Position numbers and translations under genes: made by a program. A model generated the notes under the pieces. It was not told the DNA's origin, searched no databases, and saw only the letters and a list, made by a program, of their open reading frames with translations. A stretch of DNA of 64,000 bases from Metallosphaera hakonensis JCM 8857 = DSM 7519. GTDB taxonomy: Archaea > Thermoproteota > Thermoprotei_A > Sulfolobales > Sulfolobaceae. The DNA lies in the NCBI RefSeq assembly GCF_003201675.2, contig NZ_CP029287.2, positions 1,426,001 to 1,490,000 on the forward strand, written 5' to 3'. Positions 1 to 64,000 of the stretch are shown here, piece after piece. Position 1 is the first letter of the stretch. Each line of letters starts with the position of its first letter.

Positions 1-1
1 T

Positions 2-808
2 AAGTTAGTCAAAGTGAGGGTAAGAGACCTAAGGATTCCAGAAATAGGTGATAAGTTCGCTACTAGACATGGACAAAAAGGAGTTGTTGGGATGTTAATA
101 CCTCAGGTTGACATGCCTTATACTACCACGGGCCTAGTTCCTGATATAATCTTGAATCCGCACGCTCTTCCATCTAGGATGACTGTAGGCCAGATCATGG
201 AAGCCTTGAGTGGTAAATTCGTAGCTGCCTCAGGAAATTCGGTTGATGCTACCCCGTTCTACAATACACCTATTGAAGAAATTCAAAAGAAATTGCTAGA
301 CAACGGATATCTGAGCGATGGATCAGAAGTTGTATATGATGGAAGGACAGGGGAGAAGTTAAAGGGAAGAATACTCTTCGGGATAGTATATTACCAGAAG
401 CTACATCATATGGTTGCAGACAAGATGCATGGACGTGGAAGAGGTCCAGTTCAGATACTGACAAGGCAACCCACTGAGGGAAGAGCTAGGGAAGGAGGAC
501 TTAGGTTTGGAGAGATGGAGAGGGATTGTCTAATTGGATACGGAGCCGCGATGCTAATAAAGGACAGGCTTTTGGATAATTCGGATAAGGCCACAGTTTA
601 TATATGTGATCAATGTGGGTATGTGGGTTGGTATGACAGGGCTAAGAATAAATATGTATGCCCGATTCACGGAGATAAGTCCACTTTATATCCGGTTGTA
701 ATTTCGTATGCGTTTAAGCTACTACTTCAGGAGTTAATGAGTATGGTGATAGCCCCAAGATTAGTTCTAGGGGAAAGGGTCCCAGTTAACGGTGATTCAA
801 ATGAGTGA
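2..808 (+). CDS. rpoB: DNA-directed RNA polymerase subunit B (Rpo2), C-terminal part
   Basis: This is the C-terminal 268 residues of the second-largest RNA polymerase subunit. The frame is open to the window edge, so the gene starts upstream. Visible family signatures are the [10 protein letters not shown] motif near the start, the [14 protein letters not shown] segment, and a zinc site CDQC...CPIH in the last quarter that helps clamp the subunit to A'. The stop codon overlaps the start of rpoA1 by 8 bp, the usual translationally coupled arrangement of the archaeal rpo operon. Sulfolobales normally carry one unsplit rpoB, and this fragment fits that. The only uncertainty is the missing 5' part. 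Confidence 0.97.
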
Positions 809-3461
809 AAAATATCAAATAAATGAGAAAATTGTTAAAGGCATTCGTTTCGGAATTTTGTCTCCAGATGAAATAAGGAAGATGTCGGTAACTGCTATAA
901 TAACCGCCGATGTTTACGACGAAGATGGTACCCCTATTGAGGGTAGCGTGATGGATTCCAGGCTAGGGATAATTGAGCCAGGTCAGAAATGCCCCGTTTG
1001 CGGAAATGTAATAGGAAATTGTCCAGGCCATTTTGGTCATATAGAGCTAGTTAGACCTGTTATTCATGTAGGCTTTGTGAAACATGTTCATGACCTTTTG
1101 AGATCCACATGTAGAAGATGTGGAAGGGTTAAGGTAAGTGAAGAGGATATCCAAAAGTACAGGAAGATCTACGACGCAATAAAGAAGAGATGGCCATCCG
1201 CGGCCAAGAGGCTTATAGACCATGTTAAGAAATCATCTATGAAGGCACCTGTATGTCCACATTGTTCGGAGAAGCAACTGAAACTTAAGCTCGAGAAGCC
1301 CTATAACTTCTACGAGGAGAGAAAAGAAGGTGTAATGAGATTAACTCCTTCCGATATAAGAGAGAGACTAGAGAGGATACCTGATTCTGATGTGGAGCTT
1401 CTTGGCTATGATCCAACCACTAGTAGACCAGAGTGGATAATACTAACTGTCTTACCAGTACCACCTATTACAATTAGACCCTCCATAATGATTGAAAGTG
1501 GAATAAGAGCAGAGGACGACTTAACTCATAAATTAGTAGATATAGTCAGAATAAATGAAAGACTGAAGGAAAGTATAGATGCAGGGGCTCCTCAACTTAT
1601 CGTGGAAGATCTATGGGATCTTTTACAATATCATGTTGCCACATACTTTGATAATGAGATACCGGGTTTACCCACGTCTAAGCACAGATCGGGCAGACCG
1701 TTAAGAACTTTAGCTCAGAGATTAAAGGGCAAGGAGGGAAGGTTCAGGGGTAATCTATCAGGAAAACGAGTAGACTTCTCAGCTAGAACAGTAATATCCC
1801 CAGACCCAAATATCAGTATTGATGAGGTAGGCGTTCCATATGATGTAGCCCAAATCCTAACTGTCCCAGAGAAGGTTACCAAATGGAACATAGATAGAAT
1901 GAGGCAATACGTTATAAACGGTCCAGATAAATGGCCAGGGGCTAACTATGTAGTGAGATCAGACGGTAGAAGAATAGATCTCAGATACGTGAAGGATAGA
2001 AAGGAACTCGCGGCCACATTAGCTCCAAACTTCATAGTGGAGAGACATTTAATTGACGGAGATATCGTAATATTTAACAGGCAACCCTCTCTTCACAGGA
2101 TCTCCATGATGGGACATAGGGTAAGGGTACTTCCTGGGAGAACGTTCAGGCTAAACTTACTTGTATGTCCACCCTATAATGCCGACTTTGACGGAGACGA
2201 AATGAACTTGCACGTACCCCAATCAGAGGAGGCTATAGCTGAGACAAAGGAACTGATGACAGTCCATCGTAATATTCTTACGCCTAGATACGGCGGACCC
2301 ATAATCGGATCTGCCCAGGATTACATTAGTGGAGCTTATCTGCTTACCGTAAAGACTACATTACTAACCGAAGATGAGGTTCAAACAATCCTTGGTGTAG
2401 CTAATATGAATAAAAACCTGGGAGAACCTGCAATTCTGTCTCCCAAGAGAATGTATACAGGAAAGCAGATTGTAAGTCTGTTTCTTCCCGAGGACTTCAA
2501 TTTCCATGGACCTGCCAACATATCAAGTGGGTCTAGATCTTGTAAGGATGAAGATTGCCCACATGATTCTTTCGTCGTAATTAAGAAGGGGAAACTTCTG
2601 GAGGGCGTATTCGATAAGAAAGCTCTAGGTAACCAACAGGCCGAAAGTATACTACATTGGTTAGTTAGGGAGTATGACGAGAATTATGTGTTATGGTTGA
2701 TGGATAACCTATTCAAAGTCTTCCTAAGGTATATTGAGCTCCATGGTCTTACAATGACATTATCCGACGTTACAATTCCAGAGGAGGCCTCTAAGAAAAT
2801 TGCTGATAGAGCACAAGAGGCTAGAAGAAAAGTTAACGAATTGATAGAGAGCTATAAAAAAGGTCAACTAGAGGTTATACCAGGAAGGACCACAGAAGAG
2901 AGCCTAGAGAGTTATATCTTAGACGTCCTAGATAAATTGAGAAATGAAGCTGGAGAGATAGCTACAACGTATCTTGACCCGTTCAACAACGCCTATATTA
3001 TGGCTAGAACTGGAGCTAGAGGAAGCGTATTAAATATCACTCAGATGGCTGCTATGCTAGGTCAGCAATCAGTAAGAGGGGAGAGAATAAAACGGGGATA
3101 TACCACAAGGACTTTGCCCCATTTCAAGCCTAATGATATAACGCCAGAGGCTAGAGGGTTCATTTACTCTTCATTCAGGAGTGGATTGAATCCAATCGAG
3201 ACGTTCTTTCATGCGGCAGGAGGCAGGGAGGGTCTAGTGGATACCGCTGTCAGAACGTCGCAGAGTGGTTATATGCAAAGAAGGCTTATCAATGCTCTCT
3301 CCGATTTGAGAATAGAGTATGATGGAACAGTGAGGACATTATATGGCGAGGTCATACAAACATTATATGGAGGGGACGGTGTTCATCCAATGCAGAGCGC
3401 TCACGGTAAAACTATAGATGTTGATAGAGTAATGGAAAGAATAGTTGGTTGGAAGAGGTGA
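801..3461 (+). CDS. rpoA1: DNA-directed RNA polymerase subunit A' (Rpo1N)
   Basis: This is the N-terminal portion of the split largest subunit, carrying the catalytic centre. The Mg-binding loop [10 protein letters not shown] is intact with Asp462, Asp464 and Asp466. N-terminal zinc-binding cysteines are seen in [17 protein letters not shown] and again in CRRCG and CPHCS. The ATG at 801 is chosen over an in-frame GTG at 792 because a GGTGAT ribosome site at 791-796 sits 4 nt before it. The length of 886 residues is usual for the family. rpoA2 follows 6 bp downstream, so the two halves of the largest subunit are made in sequence. Confidence 0.98.
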
Positions 3462-4646
<1,185 letters not shown>

Positions 4647-4650
4647 AAAC

Positions 4651-4962
4651 ATGTCACAATCTATTACTTTCGAATCAGAAATCAAGGTTCTTCTTAAGAC
4701 AGGCAAAGTTACCCTTGGCAGCAGAAGAACAATTAAGGCATTGAAATTAGGGAAGCTTAACGGCGTTATAGTGGCCTCCACTCTAAGGAGCGACATTAAA
4801 AGTGACATTGTAAGATACGCCTCATTAGCGGGAATACCTGTTATTGAGTATAAGGGAAGCGGATGGGAACTTGGGACTTTAGTAGGAAAGCCTTTTCTTA
4901 TCTCCACTATAGGTGTAGAGGAAATCGGCGACTCTCAAATCCTGAAATTGGCTAATTCTTAA
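4651..4962 (+). CDS. rpl30e: Ribosomal protein L30e
   Basis: A 103-residue L7Ae/L30e-fold protein of the large ribosomal subunit. The helix GSRRTIKALKLGKL and the strand-turn GVIVASTL are typical of L30e. It begins 5 bp after rpoA2 and sits directly before nusA, the conserved crenarchaeal order A''-L30e-NusA-S12. L30e resembles other kink-turn binders such as L7Ae, but the rpo-operon position and the length favour L30e. Confidence 0.93.
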   Translation: MSQSITFESEIKVLLKTGKVTLGSRRTIKALKLGKLNGVIVASTLRSDIKSDIVRYASLAGIPVIEYKGSGWELGTLVGKPFLISTIGVEEIGDSQILKLANS

Positions 4963-4974
4963 TGGTGATATTTG

Positions 4975-5406
4975 GTGCCTGAAATAAAGTTGACTCCAGA
5001 AGAAATGCGCTATATGTCGCTTTTCCAAGATGTTACGAGAGTAACAGTTAGGGATTGCATTATAGATGAAGAAGGAAATCGAATAATCTTCTTAGTTGAT
5101 CCAGACAACATGGGTATGGCGATAGGAAAGGGAGGAATTAACATAAAGAAACTCAAAAAAATTATAGGGAAGGATATAGAGGTCGTGGCCTATAGTGATA
5201 ATCTTGAGGATCTAATTAAGAACCTTATGTCTCCGGCTAGAGTTAGAAGCGTAAAGACCATCGACAGTAATTCGAGAAAGACTGTACATGTAACAGTTGA
5301 TCCGCAAGATAAGGCTATAGCTATAGGAAGAGCTGGGAGGAACGTTACTAGGGCCAAAATAATTTTAAAAAGATACATGGACATAGACTCCGTGATAATT
5401 AACTAA
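4975..5406 (+). CDS. nusA: Archaeal NusA-like transcription factor (two KH domains)
   Basis: This short archaeal NusA lacks the polymerase-binding and S1 domains of the bacterial protein and consists essentially of two KH RNA-binding domains. The GXXG loops are visible as [11 protein letters not shown] in the first half and [12 protein letters not shown] in the second. GTG 4975 is preferred to TTG 4972 because it is 5 nt from the GGTGAT site at 4964-4969, the same spacing as neighbouring genes. The likely role is RNA binding during elongation or termination; the archaeal function is less well established than the bacterial one. Confidence 0.92.
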
Positions 5407-5417
5407 GAGGTGTCGAT

Positions 5418-5858
5418 TTGGCAGATAAGTCTCCTAAAGGTATTTTCGCGGCAAGGAAACTGAAAATGAGAAGGCTGAAATTTAGGTGGAGCCAAAGGAA
5501 ATTTAAGACTAGAGTCTTGCAGTTGAAGAAAAGATTTGACCCTCTACAGGGTGCTCCCATGGCCAGAGGTGTCGTGCTAGAGAAGGTGGGTATAGAATCT
5601 AGACAGCCTAACTCAGCAGTCAGGAAATGTGTTAGAGTTCAGTTGGTTAAGAACGGGAGGGTTGTAACAGCCTTCGTTCCAGGGGACGGCGGTGTGAACT
5701 TCATTGATGAGCACGACGAAGTGATAATAGCTGGGATAGGCGGTACTTTAGGTAGATCCATGGGTGACTTGCCAGGGGTTAGATTCAAGGTCATAATGGT
5801 TAACGGAGTCTCCCTTGATGCTCTATATAAGGGCAAGAAACAGAAACCTGTGAGATAG
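5418..5858 (+). CDS. rps12: Ribosomal protein S12 (uS12)
   Basis: The decoding-centre protein of the small subunit, 146 residues including the basic N-terminal extension of archaeal/eukaryal S12. The signature [13 protein letters not shown] and the downstream [18 protein letters not shown] region are intact. It starts at TTG 5418 with GAGGTG at 5407-5412 as ribosome site. The next + strand gene of the str-type cluster, rps7, is separated from it by an oppositely oriented DUF151 gene. The two 3' ends are only 11 bp apart. Confidence 0.97.
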
Positions 5859-5869
5859 ACCTTCTCCTT

Positions 5870-6334
5870 CTAGCTCTTATTACTTCTCTCAGCTGACCTG
5901 TCAACTAGTTCTTTCTTTACTCTTATGGGTTTTCCAGTTAATAGGGCCAAATAGATAGCGTGGCTTGGTATCATTCTTTTCTGAATTATTAATCCGCCGA
6001 AGTTTAGTTCCACAGTAGCAAGATAAATATCATCAAGGATATCGTCAATAGTTACTTGAGTGACTCTTTTCTGAAGTTCGTCTATTATCTCAGGTATAAA
6101 GGAGATGATATCATATACAGTCTCTCTTCGAGCAAGCTCCGATTGATTACCAGAATCGTTAGATTCATTTTTCATTAATTTATTGATGGCGTTCACTATA
6201 TCCGGTGGAACATAAAATAAATTGAATTCTCTTCCATCCTCTAGGTAACATACTATAACTGGAACCCCTGACATTGGTGAAATGAAAGCGTCTACTTTAT
6301 TGACCCCTATATACTCTTGTTCTTGTTCAGCCAT
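5870..6334 (-). CDS. DUF151 family protein (bifunctional nuclease domain)
   Basis: A 154-residue protein of the DUF151/BFN family. The pattern IVCYLEDGREFNLFYVPPDIVNAINKL and the C-terminal RMIPSHAIYLALLTGKPIRVKKEL resemble family members such as Thermotoga TM0160. An acidic serine/asparagine-rich linker sits near residues 54-66. Homologues have been described as nucleases in plants, but the archaeal role is unknown. A TATA-like TTTAATA about 30 bp upstream (near 6362-6372) suggests its own promoter and leaderless or short-leader expression. It is inserted antiparallel between rps12 and rps7. Confidence 0.8.
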   Translation of the reverse strand: MAEQEQEYIGVNKVDAFISPMSGVPVIVCYLEDGREFNLFYVPPDIVNAINKLMKNESNDSGNQSELARRETVYDIISFIPEIIDELQKRVTQVTIDDILDDIYLATVELNFGGLIIQKRMIPSHAIYLALLTGKPIRVKKELVDRSAERSNKS

Positions 6335-6421
6335 TATATATTATCTTATCTCGTAAGGGCTATTAAACCCTTCATGAATAGTTATTTAATCCGTCTAGTT
6401 TGAATAGTGGTGAGTGTGGAA

Positions 6422-7006
6422 ATGAGCAACTATGAACTATCAAATCTAGATCTAAGAATATTCGGTAAATGGGACAATAAGGTTGAAATCAGGGATCCAA
6501 GCCTGAAGAAATATATCTCATTAATACCCGTATACCTTCCTCACTCTGGGGGAAGACATGAACACAGAAGGTTCGGAAAGGCCAGAGTATCCATAGTGGA
6601 ACGTCTGATTAACGAGTTGATGAGGCCAGGTAAGAACAAGGGAAAGAAGATTTTAGGTTACAATATAGTCAAGGCCACTTTTGAATTAATTAATGCTAGA
6701 ACTGGCCAAAATCCCCTTCAAGTTTTAGTTAGGGCGATAGAGAACTCAGCTCCTAGAGAAGAAGTAACCAGAATAATGTATGGAGGTATAGTCTACTACG
6801 TAGCAGTTGACGTCTCACCACAAAGAAGAGTTGACATAGTGCTTAGACATCTTGTTGAGGGCGCAAGAGACGCTGCCTTCAATAATCCAAGACCCATAGA
6901 AGAGGCCCTAGCGGACGAGTTGATTGCTGCTGCAAACGGAGACAACAGAAGCTTTGCGATAAGGAAAAAAGAAGAGATGGAAAGAATAGCCTTAAGCTCC
7001 AGGTAA
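6422..7006 (+). CDS. rps7: Ribosomal protein S7 (uS7)
   Basis: The head protein of the small subunit that organises the 3' major domain of 16S rRNA, 194 residues from ATG 6422. Conserved stretches are [26 protein letters not shown] and the C-terminal [11 protein letters not shown]...[14 protein letters not shown]. In-frame GTG codons at 6407, 6410 and 6416 would lengthen it. The GGTGAG site at 6409-6414 best serves ATG 6422. It is followed by EF-1alpha with its own promoter-like sequence in between. Confidence 0.96.
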
Positions 7007-7015
7007 ATAGCTAAA

Positions 7016-7024
7016 CTTTTATTA
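7016..7024 (+). promoter_or_regulatory. TATA-like promoter element of EF-1alpha
   Basis: The sequence CTTTTATTA lies 37-45 bp before the EF-1alpha start, in the 54-bp gap after rps7. Its position implies a short leader containing the GGAG-type site just before the ATG. Assigned by position and composition only. Confidence 0.45.
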
Positions 7025-7060
7025 ACTTACATCCTTTATGACCGGTAGGAGTTGAGCTAG

Positions 7061-8368
7061 ATGTCTCAAAAGCCGCACTTGAATTTGATCGTTATAGGGC
7101 ATGTAGACCACGGAAAGAGCACTCTAGTCGGAAGGCTGTTAATGGACAGAGGATTCTTAGATGAAAAGACCATTAAGGAAGCGGAGGAAGCTGCAAAGAA
7201 GCTAGGGAAGGAGTCAGAGAAATATGCATTCCTTCTTGACAGGCTCAAGGAGGAAAGGGAAAGAGGTGTAACAATTAATCTAACTTTTATGAAGTTTGAG
7301 ACCAGGAAATACTTCTTCACCATCATTGATGCACCTGGACACAGAGACTTCGTTAAGAACATGATAACGGGGGCTAGCCAGGCAGACGCAGCAATACTTG
7401 CCGTTTCAGCAAGGAAAGGCGAGTTTGAGTCAGGGATGAGCCTAGAAGGCCAGACCAGGGAGCATATAATCCTCGCGAAGACAATGGGACTAAACCAAGT
7501 TATCGTGGCAATTACGAAGATGGATGTAGCGGAGCCACCATATGATCAAAAAAGATACAATGAGGTTAAAGAAACCATAGAGAAGTTTATGAAGTCCTTT
7601 GGTTTCGACATGTCTAAGGTAAAGTTCATACCCATCGTATCTATCACTGGGGAGAACGTAACCAAGAGATCAGATAACATGAAATGGTACAATGGGCCTA
7701 CACTAGAGGAAGCTCTAGATATGCTAGAGATTCCACCAAAACCAGTGGATAAACCCTTGAGGTTACCAATCCAGGAAGTCTATTCTATATCGGGTGTTGG
7801 GACGGTTCCCGTGGGAAGAGTTGAGAGCGGAGTTATGAAAGTTGGGGACAAGATAGTGTTCATGCCTGCAGGCAAGTCTGCAGAGGTAAGGTCTATTGAA
7901 ACCCATCATACCAAGTTGGAGAAAGCAGAGCCTGGAGACAATATTGGATTCAACGTTAGAGGTATAGATAAGAAGGATGTAAAGAGAGGGGATGTAGTAG
8001 GACATACAACGAACCCGCCATCAGTGGCGGACGAGTTCACTGCGAGGATAATAGTAGTGTGGCATCCAACAGCATTAGCAGTTGGCTATACTCCAGTAGT
8101 TCACGTACATACAGCTAGCATAGCCTGTAGAGTATCTGAGATAGTTGCTAGATTAGATCCAAAGACAGGTAAGGAGGCCGAGAAGAACCCACAGTTCATT
8201 AAGCAAGGAGAGTCTGCCATAGTTAAGTTCAAACCCATCAAGCCTTTATGCATTGAGAAGTTCAGCGACTTCCCAGCACTCGGAAGATTTGCCATGAGAG
8301 ATATGGGTAAAACGGTTGGTGTTGGAGTAATTAATGATGTGAAACCAACAAAGATAGAGATTAAGTAA
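7061..8368 (+). CDS. tuf: Translation elongation factor 1-alpha
   Basis: The GTPase that brings aminoacyl-tRNA to the ribosome (435 residues). All G motifs are present: GHVDHGKST at residues 12-20, [16 protein letters not shown] and TKMD. Domains 2 and 3 follow with the normal beta-barrel motifs ([21 protein letters not shown]). It is followed at 21 bp by rps10, as in most archaea. Strand, length and sequence are unremarkable for Sulfolobales. Confidence 0.99.
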
Positions 8369-8389
8369 ACAGTTTTATGGTGCGGATAG

Positions 8390-8698
8390 ATGCCAAACAA
8401 AGCAAGGATAAGGCTTTGGAGCACCAATGTCAACAACCTCAATTACGTGGTCAATCAGATAAGGGGAATAGTAGATAAAACCGGAGTCAGTATGAGGGGA
8501 CCCATCCCTCTTCCCACGAGGAGGATGGAGGTACCAGTAATGAGGTTGCCACATGGAGAAGGTAGAAAGAAGTGGGAGAAGTGGGAGATGTCCCTACATA
8601 AACGCATAATTGACATATCAGCAGACGAAAGGGTAATGAGACAACTAATGAGAGTTAAGGTACCTGAGGATGTCTATATAGAGATACAACTTATTTAG
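8390..8698 (+). CDS. rps10: Ribosomal protein S10 (uS10)
   Basis: The 102-residue small-subunit protein S10. The loop segment GPIPLPTRR and the C-terminal [16 protein letters not shown] are typical. It lies directly downstream of EF-1alpha in the conserved order. Its stop codon region overlaps a TATA-like CTTATTTA that appears to serve the following tRNA-Ser gene. A T-run right after the stop may end the protein-gene transcript. Confidence 0.97.
8690..8697 (+). promoter_or_regulatory. TATA-like element of tRNA-Ser(GGA)
   Basis: CTTATTTA is centred about 25 bp upstream of the mature tRNA 5' end and overlaps the rps10 stop codon. The spacing fits an archaeal TATA box for leader-free tRNA transcription. 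Confidence 0.45.
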
Positions 8699-8701
8699 GA
8701 C

Positions 8702-8708
8702 ATTTTTT
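8702..8708 (+). terminator. T-rich terminator-like run after rps10
   Basis: A short run of T residues follows the rps10 stop by a few bases. Archaeal transcripts often end at such T-tracts. This one is short and lies between the proposed tRNA TATA box and the tRNA, so the assignment is weak. Confidence 0.25.
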
Positions 8709-8718
8709 CCTGTGTAGT

Positions 8719-8814
8719 GCCGGGGTGCCCGAGCGGACCAAGGGGCTGGCCTGGAGAGGAATCCGGCTAGCCAGTAGGGGCAACCCTACGCGGGTTCAAA
8801 TCCCGCCCCCGGCG
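8719..8814 (+). tRNA. tRNA-Ser(GGA) with a 12-nt anticodon-loop intron
   Basis: A class II tRNA with a perfect 7-bp acceptor stem (GCCGGGG/CCCCGGC), T stem GCGGG/CCCGC, long variable arm and discriminator G73, which fits serine rather than leucine. CCA is not encoded. The anticodon stem CTGGC (8746-8750)/GCCAG (8770-8774) encloses 19 nt instead of 7. Removing 8757-8768 restores the loop CTGGAGA with anticodon GGA. CTGG (8751-8754) pairs with CCGG (8763-8766), giving a 4-bp helix flanked by bulges AGA and CTA. This is a compact bulge-helix-bulge with cuts after the second bulge base. A direct repeat AG makes the cut ambiguous by a base or two without changing the product. Confidence 0.93.
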
Positions 8815-8832
8815 CGTATTTGGTGATATACC

Positions 8833-10131
8833 GTGTTACCGAGGGTTATTATATCGTCTGATCGTAGTTCATCTGGTAAAACTCTTGTATCTTCAGCTAT
8901 CATGTGGTCTCTTTCCAAAAAGCTTCGTGTTAGGGGCTTCAAGGCAGGTCCAGATTATATAGACCCTGGATATCACAGAATTGCTACGGGAAGGCCGTCA
9001 ATAAATTTGGATCTTTTCATGATGGGCAAAGAGGGAGTTCTTAGATCTCTAGCTAAATATTCTAGGGACGTAGACATTTCGATTATTGAGGGAGTTATGG
9101 GTCTTTATGACGGCCATGGGATAGAATATAGTACTTTTAAATTATCAGAATTTACTAAAACACCGATTATTCTTGTACTTGATTGTAGTGCGATGGGATC
9201 CACGGCAGCAGCTATAATCCATGGTTTGAAGAGTTATGGTGGAGCAGATATAAGGGGGGTCATCTTTAATAAAATCGGGTCAGAAACTCATTATTCCTAT
9301 TGTAAGGAAAACGTAAGAGACGTCAAAGTTCTAGGATACATTCCAAGAATCTCTTTTACAGTGCCTTCGAGGCATTTAGGCCTATTTACAGTGGAGACCT
9401 ACAACCAAGCCATTGATGCCATAAGATTGATTTCAGAGCAAGTAGAATCACACGTTGACTTAGATGAAGTAGTTGATATAGCGAGCAGTGCCCCTGATAT
9501 AGATTTTATGGAAGAGAATGAGGAAGAGAACAGGAATCCGAATAAAGTAGCTGCTATAGCCTATGACTCCGCGTTTTCATTCTATTATCAGGAAAATTTA
9601 GACCAAATAGCCAAGAAATATACAATCAAGTTATTTAGTCCTATCAACAATGAGAAGGTGGATGGAGCCAGTTTGATTTATTTGGGCGGTGGATATCCTG
9701 AGCTTTTTGTTAAAGAGTTGTCCCAATCCCAAGTTACCATGAAATGGATAAGTAACGAAGTTTCAAGAGGAACACCTCTTATAGCCGAGTGTGGAGGTCT
9801 AATGTATCTCTCGAGCTATATCAAAACTAAGGAAGGCTCATTCCCAATGGCTAAGATTTATGATATTGGAATATCGTTTGACAAACTTACTCTGGGGTAT
9901 AGAATAGCTGAAACCATTCAGGATTCCTTTTTTGGGGTAAAAGGAACCTTAATAAGAGGACATGAATTTCATACGTCTTCTCCAGAATATGTAAAAGAAA
10001 ATAACTTTGTATTCAAGTATAAGAACGGTCGAGGAATACTGGATGGTTTAGACGGAGCAAGAGTAAATAACTCGATTGCCTCTTACCTTCACGTACACTT
10101 CAATGGTTTAAGAAGAGGATTGTCTTTTTAG
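8833..10131 (+). CDS. cbiA: Cobyrinate a,c-diamide synthase
   Basis: A glutamine- and ATP-dependent amidase (432 residues) that converts acetate side chains a and c of cobyrinic acid to amides during cobalamin synthesis. The N-terminal P-loop DRSSSGKTLVSSA and the substrate segment RGFKAGPDYIDPGYH are diagnostic. The C-terminal class I glutamine amidotransferase half shows the nucleophile motif AECGGLMYL and a terminal histidine motif HVHF. GTG 8833 is supported by GGTGAT at 8822-8827. It begins 19 bp after the tRNA-Ser 3' end without a visible promoter of its own, so it may share the tRNA transcript. A CbiX cobaltochelatase gene near 28 kb belongs to the same pathway. Confidence 0.9.
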   Translation: MLPRVIISSDRSSSGKTLVSSAIMWSLSKKLRVRGFKAGPDYIDPGYHRIATGRPSINLDLFMMGKEGVLRSLAKYSRDVDISIIEGVMGLYDGHGIEYSTFKLSEFTKTPIILVLDCSAMGSTAAAIIHGLKSYGGADIRGVIFNKIGSETHYSYCKENVRDVKVLGYIPRISFTVPSRHLGLFTVETYNQAIDAIRLISEQVESHVDLDEVVDIASSAPDIDFMEENEEENRNPNKVAAIAYDSAFSFYYQENLDQIAKKYTIKLFSPINNEKVDGASLIYLGGGYPELFVKELSQSQVTMKWISNEVSRGTPLIAECGGLMYLSSYIKTKEGSFPMAKIYDIGISFDKLTLGYRIAETIQDSFFGVKGTLIRGHEFHTSSPEYVKENNFVFKYKNGRGILDGLDGARVNNSIASYLHVHFNGLRRGLSF

Positions 10132-10860
10132 TTCCAATCTTTTGACCCTTTCCAACATGTCCATCAACTTATCTATATCTCTTGCGTAGAGTCTGATTTT
10201 ATACGGGTATTTTGCCTCTGTGGAGTCTATCTCTACGTATTTCTTTTCTCTGTTTACCTGGAAGTTAGAATTTATTAGATGCTTTGCATGGAGGAAGACC
10301 GACATTCCACCAGACCCTATTATACCTTTCTCCGTTACCTTATAACTCATGGGAGCCATTGTTGACATCATGCTAGGCTTAAACAATCTCCTGTATACGA
10401 AGAAACCGAACAGATAGATTATCTCGAAATAACCTAGATAGACAGCCAATCTGTAATATGGGTCCGTCTGAGCTGTAGCCAATTTGGAGATATAACCGTA
10501 GACAAAGAAGAGTACAACAATATAGATTAAATAGGAGAAAAGCATTGTCATGTTTTTCTTGGCGAATTGCATATATTCTCTCTGATAATCTTCGTCCTTC
10601 ATCACCAGTTCGTTGGCGTTCTTTTCTTCATAAAGGGTACTAGAATTGGCTACCTCGACCATCAATTTCCTATCTCTCAGCATTGGATTTGACTTATAAG
10701 TCATGGAAAAGGTTATGGCCATAATAATAATGAAATATGATATAAATGCCTCAAGGAAATATTTAGGATAAAATCCTAGAATGACCGAAATTATAATCAG
10801 ATATGTTTGGCTAATAAGAGCAAATTTCCAATTGTAAGGATTAGGTGTCGCTGAAGACAT
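10108..10860 (-). CDS. Membrane protein, probably DUF2208 family
   Basis: A 250-residue protein with about four predicted membrane segments. Two lie at the N-terminus (FALISQTYLIIISVILGF and FISYFIIIMAITF) and two near residues 107-155. A soluble C-terminal domain rich in Lys/Arg/Glu follows. I recall similar proteins in crenarchaea under DUF2208, but the match is from memory and no function is known. The 3' end overlaps the end of cbiA by 24 bp on the opposite strand. The start is placed by a TATA-like GTATTTAAGT about 28 bp upstream, giving a leaderless message. Confidence 0.6.
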   Translation of the reverse strand: MSSATPNPYNWKFALISQTYLIIISVILGFYPKYFLEAFISYFIIIMAITFSMTYKSNPMLRDRKLMVEVANSSTLYEEKNANELVMKDEDYQREYMQFAKKNMTMLFSYLIYIVVLFFVYGYISKLATAQTDPYYRLAVYLGYFEIIYLFGFFVYRRLFKPSMMSTMAPMSYKVTEKGIIGSGGMSVFLHAKHLINSNFQVNREKKYVEIDSTEAKYPYKIRLYARDIDKLMDMLERVKRLELKRQSSS

Positions 10861-10869
10861 ACCAAGTGG

Positions 10870-10892
10870 TATATAACAGTGTAACTTAAATA
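10870..10892. promoter_or_regulatory. Divergent promoter region with two offset TATA elements
   Basis: The 43-bp gap between two divergent genes holds TATATAAC at 10870-10877, about 29 bp before the + strand start at 10904. On the minus strand it holds GTATTTAAGT at 10883-10892, about 28 bp before the start at 10860. Each TATA lies nearer the other gene, so the two core promoters interdigitate. Both transcripts would be leaderless. Confidence 0.5.
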
Positions 10893-10903
10893 CTTATATA
10901 ACA

Positions 10904-11371
10904 ATGCGTGAACTTTTTCTCCTCATAGTGGCAATTAGTAATGTACTGACCCCCAGTTATACCTTCCATTACTTTCTAGGTTCGCCTAATCAGATATTGT
11001 TGGTAAACGTTACATCAATACCGTCTGGTTTCATCAAACCCTACAATCTAACTAATGGAATTCTATTAATATCCAACTTCACTCCAACTAATATCTCATC
11101 TAACGTGACCTATAAACTCGTCAATAGCTCGGCCATATTGGTTCCCCTCTACGACCTACAAATGAATAGTAGCGCAAGAATTAATTTCTCTTCTACATCA
11201 TTTAATATCTCAGTTTATCTGTCTACTAGTGTTGAAAATAGGGAAATAAACATATCATATCCTAGTTCAGTCGATAGAACTGCAACTAATCACAGATATT
11301 TTCTATTCGTGATTTTTGCTTTGGTTCTATTAATACTATCTATTTTATTTGGCAGACGAAAAAGACATTAG
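10904..11371 (+). CDS. Secreted or surface-anchored protein of unknown function
   Basis: I do not recognise this 155-residue protein. It has an N-terminal hydrophobic signal (residues 1-20), an extracytoplasmic region crowded with N-X-S/T glycosylation sequons (for example NVT, NLT, NFT, NIS and NSS), and a C-terminal membrane anchor FLFVIFALVLLILSILF followed by the basic tail GRRKRH. This layout suggests a small glycosylated protein facing the outside and held by one C-terminal helix, as in S-layer-associated proteins. It diverges from the membrane protein at 10108-10860, and the two may work together. Confidence 0.7.
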   Translation: MRELFLLIVAISNVLTPSYTFHYFLGSPNQILLVNVTSIPSGFIKPYNLTNGILLISNFTPTNISSNVTYKLVNSSAILVPLYDLQMNSSARINFSSTSFNISVYLSTSVENREINISYPSSVDRTATNHRYFLFVIFALVLLILSILFGRRKRH

Positions 11372-11380
11372 TATATACGC

Positions 11381-11388
11381 TTTTATAC
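11381..11388 (+). promoter_or_regulatory. TATA box of the riboflavin operon
   Basis: TTTTATAC is centred about 24 bp before ATG 11409, the geometry expected for a leaderless archaeal message. It supports ATG 11409 over the upstream in-frame TTG 11403. Confidence 0.5.
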
Positions 11389-11408
11389 TTTTTAGTTAAC
11401 TCTTGTCT

Positions 11409-12071
11409 ATGCCAAACCTGCAAGAAATAAGGAAAGACCTAGAATCTGGTTTACCAGTGTTGATTTACGACTTTGATGGAAGAGAAGAAGAGGTGGATAT
11501 GGTGTTTTATGGAGGGGCAGTAACGTGGAAGAGCGTGAAAACTCTCCGAACCATGGCCGGCGGCCTAATATGTTACGCTACCGGTTACCAGGAAGCAAAT
11601 GCGTTGCACCTACCATTTCAAGTGGACATACTAAGATCCTTAGGGGACTTATCCAAGCTAGTGAAAAGGCCGAGATATAACGATGAGCCGGCTTTTTCAA
11701 TTTGGGTTAATCACGTCAGCACGGGCACAGGAATATCAGACGAGGATAGGGCTACTACAGTTAGATATCTTCATAAAGTTATATCCGAGACAAAGAAAGA
11801 TGAAAATGAAGCTAGAGAGCTATTCTATAAGGATTTCTATGCACCTGGGCATGTTCCCATACTTATATCAAGGGGGATAGAGAGAAGAAGAGGACACACT
11901 GAACTGAGTATAGCTTTGGCCGAATCCTTAGGTTTAGAAAGGAGTGTGATGTTTGCAGAAATGTTGGATGAAAGGAGAAGTATGAAAAAGGAAGATGCAT
12001 TGAAATTTGCACGGAACCAAGGTTTCCATTTACTTGAGGGAAAGGTGATTTTGCAAGGGGTGATAATGTGA
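11409..12071 (+). CDS. ribB: 3,4-dihydroxy-2-butanone 4-phosphate synthase
   Basis: Converts ribulose 5-phosphate to the four-carbon unit of the lumazine ring plus formate, in riboflavin synthesis. The acidic metal-binding loop near the start (REEEVDMVFYGG) and the C-terminal signature GHTELSIALAESLGL are present. The protein has 220 residues, with no GTP cyclohydrolase II domain fused. It is the first gene of a tight operon with ribC, ribH and arfA, overlapping ribC by 4 bp. Confidence 0.93.
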   Translation: MPNLQEIRKDLESGLPVLIYDFDGREEEVDMVFYGGAVTWKSVKTLRTMAGGLICYATGYQEANALHLPFQVDILRSLGDLSKLVKRPRYNDEPAFSIWVNHVSTGTGISDEDRATTVRYLHKVISETKKDENEARELFYKDFYAPGHVPILISRGIERRRGHTELSIALAESLGLERSVMFAEMLDERRSMKKEDALKFARNQGFHLLEGKVILQGVIM

Positions 12072-12538
12072 CAGATAGAATATACGGGGTTGCAGATACA
12101 ACGTTCTCAAGAGTAAACATGGGAGAAATAGCCGTTAAGACCATTACAAAAGAGGACCCAGAGGGAAAAATAATCAGATATACAGTACCAGGTATTAAGG
12201 ACTTACCCGTAGCGGCCAAGAAATTAATAGAAGAGGGATGTGACGGGGTGATTACATTGGGATGGGTAGGGAAAACTCAGCTTGATAAGTACAGCTACTT
12301 AGCCGCGAGTATAGGTTTGATAACTGTCCAATTAATGACCTCTACGCATGTTATAGATGTCACAATTCACGAGGATGAAACAGAAGATGAGGAGAGGCTT
12401 AGGGACATTGCAATTGATAGGGCTAAGAAACATTCAATCAATTTGGTTAAGCTAGTAAGGGACGGGAGGAGTGCCCTCACCGGGTTAGCTGGAAAAGGAT
12501 TGAGGCAGGGTTATGAAAATGCAGGACAGCTCGATTAA
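12068..12538 (+). CDS. ribC: Riboflavin synthase, archaeal type
   Basis: Archaeal riboflavin synthase is related to lumazine synthase rather than to the bacterial enzyme. It dismutates two 6,7-dimethyl-8-ribityllumazine molecules to riboflavin. Typical segments are [13 protein letters not shown] near the N-terminus, [20 protein letters not shown] and [13 protein letters not shown]. The length (156 residues) matches the family. It starts at GTG in a 4-bp overlap with ribB and overlaps ribH by 26 bp. Confidence 0.93.
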
Positions 12539-12977
12539 GCTTGGAATAGTTATTGCTGAGTTTAACTACGATGTGACCCGTCTAATGTTAGACAGGGCCA
12601 TATCTCACGCTAAGTTCCTCAACGCTGATGTAAAAATAATATTCAAAGTGCCTGGAACCTTTGAAATACCTCTAGCGGTAAAGAACATACTCAAAAGGGA
12701 AGATATAGACTGCGTGGTAACTTTGGGGGCTGTAATAAAGGGTGACACTAAGCACGACGAACTAATAGCGAATCAAGTTGCAAGGCTCATATCGGACCTC
12801 TCGCTAGAGTTCAATAAACCGGTATCACTTGGTATCATTGGCCCAGGGGCTACTCATGAACAAGCCACAGAGAGGATAGAGGAGTACTCCACAAGGGCAG
12901 TAGAATCTGCGGTGAAGATGGCCAAAAGGATGAGAGCCTTAAATACAAGCAAGGACTCGTCGGTGATTATTGAATGA
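12513..12977 (+). CDS. ribH: 6,7-dimethyl-8-ribityllumazine synthase
   Basis: Joins the butanone phosphate from RibB to the ribityl-pyrimidine. It shows the conserved [14 protein letters not shown] start, [10 protein letters not shown], the catalytic-region [12 protein letters not shown], and the C-terminal [20 protein letters not shown] helix. ATG 12513 has GAGG 7 nt upstream; ATG 12519 is possible. Paired with ribC, these two related proteins complete the pathway. Confidence 0.95.
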
Positions 12978-13675
12978 AAATTTTGGTAATAGAGTTCCAT
13001 AACTATAGGGAGTGGACGGAGCTTCTTGGTGATGATAGAGAATGGAAAATTCAATTTAGTCAGCATCTTCTCTCATCTAAAATGATATGGAAGGCCTCCC
13101 AAATGGGCTCGATGCTTTTCCCAATGAGATATGATCTACTTCTGGTTTCCAGTGACGGAATTTCAAACTCTAAACTAAATAATTTCCTAGGCTATGTATC
13201 AAGAATAGCCCCAGTGAATCTAAGGGCTTGTCTCGGATACAGCGAAACTCCCTTGAAGGCTCAGGAGAAAGGGTATGAATGTGTGAAAAAATTGGAAGCC
13301 GGAAGTACACAACTTATGGAGTACCCAGATTCATCGGTTGTCATAGCCCATTTCGACTTAAATGGGTTCACCAGCTTAACCAATGAAACTTCTCCTTATA
13401 CATCTTTTACAGAGGCGCAGAAGTTTTATACTGAAGTCCTGGAGACAGTTTACCCTTTGGGCGGATTGGTACAGTACATGGGTGGGGATAATATAGTGGC
13501 CCTCTTGAGCCAAGATGTCATTGACCAGGTTATAACCCAAGTTGAAAATAACCCTAGAATTAAGGTCGGGATTGGAATTGGAAGAAATGCGAGAGAGGCT
13601 CTTAGAAACGCCACCAAGGCCTTAACTGACATTAGAAAGGATAGGCGGGAGGTTTGGAAACTTCTTCAAGAGTGA
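12974..13675 (+). CDS. arfA: GTP cyclohydrolase IIa (GTP cyclohydrolase III)
   Basis: The archaeal first enzyme of riboflavin and F420 synthesis, which opens the imidazole ring of GTP to a formamide. It is structurally related to nucleotide cyclases. The protein (233 residues) shows the duplicated catalytic-fold motifs [12 protein letters not shown] and [11 protein letters not shown]. Its start overlaps the end of ribH, preceded by GGTGAT. Its stop overlaps the next gene as GTGA. Its place in the rib operon supports the call. Confidence 0.92.
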
Positions 13676-14760
13676 CTAATGTCGAATATGCGCTAGTTGG
13701 GCCCGATTTAGAGATATTGCACAAGGTAAACCTGGTTATAGAGGATAACATTGTAGAGCATATTGGGAATGGTTGGGATTCTAAGGGGGAAACATATCCC
13801 AACTCCCTTCTCATGCCTGGGTTAGTTAATGGACATACCCATGCTTTCGATGGCCTGGTACCAGAATATGGAGTCAGTTTAAGCCTCAAGGAAGTTGTGG
13901 GAGATCCTCGTAGCGAGAAATACAGAATACTAAAAGGACACGAATTTGATGATCTTAAAAATATCACTCTTAACCTTTTGACAAAGTCACTTTCGATAGG
14001 AGTACTCTCCGTTATAGACTTTAAAGAACTAGATATGTTGGGCGCAAAAGTAGCTAAGGCCGTAAAGAACGAATCTCCCATAAATTATATCGGACTAGGA
14101 CGTCTTGACCAAGAGATAAATGAGGAAAGACTATTCGCTCTAAAGGAGTTAGTAGATGGCTATGGCGTCAGTAGTATATCCTTAGGAGAAGCTTCGTTGG
14201 AGTTAATTGGGAGGGTGTTTGGAGATAAATGGACTGCAATACATATTTCAGAGACCCTTAAGCAGAACCTGATCAACGACTTGGAGACAGCTATCTCTGC
14301 CTTGAAACCTAAATTGGTGGTTCACGGAACTAATCTGACCAATGAAGAATTTTCAATGATAGCCGAAAGAGGCATAAAACTTGTGGTATGTCCGAGAAGT
14401 AACATGTGGTTCTCTGTCGGAATCCCAAAAATTCCTATGATGTTTGATGCTAAGGTGGATCTCCTATTTGGGACTGATAATTACGGACTGATTGATCATA
14501 ACTTATGGAAGGAGATGGAGATGGCACTTCTAATATCTAGGTTACTCAGTCCAAGTAGCGATTTCTCGAGAGACATCCTGAAATCGGCTACGGTTCACCC
14601 AGATTTAGGGGTAAATCCAATAGAGGAAGGTAAGAAAATCACTGGAATAATCCTTAATCCTGTCGATAGGTTTGAGGCTTCCCTTAACAAGTACATGTCT
14701 CTGATAAAGAGTCCAGGTAATGTGGTCAGAGTCTTGGGGCTACCCAGAATCTTAAACTAG
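13672..14760 (+). CDS. Amidohydrolase-superfamily metal-dependent hydrolase
   Basis: A TIM-barrel amidohydrolase of the chlorohydrolase/cytosine-deaminase group (362 residues). Metal ligands are visible as HTH in LVNGHTHAFDG, the later His in AIHISE and VVHGTN, and Asp in FGTDNYG. The substrate is unknown. As the last gene of the riboflavin operon it could act on a pathway intermediate, for example a deformylation or deamination step not otherwise covered by the cluster, but this is inference. GTG 13672 overlaps the arfA stop as GTGA. The upstream TTG 13654 is possible but abuts its ribosome site. Confidence 0.75.
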   Translation: MTNVEYALVGPDLEILHKVNLVIEDNIVEHIGNGWDSKGETYPNSLLMPGLVNGHTHAFDGLVPEYGVSLSLKEVVGDPRSEKYRILKGHEFDDLKNITLNLLTKSLSIGVLSVIDFKELDMLGAKVAKAVKNESPINYIGLGRLDQEINEERLFALKELVDGYGVSSISLGEASLELIGRVFGDKWTAIHISETLKQNLINDLETAISALKPKLVVHGTNLTNEEFSMIAERGIKLVVCPRSNMWFSVGIPKIPMMFDAKVDLLFGTDNYGLIDHNLWKEMEMALLISRLLSPSSDFSRDILKSATVHPDLGVNPIEEGKKITGIILNPVDRFEASLNKYMSLIKSPGNVVRVLGLPRILN

Positions 14761-15469
14761 CTCCTTTCTCTAATGGAGCCGTAAGTTTCATGGGTATTCC
14801 TGTCCCGAAACCTATCACTAACTCCTTGGAAAATGATAGGGCGCTGGAGACTTTTTCCAAGACGGGGAGACTATATTTTGAACTTCCAGAGTTCTCTATT
14901 TCCAGTTTCGTCAAAGGCTTCCCGTTTCTAAGTATGCCCACATATCTTTTCCCTGCCTCATCAACGTTAAAGGTTACTTGTTCATCCTCAGCCTTAATCT
15001 CAATCTCTTCCCCTATCTGCATCGACTCGTCAATTAACACTCTAAATACTTCTCCATCAATACTCATACTTACGGAATGTGTAACAGAGGGCTCCTTGGT
15101 CACTTGTGGTTCTCCCTTCTCCGCAGAAAGATTTACACTACTCTTTGTGCCAGTTTTCTCGTCCCTAATTATAATTCTCATACCCGACTCAGTCTCTATG
15201 ATCTCAATGGTCGACCTTCCCTTAATTTTTGAGAGTAATTTTTTTAAATCCCCTAAATTAAACTGTAAGGAGAGAGGTTTATCTATGGAATATTCCTCTA
15301 ATGAGTCCTTTCCTATCTCCAGGACACTCATCATAACTTTATCTTCTGTGAGATATTTACTATTTATACCATCTTCAGTAAAATTAAGCACTAAATTATC
15401 TGTTAATTTTGAAATCGATGAAACAATGTAATAAAAATCCCTAGAACTAGGGTATATGACTCTAAACAT
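14726..15469 (-). CDS. pcn1: DNA polymerase sliding clamp subunit PCNA1
   Basis: One of the three Sulfolobales PCNA subunits that assemble as a heterotrimeric ring. The N-terminus MFRVIYPSSRDF and the segment LVLNFTEDGINSKYLTEDKVMM match what I recall of S. solfataricus PCNA1, as does the terminal FWVAPRL. The length is 247 residues. It overlaps the end of the amidohydrolase gene by 35 bp tail to tail. It is coupled to rpo13 through a TAATG overlap, placing a replication clamp and a polymerase subunit in one transcript. Confidence 0.93.
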   Translation of the reverse strand: MFRVIYPSSRDFYYIVSSISKLTDNLVLNFTEDGINSKYLTEDKVMMSVLEIGKDSLEEYSIDKPLSLQFNLGDLKKLLSKIKGRSTIEIIETESGMRIIIRDEKTGTKSSVNLSAEKGEPQVTKEPSVTHSVSMSIDGEVFRVLIDESMQIGEEIEIKAEDEQVTFNVDEAGKRYVGILRNGKPLTKLEIENSGSSKYSLPVLEKVSSALSFSKELVIGFGTGIPMKLTAPLEKGASLRFWVAPRL

Positions 15470-15774
15470 TACTCTTCCTTCTTCTTAGCAGTTTTAGGTT
15501 TTTTAGTTTTCTTAGCTACCTTCCTCTTAGAAGGCCTGGCTTTACTCTTTTCAGTCTTATTTTCAAATATTGAATTGTTATCTTCAAATTCCTTCTTAGC
15601 TTCCTCTAAGCTAATTTTACCTGAGATAAGATTGTGCCATACCTCTGTGTTTTTAGTCAGCAACTCTATATCCTGAAGAGACATAGCCGGAACTCCTCCT
15701 TCGTCTTCGTCTTCGGTCCTAACGTCCTCTGCTTGTGTCTGTGGTTCGCTCTCATCCTCATAATCCTCTGACAT
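15469..15774 (-). CDS. rpo13: RNA polymerase subunit Rpo13
   Basis: A small crenarchaeal-specific RNA polymerase subunit (101 residues). The acidic N-terminus, the helix-turn-helix core LQDIELLTKNTEVWHNLISG with KISLEEAKKEFEDN, and the very basic C-terminal tail with repeated KK motifs match the known Rpo13 organisation, in which the core packs between Rpo1 and Rpo5 and the tail contacts DNA. ATG 15774 follows a GGGGTGATC site. The upstream in-frame GTG 15783 overlaps that site and is less likely. It is encoded with PCNA1. Confidence 0.92.
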   Translation of the reverse strand: MSEDYEDESEPQTQAEDVRTEDEDEGGVPAMSLQDIELLTKNTEVWHNLISGKISLEEAKKEFEDNNSIFENKTEKSKARPSKRKVAKKTKKPKTAKKKEE

Positions 15775-15779
15775 GATGA

Positions 15780-17420
15780 TCACCCCTGATGTAAGCGAAC
15801 AACTATTATATCATTCACTGTTATATCTCTTGTCATTATCATTCCCCTTTCAAGTCCTGTAACAGTTTCATAAATCACCCTCTCAGATTCATAGCTTCTA
15901 TCCCCTAACAATCTAGAAATGTAGTTCACTTCGTTCGGTTCTTTCATTCCCATCACCATCACTAGTGATGCGTTATTGATCATTTTTTCAAGCTTAGATG
16001 AATATTGAGATATCATCACAAATCCATAGCCAAATTTCCTACCTTCAGCAAATAGCCTTTCGGCCATTATCTCACCGCTCTCCTTTTCCAAGAGGAAGGG
16101 GGCTTCATCTATCACAACTAAACGCCTTAGTGAGCCATATTTCTGAGTGTACATGGTTCCTAGGATAGAGGTCAAAATAGTCTCCATAAGAACGTACTTG
16201 ATATTTGAAATAGATATTCTAGAAAAGTCTAAAATAGTCTTACCTTCAATGATCTTACTTATGTCCTCAGACCCATTAAATACATTGGAATCTAGGAACC
16301 TCAGATACGGTTCAATGCTTCCCCAGCGACTTAGATCTGCTGAATTTAATGATGCTCTCTTTTTTCTCTCCAGGAGCAAAATCAAGTCTCTAAACGTTGG
16401 TGGACTAAGGATCCAACTACGCTCGTCCTCATCATATATCCCTTTTTCTTGATATCCCTCTATGATTAGGTTCGACAAATCCATTGTTTGTATATTCCCC
16501 AAATTGAAGATGGACTTAAGCATCATAGAGATTTCAATTGACCGTTGCTTAGGAGATCTCCCAAAGAGGGATAAAGGATTAATTCCATTGGAGGCCACAT
16601 CAATCCTCTTGCCTTTAAGATCCGTATATTCTCCGTGAAGATCAAACACTATGTAATCTACGTCAAGTTTTGAAAGAATAAGTTTAGCCAAAGAGGATTT
16701 ACCGTAACCGCTCGAGCCTAGAATCACAGTATTGAAGTTCTTTAATTTATCGAGTTCTATACAAAATGGTCTCTCCACGCTAAACCATTTATATCTGTAA
16801 CCAGACTGGAAAAATCCAGGGATTAAACTTCTAGCTAAAACCTTCTCTACTCTTCCTATGCATAAGCCGGTCTCTTGGGAGCCAGGATCTGCCATGATAA
16901 GGTACGGCAAAGAGATCCATGATAAAGCGCTTAGTAAGCTGAGTCCAGTTCTGTCCAAAAAGGAGAGGAGTATGGAATCTACGACTACCCCTGCTACAAT
17001 TAACGCAGAACCAGTTAGGAAATATACTACAACTCCAATAACCGTGGATATTGCTAGAATCCTTAAGTTAGGACGTCTTTTCATTAGTTTGAAGGATTTT
17101 AGGGCCCTATCCCAGATCGACCTTGTCAAATACGTTAGAAAAAAAGATACGCCAACCCCGGAGATGTAGTCAAGAAGGAGATACGGATCGGAGGATCCAG
17201 CTAAAAGTAAGAACATGAGTATTGACATGGAGAATGCCGCACTGGAAATCAGGGAATCTAGGATCAGGGGAGAGATAACTCCGTCAATGAACAGTAAAGA
17301 CGCGAAAAGTAAAGAATTAATTAATTGATTTAAGGGCGACCCTCTTTCGAAGAATTCGCCTATGGTAATCTCTGCCAGGGTTATAGCTACAACTATGGAG
17401 TATCGTATTGCAAGCTGCAT
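15780..17420 (-). CDS. Membrane-anchored HerA/FtsK-like P-loop ATPase
   Basis: A two-part protein of 546 residues from ATG 17420. About six hydrophobic segments fill the first 180 residues. A cytoplasmic HerA-type motor domain follows, with Walker A GSSGYGKSS (about residues 235-243), FDLHGEY, a Walker B-like LVVIDEAPFLL, and an ISQYSS sensor-like segment. This resembles DNA-pumping ATPases (HerA, FtsK, VirB4/VirD4). Membrane HerA-like CedB of the crenarchaeal Ced DNA importer has a comparable plan, but identity with CedB is not shown here. It lies upstream of rpo13-PCNA1 and diverges from an Lhr helicase, so a DNA-transfer or segregation role is plausible. A TATA-like CATATTATTATC 28 bp upstream supports this start over the longer frame reaching 17486. 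Confidence 0.75.
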   Translation of the reverse strand: MQLAIRYSIVVAITLAEITIGEFFERGSPLNQLINSLLFASLLFIDGVISPLILDSLISSAAFSMSILMFLLLAGSSDPYLLLDYISGVGVSFFLTYLTRSIWDRALKSFKLMKRRPNLRILAISTVIGVVVYFLTGSALIVAGVVVDSILLSFLDRTGLSLLSALSWISLPYLIMADPGSQETGLCIGRVEKVLARSLIPGFFQSGYRYKWFSVERPFCIELDKLKNFNTVILGSSGYGKSSLAKLILSKLDVDYIVFDLHGEYTDLKGKRIDVASNGINPLSLFGRSPKQRSIEISMMLKSIFNLGNIQTMDLSNLIIEGYQEKGIYDEDERSWILSPPTFRDLILLLERKKRASLNSADLSRWGSIEPYLRFLDSNVFNGSEDISKIIEGKTILDFSRISISNIKYVLMETILTSILGTMYTQKYGSLRRLVVIDEAPFLLEKESGEIMAERLFAEGRKFGYGFVMISQYSSKLEKMINNASLVMVMGMKEPNEVNYISRLLGDRSYESERVIYETVTGLERGMIMTRDITVNDIIVVRLHQG

Positions 17421-17459
17421 AGGTTTAATAGACCTTAAGGATGATAATAATATGCCTTC
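17421..17459. promoter_or_regulatory. Divergent promoter between HerA-like ATPase and Lhr helicase genes
   Basis: The 39-bp gap holds minus-strand CATATTATTATC near 17443-17454 for the ATPase gene. On the plus strand it holds TTTAATA near 17423-17429 and CTTAAGG near 17434 for the helicase gene. The spacing suggests overlapping core promoters and leaderless messages. Confidence 0.4.
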
Positions 17460-20171
17460 ATGTCCTTGGCATCTCAGTTTGTTCATAAGTTACAAGGGTT
17501 AGGCTATAGGGAACTAACACCTATCCAGAAGCTTGCAATACCTATAATTCTAAAGGGGAAACATACATTAATAATTGCCCCTACTGGACATGGAAAAACG
17601 GAAGCAGCGATAATACCAGTAATGTATCATATTTTTCTCAATAATTATGATAAAATCTCAGCCTTATATATTACCCCTTTGCGCGCTCTAAATAGGGATC
17701 TTGAGGCCAGACTTCAAAGGTTTGGCCAGGAATTTGGAATAAAGGTAGGGACTAGACATGGAGATAATTCCAGGAAGGAGAGAAAAGATGTCATTCTGAA
17801 CCCACCTGATCTGCTCATAACGACGCCGGAGACCTTGATTTACCTGATCGTCGATAAGAAGATGAGGGGTCTACTAAAGAATTTGAAGTGGATTATTATT
17901 GATGAATTGCAAGAAATGTTAGATCAAAAAAGGGGTTATGAACTCTCGGTTGTACTTCAACGATTAAAGAGGATTTCCAATAATCCAAGATTTATAGGTC
18001 TCTCGGCTACCATAAGCAATATCGATCTGGCAAAAAATTATCTCAGTATAAACGAGGAAGTAGAAGTTGCCAGGGTGGATGGAAGGAAAGATACAAACAT
18101 TAAAATAGAGATTCCTCAACCTGATCATGAGACATTAGAGCAGGCAACTATGAAGTCCATCGATCCCGTCCTTCTGAGCAGACTCAAAAGGTTGAGAGAC
18201 ATCATTGAGAAACATAGACCTGTTCTAATATTCACTAACACTAGGGAGACTGCGGAATATCTTGCAAGCGAACTCCAGACGCTCTTTGGCTTGAAAGTGG
18301 CCACTCATCATGGTTCTCTATCTAGGGAGATAAGAGTCGATATAGAGCGTAAATTTAAGTCAGGAGAGCTTGATGGTATAGTTGCCACTTCAAGCCTAGA
18401 ACTTGGGATCGATATAGGTAGCGTTTCTCTAGTGGTTCAATATATGTCTCCAAGGCAAACAATAAGACTTCTTCAGAGAGTAGGCAGAAGCGGTCATTCC
18501 CTAAATAGAACTGCAACTGGAATAGTGATCCCAGGGAATTATCTTTATGATATTCTAGAATGCAAGGCAATAACTGAACTATCTAAAGTTTACCTTGAAC
18601 CCATGGTAGCTGAGGAGAACCCGCTGGACGTAATAGCTCATCAATTGACTGGAATGGTAATAGAGGGTCAGATAACCTTAGATGAGGCCTTGGAGATATT
18701 TCGTCAATCTCCGTATTTTAGGAATCTCTCGATGGGAGAGCTGGAGGAGGTTGTAGAACAGCTAGAGGCAGAGAGAGTTGTCAAGAGGGACAAGGGTATG
18801 TTGAGACCTTCAAGGAGAGCGTGGAAATATTATTACACAATTAATATGATACCGGATTCAAACACTTCTTACGTTGTAATAAACACCTCAACTAATATGA
18901 AGGTCGGAAATTTAGACTTTGATTTCGTCTCAATTTTAGATGATAATAGTGCATTTATCCTAGGAGGAAAATTATGGAAAGTTGTGTCAATAGAGGAGGG
19001 TAAGGTTTACGTAACTCCTGCTGAACTGAAAAAGGGGGATCTACCTAGCTGGTTTGGCGAGGCCATACCAGTAGAGAAGGAGGTCTCGATGAGAGTTTAT
19101 GATTACTTAACTGAGATGTTCTCAGGAACGAGAGAACCAGAGACAGAGATTAAGGAAAAGATTGAGAATTACATCTCAAGGAACTATCCTCCCTTTAGGA
19201 AAGGTCAGATAGTGATTGAAGTTATAAACTCTGACTTAATTGTAATTCACTCTCCGTTTGGAACCAAGGGAAATAACACTCTAGGTTCCCTCATTTCGGC
19301 AATTCTATCGCTCCAAGGGTTCAGAGCTTCTTACAGGAGCGATCCCTATCATGTGGTTGTCGCCTCTATGGCGCCGATAGACTCGATCATAGAGAGTGTA
19401 CTAACTAAGTTAAAGCATATGGACAACGAATATGCTTTGAATGTACTTCAGAGAGAAGCAGTAAATGCCCCACAGTTTAAATGGATACTTTTAACCGAAG
19501 CGCAACGTTTTGGTGCTATAGAGAAAGGAGCCGAGGCCAAATTGAGTCAATACATACTTAAGGCGTATGTAGACACTGTAGTAGGAAAAGAAGCAATCAA
19601 GGAATTTATCCTAAAGTTCCACGATTTAAGTGTACTATCTCTAGTTAAAAACATTGAATGGAAAGTGGTCCACGTACCATCTCCTTCGCCATTGGCTCAG
19701 GAATTCTTAGATAGGCTTCTCGTATTCACTTCTCATGATGATAAACCGGTAATGATAGAGGTTTTCAAAAGAAGGTTGATTAACAAAGAGATTATGGCTA
19801 TTTGTCTCTTGTGCGGTTGGAGCAAAAAGGTAAAAGTTTCGGATACACCTGAAAAATGTCCCAAATGTGACTCAGTGTTTATAACGTCGACCTTCCCAGA
19901 GGATATAGAGGCTTTAGAGATAGTTAAGAAAAACATAAAAGGAGAGAAACTCAAAGGGAGAGAAAAGAAAAGAATTTCAGAACTAAAATCAATCTCGTCA
20001 TTATATTCAAACTACGGTAAGACTGCATTCATGGCCTTGGCAGTGAGGGGTGTCGGTCCAACGAATTTAGGCAGAGTCCTAAGTTCTTTATCCCAAGGAG
20101 AGGATAAGTTCTATCAGACATTAATGGAGGAGGAAAAGAAGTTTATCCGGTACAGGAAATACTGGCAGTAA
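17460..20171 (+). CDS. Lhr-type superfamily 2 DNA/RNA helicase
   Basis: A 903-residue large helicase-related protein. Helicase motifs in order are LTPIQKLAIP (Q-like), APTGHGKTEA (motif I), PLRALNRDL (Ia), DELQ (motif II), GLSATISN (III), FTNTRETAEYLA (IV), TSSLELGIDIG (V) and QRVGRSGH (VI). Winged-helix and Lhr-core regions follow. A C-terminal zinc motif CLLCGW...CPKC lies near residues 780-805. Motif II reads DELQ instead of the usual DEIH/DEVH of Lhr proteins. Lhr family members unwind DNA or RNA:DNA hybrids and are linked to repair. The neighbouring DNA-metabolism genes agree. Confidence 0.88.
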   Translation: MSLASQFVHKLQGLGYRELTPIQKLAIPIILKGKHTLIIAPTGHGKTEAAIIPVMYHIFLNNYDKISALYITPLRALNRDLEARLQRFGQEFGIKVGTRHGDNSRKERKDVILNPPDLLITTPETLIYLIVDKKMRGLLKNLKWIIIDELQEMLDQKRGYELSVVLQRLKRISNNPRFIGLSATISNIDLAKNYLSINEEVEVARVDGRKDTNIKIEIPQPDHETLEQATMKSIDPVLLSRLKRLRDIIEKHRPVLIFTNTRETAEYLASELQTLFGLKVATHHGSLSREIRVDIERKFKSGELDGIVATSSLELGIDIGSVSLVVQYMSPRQTIRLLQRVGRSGHSLNRTATGIVIPGNYLYDILECKAITELSKVYLEPMVAEENPLDVIAHQLTGMVIEGQITLDEALEIFRQSPYFRNLSMGELEEVVEQLEAERVVKRDKGMLRPSRRAWKYYYTINMIPDSNTSYVVINTSTNMKVGNLDFDFVSILDDNSAFILGGKLWKVVSIEEGKVYVTPAELKKGDLPSWFGEAIPVEKEVSMRVYDYLTEMFSGTREPETEIKEKIENYISRNYPPFRKGQIVIEVINSDLIVIHSPFGTKGNNTLGSLISAILSLQGFRASYRSDPYHVVVASMAPIDSIIESVLTKLKHMDNEYALNVLQREAVNAPQFKWILLTEAQRFGAIEKGAEAKLSQYILKAYVDTVVGKEAIKEFILKFHDLSVLSLVKNIEWKVVHVPSPSPLAQEFLDRLLVFTSHDDKPVMIEVFKRRLINKEIMAICLLCGWSKKVKVSDTPEKCPKCDSVFITSTFPEDIEALEIVKKNIKGEKLKGREKKRISELKSISSLYSNYGKTAFMALAVRGVGPTNLGRVLSSLSQGEDKFYQTLMEEEKKFIRYRKYWQ

Positions 20172-20173
20172 GT

Positions 20174-20184
20174 TTTTAATATAG
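20174..20184 (+). promoter_or_regulatory. TATA-like element upstream of rpl14e-cbf5
   Basis: TTTTTAATATA lies about 33 bp before the rpl14e ATG at 20212, immediately after the helicase gene. It would start the rpl14e-cbf5-methyltransferase transcript. Confidence 0.4.
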
Positions 20185-20211
20185 ATGACAAGTTTTAATT
20201 CGTGTTCTTGT

Positions 20212-20502
20212 ATGGCAGTAATAGAAGTTGGCAGGATATGTGTCAAACTGAGCGGACGTGAAGCGGGTAGCAAGTGTGTTATAGTTGACATAATAGATAA
20301 TAACTTCGTTCTGGTCACAGGTCCGAAGAACTTAAGTGGGGTAAAGAGGAGGAGAGTCAACATATCTCATATTGAGCCTACGGATAAGTTAGTCGAAATA
20401 CAAAAGGGAGCTTCAGATCAAGACGTCGAGGCTAAGATAAAGGAGCAAGGGCTAATCGAATATATGAAGGAGAAGGTGAAAGTTAAAATTCCAGTGATTT
20501 GA
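20212..20502 (+). CDS. rpl14e: Ribosomal protein L14e
   Basis: A 96-residue large-subunit protein with an N-terminal KOW/SH3-like fold. Typical stretches are MAVIEVGRICVKLSGREAGSK, VLVTGP and GVKRRRVNISHIEPT. ATG 20212 is preferred over the longer frame from 20185, whose extra residues are not L14e-like. Its stop is followed immediately by the cbf5 ATG, a conserved archaeal pairing. Confidence 0.93.
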   Translation: MAVIEVGRICVKLSGREAGSKCVIVDIIDNNFVLVTGPKNLSGVKRRRVNISHIEPTDKLVEIQKGASDQDVEAKIKEQGLIEYMKEKVKVKIPVI

Positions 20503-21523
20503 ATGGGTTTTTCTTCTTTTGTAGAGAAGATAGATCGGTTCTGTGATTATCCACAACCTTGGGAAACACGAAAGGATTACGTTCCTCTTGGAGAATTTGG
20601 GGTAGAACCGGATAAGAGACCCATTTCAGAGATGATTAGCTCCTCAATCATTAATGTTGATAAACCACCAGGACCCACGAGTCATGAAGTGGCCTTCTGG
20701 GTTAAAACCATGTTCGGTCTACCTAGAGTGGGACACGGCGGGACCCTAGAGCCCTTATGGGCGGGGCAATCCCAAGGTTACGGGTGTACTCCCAATAGGT
20801 CTAGGTAAGGCCACAAGAGTAATGAACTTGATTACAAAGTCAGGAAAGGAATACATCTGTCTCATGGAAGTGCATTGCGAGTTTTCAGAGGATAAACTTA
20901 GAGAAGTCTCAAAACAATTCGTTGGAACTATTTACCAGAAACCTCCTGTTAGATCTTCAGTTAAGAGGAGAGTGAGAAAAAGAGAAATCTATTCGCTGGA
21001 TTTACTTGAAATTTCTGGAAGGAGAGTCCTCATGAGAATATCCTCAGAGCCAGGAACATACATGAGAAAAATTTGTCATGACATGGGGATTCTACTAGGC
21101 TGTGGAGCCCATATGAGGGAATTGAGAAGGACAAAGTCTGGAATATTCAAGGAGGACACTCTAGTGACTCTTCAACAAGTCTCCGAAGCCTTATATCTGT
21201 ATAACAACTGTAGGGAGGAGGATGAACTGAGAAGAATCTTGATACCAATGGAGTACGCCTTTTGTGGAATTCCTAAAATAATAGTTGATGACGAGACTGT
21301 TAATTCACTGGCTTACGGTTCTCCACTCATGGCTCCAGGTATAGTCGCATTTCAACCTTTCAAGAAAGGAGATGTGGTAGCATTAATTACATGGAAAGGG
21401 GAAGGAATTGCCCTTGGGAAGGCTTTGCTAGATTCTAAGTCTTTGGGAAGAAAGGGAGAGGTGGTCAAGACTGATAGGGTCCTTATAGAGAAAGATGTTT
21501 ACCCAAGGACATGGAAGAAATGA
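20503..21523 (+). CDS. cbf5: tRNA/rRNA pseudouridine synthase Cbf5, split by a 19-nt intron
   Basis: The catalytic subunit of H/ACA guide RNPs, which also makes tRNA pseudouridine 55. The frame is exon 1 20503-20749 joined to exon 2 20769-21523, giving 333 residues. Exon 1 carries the N-terminal extension and NVDKPPGPTSHEV. Exon 2 continues PKVTGVLPIGLGKATR and holds the thumb loop region and a C-terminal PUA domain (PLMAPGIVAF, GDVVALIT). The splice restores GHGGTLDP, in which Asp83 is the catalytic aspartate; its codon is split after the first base. Without splicing the first frame stops at 20808. An intron at this gene is known in several crenarchaea. The last bases overlap the methyltransferase start (ATGA). 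Confidence 0.95.
20750..20768 (+). other. BHB intron in cbf5 pre-mRNA (19 nt)
   Basis: The insert folds into a strict bulge-helix-bulge. The outer helix is GGGA (20740-20743) with TCCC (20770-20773). The central 4-bp helix is CCCT (20744-20747) with GGGG (20763-20766). Bulges are AGA (20748-20750) and CAA (20767-20769). The distal helix is GCCC with GGGC, closed by a TTAT loop. Cutting after the second base of each bulge removes exactly 20750-20768 and gives the codon GAT for the catalytic Asp. Confidence 0.93.
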
Positions 21524-22089
21524 TTTACGAGGTGAGCCAAATATTTGTAGTAACAGATGTAGTAAATGGAATCCCGCTGAATCTTGTAAGCTATCCTGGA
21601 CTATTTTCTAAGAAAAGACTTGATTTAGGAACAAGGGTGTTTTTAGAGAACCTGGCGATCCCAAATAGCGGGGCCGTTGTAGATGTAGGTTGCGGATATG
21701 GTCCTATAGGAATTTATTTGGCTTTGGCGAATCCAAGACTCCTCGTTTACATGTTAGATGCGAATCCGCTTGCAGTTAAGGCATCTAGGGAAAATGTGGA
21801 GCGATATGGCTTAAGCGAGAGGGTAATAGTTATGAGAAGCGATGTGCTCTCGTCCTTACAAGTAAAAGTTAACGCAATCTTCTCCAACCCGCCCCTTTCA
21901 AAAGGGGTAGATGTCTTAGAAAGGCTAGCAATACAGAGTTCAGAGAGACTGGAAAAAGGTGGTTACGTTCAGATGGTTTTGTATAAGGGAGAGAGTAACG
22001 CGCTTAAGCTATTTAGTAAGTATTTTTCTGTTGTTAAGATAACAAAGAACGTAAAGGGATACTCCATAGTTTTAGCTTCAAATGAGTAG
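21520..22089 (+). CDS. Class I SAM-dependent methyltransferase, RsmC-like
   Basis: A 189-residue methyltransferase of the small MTS/RsmC-like group. Motif I is VVDVGCGYGPIG, followed by MLDANPLAVKASREN. The N6- or N2-type catalytic motif is FSNPPLSKG, where NPP is the usual signature for methylating exocyclic amino groups. The N-terminal FSKKRLDLGTRVFLE is shared with RsmC-type rRNA guanine methyltransferases. ATG 21520 overlaps the cbf5 stop as ATGA, so the two RNA-modification genes are coupled. The substrate (rRNA or tRNA) is not known. Confidence 0.8.
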   Translation: MIYEVSQIFVVTDVVNGIPLNLVSYPGLFSKKRLDLGTRVFLENLAIPNSGAVVDVGCGYGPIGIYLALANPRLLVYMLDANPLAVKASRENVERYGLSERVIVMRSDVLSSLQVKVNAIFSNPPLSKGVDVLERLAIQSSERLEKGGYVQMVLYKGESNALKLFSKYFSVVKITKNVKGYSIVLASNE

Positions 22090-22214
22090 GAATAACTATA
22101 CCTGATCCAAGAGTAGTTACGAAATTCTTTCTCATAGATTAAAGCGAAACAAATTTTATTTTACTGATTTTGTACAGTCAGACTTTCCTGTAAATGTCGT
22201 CGGTTTAATTTATA

Positions 22215-22311
<97 letters not shown>

Positions 22312-22333
22312 ACATACAAAACTCCACTTCTCG

Positions 22334-22343
22334 TTTTTAAATG
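22334..22343 (-). promoter_or_regulatory. TATA box of tRNA-Ser(TGA)
   Basis: On the minus strand CATTTAAAAA is centred about 28 bp upstream of the mature tRNA 5' end, the expected archaeal TATA position. Confidence 0.5.
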
Positions 22344-22354
22344 TTTGCGGGTTT

Positions 22355-22373
22355 AACTCATTTCAAATGAGTT
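22355..22373. repeat. Perfect 9-bp palindrome
   Basis: AACTCATTT and AAATGAGTT are perfect inverted repeats separated by one base. It lies just upstream of the tRNA-Ser(TGA) promoter. It could be an operator-like site or a remnant of an element end; nothing else in the sequence decides. Confidence 0.35.
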
Positions 22374-23090
22374 CTAATATTCAGTTAATGTGTTCATAGT
22401 GTAGACATTATGACATGAATCAGGGATTAAGCCTTTCTTGTGCCAAGAGATTGAAGAAGAGTACCTTCTAAGCTGAACGTATCTTTAGGCATGAATGTTT
22501 CTGTTAAGTTCTTGAAGTGGGTTTTAGGGCGTCTAGGATATAATTACTTAAAACACTAATGGTCTATCTCGGATTAAGGGCCAGGCGAGATGAGGTATGA
22601 GAAGCTAGTTGATATGCATAGAGACTGTGAAATGGTCAGAGATGGAGTCTCACCACGTCCGTGGACCAGGTAAAGGATAGTAACAGAACCTTGAAAGACG
22701 ATTAGGTTACCAATAGATTTAATGCTCGATAACAAAGGGAAGTGTCAGTCAAGAAACGTCTGAAGTATCTTCTGCAGAGACAGCTTCGCTTACTCAAAGA
22801 CCTGTCATACTATGTCGCGCTACAGCTGCTTGAGCAGAGATAGCTTGGATCGACTTTGATCAAGGGTTACCTCGTCTATGAATAATACTCAACTCAATAT
22901 ATAAATATATACAACGATATAAGATCATCATAGATGCATTCATTTACTTAGGGGCCTAACTATTTAATAAGCATATTATAAACAATAGCGAAGTGGCCGA
23001 CCTATAGACGTCCCTGCCCATAAAACGTTTGTAGAACCCCCAAGAAGATAAGATTTGTTAGGGGTAAGATACAGTCTTCAGATGATGAGA

Positions 23091-23168
<78 letters not shown>

Positions 23169-23190
23169 ACGTTTTAATATTATTACAAGT

Positions 23191-23200
23191 TATATTTAAA
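23191..23200 (-). promoter_or_regulatory. TATA box of tRNA-Asp
   Basis: On the minus strand TTTAAATATA lies 23-32 bp upstream of the mature 5' end, with a purine-rich AGC element just before it as a possible BRE. Confidence 0.5.
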
Positions 23201-23467
23201 GCTATCTTTTCTTACTGGTTAGATCTAAAAATCTTTTGGTTAGATATGGGGATAGCGGTTTAGAGGAACCTATTTGCTCACCTTATATTCCTTCGCCTAG
23301 ATAAATTCTCTAGAATAGATATTATACAAATATATGAGATGGTCCTATTAAATTATATAAACTAAAATATTCCAGTAAAATACTATAGGTAATCTATGAT
23401 TGTGGAACTTAGTATACTATGTTCTCAGTAGGAGTACTTAAGAAGATTTCACCTAGGCAGAAGGAAC

Positions 23468-23542
23468 CTAAAACAAGATCTCAATATCTTTAAGCTCTTC
23501 TTCATAACAAGGAGCACTTTCTCCACAAACACCACAAGTCAA
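23468..23542 (-). pseudogene. Fragment encoding a CxxC-type cysteine motif
   Basis: A 24-codon minus-strand frame between two stops reads TCGVCGESAPCYEEELKDIE followed by a short hydrophobic end. The C-X2-C-X5-C pattern and the acidic helix look like part of a zinc-binding protein. There is no clear promoter or ribosome site. More likely a remnant than a complete gene. Confidence 0.25.
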
Positions 23543-24075
23543 CTATGTGCCCAGTAGATTCTTCACTTAGACCATCTCTTATGAAAAGGTGAGTTACTGG
23601 GCATACTCAAATACAGGGAAACTCAGCTCTAGAACTGGGGCGATTCAGGTGTCAATTGCGAAGTGTAATTATGGCAAAAAAGACCAAATAAAGGAAATTG
23701 TTAAGTGTGAATCCCTACATAGTCCATACGTGAGCGTTCAATTACATTCATTCTATTTCTATAAATAAACTGACTTCGCAAAGGAGACGTAAACACCCAG
23801 CTAGGTAAATACTATCCAGGCTCTCTGTTCACAGTCCAGAAATACATTTTTCCTCTAAATCCAGTAACTAATCTAACTCTATCATAAAGTACTACTAATT
23901 GCATAGTCTTAGATGGAACTTATGAACCTTATCTGACATTGGTTTACGAGAAATTATTTACATATCTATTTTAGATGATAGCCTCAAGACAAGAGAGATA
24001 TCGAACTCTTTGACGTCTATACAAAGAAGGTTATAACTTAAAGCAGTGGTTCACGAATTGTTAATCGGGGAATAT

Positions 24076-24813
24076 ATGAGAGTAGTATACACCAATGCGT
24101 TTGATTTCAAGACTATCATAGAAGCATTAACGAAGCTAATAGATGAGGCAACTTTCTCCTTCACTACTGCAGGAATGGATTTAGTAGCCATTGACAGGGC
24201 TCATATTTCTCTTATAAAATTACATTTTCCTAAAGAAGCTTTCGAGGAATTCGATGTTGAGGATCAGTTCAAGTTCGGCTTTAACACTTTATATATGCTG
24301 AAGATCATGAATAGTGCTAAAAGAAAAGAGAAAATGGAAATTGAATTAAACAATGAATCAGACATAGTTCTTAGGATCATGGGAGATCCTTTGAGGGAAT
24401 TCACAATTAGGAACATAGAGGTCCCTATTCCAGAAATTCCGGAACTAAAACTGGATTTTGATGTAAAGGCCATAGTCAATTCAGCTGGATTTAAGAAGGC
24501 CGTTTCAGAGATTTCTACAGTTAGCGACTCCGTAGAAATTGACGGTTCCGATAGTGGGCTTAAGCTGAGATCAAAGGGAAGCACAGAGGTAGAAGTCGAG
24601 TTCTCAAAGGAACTGGGAGGACTTCAAGATATCGAGGTAAAGAAACCAGCCCTCTCAAGTTACTCTTCAGACTACCTTGAAGATGTCCTGGGTCTAACTA
24701 GGCTTTCTGGTTTTCTTAATCTCCTTTACTCTGAACAGAAGCCACTACAGTTAGAATTTAATATGGAGAACGGCGGTAGTGTAGTGTATCTCTTAGCTCC
24801 TCAAATGGGGTGA
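24076..24813 (+). CDS. pcn3: DNA polymerase sliding clamp subunit PCNA3
   Basis: The second clamp paralogue of the window, 245 residues from ATG 24076. Segments VALDRAHISL-like (VAIDRAHISLIKLHFPKE), DQFKFGFNTLYMLKI and the C-terminal [10 protein letters not shown] match what I recall of S. solfataricus PCNA3 rather than PCNA1 or PCNA2. The upstream GTG 24046 in the same frame would add 10 residues not seen in the family. TATAACTTAAA at 24029-24040 is a likely promoter. Its stop overlaps the next start as GTGA, so the clamp gene is co-expressed with two methionine synthase-like genes. Confidence 0.92.
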   Translation: MRVVYTNAFDFKTIIEALTKLIDEATFSFTTAGMDLVAIDRAHISLIKLHFPKEAFEEFDVEDQFKFGFNTLYMLKIMNSAKRKEKMEIELNNESDIVLRIMGDPLREFTIRNIEVPIPEIPELKLDFDVKAIVNSAGFKKAVSEISTVSDSVEIDGSDSGLKLRSKGSTEVEVEFSKELGGLQDIEVKKPALSSYSSDYLEDVLGLTRLSGFLNLLYSEQKPLQLEFNMENGGSVVYLLAPQMG

Positions 24814-25778
24814 TAGAATTTACAATAGAAATAACAGGAAGTTATCCTAGGGCAATATCTTTAGGAAAGGTTTTTTCAAGATATAGGTCAGGAAAGATAG
24901 ATAGATCGGTCCTGGAATCCGAAATATCAAAAAGAACTCTAACATTTCTGTCTCTTGCCAAAGAAATAAACGCAAAGTATACAACCGACGGTTTGTTGAG
25001 ATGGGACGACATAATAGATGTCACATTTTCCTATCTATCAGGTCCTAAAAAGGGGGAACTAATGAGGTTTTATGACAACAACTTCTACTATAGGAAACCT
25101 GTTATCAAGGAGGAGATTAAGGCTAATCCCGACGAATATAATAGAGCATTGAAGGAGAGCCTAGACCTGGCTAAAAAGGCTGAGTATTCTGGAGTCGTGA
25201 AGGGCGTGATAACCGGTCCACTAACTTACGCCCTTTTAAGCGATGACAGATACTATGACAACGCTCAGGAGCTTATCTTCGCTTATTCCAAGGAGGTTAA
25301 CTCTGTGCTCAAATCCATTCCATCAGGGATAGGTGCAGTCGAAATTCATGAGCCTTCGTTCTTTGAGAAGGGTATCAAGTCATCCCTTATCTCTAGGTTA
25401 AGCGAAGCGTATTCGGAAATGTTCAAGGGAGTAAATATCGAGAAGCACTTAATCACTTACTTCAGGGTTATCCCAGCCAAACTGGATACATTCTTCAATT
25501 TGCCCGTGGATGTGTATGGACTTGATGTAATAGAGAACTTGAACGCTCTAGCTCAAATTTACAAGAGAGTTAAGGACAGGAAAATGTTCTTCGGTGTCCT
25601 AAACACAAGAAACACAAAATTGGAGAGAGTGTCCACAATTAGGAGAATTGTAGAGAAAGCTTATCAAAATGGATCTTCTCTGGTTCTGATAGGAAACTCG
25701 GCACCAATGGATTTTATACCAGAAATAATCGCAATAAGGAAATTGAAGCTTCTTAAGAAAGTAGGTGACAAGGCATGA
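24810..25778 (+). CDS. Methionine synthase-like protein lacking the zinc ligands
   Basis: A 322-residue TIM-barrel protein related to the C-terminal half of cobalamin-independent methionine synthase (MetE). ITGSYPRA at the N-terminus and [12 protein letters not shown] are shared with its neighbour. The neighbour's HIC zinc motif is here HLITYF, and the later PDCG is GNSAPM, so the homocysteine-activating zinc site is absent. It starts at GTG within the PCNA3 stop and overlaps the catalytic gene by 4 bp. It probably serves as a partner or methyl-donor-binding subunit of the next protein; this is inferred from tight linkage. Confidence 0.75.
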
Positions 25779-26770
25779 ATCTTCCACCACTTCCCACTAC
25801 TGTGATAGGAAGTTATCCTAGACCCAAATGGCTCAGGGAAATGATCTCTCTTCATAAAAACGGCAGGGTATCTGACGAAGACATGGAAGAGGCGTTCAAT
25901 GATGCGGCGGTTTCAGCGATGAGAGATCACCAGGTTGCTGGTATTGATGTTCCCACTGATGGTGAAGTTAAGAGAGATGAAATGGTAGAGTTTTTTGCCG
26001 AGAGACTTAAAGGGTTTAGATTTTACGGACCCGTGAGAGTATGGGGTACAGCATATTATAGGAAGCCGTCAATAGTATCAAAGATAGAATACAATAAACC
26101 TATGCTTGTTGAAGAGGTGAAATTCACTAAGAGTATTTCCTATACTCCATATTTCAAGGTCACCATTACTGGCCCGTACACTATGGCTTACTGGTCTTAT
26201 AATGAATATTATAAGGATAGAAAGGAGATGGTATTCGACTTAGCTAAAGCCATTAACGCTGAAATTAGAAACCTTGTTGAGGCGGGAGCTCAGGTTATTC
26301 AAGTCGATGAACCAGCAATTCACTCTAGCGCTGAGGAAGTGGAATGGGCTGTGGAAGCCGTAAATGAGTCAGTTAAGGGAATAAATGCCAAGCTAATGTT
26401 ACATATTTGCTACGGTGACTACAAAATAGTTGCCCCGTATCTAAACGATTTTAAGGTGGATCAGATAAACTTCGCGTTAAAGATTTACAACTATAAACCA
26501 CTCAAGTTGTTTAAGGAAGTTGGATATGATAAGGAGATCGGTGCTGGAGTAATAGATGTTCATAATCGTAATGTCGAGTCATCAGAGGAGGTTTACAAGG
26601 ATATCAAACGGTTAATGGACTACTTCCCATTGGATAAGATCTGGATAAATCCGGATTGTGGCCTCAAACTTCTTCCTAGGAATATAGCCTTCTCCAAGAT
26701 GGTCTCTATGGTAAAGGGAGTAGAGATGGTAAGGGAAGAACTTAAAAAGAGTGGAGCTGTTGGAAAGTAG
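25775..26770 (+). CDS. Core-MetE methionine synthase, archaeal (MesC-like)
   Basis: A 331-residue protein corresponding to the catalytic half of MetE only. The zinc site is complete: HIC in [10 protein letters not shown] and Cys in NPDCGLK, with acidic residues VDEPAIH between them. [14 protein letters not shown] is the conserved N-terminal loop. Short archaeal MetE proteins of this type (MesC) make methionine from homocysteine without the folate-binding N-terminal half, taking methyl groups from a corrinoid protein or another non-folate donor. Its upstream paralogue without zinc ligands is likely its partner. Confidence 0.85.
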
Positions 26771-26786
26771 ATAGCGGTGATTATAT

Positions 26787-27245
26787 TTGAATAAGAGGAG
26801 ATCGAGAGGGAGATCTCATTCAACTAGACCAGTAAGGGCTGGCTCCCCGAAATGGGTAAGGTTTTCAAGGGAAGAGGTAGAGATGTTAATTGAGGAGTTG
26901 GCCAAGAAGGGTTATACTCCTTCTATGATTGGCTTGGTTCTTAGAGATCAGTACGGGGTTCCTTTGGCTAAACAGATAATAGGCAAGAAGGTTAACCAAT
27001 TCCTTCGTGAGAAAGGACTAGCTCCAGATATTCCTGAGGATCTATTTAACCTTATCAGGAGAGCGGTAAATGTAAGGAGACATCTCAATGAATATCCTGC
27101 GGATAAGACAGCTAAGAAAGGCCTAGAAGAGATAGAGTCTAAGATTAGAAGGGTGTCAAGATATTACAAGGAAGTTCAGATTCTCCCTGCTAATTGGGCT
27201 TATGATCCTGCCAAGGCCGAACTTCTAGTGAGTGCCTCTTCTTAA
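26787..27245 (+). CDS. rps15: Ribosomal protein S15 (uS15)
   Basis: Archaeal/eukaryal-type S15 of 152 residues with the N-terminal extension ending in SPKWVRFS and the S15 core [25 protein letters not shown]. The start is TTG 26787 after a GGTGAT site at 26776-26781. It ends a + strand transcript; T-rich sequence follows before the convergent RNase H gene. Confidence 0.95.
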
Positions 27246-27247
27246 AC

Positions 27248-27281
27248 TTATTTTTATTTCCTCGCTTTTTATTTATTTTCT
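27248..27281 (+). terminator. T-rich terminator region between rps15 and rnhA
   Basis: Several T-tracts (TTATTTTTATTT, GCTTTTTATTTATTTTCT) follow the rps15 stop in the 84-bp convergent gap. This is the usual form of archaeal termination signals. Confidence 0.45.
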
Positions 27282-27329
27282 AGATTTTAACTCCTAGTAT
27301 TGCATATTAAATCAGATGATAGATAAAAT

Positions 27330-27779
27330 TCAATCAACACATCCTACTTTCTTTAGCTTTCCTTTTAGAACTAAATCGTAGGCTAGCCTGGTCATTCTGT
27401 CAGCCTCTTTATTCTCCTCTCTAGGTATCCACTCTACTCTGGCACTATGGAACTTCTCGAGTAAACGTTTGGCTTCGTTGAAAAGGGGTATAATTCGCTT
27501 TGATTTAACTGAATATTCTCCATTTAATTGCTTAATTACCAACTGACTATCTCCCATTATATGAGGTTCAGTCACTCCTAAACTTAGCATTCTTTTCATC
27601 ATGCAGATTACTCCCATGTATTCGGCGACGTTGTTAGTGGAGTTAGAGTCCCAAGGAACTGAAGCTAGTCCCATTCCTTCAATCTTACCTTCTGCTAAGT
27701 ATATTACATATCCATATGTGGCTATTCCCCCAGGATTTCTGGGTTCACATAGACCATCAAATTTGCCTTGGGCTTTCAA
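27330..27779 (-). CDS. rnhA: Ribonuclease HI
   Basis: A 149-residue type 1 RNase H that degrades RNA in RNA:DNA hybrids. Catalytic carboxylates are visible as Asp8 in KFDGLCEP, Glu in NNVAEYMG, Asp in MGDSQLV and Asp in NKEADRM. It lacks the basic protrusion of E. coli RNase HI, and its length equals that of the S. tokodaii enzyme as I recall it. Its start overlaps the end of the CbiX gene by 23 bp. Confidence 0.92.
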
Positions 27780-28149
27780 TTACTTGTTCTACCCTTTCCT
27801 TGAGTATTTCAGCAACTCTTTTATCAATACCGATAGGTCTAGCGATGGAAACCTTCACCTTTTTACCTTCTATATCAACCTCTCCATTATCATTCACTCC
27901 AATTAATCTCGGTATATCCCTATAGAAATGAGCTCCTGCAGCAAATAAAAGTGGAACCGCAATTATTTCCTGAGCCCCCATCTTAACTAAGGACTCTGTC
28001 GCAGCTCTCAAAGAGGGTTCATTAAACTCTATAAAACCAAACTCTACTAGATCGAAGTATTCCTTTAACAGGTCCTTGTAGTTTATTGCTACCTCCTTCC
28101 ACTCATTTACTCTGCTTCCGTGTAAGACCAGAAGTATTCCTGTCTTCAT
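27757..28149 (-). CDS. cbiX: Sirohydrochlorin cobaltochelatase, short form (CbiX)
   Basis: A 130-residue half-size class II chelatase that inserts cobalt into sirohydrochlorin as a homodimer. The metal-binding histidines are in LVLHGSR (residue 10) and GAHFYRDIP. Short CbiX proteins are typical of archaea. It shares a transcript with RNase HI. Together with cbiA at 8.8 kb it indicates a cobalamin pathway, although metal specificity (Co or Ni) cannot be read from sequence alone. Confidence 0.88.
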
Positions 28150-28168
28150 ATAATCACTACTTAACCCT

Positions 28169-28178
28169 GAGTTTATAT
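28169..28178 (+). promoter_or_regulatory. TATA box upstream of rps6e
   Basis: GTTTATATAC lies about 45 bp before the rps6e start and would give a leader of roughly 20 nt. It lies in the 68-bp gap between divergent cbiX and rps6e. Confidence 0.45.
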
Positions 28179-28217
28179 ACTCGTGTCATTATAGCTTTGT
28201 GAAAAGGGGAAAGAGCA

Positions 28218-28856
28218 TTGGCTGACTTCAAGATTGTTATATCAGATCCAGCTTCGAAAAAGGTCACGATGATGAGGATTAAGGTGAAATTAACCGATAC
28301 GGTTCAATCCGAGGAAGGAGAAAAAGAAGGAAGGACTTTACCAGTTTGTCTAATAAATCCCAAAACAAAGGAAAAATTAGGAGCGGATCAATTCATTACG
28401 GTGGAGATCAAAAAGCAGGAAGGGGACAAGAAGGTTAAAATAAAAGTTCATTTTCTAGTCAAGGACTCAGCTGAAGTTCCAGAAGGAGAAATTCTGGCCA
28501 GTAAGACCTTAGCAGAAAAGTTTGGTTCAGAGGAGTTTGAAGCGATAGCTTATAGAACTAAGTCGTTCCAAATTAGCGTAGATCAGAATCAGCTTAACCT
28601 CATTGGTTCTAAAATTGGGGACAACTTCACTGTTTCCATTGGTGGAACAGTTCTCAAGTTAATTATAAATGGCGGTTCTGATAACACTGGTTTTCCGATG
28701 AGGCCTGACGTTCAAGGAGCGGCAAAGAGAAGAATACTTTTAGCAGGCCCTCCAGGTTTCATACCCTCAGAGAATGGAGAGAAGAGGCGTAAAGTAGTTC
28801 GCGGAAATGTTGTAAGTCCTGAATCTGTCCAGATCAATTGCCTCATCGTAAGGTGA
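28218..28856 (+). CDS. rps6e: Ribosomal protein S6e
   Basis: A small-subunit protein, here 212 residues from TTG 28218. The core motif [15 protein letters not shown] and the following [11 protein letters not shown] are diagnostic. The N-terminal half before that motif is longer than in the shortest archaeal S6e proteins. It precedes aIF2-gamma by 4 bp, a conserved crenarchaeal linkage. Confidence 0.93.
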
Positions 28857-28860
28857 TTTT

Positions 28861-30108
28861 TTGCCCTGGCCTGTAGTACAACCTGAGGTCAATATTGGTG
28901 TGGTCGGGCATGTAGATCATGGCAAGACTACGCTGGTTCAGGCTTTAACGGGTGTATGGACATCAAAGCATTCGGAGGAGCTAAAAAGAGGTATGACCAT
29001 AAGGTTGGGCTACGCGGAAGCATCTTTCGGTCTATGTAACTCATGCAGGAAACCCGATGGATATGTTAACGAGCCTTCGTGTAATGTGTGCAGTAGCGAC
29101 GAACAGCCCCAATTTCTTAGGAGAGTATCATTTCTAGATGCACCTGGCCACGAAGTATTAATGGCCACAATGTTATCTGGCACCGCTATACTTGATGGAG
29201 CAATATTAGTTGTTGCAGCTAACGAGCCTTTTCCTCAACCTCAAACTAGGGAACATTTTGTTGCGTTAGGTATATCTGGAATTAATAAAGTTATAATTGT
29301 TCAAAACAAGGTCGATGTAGTGTCAAGGGAAGAAGCATTGAATCAATTTAATCAGATTAGGGAATTCCTTAAAGGGACCTGGGCTAGCGATGCAGAGATT
29401 ATCCCAGTTAGTGCCCTTCATAAGATTAATATAGACGCATTGATTGAGGGACTCGAGAGAAGAATTCCCACCCCTAAGAGAGACCCTACACTTAATCCAT
29501 TTATGCTGGTTATAAGGAGCTTCGACGTAAATAAACCGGGAACCCCTTATAACGAGTTAAAGGGAGGAGTGGTTGGGGGCAGCATAGTTCAAGGCGAGTT
29601 CAGGGTAGATCAGGAAATTAAAATATTACCTGGGCTTAGGTTAGAGGAGAAGGGTAAAGTTTCCTACAGGCCGATTTACACTAAAATCTCATCGTTGCGC
29701 TTCGGAGATCTAGAATTTCAGGAAGCTAAGCCTGGAGGACTAGTGGCCATGGGAACGTATTTAGATCCATCAATAACTAAGGCTGATAGTCTTATAGGTA
29801 GCGTAGTTACTGATGCTAAGGTTGACATTCCAGTACTTTGGAAATTGACTACAACGTATAATTTGTTGGAGAGAGTAGTAGGGAGTAAGGAAATGATGCG
29901 GGTTGATCCCATAAGACCTAAGGAAACTCTTCTTATAACTCTGGGGTCGGCTACAAGTCTGGGCGTTGTAACTAAGGCGAAATCAGATGAGATAGAAATG
30001 GAGTTAAAGAGACCCCTAGCCGTTTGGGATAATAAAGCCAGGTTGGTAATAAGTAGACAGATCGGTGGAAGATGGAGATTGGTAGGATGGGGTCAGGTGG
30101 TTCTATAG
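28861..30108 (+). CDS. eif2g: Translation initiation factor aIF2, gamma subunit
   Basis: The GTPase core of the heterotrimer that carries initiator Met-tRNA (415 residues). It shows [21 protein letters not shown] (switch 1), a zinc knuckle with CNSC and CNVC in the effector insert, DAPGHEVLM and NKVDVV. The start is TTG 28861 with GGTGAT 4 nt upstream. The end overlaps the PIN-domain gene. Confidence 0.97.
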
Positions 30109-30509
30109 GCGTATTAATAGATACAAATATTCTCTTATACGTGTATGATAAAGCGGATCCCTTTAATGCGATTTTGGATAAATTTGAGTATAAACCTCGT
30201 TTTTATATTCATAAGCTTGTCTTAAATGAGCTGGATATGTTGCAGAGCAAGTATAAGAAATCCACTAAAATTCAGTCTAAGGTAAATGTGGCAAAGGAAT
30301 ACCTTGAAGTCTTTAGGGGATGGTGGGAATTGATTGACCTCTATTCCGATCTTCCCACCGATGATGCGTTAATTGCTACCTCCAAGACAATGGGCTTAAT
30401 ATTGTTTACCAATGATGAGGAACTAAGACATAGGGCCCTTAAGGAGAACATTGAAATAATTTTCATGGGAAGAGGGGGTAAAATTATAAAATCTTTTCAC
30501 ACTATTTAG
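30087..30509 (+). CDS. PIN-domain protein
   Basis: About 140 residues forming a PIN nuclease fold. Acidic active-site residues are visible in [27 protein letters not shown] and TNDEELR. In archaea this family (related to eukaryotic Fcf1/Utp24) is commonly found between aIF2-gamma and rpo7, hinting at rRNA processing rather than toxin function. No antitoxin-like gene lies next to it. ATG 30087 is chosen over 30072 because the first strand of the fold starts just after it. Confidence 0.78.
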
Positions 30510-30521
30510 CCCCGATTCTTT

Positions 30522-31052
30522 ATGTTCAAAGTTATAAAGGCCAGAGGTATAGTTAGAATCCCTCCAGAACTCTTTGGTGAGCCTTTGAATAAGACTGCTC
30601 TTGATATACTTAACAATCAATATAAAGAGAGGTTATTTAAGGATTTAGGTTTGGTTTTATCCGTTATAAAGGCAAATGCCAGCGAAGAGGGGATAATAGT
30701 TTCAGGAGACGGGGCCACTTTTCATAGTGTCGAATTTGAACTATTGACATTCTCCCCTTTGATACAAGAGGTCGTTGAAGGCGATATAACTCAGGTTGAT
30801 AATTATGGTATCTATGTTAACATGGGCCCAATGGACGGATTGGTTCATGTTTCTCAGATCGGAGATGATAATTATAAATTTGACCAGGTGAGAGGGATAT
30901 TGGTAGGAGAAAAATCCAAGAAATCTTTTCAAAAGGGAGATATGGTTAGAGCCAGGATAATGACCATCTCATCCACGGCCAACAATAGACCACCCAGGAT
31001 AGCTCTCACCATGAGGCAGATTGGGTTAGGGAAAGTAGAGAGGAGGAATTAG
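30522..31052 (+). CDS. rpoE1: RNA polymerase subunit Rpo7 (E')
   Basis: The stalk subunit that pairs with Rpo4 and binds emerging RNA (176 residues). The N-terminal RNP-like tip domain is followed by an S1/OB domain with [28 protein letters not shown]. It is followed at 2 bp by spt4, the conserved archaeal order. Confidence 0.95.
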
Positions 31053-31054
31053 TC

Positions 31055-31252
31055 ATGTCAGCAAGGACCTTAAAGGCATGTAGGTCATGTAAAGCTTTAG
31101 TAGACAAAGAAATTCAACAGTGCCCCATATGCGGTAATAATTCATTCAGTGATGAATGGGAGGGTATGGTAATCTTACTCAATGAAAAGTCCGAATTGGC
31201 CGAGGCTCTAGGGGAGTCCAAGCCGTGGAAGTACGCGATAAACGTGAAGTAG
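31055..31252 (+). CDS. spt4: Transcription elongation factor Spt4 (formerly RpoE'')
   Basis: A 65-residue zinc protein with CRSCKAL and CPICGNNSF supplying four cysteines. It binds Spt5 and raises polymerase processivity. The end overlaps the following kinase gene by 28 bp. The length matches archaeal Spt4. Confidence 0.93.
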   Translation: MSARTLKACRSCKALVDKEIQQCPICGNNSFSDEWEGMVILLNEKSELAEALGESKPWKYAINVK

Positions 31253-31746
31253 ATCTTTGCTTCAAGCCCTCACGAGGAGTTAGGAAGGAGTTATCAAGAC
31301 CTTACGGAATACTCTTCTCCGATACTGCCAAGCTAATCTCCTATCTGAGTAACTTCAATAGAATTGTGACTGTAGGCGATGTGGTTACGAATTCGGTGAT
31401 TAGTGCTAAACTGACACCGTTTCTTACAGTGGTTGATGGTAAGACTAAGAGATCGATATCTGTGACCCCGCATAGCATTGGAAAGACCATAGTAAATGAG
31501 CCAGGTTTACTCAGGCTGAGTACTATGCTTAAGATCAAGGAAATAATGGAAGGCGACTCACCGACTTCGGTATTCATCGTGGGAGAGGATGATATGATTG
31601 TTATCCCTGCAATAATATATGGAAGGAAAGGAGACGTGGTGGTTTACGGGCAACCCAATGCTGGTGCAGTTTGTCTAGAAAACTGGGAAGGATCGAAATG
31701 GAGGGTTATGGACATTCTATCAAAGTTTGTGGTTGAAAGATGTTAA
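31225..31746 (+). CDS. GTP-dependent dephospho-CoA kinase (DUF359)
   Basis: The archaeal last step of coenzyme A synthesis, using GTP rather than ATP (173 residues). The family segments RPYGILF, IVTVGDVVT, LTPFLTVVDGKTKR and VVYGQPNAG are recognisable. It starts at GTG 31225 inside spt4. It ends 50 bp from the convergent apgM gene. The gap is filled by a box C/D RNA on the other strand. Confidence 0.9.
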   Translation: MEVRDKREVDLCFKPSRGVRKELSRPYGILFSDTAKLISYLSNFNRIVTVGDVVTNSVISAKLTPFLTVVDGKTKRSISVTPHSIGKTIVNEPGLLRLSTMLKIKEIMEGDSPTSVFIVGEDDMIVIPAIIYGRKGDVVVYGQPNAGAVCLENWEGSKWRVMDILSKFVVERC

Positions 31747-31796
31747 TCAGACCTGCGCGGGTTCTTCATCAATCAGACCTTTCGAGCCTCATCAAA
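31745..31796 (-). ncRNA. Box C/D guide RNA between apgM and dephospho-CoA kinase
   Basis: Read on the minus strand: C box TTGATGA (31795-31789), guide GGCTCGAAAGGT, D' box CTGA (31776-31773), one spacer base, C' box TGATGA (31771-31766), guide AGAACCCGCGCAGGT and D box CTGA (31750-31747). Order and spacing are those of archaeal C/D sRNAs. The D guide matches 13 nt of the tRNA-Ser(TGA) in this window, running from the variable arm into the T stem. The D+5 rule points to the G next to C48. The D' guide target was not identified. The RNA begins directly after the apgM stop codon on the same strand, so it may be cut from the apgM 3' end. Confidence 0.8.
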
Positions 31797-33038
31797 CTAC
31801 GCTCCGTATTTTGTGGCTCTATTTGAGTAGTTAAGGAGTAAGTCTATTATATTTAATCCAACAACTCTTAGGGAACCTTTCCTAGCGCTTCTTTCATTAA
31901 AGTCCGATAAATTATCAGATATAATGTTTGTTGGAACGTATAGGAGGATCGGAACTGGATCTCCAGAATGTTCCTTAAGTTCCACTGGAGTCGCATGATC
32001 TCCCGTGAATAGAACAATAATGTCTGAACCATAGGTATCTAGAACTTTCCCTATGGTTTTATCTATCATCTCTATTGCCCTCACTTTCTCATTAACTTTG
32101 CCATCATGAGATGCTGCATCAGTGGCCTTTATATGTAAAAATACAAGATCGTTTTCTTTCAATAAATCTGCGGCTGCCCTGGCTTTTGCCATGTAGTCCG
32201 TATCAATTCCACCTGTGGCTCCTGGCGGAGTTACAACTTCCATCCCAAGAGATCTACACACACCCTTGATTAGAGCTGTGGCCGAGACTGCGGCTCCTTT
32301 CAACCCGGAGTAGTCCTTTAGTTTAGGTAGATCCCTGTGAATCGAGGCACCTCTCATGAGAACCATATTGGCCGGAGGAAGGCCTTCGGCTTTCCTTTTT
32401 TCATTCAACTGAGACCTGGATAAAACCTCATAAACCAGCTTGGTTAATTGATTAACCACGTTAGCTGTTCTTTTCGCACTTAGTGTATTGTCGGTGGGTT
32501 CGCTGTTAAGTATCCTCTTGCCAACTTCATGCGGATCGGTATCTGAAACCTTATCGCTTAGATTGTCTCCAGATAATACTACTGAGACCCTATGTTCAGT
32601 TCCGTGATAGAACCTTACTTTAACTCCCTGAACCTCTGGAATCTTCTGGTTCAATTCTTTAACTAATTCTTCAGCCTCTTCTATTTTCCTTCCTGCCCTT
32701 CTATCTATTACCACCAAGTTGTCGTCTACAGTGGCAAAATTCCCCCTAAACGCGACGTCGCCACCGCTAAGGATTGCTCCAGCCCCTAGGGCTTCGAAGC
32801 TTCCCCTGCCATTATAGTATTTCCTAGGATCCAGTCCAAATATAGCCAGATGCGACGTGTCACTCCCTGGAACTATCCCTGGACCTATGGGATCCATCAA
32901 GCCTATCATGGACGAGCGTAAAAGGGAGTTAATCACGGGTTTATCAGCATATTCCAGCGGAGTCTTCGCATTTAGAATACTAACTTGTCTATCTCCTAGT
33001 CCATCACCCACAACTAGGAGTATCTTTAACTTGTTCAT
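31797..33038 (-). CDS. apgM: 2,3-bisphosphoglycerate-independent phosphoglycerate mutase
   Basis: The archaeal glycolytic/gluconeogenic mutase of the alkaline phosphatase superfamily (413 residues). Metal and catalytic segments are [10 protein letters not shown] near the N-terminus, the nucleophile Ser in [13 protein letters not shown], and FTGDHATP near the C-terminus. It overlaps the end of cdc48 by 4 bp and is likely in the same transcript. Confidence 0.93.
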
Positions 33039-35296
33039 CCCAGCGCACTCCTCTTTAGTTCCTTGGCCATTCTTTCATATCTATCAATCTGGGCTTTAGT
33101 TAGACTTGGGGTCACAATTTTCATGGCATCTTCAAAATTACCCATAGTTACCTTGGGTATGTTGGAATCTATGCAATTCTTTATAGCTTTATTATAGCAT
33201 TCAGTCATCCCGCTCCCAGTAACGTTCTTGCATTCCTGTTGAGATGCGGTATTACATTTAGAGTATATATCCCTGAGCGATATCATGGTCGCCTCTCTTA
33301 CAAGTGCCTCTAAATCAGCACCAGTGTAGCCCTCTGTTTTCTCAGCTAAAACATCCAAATTAACATCAGGGGCTAGAGGAACCGATTTGGTGTGAACTTT
33401 CAATATTTCGAGTCTAGCTTGTTTGTCTGGAGGAGGAACATATATTAATCTATCAAATCTCCCAGGTCTTAATAGTGCAGGATCTATAATATCAGGTCTA
33501 TTGGTGGCTGCTATTACAACGACCTTACTCAATGGTACAATTCCATCCATTTCCGACAGTAGCTGGTTTACCATCCTCTCTGTAACACCACTATCGTGAC
33601 CCATCCCCCTCATAGGGGCAATTGAGTCTATCTCGTCAAAGAAGATTACAGTAGGTGCCGTTTGTCTAGCCCTCTTGAATATCTCCCTTATGGCTTTCTC
33701 GCTCTCGCCTACCCACTTGGATAGAACCTCTGGCCCTCTCACTGCAATGAAATTGGCCCCGCTTTCAGTTGCAACAGCCTTAGCTAACATTGTTTTACCT
33801 GTTCCTGGGGGTCCGAACAAGAGGACGCCTTTAGGAGGTTTTATCCCCGACTTACTGAAAACCTCCGGGAACCTCATTGGCCATTCTATAGCCTCCCGTA
33901 GCTGTTGTTTAACGTTATCTAGTCCTCCTATCTCCGACCATCTAACTCTGGGTACTTCCACGTAGACCTCTCTAAGCAAAGTTGGCTGGACGAATTTCAT
34001 AGCGTTCATAAAATCATCCATAGTTACCTTAAGCTCCTTTAGGACCTCTGGAGAAAGCCTCTCCTGTTCAAGTAGCTTCTTTCTATCTCCAGCATTAACG
34101 AACCTCCTCAAAGCAGACATTGCAGCCTCTTTAGCTAGAGCAGCTATATCTGCACCTGTGTATCCGTTGGTCATTTCCGCTATATTATCAAGGTTAACAT
34201 CGTCGGCTATTGGCATATTTCTGGTGTGAACCTGGAGAATTTCCTTACGAGCCTTGGTATCTGGAGGCCTTATCTCTATTTCCCTATCAAACCTCCCTGG
34301 TCTTCTCAGCGCTTGATCTACGGCATCAGGTCTGTTCGTCGCTCCAATGACCACTATCCTGCCCCTTCCCTTGATCCCATCCATTAGGGTTAATAGCTGA
34401 GAAACGACTCTTTTCTCGACCTCGCCTGTTACTTCCTCTCTTTTTGGTGCTATTGCGTCTATTTCATCAATAAAGATTATTGACGGGGCATTCTTATCGG
34501 CATCATCGAATATCTCTCTTAGTCTCTGCTCACTTTCACCGTAAAATTTACTCATTATTTCTGGGCCATTAATTGTAACGAAGTAAGCCCCAATCTCATT
34601 TGCTAATGCTCTAGCCAGTAATGTCTTTCCAACTCCAGGAGGACCATAAAGGAGGACTCCCTTCGGCGGTTCTATTCCCAGATGCTGGAATAGCTCTGGG
34701 TGCTTCATAGGGAGCTCAATCATTTCTCTTAGTTTCTCCTTAACCTCCTCAAGATCGCCAATATCTTCCCAGGTGACGCGAGGATATACTTGCGCTTCTC
34801 TTACGGGCTGTTCCATTATCGTTATGCTTGTATTGCTGGTGACAAAGACGTAATTGCTGGGCTGGGTGTTAGAAACTACTAAGTCAATGCTTCCAGTGTA
34901 AATGGGTATTGAAATGGTTTCCCCTTTAGTAAGGGGTTTATACATAAGATATTCTTTTACGTAATCTACGAACGTTTGATCGAATCTAATTGGTTGTGTT
35001 GGCGCTAGGGTTACCTTAACTGCAGGATCCACTTTAGCCTTCTTTACTCCCACTTCGTCGCCAATGGAAACTCCAATAGTTTTCCTAACGTAACCGTCTA
35101 CTCTGATTTCACCATCGCTTAAGTCGTAAGCAGGCATTGCCTGAAGCAGAGCGGTACCGCTGGGACCAGTTAATTCAATGTAATCTCCAGTTTCTATTCC
35201 AAGCTTCCTCATCGTATTTTCTGTCATCCTTGCAATCTTTCTTCCGACGTCTTTCTGTCTCGCCTCTAGAATTCTTAGTCTAAGATTTGATGACAT
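33035..35296 (-). CDS. cdc48: Cdc48/VAT AAA+ ATPase
   Basis: A hexameric unfoldase that feeds proteins to the proteasome. The N-domain with double-psi barrel ([14 protein letters not shown]) precedes D1 ([15 protein letters not shown], Walker [15 protein letters not shown]) and D2 ([29 protein letters not shown]). ATG 35296 gives 753 residues and fits a leaderless start from the TATA core at 35316-35323; the upstream ATG 35317 abuts that TATA. A cysteine-containing insert ([17 protein letters not shown]) lies near the C-terminus of D2. It diverges from reverse gyrase, the known TopR1 neighbourhood in Sulfolobus. Confidence 0.96.
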
Positions 35297-35315
35297 ATTT
35301 GAGTCTACTATAACC

Positions 35316-35323
35316 ATTTAAAT
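35316..35323. promoter_or_regulatory. Shared palindromic TATA core, cdc48/topR
   Basis: ATTTAAAT is a perfect palindrome, centred 23.5 bp from the cdc48 ATG at 35296 and 27.5 bp from the topR ATG at 35347. One element can thus place leaderless starts for both divergent genes. Confidence 0.55.
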
Positions 35324-35346
35324 AAGTCTTTTTGACATGGTAGATA

Positions 35347-38300
35347 ATGATTGCTGATGAACTCCTTCCAGACGTAGTTTACATGGACTCGTGTCCGAAT
35401 TGTGGCTCGGACATAACCTCAATTAGGTTAGGAAATGGGATGGTTTGTGAGAAATGTATCATTAAGGATGATGTTCTAGTCAAAGACCTTCATGATTTGA
35501 TAGATCTATTGGATAGACAAGGAACCTTGAGAATGCTGCGTCAAGTCAAAGAGATCCTGTATGAAGAAAAAAAGGTTAATGAGATATTTCAAAGGATAGT
35601 CGGTTCTAATCCTTTAGGCCCACAAAGGTCTTGGATCATAAGGGCTTTACGTGGAGAGAGTTTTGCTATCGTAGCTCCTCCAGGTTTAGGTAAAACTACC
35701 TTTGGTATAATTATGTCATTGTACTATGCTTCAATGCAGGAGAAATCTCTCCTAATATTTCCAACAAAGACTTTGGTTTCACAAGTGGTTCAGAAGATTC
35801 AAGAGATGGGAAAGGTTCTGAATCCTCCCCCTAGGCTAATGTATTACATGAGCGGAATGTCCCAATCTAAGAAAGATGAGCTAGTGAAATCATTGAAGGA
35901 AGGAGATTTTGATATTTTGGTATCCACGTCTAGATACGTAATAGATCATCTTGATGAAATTAATAGAATAAATTACAAATACCTCTTTGTAGATGATGTG
36001 GACGCAGTACTTAAATCGGGGAGAAGTTCCTTAACCATCCTAAAACTAATGGGGTTTACTGAAGACAATGTAAGGGAAGTTAAGGAATTACTTAAAACAG
36101 CTAGAGATGATGTTTCTTCTTTCGAAAAAATTAGAAAAATAAGAGAGAATTTCCAGAGAAATAGAATAGCTGTATTTTCTTCTGCAACCATAACAAAGAG
36201 TAATCCTGTGTTCTCTTCCCTTATGGGATTTAAGCCAGGTGGCTCTACGATCTATTTGAGGAACGTAATTGACTCCTTTGTGGAGACCGATAATATTTTG
36301 GAGAAGACAGTTGAAATAGTCCAGAGATTAGGAGCAGGAGGATTGGTTTTTGTACCCATAGATAGGGGACTCGCTTTCGCCAAGGAGATATCTGATAGAC
36401 TCGCCTCCGTGAAGGCATCAGTGGTATCCTCTAACACAACTAGAAAACTAGAGGATTTCGAGAACGGTTCATTGGACGTATTAGTTGGAGTCGCAACCCA
36501 TTATGGCCTATTAGTTAGAGGTATTGATCTTCCCTGGAGGGTTAGGTATGCAGTTTTCGCTGGTATTCCCAAGTTCAGGTTCAAACTTGGAGAAACTATG
36601 CATCCCTTGGCGATGCTGAGAATCCTAACATTACTTTCGGTAGTTTTGAGGGACCCCGAGGTTACAAGGCTTCTTAGATTTGTAAGGCTTAGGCTGAGGA
36701 GAACCTCATCTGCAGCTCTCGCCATGTTAGCGAAGTCGGTAAAGGATGGAACACTTGAAGATAGAACAATAGCAAAGGCATACGACATAGTTAACCGGTA
36801 CCTTAAAGAGAAGAACATAGTGGAGGCCATATCCAAGTTTGGCGACATATCATTCTCTGGGGAATATATCTCGATGCCGGACTATTTGACCTATATACAG
36901 GCCAGTGGTAGAACCTCTAGACTGTATGGAGGGCATCTAACCACGGGCCTTTCTGTTCTCCTCGTAGATGATTCATTTCTGTTCACACTTCTCAAGAAGA
37001 AGCTTAGTTTCATTCTAGATGAAATGAACTGGAGTTTGTTTGACTTGGAGAGGGAGAAAGTCGGTGACAGAGAGCTAAGCGAAGTTATTAAGCAGATTGA
37101 TGCGGAGAGATCTGAAATAATAAAGAGGAAATCGTTGGGTGCAGTCTCAGCCCCTATGGAGAAAATAAAGACCGTACTTTTAATTGTTGAATCACCGAAT
37201 AAAGCCAAGACCATTTCGAATTTCTTCTCTAGGCCGAGCATAAGGGAGTTTGACGGATTGAGGGTCTATGAGACTGTGGTAGGAGATAAGATATTGATGG
37301 TAACTGCGAGCGGAGGGCATGTTTACGATCTCACAACTAAGGACTTAGGTATTCATGGGGTGATGGTTAAAAGTAACGATGAGGTTGAAATAGTACCGTT
37401 CTATAACACGATTAAAAGGTGCGCTAACGGTCACCAATTTACTGAATATACGGAAAATCAACTCTGTCCCATATGTTCATCCTCTGAAGTGAGAGACAAG
37501 AGGTCAGCGATAAATAGCCTAAGAAAATTGGTATTGGAGGCGGACGAAGTTATCATAGGGTCGGATCCTGATGTAGAAGGTGAAAAGATTGCGTGGGATC
37601 TTTACCTCAATCTTAGACCCTTTAATTCTAAAATTTACAGGGCCGAGTTTCATGAAGTCACAAGAAGGGCAATAATGGAAGCCATAAGTTCCCCAAGGAA
37701 TTTTTCGGTCAATATGTTACGTTCCCAGTTAGTTAGAAGGATAGAAGATCGTTGGATAGGCTTTAAACTATCAAGTTTACTTAAGGAAAAGTTCTGGAAA
37801 GAATATTGCGTTAATGTTTTACGTGAAAATAACTGTGATGCGGGTAATCGGAATCTCAGCGCAGGAAGGGTTCAGACACCAGTTTTGGGTTGGGTTATTG
37901 CTCGCTATCACGATTATCAGAACACCAGAAGGAAAGTATATGTAGCAAAGCCAGAGACAGGGAATTACAATGTTCTTTTATCTAAACAACCAGGTATCAG
38001 GAAGAACTCGACCATCAAGCTAATTATTAATAAAGTGGAAACCAGACAGGAGACAATAGGACCTTTCCCTGCCTATACAACAGACACTTACCTAGCAGAC
38101 GCATCAACTTTCTTCTCAATCTCAGCTCAAGAAGCCATGAGAATAGCTCAAGAGCTATTCGAGAACGGTCTCATTACCTATCATAGAACTGATAGCACGA
38201 GAATATCCAATGTTGGAATTGGAATAGCCGAATCTTACCTCAAGGATATATTAGGAGATGATTACAAGGAAGTATTTGTTCCGAGAAGCTGGGGAGAGGG

Positions 38301-39060
38301 AGGAGCTCATGAGGCCATAAGACCAACTAAGCCTCTCAACGGTGAGCAGATACGGGCCATGATAGAAGAAGGAGAGATAGAGCCCTCCAAGAGGCTGACA
38401 TACAATCACTACAGGCTTTACGATATGATATTTAGGAGGTTCCTATCTAGCCAGCTGGTTCCTTTAATCGTGGAAAAAGAGATTGTTTCACTATCCGCAA
38501 AGAAAGGTAAGATTGAGCTCAAATTGGAGACAAATGTAATTGAGCAGGTTACAAAGGTGAAGTTGTCAAAGGATGCTAATATACCCCTAGAGAGCCTTTA
38601 TATTCCGTTTAGATCAATTGGAGAACCCGTGACCAAGCAAATTAAAGGCGAATTGCCAGCTGAGATAAATGCTACAATTGTAGGATCATTTCAAAAGAGT
38701 GATTACACATTATATACGCAAGGAGAACTTGTATCCTTGATGAAGCAAAGAAAGATAGGACGACCAAGTACTTATGCCACAATAATATCTACTCTGATAA
38801 GGAGAGGCTACGTTTTTGAAACAATGAAGGTCAAAAGATTAATTCCTTCTCCACTCGGAGAATGCGTACATAAATTCCTGGATTATAAGAACTCTAAAGG
38901 AAGTTGTGCATACGAATTTCCAGATTATAGTTATTCCAAGTTTGTATCAGAAGATAGAACCAGATATTTGCTAGAGAGGATGGATCTAATCGAGGAAGGA
39001 AAGGAGGATTATAGGCAAGTATTAAAGCAATTGTACTACGAAATACAGGAGATAAGGTGA
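35347..39060 (+). CDS. topR1: Reverse gyrase (TopR1 type)
   Basis: The hyperthermophile hallmark enzyme that introduces positive supercoils. Order of parts in 1237 residues: zinc finger 1 (Cys16, 19, 34, 37), helicase-like domain with Walker [10 protein letters not shown] at 110-118, DDVD motif II and SSATITKS, then the topoisomerase IA domain starting [19 protein letters not shown] second zinc finger is CANGHQF...CPICSS. The catalytic Tyr945 is in [13 protein letters not shown]. Position beside cdc48 matches TopR1 rather than TopR2 of S. solfataricus, as I recall that genome. Full length with no defects. Confidence 0.96.
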
Positions 39061-39067
39061 AACTGTC

Positions 39068-39943
39068 ATGCTGATATCACTTACCCACTTGAAGTTGAAA
39101 GAAATGGCGAAAAAACACAATATAGAGAAGGCTAAAAAGCTAGTAAAGACTGCAAAGGAAAGAGGAGCTAAGTTAGTAGTGTTACCATCTCTTTTCCCGG
39201 TTGGTAACGGATTTGAAGTATATGACAATGAGAAAAAAATGAGAAGTATGGTGAAAAATTTGGCTGAGAAGATACCCGGTAACGCATCGGAAATTGTTAT
39301 AAAGCTCGCTATGGAAGGACAAGTTCACGTAATTGCTGGTCCTTTATTAGAGCAGGCCGGTCCTAAAGTATTTTTAACTACTTTAGTCATTTCCCCAGAC
39401 GGCGAAATAATAGGTAAGTACAGAAAGGTTGCGTCTTCGGAAAAAGACATAAGGTTAGGTATTTCCAATGGTAAAGAACCTATGCACGTGGTTCTAGACA
39501 GGAAATATGGGTTAATAGCTGAGGACGATTTAATGTCTCCTGAAATAAACAGGCTCCTTTATTTTGGTGGATCACAGGCTGTTATAGGGACCATGAAGGC
39601 ATACGGAAAGCGACAGGAATCAATAAAGCATTTGGCTATAACCAGGACCCTTGAAAACGATACTTCCTACCTGGTTAATGGCGAGATCATAGAAAACGAA
39701 GAAGGAGAGATTATAGGTTATTCGCCGACTTTCATTACTACGCCTGATTCGCTGATATATAAGGAGGCCAATGAGGAGGATTCTATAGTCCTTGTCGAAA
39801 GTTCTATGATAGCAACCCCCCATGATAATATGATAGCTAAAGCCGGTTACCTAGAATCCATAATCACAGGATTATGTAAAAGTATAAAAAGAGTTAAAAC
39901 AGAAACTATTTCGCAATCAGTTAAGGATCACACAGCAACGTAA
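39068..39943 (+). CDS. Nitrilase-fold protein with degenerate active site
   Basis: A 291-residue carbon-nitrogen hydrolase family member. The fold is clear ([60 protein letters not shown]-like), but the E-K-C triad is broken. The Glu of the usual LPE motif is Ser in LPSLFP. The Cys of ICYD is replaced in [11 protein letters not shown]. Only the Lys (GKYRKV) remains. It is likely a binding or regulatory protein rather than an amidase. It starts 7 bp after reverse gyrase and overlaps rps25e tail to tail. Confidence 0.78.
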
Positions 39944-40251
39944 ATAGCAGTTCTCCTATTTCTGTACGCTTCCTTTATTGTTCCTTGTTGATTTAGATCT
40001 TTTAGAATTCTTTTGGCCACGCTTAATGTGATGTTGGCCTTAGTTGCAAGGGCGTAAGGAGTAATAATTTTCTCTTTCTTTATCTCCTCCTGTACCTTCT
40101 TTACCATTTCGTCACTGATAGTGATATTCTTTGATATTACTTCATTCCCTGTTTTACTGACTTTCTTTTTCTCCTTCTTTTGTTGAGCCTCAGCTTCCTT
40201 CTTTAGCTTCTTCTCTACGTTGCTAATAGGCTTTTTTGAAGCTCCTCCCAT
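39928..40251 (-). CDS. rps25e: Ribosomal protein S25e
   Basis: A 107-residue small-subunit protein with the Lys-rich N-terminal extension typical of S25e and the winged-helix core [35 protein letters not shown] 40251 follows GGTGA; the GTG 40260 in frame lies on that site. It diverges from the TrmB-like regulator with start codons 51 bp apart and a TATA core between them. Confidence 0.93.
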
Positions 40252-40271
40252 TTCATTCACCCGATTTATTC

Positions 40272-40277
40272 ATTAAT
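40272..40277. promoter_or_regulatory. Shared palindromic TATA core, rps25e/TrmB-like gene
   Basis: ATTAAT is centred 23.5 bp from the rps25e ATG (40251) and 27.5 bp from the regulator ATG (40302). This is the same geometry as the cdc48/topR promoter. Confidence 0.45.
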
Positions 40278-40301
40278 AACAACAAGGGATAATAATCTTT
40301 A

Positions 40302-41048
40302 ATGGATGAAGAACTCTTAGATGACCTTTTAGCCAGGGTAAGTAAGTTTGCCTCAGTCTTAGGTATATCTAGAAGTGAACTCAAAATTTACTCTACGCTC
40401 CTTTTAGAGGGACAAAGTAGTGCCAGAGATCTATCAAAGAAACTGAACATCTCTTATACAAAAATATACTCGATTTTAAACAGACTAGAGGATAGAGGAT
40501 GGATTAGAAAGGTAGGTCGTAGACCAGTAAGTTACGAGGCAATATCCCTTAGGGATTTATGGTCAAATGTAAAGAAAATGCTTGAGATAAGGGTTTCTCA
40601 GCTGGAAAAGGAATTCATAGAACCTTTATCATCAATGATAGATTCTGCTTCCGCCTATACTGTCACGGTCGTTCCACCAAGCAGTCTAAAGAGGACCCTA
40701 ATTGACGTATTAAATGAACCAAGCAAGAAATATCTCATTGCCATATCATTTCCCGAACTTCTTGATGAGGAGATTTATCAGTTAATTCATAGTAGGACGT
40801 TCACCTCTGAGGTCAAAGTGATTGTTCAAAAGGGGATAAAGGTTCCAGAGAACCCGTCTATAGAACTTAAAGTTCTTGATAACATGTTTGGAAGTGGAAT
40901 CGTAACCTCTTCCTCTGTATTACTAGTGATCAAGTCACATGAGAGTTTATCTAGCATTATCTCCAGTCATAGGTACTTAGTAGACATAGCGCAAGTGTAC
41001 TTTAATCATCTTTGGCAACAGGCCCTAAGTATAGGCACAAATCCTTAA
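40302..41048 (+). CDS. TrmB-like winged-helix transcriptional regulator
   Basis: A 248-residue regulator with an N-terminal TrmB-type winged helix: SRSELKIYSTLLLEGQSSARDLSKKLNISYTKIYSILNRLEDRGWI. A coiled-coil-like linker and a C-terminal ligand-binding-like region (TVTVVPPSSLKRTLIDVL, KVIVQKGIKV) follow. Archaeal TrmB proteins bind sugars or other metabolites; the ligand here is unknown. It is followed by a small ribbon-helix-helix gene, giving two regulators in a row. Confidence 0.82.
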   Translation: MDEELLDDLLARVSKFASVLGISRSELKIYSTLLLEGQSSARDLSKKLNISYTKIYSILNRLEDRGWIRKVGRRPVSYEAISLRDLWSNVKKMLEIRVSQLEKEFIEPLSSMIDSASAYTVTVVPPSSLKRTLIDVLNEPSKKYLIAISFPELLDEEIYQLIHSRTFTSEVKVIVQKGIKVPENPSIELKVLDNMFGSGIVTSSSVLLVIKSHESLSSIISSHRYLVDIAQVYFNHLWQQALSIGTNP

Positions 41049-41084
41049 AAGAATACATAAGGCTATCATCTATATCGAGGTTGC

Positions 41085-41234
41085 ATGAAAATAATAACAG
41101 TGAAACTACCCGAGCAGTTTCTAGAAGCGATGGACGAGTTAGTTAATACTGGTAGATACGAAACTCGGAGCGAGGTAATTAGGGCAGCAATAGGGGACTT
41201 TATTAGAAAGGAACTCTGGATTAAAGATCAATGA
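41085..41234 (+). CDS. Small ribbon-helix-helix (CopG-type) DNA-binding protein
   Basis: A 49-residue protein beginning [19 protein letters not shown], followed by a turn GRYETRSE and the helix [15 protein letters not shown] beta-strand with alternating residues, then two helices with the conserved SEVIRxA, is the MetJ/Arc/CopG fold. It would dimerise and bind an operator. It lies 36 bp after the TrmB-like gene. Its stop codon lies within the C box of a box C/D RNA that starts at 41229. Confidence 0.85.
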
Positions 41235-41281
41235 TGAAGGCTGGTATTAATGAGCGATGAATTGAGACACCAATTCTGAAG
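41229..41281 (+). ncRNA. Box C/D guide RNA overlapping the ribbon-helix-helix stop codon
   Basis: Order: C box ATGATGA (41231-41237), guide AGGCTGGTATTA, D' box ATGA (41250-41253), one spacer base, C' box CGATGA (41255-41260), guide ATTGAGACACCAATT, D box CTGA (41276-41279). The D' guide pairs with 11 nt TAATACCAGCC of the archaeal 16S rRNA 530 loop. The D'+5 rule predicts 2'-O-methylation of the A equivalent to E. coli A535. The target of the second guide was not identified. The D' box is a variant (ATGA instead of CTGA). The stop codon TGA of the upstream gene is inside the C box. Confidence 0.8.
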
Positions 41282-41317
41282 ACAAGATTTTTTACGTGTG
41301 ATATCCCGTTAAGAAGC

Positions 41318-42103
41318 GTGGTCTTAAGAGAAGGAGATTTAGCTGTAGTCTGGATTGATCCACGAAGAGTATATCTTGTTAAGCTAACTCCAGGAAAAAA
41401 GTTGGATACAGACAAAGGTTCTCTATCCTTCGACGATGTGATTGGCAAAGAATACGGTGATGCAATAGAGATAAGTAAAGGTAGAGCATTTATAATGTAT
41501 CCTTATCTAGATTACATATATGATGGTCTTCATCGGCCCTCTCAGGTTCTCTATCCTAAAGACATTGGTTACATGATATTCAAATCTGGATTACGGCCAG
41601 GTTCAGTTGTAGTGGAGGCTGGTACGGGATCCGGTTTCCTTACAATTTCGCTGGCTCATTTCTTAGGGGAGTCAGGGAAAGTAATAACCTATGACATACG
41701 GGATGATATGCAAGAAAGGGCAAAGAGAAACGTGGAACTGGTCGGTTTGTCAGATAGGGTAGTCTTCAAGAAAGGAGACGTAAGAGAAAGAATAGAGGAG
41801 GAGAACATAGACTCTGTCTTTTTGGACATGCCTGACCCTTGGCTAGTTGCAGAGAACGCATATAGAATATTGAAACCCGCGGGCACTATAGTGGTTTTCG
41901 TTCCTACAGTGGATCAGGTAGAAAAGACTTTTCTTTCGTTAAAGAAATGCAGGTTCATAGATATTGAGGCGGTAGAGTTACTACTGAGGGAGTACCAAGT
42001 TAAAGAGAACGCCACCAGACCAAGAAGTATTGGTGTTACACATACTGGTTATGTGATTACAGGCAGAAAATCCATAAAAGGGAGTTCTGAAATAAGTGAA
42101 TGA
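41318..42103 (+). CDS. trmI: tRNA (adenine-N1)-methyltransferase TrmI
   Basis: The archaeal enzyme that methylates A57/A58 in the T loop (261 residues). The N-terminal small beta domain is followed by the Rossmann fold with motif [31 protein letters not shown], and the catalytic-region DMPDPWL. The GTG 41318 start lies 37 bp after the guide RNA. The ATPase subunit genes follow at 6 bp. Confidence 0.93.
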
Positions 42104-42109
42104 GTTCTA

Positions 42110-42442
42110 ATGAGTGAGGCCAAGCTAGGCATATTGACAAAAGCCATAGTTCAGTTCGAAGAGGATGTGAAAAATGTAAAACATGATACAGCAGACGTCG
42201 CTAAGGCCTTAATCCTTAAGGCTCAAGTTCTTTCTTCAGAGCTTGAAAAGATAGCAGAGTCCTCGTTTAATGAAGCTCAGAAATCGATAGAGAGTGAGAG
42301 AGACGCAACTATTACCTCATTGAGGGAAAAATCCAACGAGGATAAAGAAAAGCTCCTGGCGCAGATAAGACAAAGGGCTGAAAAAAGTTTAGACATTGCA
42401 ATAGAAGAGGTTTTGAAAGCATTAGAGGGGGCTTATAAGTGA
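42110..42442 (+). CDS. A-type ATP synthase peripheral-stalk subunit (E/H-like)
   Basis: A 110-residue, highly charged, almost wholly helical protein with coiled-coil character (IVQFEEDVKNVKHD, EKIAESSFNEAQKSIESERD, LLAQIRQRAEKSLDIAI). Position directly before the subunit C gene with a 4-bp overlap suggests the stator subunit of the rotary ATPase. Small coiled-coil proteins diverge fast, so E versus H cannot be decided by eye. Confidence 0.62.
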   Translation: MSEAKLGILTKAIVQFEEDVKNVKHDTADVAKALILKAQVLSSELEKIAESSFNEAQKSIESERDATITSLREKSNEDKEKLLAQIRQRAEKSLDIAIEEVLKALEGAYK

Positions 42443-43410
42443 GTTCCACGGCTGCGTATATCTCATCAGTTTCACGACTTTTTAAGTCTACGACTCTCAC
42501 TAAAGGTACCATCAACGAGTTGTTCTCCTCCAGAGATTGGAAGGAGTTACTTAGTATATTAAAAGAAAAAGGGATTTTAGAAGAAATTCCAGAGACTGTG
42601 GAGAAGGCCGAGATTTTACTTAAGAAAAGAGCTCTTAGCCAGTTGCAAGAATTATATAATTTGTCAAATTCGTTAAAACTTGCAAAGGATATTTTGGCAG
42701 GCTATATTTACAGGATGACGTTAGACGAACTTACCTCCCTGGTATCTGCTGTATGGAACAAGAATAAGTCCAATCTTACTTCCCTGCTATACTTAAAGGA
42801 TAAGATAGAGCAGGTTCCCTCGTCGATGGAGGAATTTGGAACTCTGTTGCAGGGCACCATTCATGCACAGGGACTCTCCTTTGCGTTATCTAAAAGTCCA
42901 AAGGACCTATCTCAGCTTAATTCGCTTCTTGAATATTTCTTTATCCATTATATGAATAATCTGGTTGAGGGGTTAAAGGGAGATTGGAAGATGTCCGGAG
43001 ATAGCATACTTTGCACATATAAGGATTACTATTCCGCGAGCCTCGCAGTTAGGCAGAAGCTATCTTTTGGAGTGAGATGTCGTCTAAATGAAGATGATAT
43101 TAAGGATTTAGCCTCCTCGAAGTCCCCGGACGACGTATTAAATGTGTTAAGGAGGACTAGCTACTCGAAGAACTTGAATCTGACCGGGGTTTATCACGCA
43201 TTGGCCTCTTTTAATAACCTTGCAAGAAGAAATGGTCGCCTTGGCGCTCTAAATGTTTTCATGGGATCTCCATTCAACCCTATAGTTGCTATGGGAGTAG
43301 CTGAACTAATAAAACTGGATACCGAAGATATGATCACCCTTGTCAATGGTCTGAAGTTGGGCATGTTACCAGAAAAACTGAAATCAGTTGTATCTTTTCA
43401 GTTGGTTTAA
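42439..43410 (+). CDS. atpC: A-type ATP synthase subunit C
   Basis: The 323-residue socket subunit (V-ATPase d homologue) that links the central stalk to the membrane ring. The protein is all-helical, with three related repeats. The C-terminal segment PFNPIVAMGVAELIKLDTEDMITLVNGLKLGM is a typical end of this family. The remaining ATPase subunits are not in the window. Its end overlaps a convergent hypothetical gene by 27 bp. Confidence 0.78.
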   Translation: MSSTAAYISSVSRLFKSTTLTKGTINELFSSRDWKELLSILKEKGILEEIPETVEKAEILLKKRALSQLQELYNLSNSLKLAKDILAGYIYRMTLDELTSLVSAVWNKNKSNLTSLLYLKDKIEQVPSSMEEFGTLLQGTIHAQGLSFALSKSPKDLSQLNSLLEYFFIHYMNNLVEGLKGDWKMSGDSILCTYKDYYSASLAVRQKLSFGVRCRLNEDDIKDLASSKSPDDVLNVLRRTSYSKNLNLTGVYHALASFNNLARRNGRLGALNVFMGSPFNPIVAMGVAELIKLDTEDMITLVNGLKLGMLPEKLKSVVSFQLV

Positions 43411-43722
43411 CAAAGAGTCGTCAAAGACATAAATTGTATCCTCCTTAATTATAGTTGTCTCGGGTATAGAGGGCGGATCGGGTAGTTGATCCATTGGTTT
43501 CATTTTTCCTAGATATATCCATTTCAATTTTCCATTTAGTTTTTCTAGCCTATACCAGTATTTCCCTATGTAAATGTACCTTTTCCCTCCTCTCTTATAT
43601 ACAATATGAAACGGTTTCAAGTAGACCCCATGATCTTTGATTTTGGTATTGTAATCGTAAACAAGCGATTTCAGAGTGCTTAAGACTTTATCAAATTCCC
43701 TCTCATTCATTCTGACTAGCAT
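43384..43722 (-). CDS. Conserved hypothetical protein
   Basis: Not recognised. The 112-residue protein is rich in Lys and Tyr, with KPFHIVYKRGGKRYIYIGKYWYRLEKLNGKLKWIYLG forming alternating strands, like a small beta-sheet nucleic acid-binding domain. A proline-rich DQLPDPPSIPETT linker and a C-terminal tail follow. Its codon use matches its neighbours and it avoids stops over its whole length. The 3' end overlaps atpC. Confidence 0.6.
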   Translation of the reverse strand: MLVRMNEREFDKVLSTLKSLVYDYNTKIKDHGVYLKPFHIVYKRGGKRYIYIGKYWYRLEKLNGKLKWIYLGKMKPMDQLPDPPSIPETTIIKEDTIYVFDDSLLNQLKRYN

Positions 43723-43778
43723 GATAATGATTTTGTTTTATTAGGATAAAATCCTATCTATTTTATGGGTAGTATGAC

Positions 43779-44747
43779 ATGTTAACTAGAGACCTTGGTC
43801 TTACGGGTGTAAAGGTTTCAGAAATAGGTGTGGGGATGTGGACTTTAGTAACTGACTGGTGGGGGCAACCGGAGAAGGCCCAACAGCTAATCAAGAGGGC
43901 CATGGAGTTAGGAATCAATTTCTTTGATACTGCAGACATGTATGGCAACGGTAAGGCGGAGGAGATTCTTGGTAAGTCCTTAGGCTCAAAAAGGGATCAA
44001 GTTGTTATATTAACAAAGATAGGTTACGACTTTTATTCCTCCCCTGAGAAACCAAAACAAAACTTTGATATTGATTATTTACGCTTTGCGTTGAAGAAAT
44101 CAATGGAGAGATTGTCCACAGACTACATCGATGTTCTCATGATACACAATCCTAAGATGATACATTTGACAAGAAAAGAATTACTGGATTTCATGCATTC
44201 TCTGAAGTCTGAAGGCATAGCTAGAGCGATAGGCGTGGCTCTAGGTCCAACCTTGGGCTGGGAAGAAGAGGGACTAAAGGCTATAAATATGGGCTACGAA
44301 GCCTTAGAACATATTCTTAACCTAATAGAATTATATCCTGGATTAAATTTCCTAAAATATAATATAGGCCATGTGGTTAGAGTTCCCCATGCCTCAGATG
44401 TTTTAAACGAGGATAAGTGGCCATTGAGATATGACCCTAAACTTCACAGACACTTCAAGGATCAACGTTGGATAGATAAAGCCGTTGAAAGGACCAGGGA
44501 TCTCAAGAGTATCGCTGATAAAAAAGGGCTCAAACTTAGCCAATTGGCCTTAGGGTTTGTACTTTCCTTGAAAAATGTGTCCAGCGTTATACCAAATATA
44601 ACAACAATGAATGAACTTGAAAATTTCGCGAAATCATCCGAAATACTCTTGGAGAAAGCCGATGTAGAGTTTCTTTTCGATTATTATGAAAGAAACTACA
44701 GAGACCTTAACCAGGAAAGCATCAGGGAGACTATAATTTACAAATAA
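43779..44747 (+). CDS. Aldo/keto reductase family oxidoreductase
   Basis: A 322-residue NAD(P)H-dependent reductase with TIM-barrel fold. The catalytic tetrad is visible as Asp and Tyr in [17 protein letters not shown], Lys in [10 protein letters not shown] and His in DVLMIHNP. The C-terminal cofactor-binding region carries [19 protein letters not shown]. The substrate is unknown. An AGGAT-AAA-ATCCT palindrome lies upstream at about 43742-43754. Its end overlaps rdgB by 10 bp tail to tail. Confidence 0.88.
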
Positions 44748-45295
44748 CTTTCATAAAATTTGAGAAATTCCTGGAAAGCTTTCCCCCTATGAGAGATCCT
44801 GTTTTTCTCTGTTAGCTCCATTTCTCCAAAGGTGATGGTGTACCCAGTTGGAATGAAAATAGGGTCGAAACCAAATCCCTTATCACCAGAGACTCCTAAC
44901 GCTATTGTTCCCTCAGTCTCTCCCTTAAATAGGGCTAACTTGTCACCGTCAATGTAGGCGATTACGGACTTAAAACTGGCTTCTCTATTCTCTATTCTTT
45001 CCATTAATTTGAGAATTCCGTTACATCCGAGAGTTCTTTTGACGTAACTAGTGTATGGACCTGGGAACCCGTTCAGTGCCTTTATAAAAAGTCCGCTATC
45101 TTCCACAAGAAGTGGGCCACTAAAAAGTGAATAAAATGTTACCGCAGAATACCTGACAATTTCCTCTAAGTTGTCAGCCTGGATCTCCAGTTTTGGTGAG
45201 TCCACCCTGACGAACTTTACTCTCCCTTTGGATAACTCTTGAAATTCTTTGAACTTATAGCTATTACCTGTTACGAGTTTTATTTCTCCTTTCAT
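44738..45295 (-). CDS. rdgB: XTP/dITP diphosphatase (RdgB/HAM1)
   Basis: A house-cleaning pyrophosphatase that removes ITP and XTP from the nucleotide pool (185 residues). Signature segments are [36 protein letters not shown], and the C-terminal [13 protein letters not shown]. It overlaps bud32 by 32 bp and ends the kae1-bud32 transcript. Confidence 0.93.
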
Positions 45296-45911
45296 CTACA
45301 TATCTCCCTCTCATCCTAATCTCTTCCATTTTTTGAAGCACTTCTTTTTTCATTCCTGATGCCTCTTGGTAACCATCCAGAAAAATTGAGAATGCCTCAT
45401 CCTTAATTTCAGGATGCACGCTCTCAAGAGATCTAAGGAAAACATGAACTTCCGTTGCCATGTCCTCAATATCCCTAGAACGTTTAGACAATCCAAAATC
45501 AATGAAGAAGACTTGATTATCGTGAAGTATCATGTTGTTAGTTGTAAGATCTCCGTGAATAATTTCGTTTTTATGCATCTTTCCTGTCATATACCCTATT
45601 TCCTTGAATACTTCTAACGATGCCGTTGTGCTAACGGCGTCCTTAATTGTAGGACCCGCTAAATACTCCATAATAATCGTATATTTACCAGGATCAACAA
45701 ATAGGATTGCTGGGGTATTTATGCCACTTAGCAATGCAGCGAACATTATCTTGGCTTCGGAGAGCGTTCTCTCTGCATTCAACTTCTTATCTATCAGTTG
45801 ATGCCTGTAAGCCTTAGTAGACCTAATCTTATAGATAGCCCTTATACCTTGAAAAACTCCGTAGTAAATCAGTGATTCGGAGCCTCTTTTAACAAGTTTT
45901 AATTCCTCCAA
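45264..45911 (-). CDS. bud32: KEOPS complex kinase/ATPase Bud32
   Basis: A 215-residue small protein kinase-like ATPase that activates Kae1 in tRNA t6A synthesis. It shows a Lys in [13 protein letters not shown], the catalytic loop [12 protein letters not shown] and the metal motif [11 protein letters not shown]. The long C-lobe of ordinary kinases is missing, as expected for Bud32. Here it is a separate gene overlapping kae1 by 13 bp; in some archaea the two are fused. Confidence 0.95.
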
Positions 45912-46894
45912 GGTATCTCAACCTCGTCTATTCTCCATCTCGGTCTTATGGTCGAATCTTTTATATCAATGAAAACGCCGCGTTTAGCTCCTAAAAGTCC
46001 GGCGTAGGCTATCATCGCTCCATTATCACCGGAATATGAGGGAGGGACTACCTTTAGCTTAACACCCCAGTCGTTAGATAATTTCTCTAGTTTATCTCTC
46101 AAACTTCCGCTAGCAGCAACCCCACCTACAATCATTATTTCTCTCTTTTCTGTTAGTGCCAATGCCCGTTCCGTGGCCTCCAGGAGCATATCGAAGGCTA
46201 TCTCCCTTAGGCTTAGGCATACGTCTGATAAATTATACTTCTCTACGGACCTTAATGCGGCAGTTAATAGACCTGAATATGACATGTCCTCGCCCTTGAC
46301 GGTATAAGGTAAATCTATGATATTAGAACCTGACTCAGCACAAATATCTATTTTATGCTTACCTTCTACAATATATGGCGGAGCAAGTCCTACTTCTCTC
46401 ACGAATGTGTCCATCATGTTCCCTAAGGCAATGTCAAGTGTTTCTCCAAAAATTCTGAATTTTCCATTATAAAATGTGGTTATTATTGTATTTCCACCAG
46501 ATAAGTAAAGTATAAGCGGGTCAATGGCACCTGTGGTGAGATAACCAATCTCTATGTGTCCTATACCGTGATTAACTGGGATCATTTTCTTGTTATATCT
46601 TAAGGCAAGGGCTCTAGATACTACTGCGCCTACTCGAAGCGTGGGACCCATCCCTGGTCCAAGTGCCACGGCTATTCCATCGATCTCGTTGATAGTAATC
46701 CCAGCCTTATTTAGTGCTCTTCCAAGAATCTGGTGAGCCAATAAAGCATGATGTCTTGCTGCATCGCTCGGTTTCATTCCGCCAGACTCGGGGACAAAAG
46801 TATCCCTTTCATTGGCAAGTATGTAAGGCGGTTGATCCTGTGCTATGCCTACTCCAAAAGTATGAGCAGTAGATTCTATCCCCAAAATCTTCAT
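45899..46894 (-). CDS. kae1: KEOPS complex tRNA threonylcarbamoyladenosine synthase Kae1
   Basis: The catalytic subunit of t6A37 synthesis (331 residues) with an ASKHA fold. The metal ligands HGIGH in [13 protein letters not shown] and the nucleotide-binding [11 protein letters not shown] and [14 protein letters not shown] are intact. It is embedded between rps27ae (4-bp overlap) and bud32, a widely conserved archaeal block linking tRNA modification with ribosomal proteins. Confidence 0.96.
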
Positions 46895-47079
46895 GCTTTA
46901 GACTTACCCGCTCCGAAATCAGTGAATCCGCACTTGCCGCAAGCCCATCTCTCTTTCGGCTTCATGTGATGCGCCATTACACTTCCGCATCGCGGACATT
47001 TCTTATTCTTGAGTTTAACTTTACCATCCACAACTTCGTAATATAGTCTCACCGATGCCTTCTGTTCTCCCTTAGCCAC
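46891..47079 (-). CDS. rps27ae: Ribosomal protein S27ae
   Basis: A small zinc-ribbon ribosomal protein of about 62 residues with CPRCG and CGKCG supplying four cysteines ([31 protein letters not shown]). GTG 47079 lies 6 nt after a GGTGA site. The in-frame GTG 47088 sits on that site and would add 3 residues. It overlaps both rps24e and kae1 slightly. Confidence 0.93.
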
Positions 47080-47413
47080 TACTCTCACCTTGAGCCTTAG
47101 TTTTCAAACCTCTATTTAATAGATAAGCAGGTTCAAATTTTTCAAGTGTATCCTTTTGGCCATAAACGTGGATTACGGCGTCACTTATTCCTGCTCCGTA
47201 GCCAGTGTTGATTTTCCTGACCACTATTAGTTCCTCCTTTGCACCTATGAAGTTCGAAATGGCTTTCTTTATATCGCTCCTAGAGGGAGTGGAGCTACCT
47301 ATATGATACACCTTTATGCTAATTTCCTTCCTCCCAATTACCTTGTTCTCCTGAATCCTCTCAACTAAGGCTTCAGCCTTGTCAGAGACCTTGATTTGTT
47401 GAGCCTGAGACAT
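47072..47413 (-). CDS. rps24e: Ribosomal protein S24e
   Basis: A small-subunit protein of 113 residues. [33 protein letters not shown] and the later [17 protein letters not shown] are typical. ATG 47413 is selected over ATG 47434 because a TATA-like CACTTAAATC at about 47437-47446, overlapping the thi4 end, lies 27 bp before it and would give a leaderless message. Confidence 0.93.
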
Positions 47414-47438
47414 CTTTCCTAACTCATTGTTCATGGAT

Positions 47439-48236
47439 TTAAGTGTTGCGGACTTTCAAGTTAAGTTTCTCTATGATATCGTCAGCAACCTTCTTACCAG
47501 ATAGTATCATGGCACCAAATATGGGTCCCATTCTGGGTAGAGCTTTGACTTCCGTCACAGCCATCCCTGCAGCATAAAGACCAGGTGCTACTTCACCCGA
47601 TTGTTCCACAGTTAATTGTTCTGCCATCTCGCTATATGCCGACTTCTCTCCCGGAATTACTATTCCTAGCTCTGGAATCTTCCTTGAAGCCACCGAAATC
47701 ACTTCCGCGTCATGTCCTGTGGCATCTATGACAGCCTTCGCAGATATAAAGAGTGGGTCCACGTGAAGCCCTGCCATTTGTGTAGCTGTCCACTCCACTG
47801 CCACGCCAGTAACCCTGAGAGGATTCTCCCTAAAGATTACGTCATCTACGGTAACTCCGTGAATTATCTTTGCTCCTGCATCAATAGCGGCAGAGGCTAA
47901 TTTAGCCATAAATTGGGCACTATCAACAGCAAACACCCCATCTTCGAATTTCTGGAGTTTAACTCCAATTTCCTTAAGGATTTCATCAGCAGGGCTTTCA
48001 ATTATTATTTTGTGAAAAAGCATAGCTCCTCCACCTATCCCTCCTCCGAAGCTAAGTCTCCTTTCAAACACGGTCGTCTTTAGCCCGGCCTTAGCTAAGT
48101 AATATGCGGCGGCAAGCCCTGATGGCCCAGCGCCTACTATCACAACGTCGTTTTCTGAGAAGCTCATCCAATCATCGAAAGTTGCCTTCAGGATATACTT
48201 CGTTATTTTAACTTCATCTACCTGTTTTATGTTCAT
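47439..48236 (-). CDS. thi4: Thiazole synthase Thi4, archaeal type
   Basis: Makes the adenylated thiazole precursor of thiamine from NAD and glycine (265 residues). The FAD/NAD-binding motif [21 protein letters not shown] and [22 protein letters not shown] and [17 protein letters not shown] are family signatures. The whole protein contains no cysteine. It therefore cannot donate its own sulfur as yeast Thi4 does, and must use external sulfide. A TATA CTTATAAAC element 26 bp upstream implies a leaderless start. Confidence 0.92.
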
Positions 48237-48257
48237 GATAGACCAAAGGATAACTAA

Positions 48258-48266
48258 CTTATAAAC
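48258..48266 (-). promoter_or_regulatory. TATA box of thi4
   Basis: On the minus strand GTTTATAAG is centred 26 bp before the thi4 ATG, fitting leaderless expression. No thiamine riboswitch-like structure is seen. Confidence 0.5.
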
Positions 48267-48295
48267 TCGATTATAGATAAAATACGTTAAGAACA

Positions 48296-48305
48296 GATAT
48301 TAAAC
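48296..48305 (+). promoter_or_regulatory. TATA box of the zinc protein-ubiX operon
   Basis: GATATTAAAC is centred about 25 bp before ATG 48325, supporting a leaderless transcript of the small zinc protein and ubiX. Confidence 0.5.
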
Positions 48306-48324
48306 CCGATAAGAAAGATGATGC

Positions 48325-48522
48325 ATGCCGCTTGAATTAAATACTACAACAAAGGCTCTAAGATGTGATGTATGTGGGGGAATTATAAAGACCAAACCGA
48401 TAGTTGTTAAAACATGTTGTAATAACAAACCATGGACATTTTGTAGCAACAGGTGTTATACAACATGGATGAGGGATTGGCTAAGGAAACAAGAACAAGC
48501 AAGAACAAAGGCGAAGTTATAG
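48325..48522 (+). CDS. Small zinc-binding protein, TRASH-like
   Basis: A 65-residue protein with six cysteines: CDVCGG, TCC, and FCSNRCYTTWMRDW. The spacing of the last pair (C-X3-C) with a preceding cysteine about 20 residues earlier resembles TRASH/YHS metal-binding treble clefts. A metal-sensing or chaperone role is possible but unproven. The gene overlaps ubiX by 58 bp in another frame, so the two are probably translationally coupled. Confidence 0.7.
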   Translation: MPLELNTTTKALRCDVCGGIIKTKPIVVKTCCNNKPWTFCSNRCYTTWMRDWLRKQEQARTKAKL

Positions 48523-49073
48523 TTGGGGTGTCAGGTGCCAGTGGAGTTATCTATGGTATATCCATGGTGAAAACTCTTTTATCGTTGAGATACAAGCCTA
48601 TAGTAATTCTTACTAAGGGTTCTCTAAAGGTAGGCAAGGCGGAGCAGGGAATAGATCTGGTCAGTACGATGAAAGAACTTACAGATGAGGTTTACATGGA
48701 AAATGAGTTAGACGCTCCCACATCTAGTTCCAGTAGCATTGTCAAAACCCTAGGTATGGCTATTACGCCATGTAGCATTAGAACATTGGCCCAAATATCC
48801 TCTGGAATTTCCTCCAATTTACTAACTAGAACTGCTATAAACATGTTGAGGTTGAGGAAGAGATTGGTTTTAGTAGTTAGGGAAACCCCCCTAGGGACTA
48901 TCGAACTTGAGAACGCTCTGAAAGCATCTAGAGCTGGAGCAATAATTTTACCAGCTTCCCCAGGCTTCTATATAAAACCCAAGACCATTGAAGACTTAAT
49001 AAACTTTGTCGTTGGAAAAACTCTAGATGCCTTAGAGATAGATCATGATGTTTATAAGCGCTGGACTAAATGA
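48465..49073 (+). CDS. ubiX: Flavin prenyltransferase UbiX
   Basis: Attaches a dimethylallyl group to FMN to make the prenyl-FMN cofactor of UbiD decarboxylases. Signature segments are VGVSGASGVIYGISMVK, TPCSIRTLAQISSGISSNLLTR and LVVRETPLGTIELENALKASRAGAIILPASPGFY. ATG 48465 has AGGTG 9 nt upstream, inside the zinc protein gene; GTG 48453 or TTG 48477 are alternatives. UbiD is not in the window. Confidence 0.93.
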   Translation: MDEGLAKETRTSKNKGEVIVGVSGASGVIYGISMVKTLLSLRYKPIVILTKGSLKVGKAEQGIDLVSTMKELTDEVYMENELDAPTSSSSSIVKTLGMAITPCSIRTLAQISSGISSNLLTRTAINMLRLRKRLVLVVRETPLGTIELENALKASRAGAIILPASPGFYIKPKTIEDLINFVVGKTLDALEIDHDVYKRWTK

Positions 49074-49476
49074 GGTCAAGGTCTCTTTTTCCAAATTTCT
49101 TAGATATTATCTCCTTAACCTTATCGTCCTCATATAGATCATCTTGCTTCAATTCCTTTTCTACGTCACTTCCTCCGTTCTCCCTATTAAGGGCAAAGGC
49201 GCACTTATTGCCTGGGAGAAGAGCTCTCTTTTCACAGTAAGCATATTGACACTCGCCGGTAATACACGTATCACCTACCCATCTACAGAAACCTACCTTC
49301 TGTGGGTTTCCCTTGATGTATCTGGTTTGTATCATTAAAGCTCTCTTATTGCACCTAAAGTAGGGACAAAGATAGTTACATTTGTCTCCAAGGGGAAGAG
49401 GTTTAGGTTCCCCATCGGGTACTCTTTCACGTCTTTCCCTGTATTGGCCTTTCTTTTGAGCGAAATCGTCTCTCAA
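49066..49476 (-). CDS. Cysteine-rich protein of unknown function
   Basis: Not recognised. The 136-residue protein has eight cysteines at about residues 33, 37, 42, 64, 71, 76, 81 and 92, arranged as C-X3-C-X4-C and C-X6-C-X4-C-X4-C-X10-C. The N-terminus is basic (KKGQYRERRERVPDG). The C-terminal 40 residues are acidic/basic helix-like. The pattern suggests two metal sites, zinc or Fe-S. It overlaps the ubiX end by 8 bp tail to tail and is separated by 39 bp from endA upstream. Confidence 0.7.
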   Translation of the reverse strand: MRDDFAQKKGQYRERRERVPDGEPKPLPLGDKCNYLCPYFRCNKRALMIQTRYIKGNPQKVGFCRWVGDTCITGECQYAYCEKRALLPGNKCAFALNRENGGSDVEKELKQDDLYEDDKVKEIISKKFGKRDLDLI

Positions 49477-49515
49477 AGTAACAAGCCCCCAATCCTTATG
49501 AGTTCACATTTAATT

Positions 49516-50064
49516 TCATAGCTTCACCCATTTAAACATTATGTACTTGATTTCATCAGTGTGAAGGTTAACTATTGCCAAAACTAACTTCTTTCTTGTA
49601 CTATGGGAAACTCTTCCATAACTCATTAGCTCGTTCACTGAAATCTGGTCTGTCCCATCTATTACTGAGACCACAAAGGGTGCATGTTCTACACCAGGAC
49701 CTAAAGTGTATATAGCGAAGTCTGAACCGAATTTTATGCCTGACCTTACAACAAATCCTCTTTTCTTTAAATCTTTATAAACTATGTAAAGGGGTCTAAA
49801 CTTATTAATCATAGAGGTAGCGTATGTTTCGAGATTTTTTTGGTCCATTGGTTCACCCTGGTACCTTACATCCAACAATCCCTGTTCCATCAAGTAGAGG
49901 CCCTCTACAAGAGAGAGTTCGAGAGGTCTGATGATATCCTTGGGTGATTTAGGTTTAGCTATAGCCAAAGGTTTTCCATAAAACCCCATTCCATAGAGGG
50001 CCTTTGCCTCATCTAAATTAAAAACGACGATTCTATCTCCCAGCAACTCACCTGTAAATCTCAT
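49516..50064 (-). CDS. endA: tRNA-splicing endonuclease catalytic subunit EndA
   Basis: A 182-residue endonuclease that cuts bulge-helix-bulge motifs in pre-tRNA and some pre-mRNA. The catalytic triad is visible: Tyr in FAIYTLGPG, His in GVEHAPF and Lys in STRKKLVLA. Crenarchaeal enzymes are heterotetramers with a second, non-catalytic subunit that is not seen in this window. Likely substrates in this window are both tRNA-Ser transcripts and cbf5 mRNA. Its start codon overlaps the stop of the PhoU-like gene by one base. Confidence 0.94.
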   Translation of the reverse strand: MRFTGELLGDRIVVFNLDEAKALYGMGFYGKPLAIAKPKSPKDIIRPLELSLVEGLYLMEQGLLDVRYQGEPMDQKNLETYATSMINKFRPLYIVYKDLKKRGFVVRSGIKFGSDFAIYTLGPGVEHAPFVVSVIDGTDQISVNELMSYGRVSHSTRKKLVLAIVNLHTDEIKYIMFKWVKL

Positions 50065-50699
50065 TACAACCTCCCGAAGGCTATATAGGTTATTGACGTG
50101 GCAGAGTCTCTGATCATGTCTTCACTGTCTTCCAATCTGTCCGCCACATCTTTCATAAGCATTACATATATTAAATCGTCATATTTTTTCTCAAACAATT
50201 TTAGCTCTAGGCTTCTATAGAGATCATCAACTTCTTCTTCCAGTTTCATTATATTTCTTGCAGACTCAACCGATTTTTGCGCATTGATAGAGAGTAGCCT
50301 AAGGGATTCCACTAAATGAGTCAGTGAAGCAAGCAATTTTTCTGCTATAATAGTTATTAATTTATATAATAACTCGTCTATTTGTGTTCCCCTAGATATC
50401 AACACGCTAAGTCTGTAGGAGGCTGCATCTAGATTTTGAGAGATCTTTTCTAGGTTATTTAGCACGTCTATATAAAGATCCTTGTCCTGTATTCCTTCCT
50501 TTATTCTTATTATGTACTCCCCTAGCATGAACTTATCCATTTCCACGCTGTTCTTTATACCATTTATCTTAGAGTAGACCTGCATTGGCGTGGCTGCCTC
50601 TCCTGACTTCATCAGTTCATACAAAGTTCGGACTTGATCTATAACCTTGAGAGATATCTGTTGTAGTCTTTCTTCAAGGTTCATGTGAGCAATACTCAT
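50064..50699 (-). CDS. PhoU-like/DUF47 helical protein
   Basis: A 211-residue all-helical protein resembling the PhoU/DUF47 family, with the acidic [26 protein letters not shown] and [21 protein letters not shown] segments that bind metal clusters in PhoU. No phosphate transporter is adjacent. A TATA-like TTTTTAAACC near 50722-50730, 27 bp upstream, supports ATG 50699 and an independent leaderless promoter. It is transcribed into endA. Confidence 0.72.
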
Positions 50700-50722
50700 T
50701 GTCTTGTTAGTGTAATAATGGT

Positions 50723-51127
50723 TTAAAAACTAAGCTTGGAAGTCATCTCAATCAATTTCTCAAGCTGGTCTATATCCTCCCTAATATCCAGTGTGACTCC
50801 AACTTTCCTCAGTAAAATTTCGGCACTTTTCAATAGCTCAATTTCATCGTTGAAGCCAATAAGGCCAAGATAATTTACTATGCCTTGAGTCTCCTCTTTT
50901 ATTCTTAGATCTGAGACGAAGGAAAAATGATCAAGTATTATCCTCAGGCCATCATAAATTTCCTTTCTAGTTCTCCTCATCCTCCTTACGATTCTAGTAC
51001 ACCTTTCTACGTCAGGCTGATTGATGGCTATGATGTTCTCCAGTTGTGCAAGGTTATCAGAGTGGTTTTGTATGACCTCCTCAAACTTCACTAATACATC
51101 TCTTATTTTCTGTTCACTTTCCATCAA
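50723..51127 (-). CDS. Hypothetical helical protein
   Basis: Not recognised. The 134-residue protein is predominantly helical with heptad-like runs ([56 protein letters not shown]). It overlaps the upstream 116-residue gene by 4 bp, so it belongs to the glyS transcript. The similar helical character of the next protein (PhoU-like) suggests possible partnership. Confidence 0.6.
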
Positions 51128-51474
51128 ACAGACCTCAGGGTTACGGTGCTATTATCCTCTATCCCAAGTTTCAGCATGTCCTCAGGGCTAGCCCAGATTT
51201 CTATCTCGGGAAGACTATCCTGAACTAGAACTTTTAGTCTTAATTTTTTCCCCTTAACGGAGATTTCTACGTCATTCTTTACACTTAGCTCCTTAACCAG
51301 TTTAGATGAGACTAGAACAGTTCCACTTTTAACCTCTGGCCTCTTCCTAACCTTTACTCTCTTCTCCCTAAGTACCCCTTTTTCTCTACCTTTTAGGGCT
51401 GAAGCCGGAGGAATTATACTAACAAGGGATTTGATATCCGATTTTTTCTCTTCCTCCGTGTTCTCAGGATTCAT
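51124..51474 (-). CDS. Hypothetical protein with small beta domain
   Basis: Not recognised. The 116 residues comprise an acidic start, a basic middle ([22 protein letters not shown]) and a C-terminal beta-rich segment [35 protein letters not shown]. The latter resembles one lobe of an AbrB/double-psi type barrel. It starts within the glyS stop region (4-bp overlap). Confidence 0.58.
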
Positions 51475-53186
51475 TTTTTCGCCTCTCCTGCTATCATACT
51501 AAACTCTTGCCCGCTAAATAACTTGTCCATTATGGTTTCAAGATGTTCTATTTTAACTCTGACCTGTTCCCATGAATCTCTATCTCTAATAGTGACTGCA
51601 TTATCATCGAGGGTTTGGGGATCTATTGTTATAGCATAGGGAACTCCTATCTCATCTACTCTTGCATATCTTTTACCTATACTTCCAGTGTCATCATATA
51701 ACACTTCATATTTTCTTCTCAGGATTTCGTGTACTTCCTTAGCTTTTTTGATTAGTTCCTCCTTTTCAAGAAGCGGGAAGACAGCTATATGGTACGGCGC
51801 TATTTCCTTGGGTAAGGACAACACCACTCTATCTTTCTTCTCCCTGTAAGCTGAAAGTATGCTTAGGTAGAGGCATCTCTCTACACCAAAAGAGGGCTCG
51901 ACTACATGGGGATAGAATTTCGTGCCGTGTTCTTTCTCCTCCCGTTCTATTACATTTACGAACTCAGACAACGGAACTCCAGAAACCTGGACCCTTCTTT
52001 CCAATAATTCATTAATCTGCTCAGGTGATTTGCCAGAAATCATAGTCATGACCTCTCTCTGTAGATCTGGATTCACTTTCAGTTTATCTCTATTAATTAT
52101 TACAGTTTTTCGTTTTACTACTCTAGGTTGGTCAAATTTTTTGAAAACAGTAAGATCTTCATTACTAAATTTAGAATGTCTACTTAAGTCGTAATTTCCC
52201 CTATACGCGTGGCCTGATATCTCAACTTTCTCACCCATGAGTTCCACTATCTGATCAAAGGTTTGAGACGAATAGTGAGCCCTTTCATGAGGGAGCTTCT
52301 CCTCGAACAGGAAGTTACTACTTGGAATTCCAAGGGACTGCACGAATCTTGATGCGGAAGCCATCCAGAATGCCATCCAAGGGTTAACAACCAATTTCTC
52401 CTCTACCATGTCTTTTACCTTTACTAAGACTGGATCTCCACCTTTCTCCTTGGCATCTTTAAAAAGTACCCTAAATTCCTCATTATAATACTTGTTAAGC
52501 CAAGGAACTTCATTATCCTCGGGATCTATGAAGAATTCTACCTCCATAATTGCAAACTCTCTCATTCTAACTAGACCTTGTCTAGGAGATATTTCGTTTC
52601 TGGCCACTCTTCCGATCTGAGCTATGCCGAGGGGAAGTTTCTGTCTACTGGTCTCATAGACTCTCTTGAAAGCTGTGAACATTCCCTGTGCAGTTTCTGG
52701 TCTAAGATAACCAGTAGATCCGGAGTAAGGTCCTATATTAGTCGAAAATAACAAATTAAAGTTGCGAACTTCTCCTAGCTCTCCTCCACACGCGGGACAT
52801 TTCAACCCCTTTTCTGATATAAGAGAGGTTAGCTCGGACGGTTTTAGTCCCTCTACGTTAATCTTAAGCGTATCCTCAATAAGGTGATCAGCCCTATAGA
52901 TCTTGTGGCACTTGGTACACTCGACAATTGGATCGGTGAAATTGTCCACATGACCACTGGCCTCAAGAACTTTTGAGGGAGTTATCAATGGAGACTCAAT
53001 TTCCACAACGAATTCGCTGTTCTCCTCTACAAATATTCTCCTCCACGTCTGAATAATCTTGTTCCTTATTCTTGTTCCCACAGGCCCAATATCATATAGC
53101 CCTGCTACTCCTCCATATATCTCATATGAGGGCCAAAATATTCCTCTTCTTTTCGCTAGCTCAATCACTTTGTCTGATTCTGGCAT
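51471..53186 (-). CDS. glyS: Glycyl-tRNA synthetase
   Basis: A class II synthetase of the archaeal/eukaryal alpha-2 type, 571 residues. Motif 2-like [33 protein letters not shown] and motif 3-like [16 protein letters not shown] are present. A zinc-binding pair (CTKCHK, CPACGG) lies at residues about 90-145. The C-terminal anticodon-binding domain shows [11 protein letters not shown] and [25 protein letters not shown]. It diverges from speB over a 51-bp gap with a single TATA core and heads a five-gene transcript. Confidence 0.96.
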
Positions 53187-53210
53187 GTGACCCTTTCATA
53201 TAGCCGAGCT

Positions 53211-53216
53211 TATAAA
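53211..53216. promoter_or_regulatory. Shared palindromic TATA core, glyS/speB
   Basis: TTATAA (within CTTATAAAC, 53209-53217) is centred 27.5 bp from the glyS ATG at 53186 and 24.5 bp from the speB ATG at 53238. It can therefore serve both divergent leaderless genes. Confidence 0.55.
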
Positions 53217-53237
53217 CTTCCTCAGTTATCCATAGTT

Positions 53238-54119
53238 ATGTCTGACCCAAGACTACTATATTTAAACGAAACTCCTCAAAAATTTGGATTATTCAAGAGT
53301 AAATCTCCCTTCGCAATAGTTGGAATACCAATGGATATAACGAGCAGTTTTAGACCGGGGAGCAGATTTGCTCCACAAAAAATAAGACATGTATCTCAAT
53401 TTATAGAATTCCTCTCAATTAGGTCTGGTGTTGACATGTCGGAGGTAGGGTTTGTTGACTTTGGAGACATAATTCTCCATCCTTCTGATGTGGAGGAGAA
53501 CGTAGAAAGAATATCTCAAGTAATCAGTTACATTTCGGAGTTAAATAAGGTCGTTATATCCATAGGCGGAGAGCACACCATCACCGTAGGGACAGTTTTA
53601 GGGATAAAGGCTGACTGTGTTCTCAGCTTTGATGCTCATCTTGATCTAAGGGACGAATACATGGGTTACAGGTATGATCACGCCTGCGTTCAACGCAGAC
53701 TTAGTGAAAAGGGAGTTAAGATTATGGAGATCGGCAATAGAGCAATGGGAAGAGATGAGATCGAATATGCCAAGGCATCTGGGATACCGTTTATAACTTC
53801 ACATGAAGTAAAAACGCTTGGAGTCAGAGAAGTAGCCATGAGGGTTGTGAATTTTCTTAAGCCATGCAATAGAATTTACATAACATATGATATGGACGCC
53901 ATAGATCCTTCATATGCACCCGGGGTTGCTACGCCTGAACCTGAAGGATTAGATCCATCAACGGTTTTAGATATAATGAATCTAGTGGCTGATAAGAGAG
54001 TTGTTGGTTTCGATGTAGTGGAAGTCTCTCCGTCCTACGATCCCACTGAGATAACCTCTGTACTTGGAGCCAAACTGATTCTTGAAACTGCTGCAAAGAT
54101 AAAAACTAAATTGCTTTAA
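53238..54119 (+). CDS. speB: Agmatinase (arginase-family ureohydrolase)
   Basis: A 293-residue manganese ureohydrolase. Metal ligands are visible in GGEHTITVG (His), [11 protein letters not shown] (Asp-His-Asp) and [13 protein letters not shown] (Asp-Asp). Archaeal members usually hydrolyse agmatine to putrescine for polyamine synthesis, though arginase or related activity cannot be excluded. ATG 53238 fits the TATA position; the frame open to 53187 crosses that promoter. The end overlaps rpoP by 14 bp on the opposite strand. Confidence 0.88.
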
Positions 54120-54255
54120 CTGCCTTAATTGTCGGCTTTCTTATCATATATAGGATATTGTATCCACAATAGGGGCATCTAACACCAGGCAAAACCCTCA
54201 ATTTATCACTGTCAAAAGTCTTCCAGCACTTCCCACATCTAAATAAATCAGTCAT
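54106..54255 (-). CDS. rpoP: RNA polymerase subunit Rpo12 (P)
   Basis: A 49-residue zinc-ribbon subunit, homologous to eukaryotic Rpb12. The zinc ligands are CGKC and CPYCG ([10 protein letters not shown] and [10 protein letters not shown]), and the C-terminal [11 protein letters not shown] is the conserved tail. The gene is short and overlaps the speB end, so it is easily missed. A TATA-like GATTTAAAAC near 54286-54295 with a short leader is a likely promoter. Confidence 0.95.
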
Positions 54256-54347
54256 AACCTATCTATTCTCAACTCTTGCTCTATGTTTTAAATCTAACCG
54301 TGAATAGAAAAGCCTAAAAAGGTGCTCTCATAATATGATGTTACAAA

Positions 54348-54647
54348 ATGGCAGACAATTTGTGTGGAGGACTTCCACCCGAAATATGTGAACAGTTGAA
54401 TAAAGAAGAGCAGTTTATAAAGATAAAGCTTGAAAAAAGAAGATATGGTAAAGAGGTAACAGTTATTGAGGGTTTAGGTGAAGACGCTGATCTAAAAAAG
54501 ATAGCTTCAGAATTAAAGTCCAAGTTGGCAGCAGGGGGAACGGTGAAAAATGGGCGAATCGAGATCCAAGGAGATCATAGAGATAGAGCAAGGGACTTGC
54601 TAGTTAAGTTAGGTTTTCCAGAGTCCAATATAACAGTAATTGAATAA
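54348..54647 (+). CDS. eif1: Translation initiation factor aIF1 (SUI1)
   Basis: A 99-residue factor that scrutinises start-codon recognition. The SUI1 fold signature [49 protein letters not shown] is complete. The N-terminus carries [17 protein letters not shown]. It lies convergent to tfb with only 13 bp between the ends. Confidence 0.96.
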
Positions 54648-54660
54648 AAAGAGAAATAGG

Positions 54661-55578
54661 TTATTGATTTTGTATCTCTATCTTTAGCTCTTGTATAAGT
54701 TCCTTATATCTATTTCTAACCGTAACCTCAGTTACGCCTGCAACTTGGGCAATTTCTTTTTGAGTACGCCTCTCCTCGTTCAGAAGAGCAGCTATATATA
54801 TCGCTGCAGCAGCCAATCCAGCGGGATCTTTACCTGCAGTGAGCCCTACATTTTTAGCCTTTTCAAGGATTTCAGCTGCAAGTTTCATGGAAGCACCGCT
54901 TAGGCCTAGAAGTGATCCGATTCTAGTTACGTAATCTTTAGGATCGCTTACTGGTACATCGACATTAAGTTCTCTCAGGAGAAGTCTATAGCATCGAGCT
55001 ACCTCTTTTCTATTTGCTTTAGTGTACTGCGCAATTTCATCTAATGTCCTGGCGATCTTCATTCTCCTGCATGAGGCATAGATTGCAGCAGCGACCACAC
55101 TCTCTATAGACCTACCTCTAACCAGGCCCTTTTCCACTGCCTTTCTATAGATTAATGCCCCTTCATCTTTTACTGATTTTGGCAGTCCAAGGAGGTTACT
55201 TATTCTCTCTAACTCATTCATAGCCTGAGCTAGATTCCTATCTATTGAACTCTGAATTCTAGCCCGTATTTGCCACTTTCTCCACCTTAGAACCTCCAAC
55301 CTTCTTTTTGGATCTAGATTTCTTCCTATAGCATCCTTATCCTTCCAGTCAATAAGTGTTGATAACCCTCGATCATGAATTGTCTGATTTAACGGTCCCC
55401 CAACTCTACTCCTCTTTTCTTTCTCCTCAGGTGTAAATGCTCTCCATTCAGGACCCTGATCTACAATTCTTTCCTCAATAACCTCTCCCGTTTCGGTGCA
55501 TATGTACTCCCCCCTGTCTGCATCGAAAATAATTTTATCGGGAGGGCACTCGCTCCCAGACGAATTATCTTTACTCAT
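54661..55578 (-). CDS. tfb1: Transcription initiation factor TFB1
   Basis: The archaeal TFIIB homologue that bridges TBP and polymerase (305 residues from ATG 55578, which follows GGTGAAGGTT). The N-terminal ribbon has only two cysteines (CPPD...CTETG) instead of four, as in Sulfolobus TFB1. The B-reader/linker [21 protein letters not shown] precedes two cyclin folds. The C-terminal helix-turn-helix [20 protein letters not shown] contacts the BRE. A TATA-like AATTTATAAATG near 55618-55629 gives a leader of about 20 nt. Confidence 0.95.
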
Positions 55579-55763
55579 AACCTTCACCATGCGTAAAACT
55601 TAAGATCACACAGAAACATTTATAAATTTTACTTTGACCACTATATAAACTTTTCTATTTGTTAAGACCTACAAGTTCTAGAAATAGAGCCATGACTTCA
55701 CAAGAGTATGATTCATGATGTCGCAAAACATCAAATACTCCCCTAATTTCATCATGTCATATT

Positions 55764-55788
55764 TCCTTATTGGGTCTTTTAATAAGGA
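55764..55788 (-). terminator. Hairpin downstream of the DUF131 gene
   Basis: TCCTTATT and AATAAGGA are perfect inverted repeats around a 9-nt loop, 19 bp after the end of the minus-strand membrane-protein gene. It could end that transcript or shield its 3' end. The surrounding 216-bp gap holds no other gene that I trust. Confidence 0.3.
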
Positions 55789-55806
55789 CGTTTTCAGTTT
55801 CTAGTA

Positions 55807-56058
55807 TCATTGAGACTTTCTAAATATCCAGATGGATCCCAGGAAGAATATAATGGCGATAATTGTAAAAATGAGCCCTATTATCATTAAGGGTATTAAG
55901 TTTCCCTCACTCCCTTTACCAAAAATAATTGGTATTGGACCTATCAGAACTACTCCCCCCACAGTAGAGTTAGAGGGCGAAATACTGGATACTGAACCAG
56001 CAAAGACAAGGGCAAAACCAATAAGGATAACGATTATCCCAATTAGGGTTAATCTCAT
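55807..56058 (-). CDS. Small membrane protein, DUF131/TIGR00304-like
   Basis: An 83-residue protein with two hydrophobic helices, LTLIGIIVILIGFALVFAG at the N-terminus and LIPLMIIGLIFTIIAIIFFLG near the C-terminus. They flank a short loop with GPIPIIFGKG, the motif I associate with the DUF131 archaeal family. Function is unknown. A TATA-like element about 26 bp upstream supports ATG 56058 rather than the much longer open frame. Confidence 0.68.
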   Translation of the reverse strand: MRLTLIGIIVILIGFALVFAGSVSSISPSNSTVGGVVLIGPIPIIFGKGSEGNLIPLMIIGLIFTIIAIIFFLGSIWIFRKSQ

Positions 56059-56117
56059 AATATCAGACTCTCTGATCTCCTTTATATTGGTGACTAGGGT
56101 TGTATAAGGGCAATATA

Positions 56118-56996
56118 ATGACAGTTCTTGCCAGGGATAAAGAGATAGCGAAACATATCTCAGAGAAGTTTGGAAAACTTCATGAAGATGGAAAGGTAAG
56201 GATATTTTATAGAAGGAATGGGGATTATATAAGATCCATATTAACATCGGCTGAATATCCAGATAAAATTCTTGAGTTAGCTGAGATAGTCAGCTTATCC
56301 TCTAAGCATTTCGTTTACGTTGGAGAAAATCTTTCCTGGGTGGAAGGCGAATTGGCTCTCCTAGCTACTGCATCTGGTTCTAACGTGTTCGTAGTTACCA
56401 ATAGGCCAGAGAGTGATATCAGAAAGGTGTTTAAGGGAACTTCGTTGGAGTCCGCCCCAGTTATACCAGAACCAGTTGATGATGAGACTGTAATGGCGGA
56501 TGAAGGGGTTGCATACATAGATAAAGCATTTGTGGTCAAGGGAGTAGGTGTTGTAGTTACAGGTTTTTCGAGGATGGAAATAAAGGTTCATGATAAATTG
56601 GTTCTTCTGCCCTCAATGAAGGAAACGGAGGTGAAAAGTATTCAAGTCCTTGATGAAGACCAAGAGTCAGTGGGACCAGGTATTAGGATTGGGTTAGCAC
56701 TCAGAAATGTTAAGGAAGACGAAGTTAAGGAATCCTATTTAATGGTAAAACCCGCTGTAAAGGCCGAGAAGGAATTCTCGGGTAAGGGTGTTATATTTCC
56801 TTGGAGTCAGAGCATGGATGGACAGTTTCATTTTGTAAGTTATGGAGTATCTGTTACAGGATCTTTGACGAAAGATGGGGACATGATGAAAATAACCCTA
56901 AATCAGCCAATGCCGAAACCAAAAAGGTTTATCATTTTAAACGTGAACGCTAAGCAAGGAAAACCTAGAGTGGTAGGCTACATGATACCAGATTAG
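56118..56996 (+). CDS. EF-Tu domain 2-like protein without GTPase domain
   Basis: A 292-residue protein whose middle carries an elongation-factor domain 2 barrel (AYIDKAFVVKGVGVVVTGFSRMEIKVHDKLVLLP, GIRIGLALRNVKEDEVK). The N-terminal region resembles no G domain: no GXXXXGKS, DXXG or NKXD motifs are present. The organisation recalls SelB/EF-1A-derived proteins that have lost GTP binding. It might regulate or bind translation factors. It diverges from the DUF131 gene with a 59-bp gap. Confidence 0.72.
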   Translation: MTVLARDKEIAKHISEKFGKLHEDGKVRIFYRRNGDYIRSILTSAEYPDKILELAEIVSLSSKHFVYVGENLSWVEGELALLATASGSNVFVVTNRPESDIRKVFKGTSLESAPVIPEPVDDETVMADEGVAYIDKAFVVKGVGVVVTGFSRMEIKVHDKLVLLPSMKETEVKSIQVLDEDQESVGPGIRIGLALRNVKEDEVKESYLMVKPAVKAEKEFSGKGVIFPWSQSMDGQFHFVSYGVSVTGSLTKDGDMMKITLNQPMPKPKRFIILNVNAKQGKPRVVGYMIPD

Positions 56997-56997
56997 G

Positions 56998-58248
56998 TCA
57001 TTTATAGAGAAGACACGAAACCTCCCTGTTAGCGCTTTCTTTGAACAGAGCCGGGGTATCGTAGCCTGATATCTTAACTTCTCCATCCCCCGTTACATCG
57101 ACTATCGCTGTTAGCGATCTGATAGTCTCCTTTTCCTCGTCTATCACTTTCCTTAGCTCCTCTATATTGACGTTATCGACAAATAGTTTACCATCTTTAA
57201 TTACTAGGTTTGATTTCTCAAATAGATTGTAGTACTTGCCTTGAATTAGATAGTTCAAATCTTCCATTATTTCATCTATGGTCCATCCGCATTTGTTGAA
57301 TGCCATGGGACATCTGGGATGAAATACGCAACCTCTTGGAGGCGTTATTAGGTTTGGCGGATCCCCCTTTAGAATTATTCTTTTCCTGCTCGATCCAGGT
57401 TCCGGTCTCGGGACTGAAGAGATCAAAGCCATTGTATAGGGGTGCTTTGGATTGTTTAGAACACTTTCTTTATCCCCTATTTCCATTAGTTTCCCTGAAT
57501 ACATAACAGCTACCCTACTCGCCATGTAACTTACTACAGCAATATTATGCGTGATCAAAGCCATTGTTATATTCTTTCTCCTCCTAAGCTCATTAAGCAG
57601 GTTCAGTATCTGGGCTTGTACTGAGACGTCTAAGGCACTAGTGGGTTCGTCCAATATTAGTAGATCAGGATCAGTTGCCAATGCCCTGGCTATTGCAACT
57701 CTCTGTCTTTGCCCTCCCGAAAGTTCGTGAGGATACCTCATAGCGAAGTTCTTAGGAAGCCCAACTTCCTCCAACAAGTCATAAACTCTCTTTCTTGCCT
57801 CGTCTCCCTTGAGATATCCTGTGGAAATCATGGGTTCCATGATTACGTCCAGTATTCTGTACCTGGGATCAATAGACGAATACGGGTCTTGGAAAACCAT
57901 GTTCATTCTAGTCCTTAATTTCCTAAGTTCTGGCCCCTTCTTAGAAAGAAGGGAATACCTCTGAGAAATCTCTTTAATTTTCTTCTCGTCCCTAGTAAGG
58001 ATGGCTTCCTCGTATTCCTTTAATTCATCCTCAGGAGCGTCAAATAAAATTTCACCAGCAGTAGGCTCTAGGAGTCTTATTAGTAATCGACCCAGGGTTG
58101 ACTTCCCAGACCCACTTTCCCCAACTATCCCGAGGACTTCACCTTTGTTAATTTTTATGGTTACATCATCTACAGCCTTCACATATAGGTTTTTGAACGC
58201 TGTTCCCCTGACAGGGAAATACTTTTTCAGGTTAAAGGCTCCTATCAC
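56998..58248 (-). CDS. Peptide ABC transporter ATP-binding protein (OppF/DppF-like)
   Basis: A 416-residue ATPase. It shows Walker A GESGSGKS, Q-loop VFQDPYSSIDPRY, signature LSGGQRQRVAIARAL and Walker B LLILDEPTSALD. The Opp-type cysteine motif follows: GCVFHPRCPMAFNKCG. About 100 extra C-terminal residues (from roughly 315) carry a small beta segment AIVDVTGDGEVKISGYD and a final cysteine. An insert between Walker A and the Q-loop (KEYEEAILTRDEKKIKEISQRY) is also longer than usual. It is last in the transporter operon, overlapping the OppD-like gene by 4 bp. Confidence 0.9.
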   Translation of the reverse strand: MIGAFNLKKYFPVRGTAFKNLYVKAVDDVTIKINKGEVLGIVGESGSGKSTLGRLLIRLLEPTAGEILFDAPEDELKEYEEAILTRDEKKIKEISQRYSLLSKKGPELRKLRTRMNMVFQDPYSSIDPRYRILDVIMEPMISTGYLKGDEARKRVYDLLEEVGLPKNFAMRYPHELSGGQRQRVAIARALATDPDLLILDEPTSALDVSVQAQILNLLNELRRRKNITMALITHNIAVVSYMASRVAVMYSGKLMEIGDKESVLNNPKHPYTMALISSVPRPEPGSSRKRIILKGDPPNLITPPRGCVFHPRCPMAFNKCGWTIDEIMEDLNYLIQGKYYNLFEKSNLVIKDGKLFVDNVNIEELRKVIDEEKETIRSLTAIVDVTGDGEVKISGYDTPALFKESANREVSCLLYK

Positions 58249-59609
58249 GTTCTTTCACCCTTCCTTATCATAAAGCATGCAACAGAATGGCCTTCATTCA
58301 CGTCAACCATCTCTGGTTCTCTTATCCTACATTCGTCCATGGCAAATGGACACCTGGGGGAGAAGGCACACCCAGGGGGAGGACTTCTCATGTCTGGGAC
58401 AGAGCCTGGAACTGTCTTAAGCACGGTTTTGTCCATGGTAGGTATAGATTCCATCAGCATCTTAGTGTAGGGATGGAGTGGTTCCTGGAATATTTCCTTT
58501 ACATCCCCTATCTCCACTATTTTTCCAGCATACATTATGCCGATCCTATCAGAAACTTCTGCCAGGACAGATAGATCATGAGATATGAAAATGAAGGACG
58601 TGTTGAAGTCTGACTTCAGGTCCTTGATCAGGTCCAATATCTGTGCCTGAATTGTAACGTCCAACGCGCTCGTGGGTTCATCCATTATTACCACTTTGGG
58701 GTTGTTAGCCAACGCTATCGCGATAACAATCCTTTGCCTCATTCCTCCAGATAACTCATGGGGATATAGCTTGACTACCTTTTCTGGATGAGGAATCCCA
58801 AGGAAGGTAAGAAGTTCTACTGCTAACCTATATCCCTCTCTAATCAGGGCATTCTTTGCAAACCTAGATACCACAGGAAATTTGGTCATATTTTTCTGAA
58901 CCAGTGATATACCCATGATGTCCACTCTAGATAGTTTAACGTTGGCTAAACCCAGGATCATTTTTTCCTTTCTAGCTTCATGTATGTCTCTTCTTCTCCA
59001 TATAGAGAGTATTTGCTCGTCTAAACCCTGTAGACCTCTCCTTTCTATCTCCTGAAGGAAATTTTCTTCCCCTTGAGTTTTCAATATGTTCAGTAACTGT
59101 CTTAGTTCAGCTTGTGTAACCTTGTTTCGGCTTAGTGCCCGTCTAATCAACCTTTCTGGATCATGAAAATAAATGGCTTCAGCGATCTGATAGCCAACAG
59201 GGAGAACTGGGTTCAAGGCAGTTAACGGTTCTTGGAATACCATGGAAATCTTTTTTCCTCTTATCTTCTGAAGCTCTTTATTCAACTTTTTTATTAATTT
59301 CTCGTTTCTTTTTACGCTGAACTTTGAGGTTTTTGAACCGTAATCTCTTAAGGTCTTTATCACGTCTATACTATCTAGAAGTACAGCTCCACCTTCAACT
59401 CTTGCGTTTCTTGGAAGAAGGCCCATAATGGTGAGACCTAATGTGGACTTCCCGGAACCGCTCTCTCCTGCGATTCCCAGTACTTCGCCTGAATAAAGGT
59501 TTAGGCTGGCTCCTCTAAGTGCTTTGTAGACACCCCTTCTAGTGTAAAAGCTTAGTTTGAGATCCCGGACCTCTAGAACCTTTTCTTTAGTTTTTACCTG
59601 TGACATCAA
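58245..59609 (-). CDS. Peptide ABC transporter ATP-binding protein (OppD/DppD-like)
   Basis: A 454-residue ATPase, about 120 residues longer than bacterial OppD. It shows Walker A GESGSGKS, Q-loop VFQEPLTALNPVLP, signature LSGGMRQRIVIAIALA, Walker B VVIMDEPTSALD and cysteine motif GCAFSPRCPFAMDECR. The extra length is a charged helical insertion between the Q-loop and the signature (from FHDPERLIRRALS to about FAKNALIREGY), within the helical subdomain that contacts the permease. It overlaps its neighbours by 4 bp on both sides. Confidence 0.9.
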   Translation of the reverse strand: MMSQVKTKEKVLEVRDLKLSFYTRRGVYKALRGASLNLYSGEVLGIAGESGSGKSTLGLTIMGLLPRNARVEGGAVLLDSIDVIKTLRDYGSKTSKFSVKRNEKLIKKLNKELQKIRGKKISMVFQEPLTALNPVLPVGYQIAEAIYFHDPERLIRRALSRNKVTQAELRQLLNILKTQGEENFLQEIERRGLQGLDEQILSIWRRRDIHEARKEKMILGLANVKLSRVDIMGISLVQKNMTKFPVVSRFAKNALIREGYRLAVELLTFLGIPHPEKVVKLYPHELSGGMRQRIVIAIALANNPKVVIMDEPTSALDVTIQAQILDLIKDLKSDFNTSFIFISHDLSVLAEVSDRIGIMYAGKIVEIGDVKEIFQEPLHPYTKMLMESIPTMDKTVLKTVPGSVPDMRSPPPGCAFSPRCPFAMDECRIREPEMVDVNEGHSVACFMIRKGERT

Positions 59610-60535
59610 CTTCTCCTCCTGGGGTCAATGACGTCTCTAAGCCCATCTCCCATTAAATTCACAGAGAGAGCGAATAAGGTTATGGCTAATCCAGGAAATA
59701 TCACGGTCCAAGGTGCAGACTGGATGTAGTTCAGTCCTAAACTAGTAAGGTAACCAAGTTCGGGTATATTGGCATTCGGTATGAAACCGATGAATGCTAG
59801 GGTCGCGAATATCCCCACCACAGAGCCCAAGTCAAGGGATATCTGAACTAGGATAGGAGGTAGAGTGTTAGGAAGTATATGCCTAAACATTATCCTGAGG
59901 TTACTTGCCCCAGAGGCCTTTGCTGCCTCTATGAACATGCTCTCCCTAAGGCTAAGGGTTAAGCTCCTAGAGTATCTAGCGTATATGGGCCACCAGACAA
60001 TAATTAATGCAATAACCATGCTGTTCAGACTTCTGCCTAATACGAAGCCCACGGCTAATGCCAGCACTAGATATGGTACACTAAAGAATATGTCGGTAAC
60101 TCTCATGAGTACTTCATCAAGGTAGCCCCCTATGTAAGCAGCCAAGACTCCTATAACGGCTCCTATTAGGGCACCGCTAACTACTATGAGAAGGGAGAAA
60201 CCTAAGTCCACCCTTATAGCCTCCATTATGGCCTGAAGTAGATTTACTCCAGGATATGTGGTTCCAAGGGGATATTGGGCTGAGGGAGGCTGTGGAACTG
60301 GATTAATGAAATTGTAGATGAGTGTGTTAGGGTTTCTTACACCGATTACCTCTGGGTAAAATTGCATTAGAAGTGCATCAATAACGTATCCCAAAAAAAT
60401 GATCAGTCCTGCAACGGCGGTTTTGTTTGAAAGGAAGACTTTCATTGATAGTTTTAAGTTATAAAATCTCTTTTCCTCCTCATCGAATATCTGTTTTTCC
60501 ATGGATTTCACCTCAATATCTGATTCTTGGATCAA
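59606..60535 (-). CDS. Peptide ABC transporter permease (OppC/DppC-like)
   Basis: A 309-residue inner-membrane subunit with an N-terminal helix followed by the BPD_transp_1 domain of about five helices. The coupling EAA-like loop reads EAAKASGASNLRIMFRHILPNTLPP, where the Q/H-RHILPN pattern is typical of DppC. It overlaps the DppB-like gene by 23 bp. N- and C-terminal tails are charged and cytoplasmic. Confidence 0.92.
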   Translation of the reverse strand: MIQESDIEVKSMEKQIFDEEEKRFYNLKLSMKVFLSNKTAVAGLIIFLGYVIDALLMQFYPEVIGVRNPNTLIYNFINPVPQPPSAQYPLGTTYPGVNLLQAIMEAIRVDLGFSLLIVVSGALIGAVIGVLAAYIGGYLDEVLMRVTDIFFSVPYLVLALAVGFVLGRSLNSMVIALIIVWWPIYARYSRSLTLSLRESMFIEAAKASGASNLRIMFRHILPNTLPPILVQISLDLGSVVGIFATLAFIGFIPNANIPELGYLTSLGLNYIQSAPWTVIFPGLAITLFALSVNLMGDGLRDVIDPRRRS

Positions 60536-61577
60536 TTATTGCGTAAATTATGTCTAAAACTAAGGTGGTTATTACTAGAATAATTCCAAATATCAAGGTA
60601 GATGCCATGACTCCACCTACGTCATCATTAAGTAGAGCCTGAGTTGTCCAATATCCTATCCCAGGGAAATCGAACACTGTCTCAACTACCACTACTCCAC
60701 CTAGTAAGCCAGCTACTGTATAGCCAAAGGAAGTGACCACGGGAAGCATAGCGCTTTTCCTAGCATGAAGGTTGTTCACTACCTTCTCTGGAACTCCCTT
60801 GGCTCTAGCCAGTTTTATGTAGTCCTGCTCCAGGGTTTCAAGCATGCTGGCCCTAAGTATTCTTATTATTCCGGCCATTACGGCCAAGGCAAGAGTTAGT
60901 GCTGGCATTATAAGGTGAAGAAAGGCATTCCAAGCCACTTGGAAATCCCCATGAATCATTGCATCGATCAACAGTATGTGAGTTGGATATGATATTCCAT
61001 TTACATACCACGGTAGACCTGATACTAGTTGAGCACTAACCTCACCGCTGAATGGCAACAACCCCGTATATACTCCTAGAATAAGAATCAATGCAATGGC
61101 AATTAGGTAAATGGGCATGGAATATAATGTGAACGAGAAGACCCTGATCCCCTGATCTGCAGCTGAATCCCTGTTAACGGCAGAGAACACTCCGAGAGGT
61201 ATACCTATTAGCCAAATCAACAGGGCAGCAAATAGAGATAAAATAACTGTATTCGGAAGGAAGAGCTCCACTGCTGTAGATACAGGCCCACTAAATATTG
61301 GAGTGTTCGTGTATCCGAAGTTTCCAGTCAGGACCTGTCCCAACCAATAGAAATACTGAATATAAACGGGCTGATTCAGATGGAATTCTTGAGTAAGCCT
61401 TTGTATTGCTAATTCTCTGGCCTGTCCTGTTAATCTAGGGTTCAAGTATTCTGACAGAATTAAATTGTTTCCTTGTAAATGAATTAGAATAAATACTAAA
61501 AGAGTTAAACCAATTAGTGTAGGGACGAGTATAGCGATCCTTCTCAAGATGAAGGTCCATAACTTAATAAGAATCAC
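60513..61577 (-). CDS. Peptide ABC transporter permease (OppB/DppB-like)
   Basis: A 354-residue permease with the conserved DppB start FILRRIAILVPTLIGLTLLVFILIHL and the coupling loop DYIKLARAKGVPEKVVNNLHARKSAMLPV. GYTVAGLLGGVVVVETVFDFPGIG is the family C-terminal signature. It follows the binding-protein gene after 39 bp and pairs with the DppC-like permease to form the channel. Confidence 0.93.
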   Translation of the reverse strand: MILIKLWTFILRRIAILVPTLIGLTLLVFILIHLQGNNLILSEYLNPRLTGQARELAIQRLTQEFHLNQPVYIQYFYWLGQVLTGNFGYTNTPIFSGPVSTAVELFLPNTVILSLFAALLIWLIGIPLGVFSAVNRDSAADQGIRVFSFTLYSMPIYLIAIALILILGVYTGLLPFSGEVSAQLVSGLPWYVNGISYPTHILLIDAMIHGDFQVAWNAFLHLIMPALTLALAVMAGIIRILRASMLETLEQDYIKLARAKGVPEKVVNNLHARKSAMLPVVTSFGYTVAGLLGGVVVVETVFDFPGIGYWTTQALLNDDVGGVMASTLIFGIILVITTLVLDIIYAIIDPRIRY

Positions 61578-61616
61578 CTTCCATGATAATAATAAGAAGT
61601 AGAATAAAAAAGAAAA

Positions 61617-64000
61617 TTATCCCTTAACCCACCAGTAGTATAGGCTATCTCCAGCTCCACCTATCATTGGGTTCTCTTCGTAAGAGATATGGCCTTGATA
61701 ACCGGTCATGTACGGCTTAATGACCCAGAAGTAGTTTGGCTGTTGAGTGTAGACATACATATACAGGTTAATAGCTATCTGTTCAGCCTGCTTGTAGTAG
61801 TACGCAGCCTGAGTAGCATTGGCAGTGTTATCAGCTTCTTCGATATATGTGTTAAGTTCCTGATATAGTTTAGCTTGGTTGCCGTGTCCCAAAGATTGGA
61901 GATATTGTACTGTCCATCCATCTGGGGCAGGATATGTACCGTTCTCTAGGTACATGGCGTTGACGAAGTCTGAAGGATAAGGATAATCAGCGATCCACCC
62001 TAAGTAGTAGATGGGCATTGGGTTCTGACCTGGTACTTCTAGCCCTATAATTTCAGAGAACGGTAAGTAGAGGGGTTGAGCCTGAATGTTGGGGTCTATC
62101 TGGTTTAATGTCTGTGCCCACATTTGTGCGGCAGCGTAGTCCACTGTGTCGCCAGAGGATACTATAATTGGGATATTGATGGAGACGTTATACATACCAG
62201 ACTTGATTAGTAGTTCCTTTGCGTAAGATAGGTTGAATGTTGGAACGTTATTTAACTCATTTGGAGGGACGTAATAGGGTAGTCCGGGTATTATTACTCC
62301 AGCATATGGGGAAGCGAAATTGAAGCCGTATTTCTCGTTTCCTACAATGTTATCAATATAGTTAGTGTAGTTGAACGCATATGCGAAGGCCTCTCTAACG
62401 TAAAGGTTAGCGAAGTAGTCAGACGGTATATGGTATTGTGTGCCCAACGTCTTAAGGCTCGTATTGCTTACGTTGATGTTGAACACGAAGAAGAACTCGG
62501 ATAACGTGGGGAATTCATAGAGGTTAGCCTGTCCCTGTGCCTCAAGTTGTTTCAAGGATGGGAAGTAGTTAGTTGGAAGGCCGGTCACTATATCTGCCTT
62601 TCCTGATGCGAAGAGCTCATATGCAGTCTGTGGATCCTTAACCCAGTTAATAATCACTGTGTCATTTGGAGCGGGTATTCCAGGTACTCCCTTAAAGTAT
62701 GGATTGGGAACCAGAACAACGTATTGTCCTGGAACGTAGGTCTTTATCATGTATGGGCCTGATGTGACAGGGTTATTCTGAACCTGGGTATTGTAGTTCC
62801 CCTCGTTAGCATATTGCTCATATTGCAAGAAGCCCTGAGGCGTGAAAGTAATCCCTGCGCCTACTTGTTCTAACCATTTGGCGTCTACAATTCCTGCACC
62901 TAAGGGATCAGCTACAGCGGTAAAGAACAACTGAGGCGGTGTAGGTTTAACGAGATGGAATGTCACAGTATTCGTTTGGTTATTGTATGTCACTGCGTTC
63001 ATGATCTCTTGAAATGACTGGTTCATGTTGGAGGAGGTGACTATGGGAACTCCGATTGTGGCACCTGGAACTAGATATTGGGCCAATATCCAGTCTGGTG
63101 TACCTGGTGATCCACCTACGAACAACAGAGCCCTTATGACAGAATACCAGACATCGTAGGCAGTTAAGTTATCACCGTTAGCGAAATGAAGACCGTCTCT
63201 AATATGGAACGTATAGACCGTGTAGTTAGATGAAATGCCTCCATTCTGCACCGTAGGGACTTCACTTGCAGCAAATGGTATAAATGAAGTTGTACTGGAT
63301 CCGTTGTATACTAGGAGGGTCATGAACACGTTAGATACAACCTCGAAGCCTACGCTTTCATAGTCGATCTGCGGATCGAAGGAGTAGGGACCTCCAGGCA
63401 CATTCTCTGCCACAGTTATAACTCCAGGATTGGGCACGGTTCCGTTGAACAACTTCAAAGAGAATGGTACGCCACTCCCCGTGACCGCTACAGTTTGATA
63501 TGTTGTATATTGATAGGTAGCTCCTGAAGACACATTCTGCGTTACAAGAGTTAGAGTAACGGTGTAAAGTCCAGGCGAGGAGTAGGTAGTATTTACTGGG
63601 TTTATTTCGGGGTCTAGGGTGGAGGAGTTGGCCATGACAGTGAGAGTCTGTCCGTTACCGAAGTTCCAGATGTATTTATAAATAGTCATATTTTGTCCGG
63701 AGGGCGGTTGAAGGTATCCTCCATATAGATAAACTAAGCTACCAGCCTGCACCACTGGTGCAGTGGGGTTCTTTGAACTATCGAATGAAATCACAGGTAT
63801 TGAAAGATATTGAGTTGCCGTAGAATTTAGAACTCCAAGGATTTGTAATTCTAGAAGTGAAGTGCTGGTGTTTTGAACAGGTTTTCCGTTTAGATACTCC
63901 TGAGCATATATCAGATATGTACCTGGTTGATTATAGGTGTAAGTAAATTCTATGGAGCTAGATGTAGCTGTCTGATTAAGTGTTTGCCCGTTTCCTAAAT
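61617..64000 (-). CDS. Extracellular peptide-binding protein with PKD-type region (5' end missing)
   Basis: The solute-binding subunit of the adjacent transporter, at least 794 residues; the frame is open to the window edge. A family 5 (OppA/DppA-like) binding domain fills the last ~600 residues: YTFHIRDGLHFANGDNLTAYDVWYSV, SGPYMIKTYVPGQYVVLVPNPYF and YVREAFAYAFNYTNY. Upstream are one or two beta-sandwich repeats with PKD features: YIWNFGNGQT, YSSPGLYTVTLTL, and further upstream YTYNQPGTYLIYAQEYL. Many N-X-S/T sequons suggest heavy glycosylation. The PKD part may hold the binding domain away from the membrane or S-layer. Confidence 0.9.
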   Translation of the reverse strand, partial: LGNGQTLNQTATSSSIEFTYTYNQPGTYLIYAQEYLNGKPVQNTSTSLLELQILGVLNSTATQYLSIPVISFDSSKNPTAPVVQAGSLVYLYGGYLQPPSGQNMTIYKYIWNFGNGQTLTVMANSSTLDPEINPVNTTYSSPGLYTVTLTLVTQNVSSGATYQYTTYQTVAVTGSGVPFSLKLFNGTVPNPGVITVAENVPGGPYSFDPQIDYESVGFEVVSNVFMTLLVYNGSSTTSFIPFAASEVPTVQNGGISSNYTVYTFHIRDGLHFANGDNLTAYDVWYSVIRALLFVGGSPGTPDWILAQYLVPGATIGVPIVTSSNMNQSFQEIMNAVTYNNQTNTVTFHLVKPTPPQLFFTAVADPLGAGIVDAKWLEQVGAGITFTPQGFLQYEQYANEGNYNTQVQNNPVTSGPYMIKTYVPGQYVVLVPNPYFKGVPGIPAPNDTVIINWVKDPQTAYELFASGKADIVTGLPTNYFPSLKQLEAQGQANLYEFPTLSEFFFVFNINVSNTSLKTLGTQYHIPSDYFANLYVREAFAYAFNYTNYIDNIVGNEKYGFNFASPYAGVIIPGLPYYVPPNELNNVPTFNLSYAKELLIKSGMYNVSINIPIIVSSGDTVDYAAAQMWAQTLNQIDPNIQAQPLYLPFSEIIGLEVPGQNPMPIYYLGWIADYPYPSDFVNAMYLENGTYPAPDGWTVQYLQSLGHGNQAKLYQELNTYIEEADNTANATQAAYYYKQAEQIAINLYMYVYTQQPNYFWVIKPYMTGYQGHISYEENPMIGGAGDSLYYWWVKG

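Follow-up and report, generated by a model that had tools for sequence, protein, structure and literature searches.

Dennis et al. (2015; PMC4644070) describe the sRNAs Sac sR115, Tte sR114, Pca sR28 and Iho sR21, each detected by RNA-seq in its own species, as targeting A512 of 16S rRNA (A535 in E. coli) by their D' guides, and three of them as targeting G491 by their D guides; counterparts to S. acidocaldarius sR115 are named in that paper from Thermoproteus, Pyrobaculum and Ignicoccus. The literature emphasizes that guide sequences change fast; the same paper proposes a chaperone action for double guides and leaves undecided if common ancestry or convergence accounts for the A535/G514 guides found in different orders. 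The text to its Fig. 3b equates G491 with E. coli G515; the offset given by its A512 = A535, together with the sequence analysed here, makes G491 equivalent to G514, which is the numbering used below. For the 30S subunit of S. solfataricus, one account lists 25 mapped modifications (PMC11698992). A quarter (25%) of archaeal C/D sRNA genes overlap the 3' end of an open reading frame, and almost half of these 3'-overlapping genes have their stop codon within the C box (Breuer et al. 2021, PMC7994747).

The locus considered here lies in a 64-kb stretch of Metallosphaera DNA, the whole of which is referred to as the window, and comprises the following features:

41045-41050, plus strand: putative TATA element TTAAAA within AAATCCTTAAAAG, nearly unchanged in six Metallosphaera genomes
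41085-41234, plus strand: gene for a ribbon-helix-helix (RHH, CopG-type) protein of 49 aa (PF01402, E=1.1e-6), with the stop codon TGA at 41232-41234
41231-41279, plus strand: complete box C/D sRNA, box order C-D'-C'-D as read from the sequence
41231-41237, plus strand: C box ATGATGA, its TGATGA unchanged in 18/18 aligned relatives
41238-41249, plus strand: D' guide AGGCTGGTATTA, 12 nt, pairing 11/11 with 16S rRNA and covarying with it
41250-41253, plus strand: D' box ATGA, which reads CTGA in several relatives
41254-41260, plus strand: C' box GCGATGA, its TGA unchanged in 18/18 relatives
41261-41275, plus strand: D guide ATTGAGACACCAATT, with the core GACACCA at 41266-41272
41276-41279, plus strand: D box CTGA, unchanged in 18/18 relatives
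41288-41293, plus strand: T6 run, a likely archaeal terminator, AAGATTTTTTA being invariant in six Metallosphaera genomes
41318-42103, plus strand: trmI/GCD14-type tRNA m1A methyltransferase gene from its predicted start (PF08704, E=3e-33; PF14801)

A sequence-only reading had placed a box C/D guide RNA at 41229-41281, which corresponds to the sRNA at 41231-41279 plus two flanking bases on either side, and the order and spacing of the C, D', C' and D boxes that it gave were confirmed directly in the sequence. An RUGAUGA-type C box and a CUGA D box stand near the ends of an RNA of about 50 nt, with the internal boxes completing the order C-D'-C'-D, guides of about 12 nt, and an rRNA-complementary guide beside D/D' that forms a Watson-Crick pair at N+5, as in archaeal box C/D sRNAs. 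Scanning both strands of the 64-kb window for this architecture returned exactly one site, the sRNA itself, and none was found among 200 windows simulated with an order-1 Markov model. Folded in silico, the sRNA showed no structure above chance (z -0.9), as expected of an RNA held by kink-turns. The stretch 41231-41279 is a genuine box C/D sRNA gene, with guidance of methylation as its predicted activity. Elsewhere in the window, a tRNA match of 97 bases at 22215-22311 on the minus strand exceeds the usual length; this tRNA probably carries an intron.

Targets were read in the 16S rRNA of a relative of the same genus (G004) and of about 80 others. For numbering, GUGYCAGCMGCCGCGGUAA was used as anchor, which we take to be E. 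coli 16S 515-533. The helix 18 sequence of most relatives is CUGGUGUCAGCCGCCGCGGUAAUACCAGCC, and in nearly all the target segment reads TAATACCAGCC or TAATACCAGCT. The D' guide (41239-41249) forms 11 of 11 possible Watson-Crick pairs with UAAUACCAGCC in the 16S rRNA of relative G018 (positions 531-541 in E. coli numbering), which places A535 at N+5, opposite T41245. The core of the D guide, GACACCA, pairs with UGGUGUC in a relative's 16S (513-519 in E. coli numbering), placing G514 at N+5, opposite C41271. From these pairings, the sRNA is predicted to be a double guide, for A535 via D' and for G514 via D. Helix 18 is formed by the pairing of these two target segments with each other, so that one sRNA would capture both of its strands. 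Since the D guide of the Metallosphaera copy makes only seven contiguous pairs, adjoined by a mismatch, G514 is a less certain predicted methylation site than A535. At two loci (L016 and L018, in genomes G006 and G015), the D' guide is GGGCTGGTAATC; its mismatches to 16S at positions 533 and 531 may make the targeting of A535 weaker in the two genera concerned.

An alignment from 18 genomes showed invariant box cores and, for the guides, a nearly invariant core GCUGGUA and an invariant core GACA.CA, unlike the spacer between D' and C', which is variable. A sequence profile built from the same 18 genomes matched 164 of 229 genomes of the class (107 of the 122 good ones), almost always in a single copy per genome, and in the wider phylum it matched 176 of 398 sampled genomes at E<=1e-4. 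A pattern scan of named genomes was discarded as too unspecific, its matches being mostly chance ones in bacteria. Covariation was assessed in 62 genomes in which both the sRNA and helix 18 could be read. At 534, U is matched by A in 61/61 genomes and the single C534, in the 16S rRNA of G224, is met by a guide G (1/1). At 513, U pairs with A in 56/58 (the remainder G-U), and C with a D-guide G in 4/4 genomes, all of one genus. At 541, the guide has A opposite U in 6/6 genomes and opposite C in 15/56 (Fisher P 0.0009, kinship ignored). Guide and 16S rRNA thus covary at two or three positions, the covariation at 534 and 513 resting on few events.

The sequence-only reading aimed the guide at A535 in the 530 loop, and this is supported by the box anatomy, the 11-bp duplex, class-wide conservation, guide/target covariation and the published S. 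acidocaldarius RNA with the same targets (PMC4644070); its account was incomplete in that it missed the D guide with G514, the published precedent and the linkage to trmI.

Upstream, the RHH gene ends in a stop codon (TGA, 41232-41234) that lies within the C box, as had been noted at the outset. Among 17 Sulfolobaceae loci with an RHH gene, the C box contains the whole stop codon in seven, has one base in common with it in four and follows it in six. As the stop shifts in this way among relatives, the overlap looks incidental rather than selected. A selected competition between the mRNA end and the guide RNA for the same bases is left unsupported by these positions and by the reporter effect of 3'-overlapping sRNA genes, which is neutral or slightly negative (Breuer et al. 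2021, PMC7994747); a regulatory role for the overlap was dropped on account of the varying stop position. The RHH protein itself, of about 48-50 aa, is strongly kept in Sulfolobaceae, where its identity is 72-100%. The kept AAATCCTTAAAAG ahead of the RHH gene and the kept AAGATTTTTTA after the D box are consistent with a single RHH-sRNA transcript, and the two genes probably share one. A scan for sigma-70 promoters and terminators carries no meaning for archaea.

The order RHH - sRNA - trmI was found in 30 of 31 Sulfolobaceae loci. Of 55 sampled genera, at least 32 have trmI downstream of the sRNA and on its strand, several families outside Sulfolobaceae included, and at least 19 have an RHH relative upstream of the sRNA; both counts are lower bounds, as many loci comprised only 1 kb and six could not be placed by pattern. 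The trmI match mostly starts 40-130 nt from the guide RNA. In families f25, f34 and f38 the sRNA is kept, and no trmI match was found nearby. That sRNA and trmI form an ancient functional unit, in which a shared transcript, or an sRNP in the trmI leader, would couple rRNA and tRNA modification across Thermoproteota, we consider doubtful.

A near-universal single-copy family, covariation with the target and an often shared neighbour together favour descent, at least within the class, and the sRNA seems to be a single, very ancient gene that most genomes of the class contain.

Taken with the observed anatomy, conservation, covariation and gene order, the sequence suggests the following course of transcription, processing, methylation and chaperoning. 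One transcript, begun at the RHH promoter, would probably carry both the short RHH gene and the sRNA and would stop at the T6 terminator. L7Ae, Nop5 and fibrillarin would form a particle on the C/D and C'/D' motifs, around which the sRNA would be cut back to some 50 nt. Its two guides would bind both strands of helix 18 (530 loop) in nascent 16S rRNA, a part of the ribosome's decoding centre. Guided by D', fibrillarin would place a 2'-O-methyl group on A535 and, guided by D, probably another on G514, and with both strands held at once, helix 18 pairing would be delayed until methylation was done. This reading as a whole, an sR115-like sRNA probably co-transcribed with the RHH gene, trimmed, predicted to guide methylation of A535 and probably of G514, and a would-be chaperone of helix 18, we regard with high confidence.

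A narrower account would have the D' guide alone in use, at A535, with the D guide degenerate or orphaned in Metallosphaera. The mere seven contiguous pairs fit such a loss, and other 16S sites score almost equally for this guide by pair count; yet its core is kept in relatives as GACACCA or GACATCA, C stands opposite G514 in 62/62 genomes, the change from A to G matches U513C in the four genomes mentioned above, and in most family members the pairing reaches C512 (CACCAG). Restriction to A535 seems unlikely, if worth keeping in mind. Far less probable is a mainly cis-acting element, a C/D k-turn at the RHH stop or before trmI that regulates these mRNAs via L7Ae. For it speak the C box overlapping the RHH stop, the old linkage to trmI and the precedent of archaeal L7Ae, which controls its own mRNA by a k-turn (PMC5539422). 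Against it, the guides are conserved and track the rRNA, beyond what k-turn boxes alone would call for, the RHH stop moves relative to the C box, and the sRNA is kept where neither an RHH nor a trmI neighbour was found.

That a coding gene happens to end in box-like sequence by chance is barely conceivable. In its favour, the C and D boxes are short motifs with a stop-like TGA; but none of the 200 simulated windows had such an architecture, conservation continues past the RHH stop and is also seen in genomes where no RHH gene is adjacent, and both guide conservation and covariation speak against it.

In Rfam, no family reached its cut-off for the Metallosphaera sRNA or for members from six other genomes, which points to a family missing from Rfam, not to a missing RNA. 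A permissive search returned weak matches only, to archaeal sR families (sR1, sR20, sR38, sR5) and eukaryotic SNORD families; sR1 (RF01152) scored 16 bits against a gathering score of 45. These were taken as box resemblance and not as family identity, the four sR families having similar box motifs, different guides and scores far under the gathering score. The sR115 group, as described (PMC4644070), agrees with the Metallosphaera sRNA in being a double guide for helix 18, with the D' guide directed at A512/A535 and the D guide at G491, whose equivalent is paired here. The likeness to sR115 lies in the targets described, and the Metallosphaera sRNA is most likely the ortholog of S. acidocaldarius sR115. 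Descent from a common source with sR115, sR114, sR28 and sR21 may be argued from the single-copy matches across the phylum and the trmI linkage, against the lack of a trmI match beside the sRNA in families f25, f34 and f38. The 3'-overlapping C/D genes of Tripp et al. (2017), as reported in PMC7994747, likewise place their stop codon within the C box and show no substantive difference, and as there, expression is probably borrowed from the promoter of the upstream gene. Kind of RNA, targets and type of overlap are thus already known, and the RNA belongs, as an unremarkable case, to a class that has been studied well and for which its targets are published. New here are the depth of the family, with evidence for common descent that includes the trmI neighbour in at least 32 of 55 genera, and a usable profile for a family absent from Rfam.
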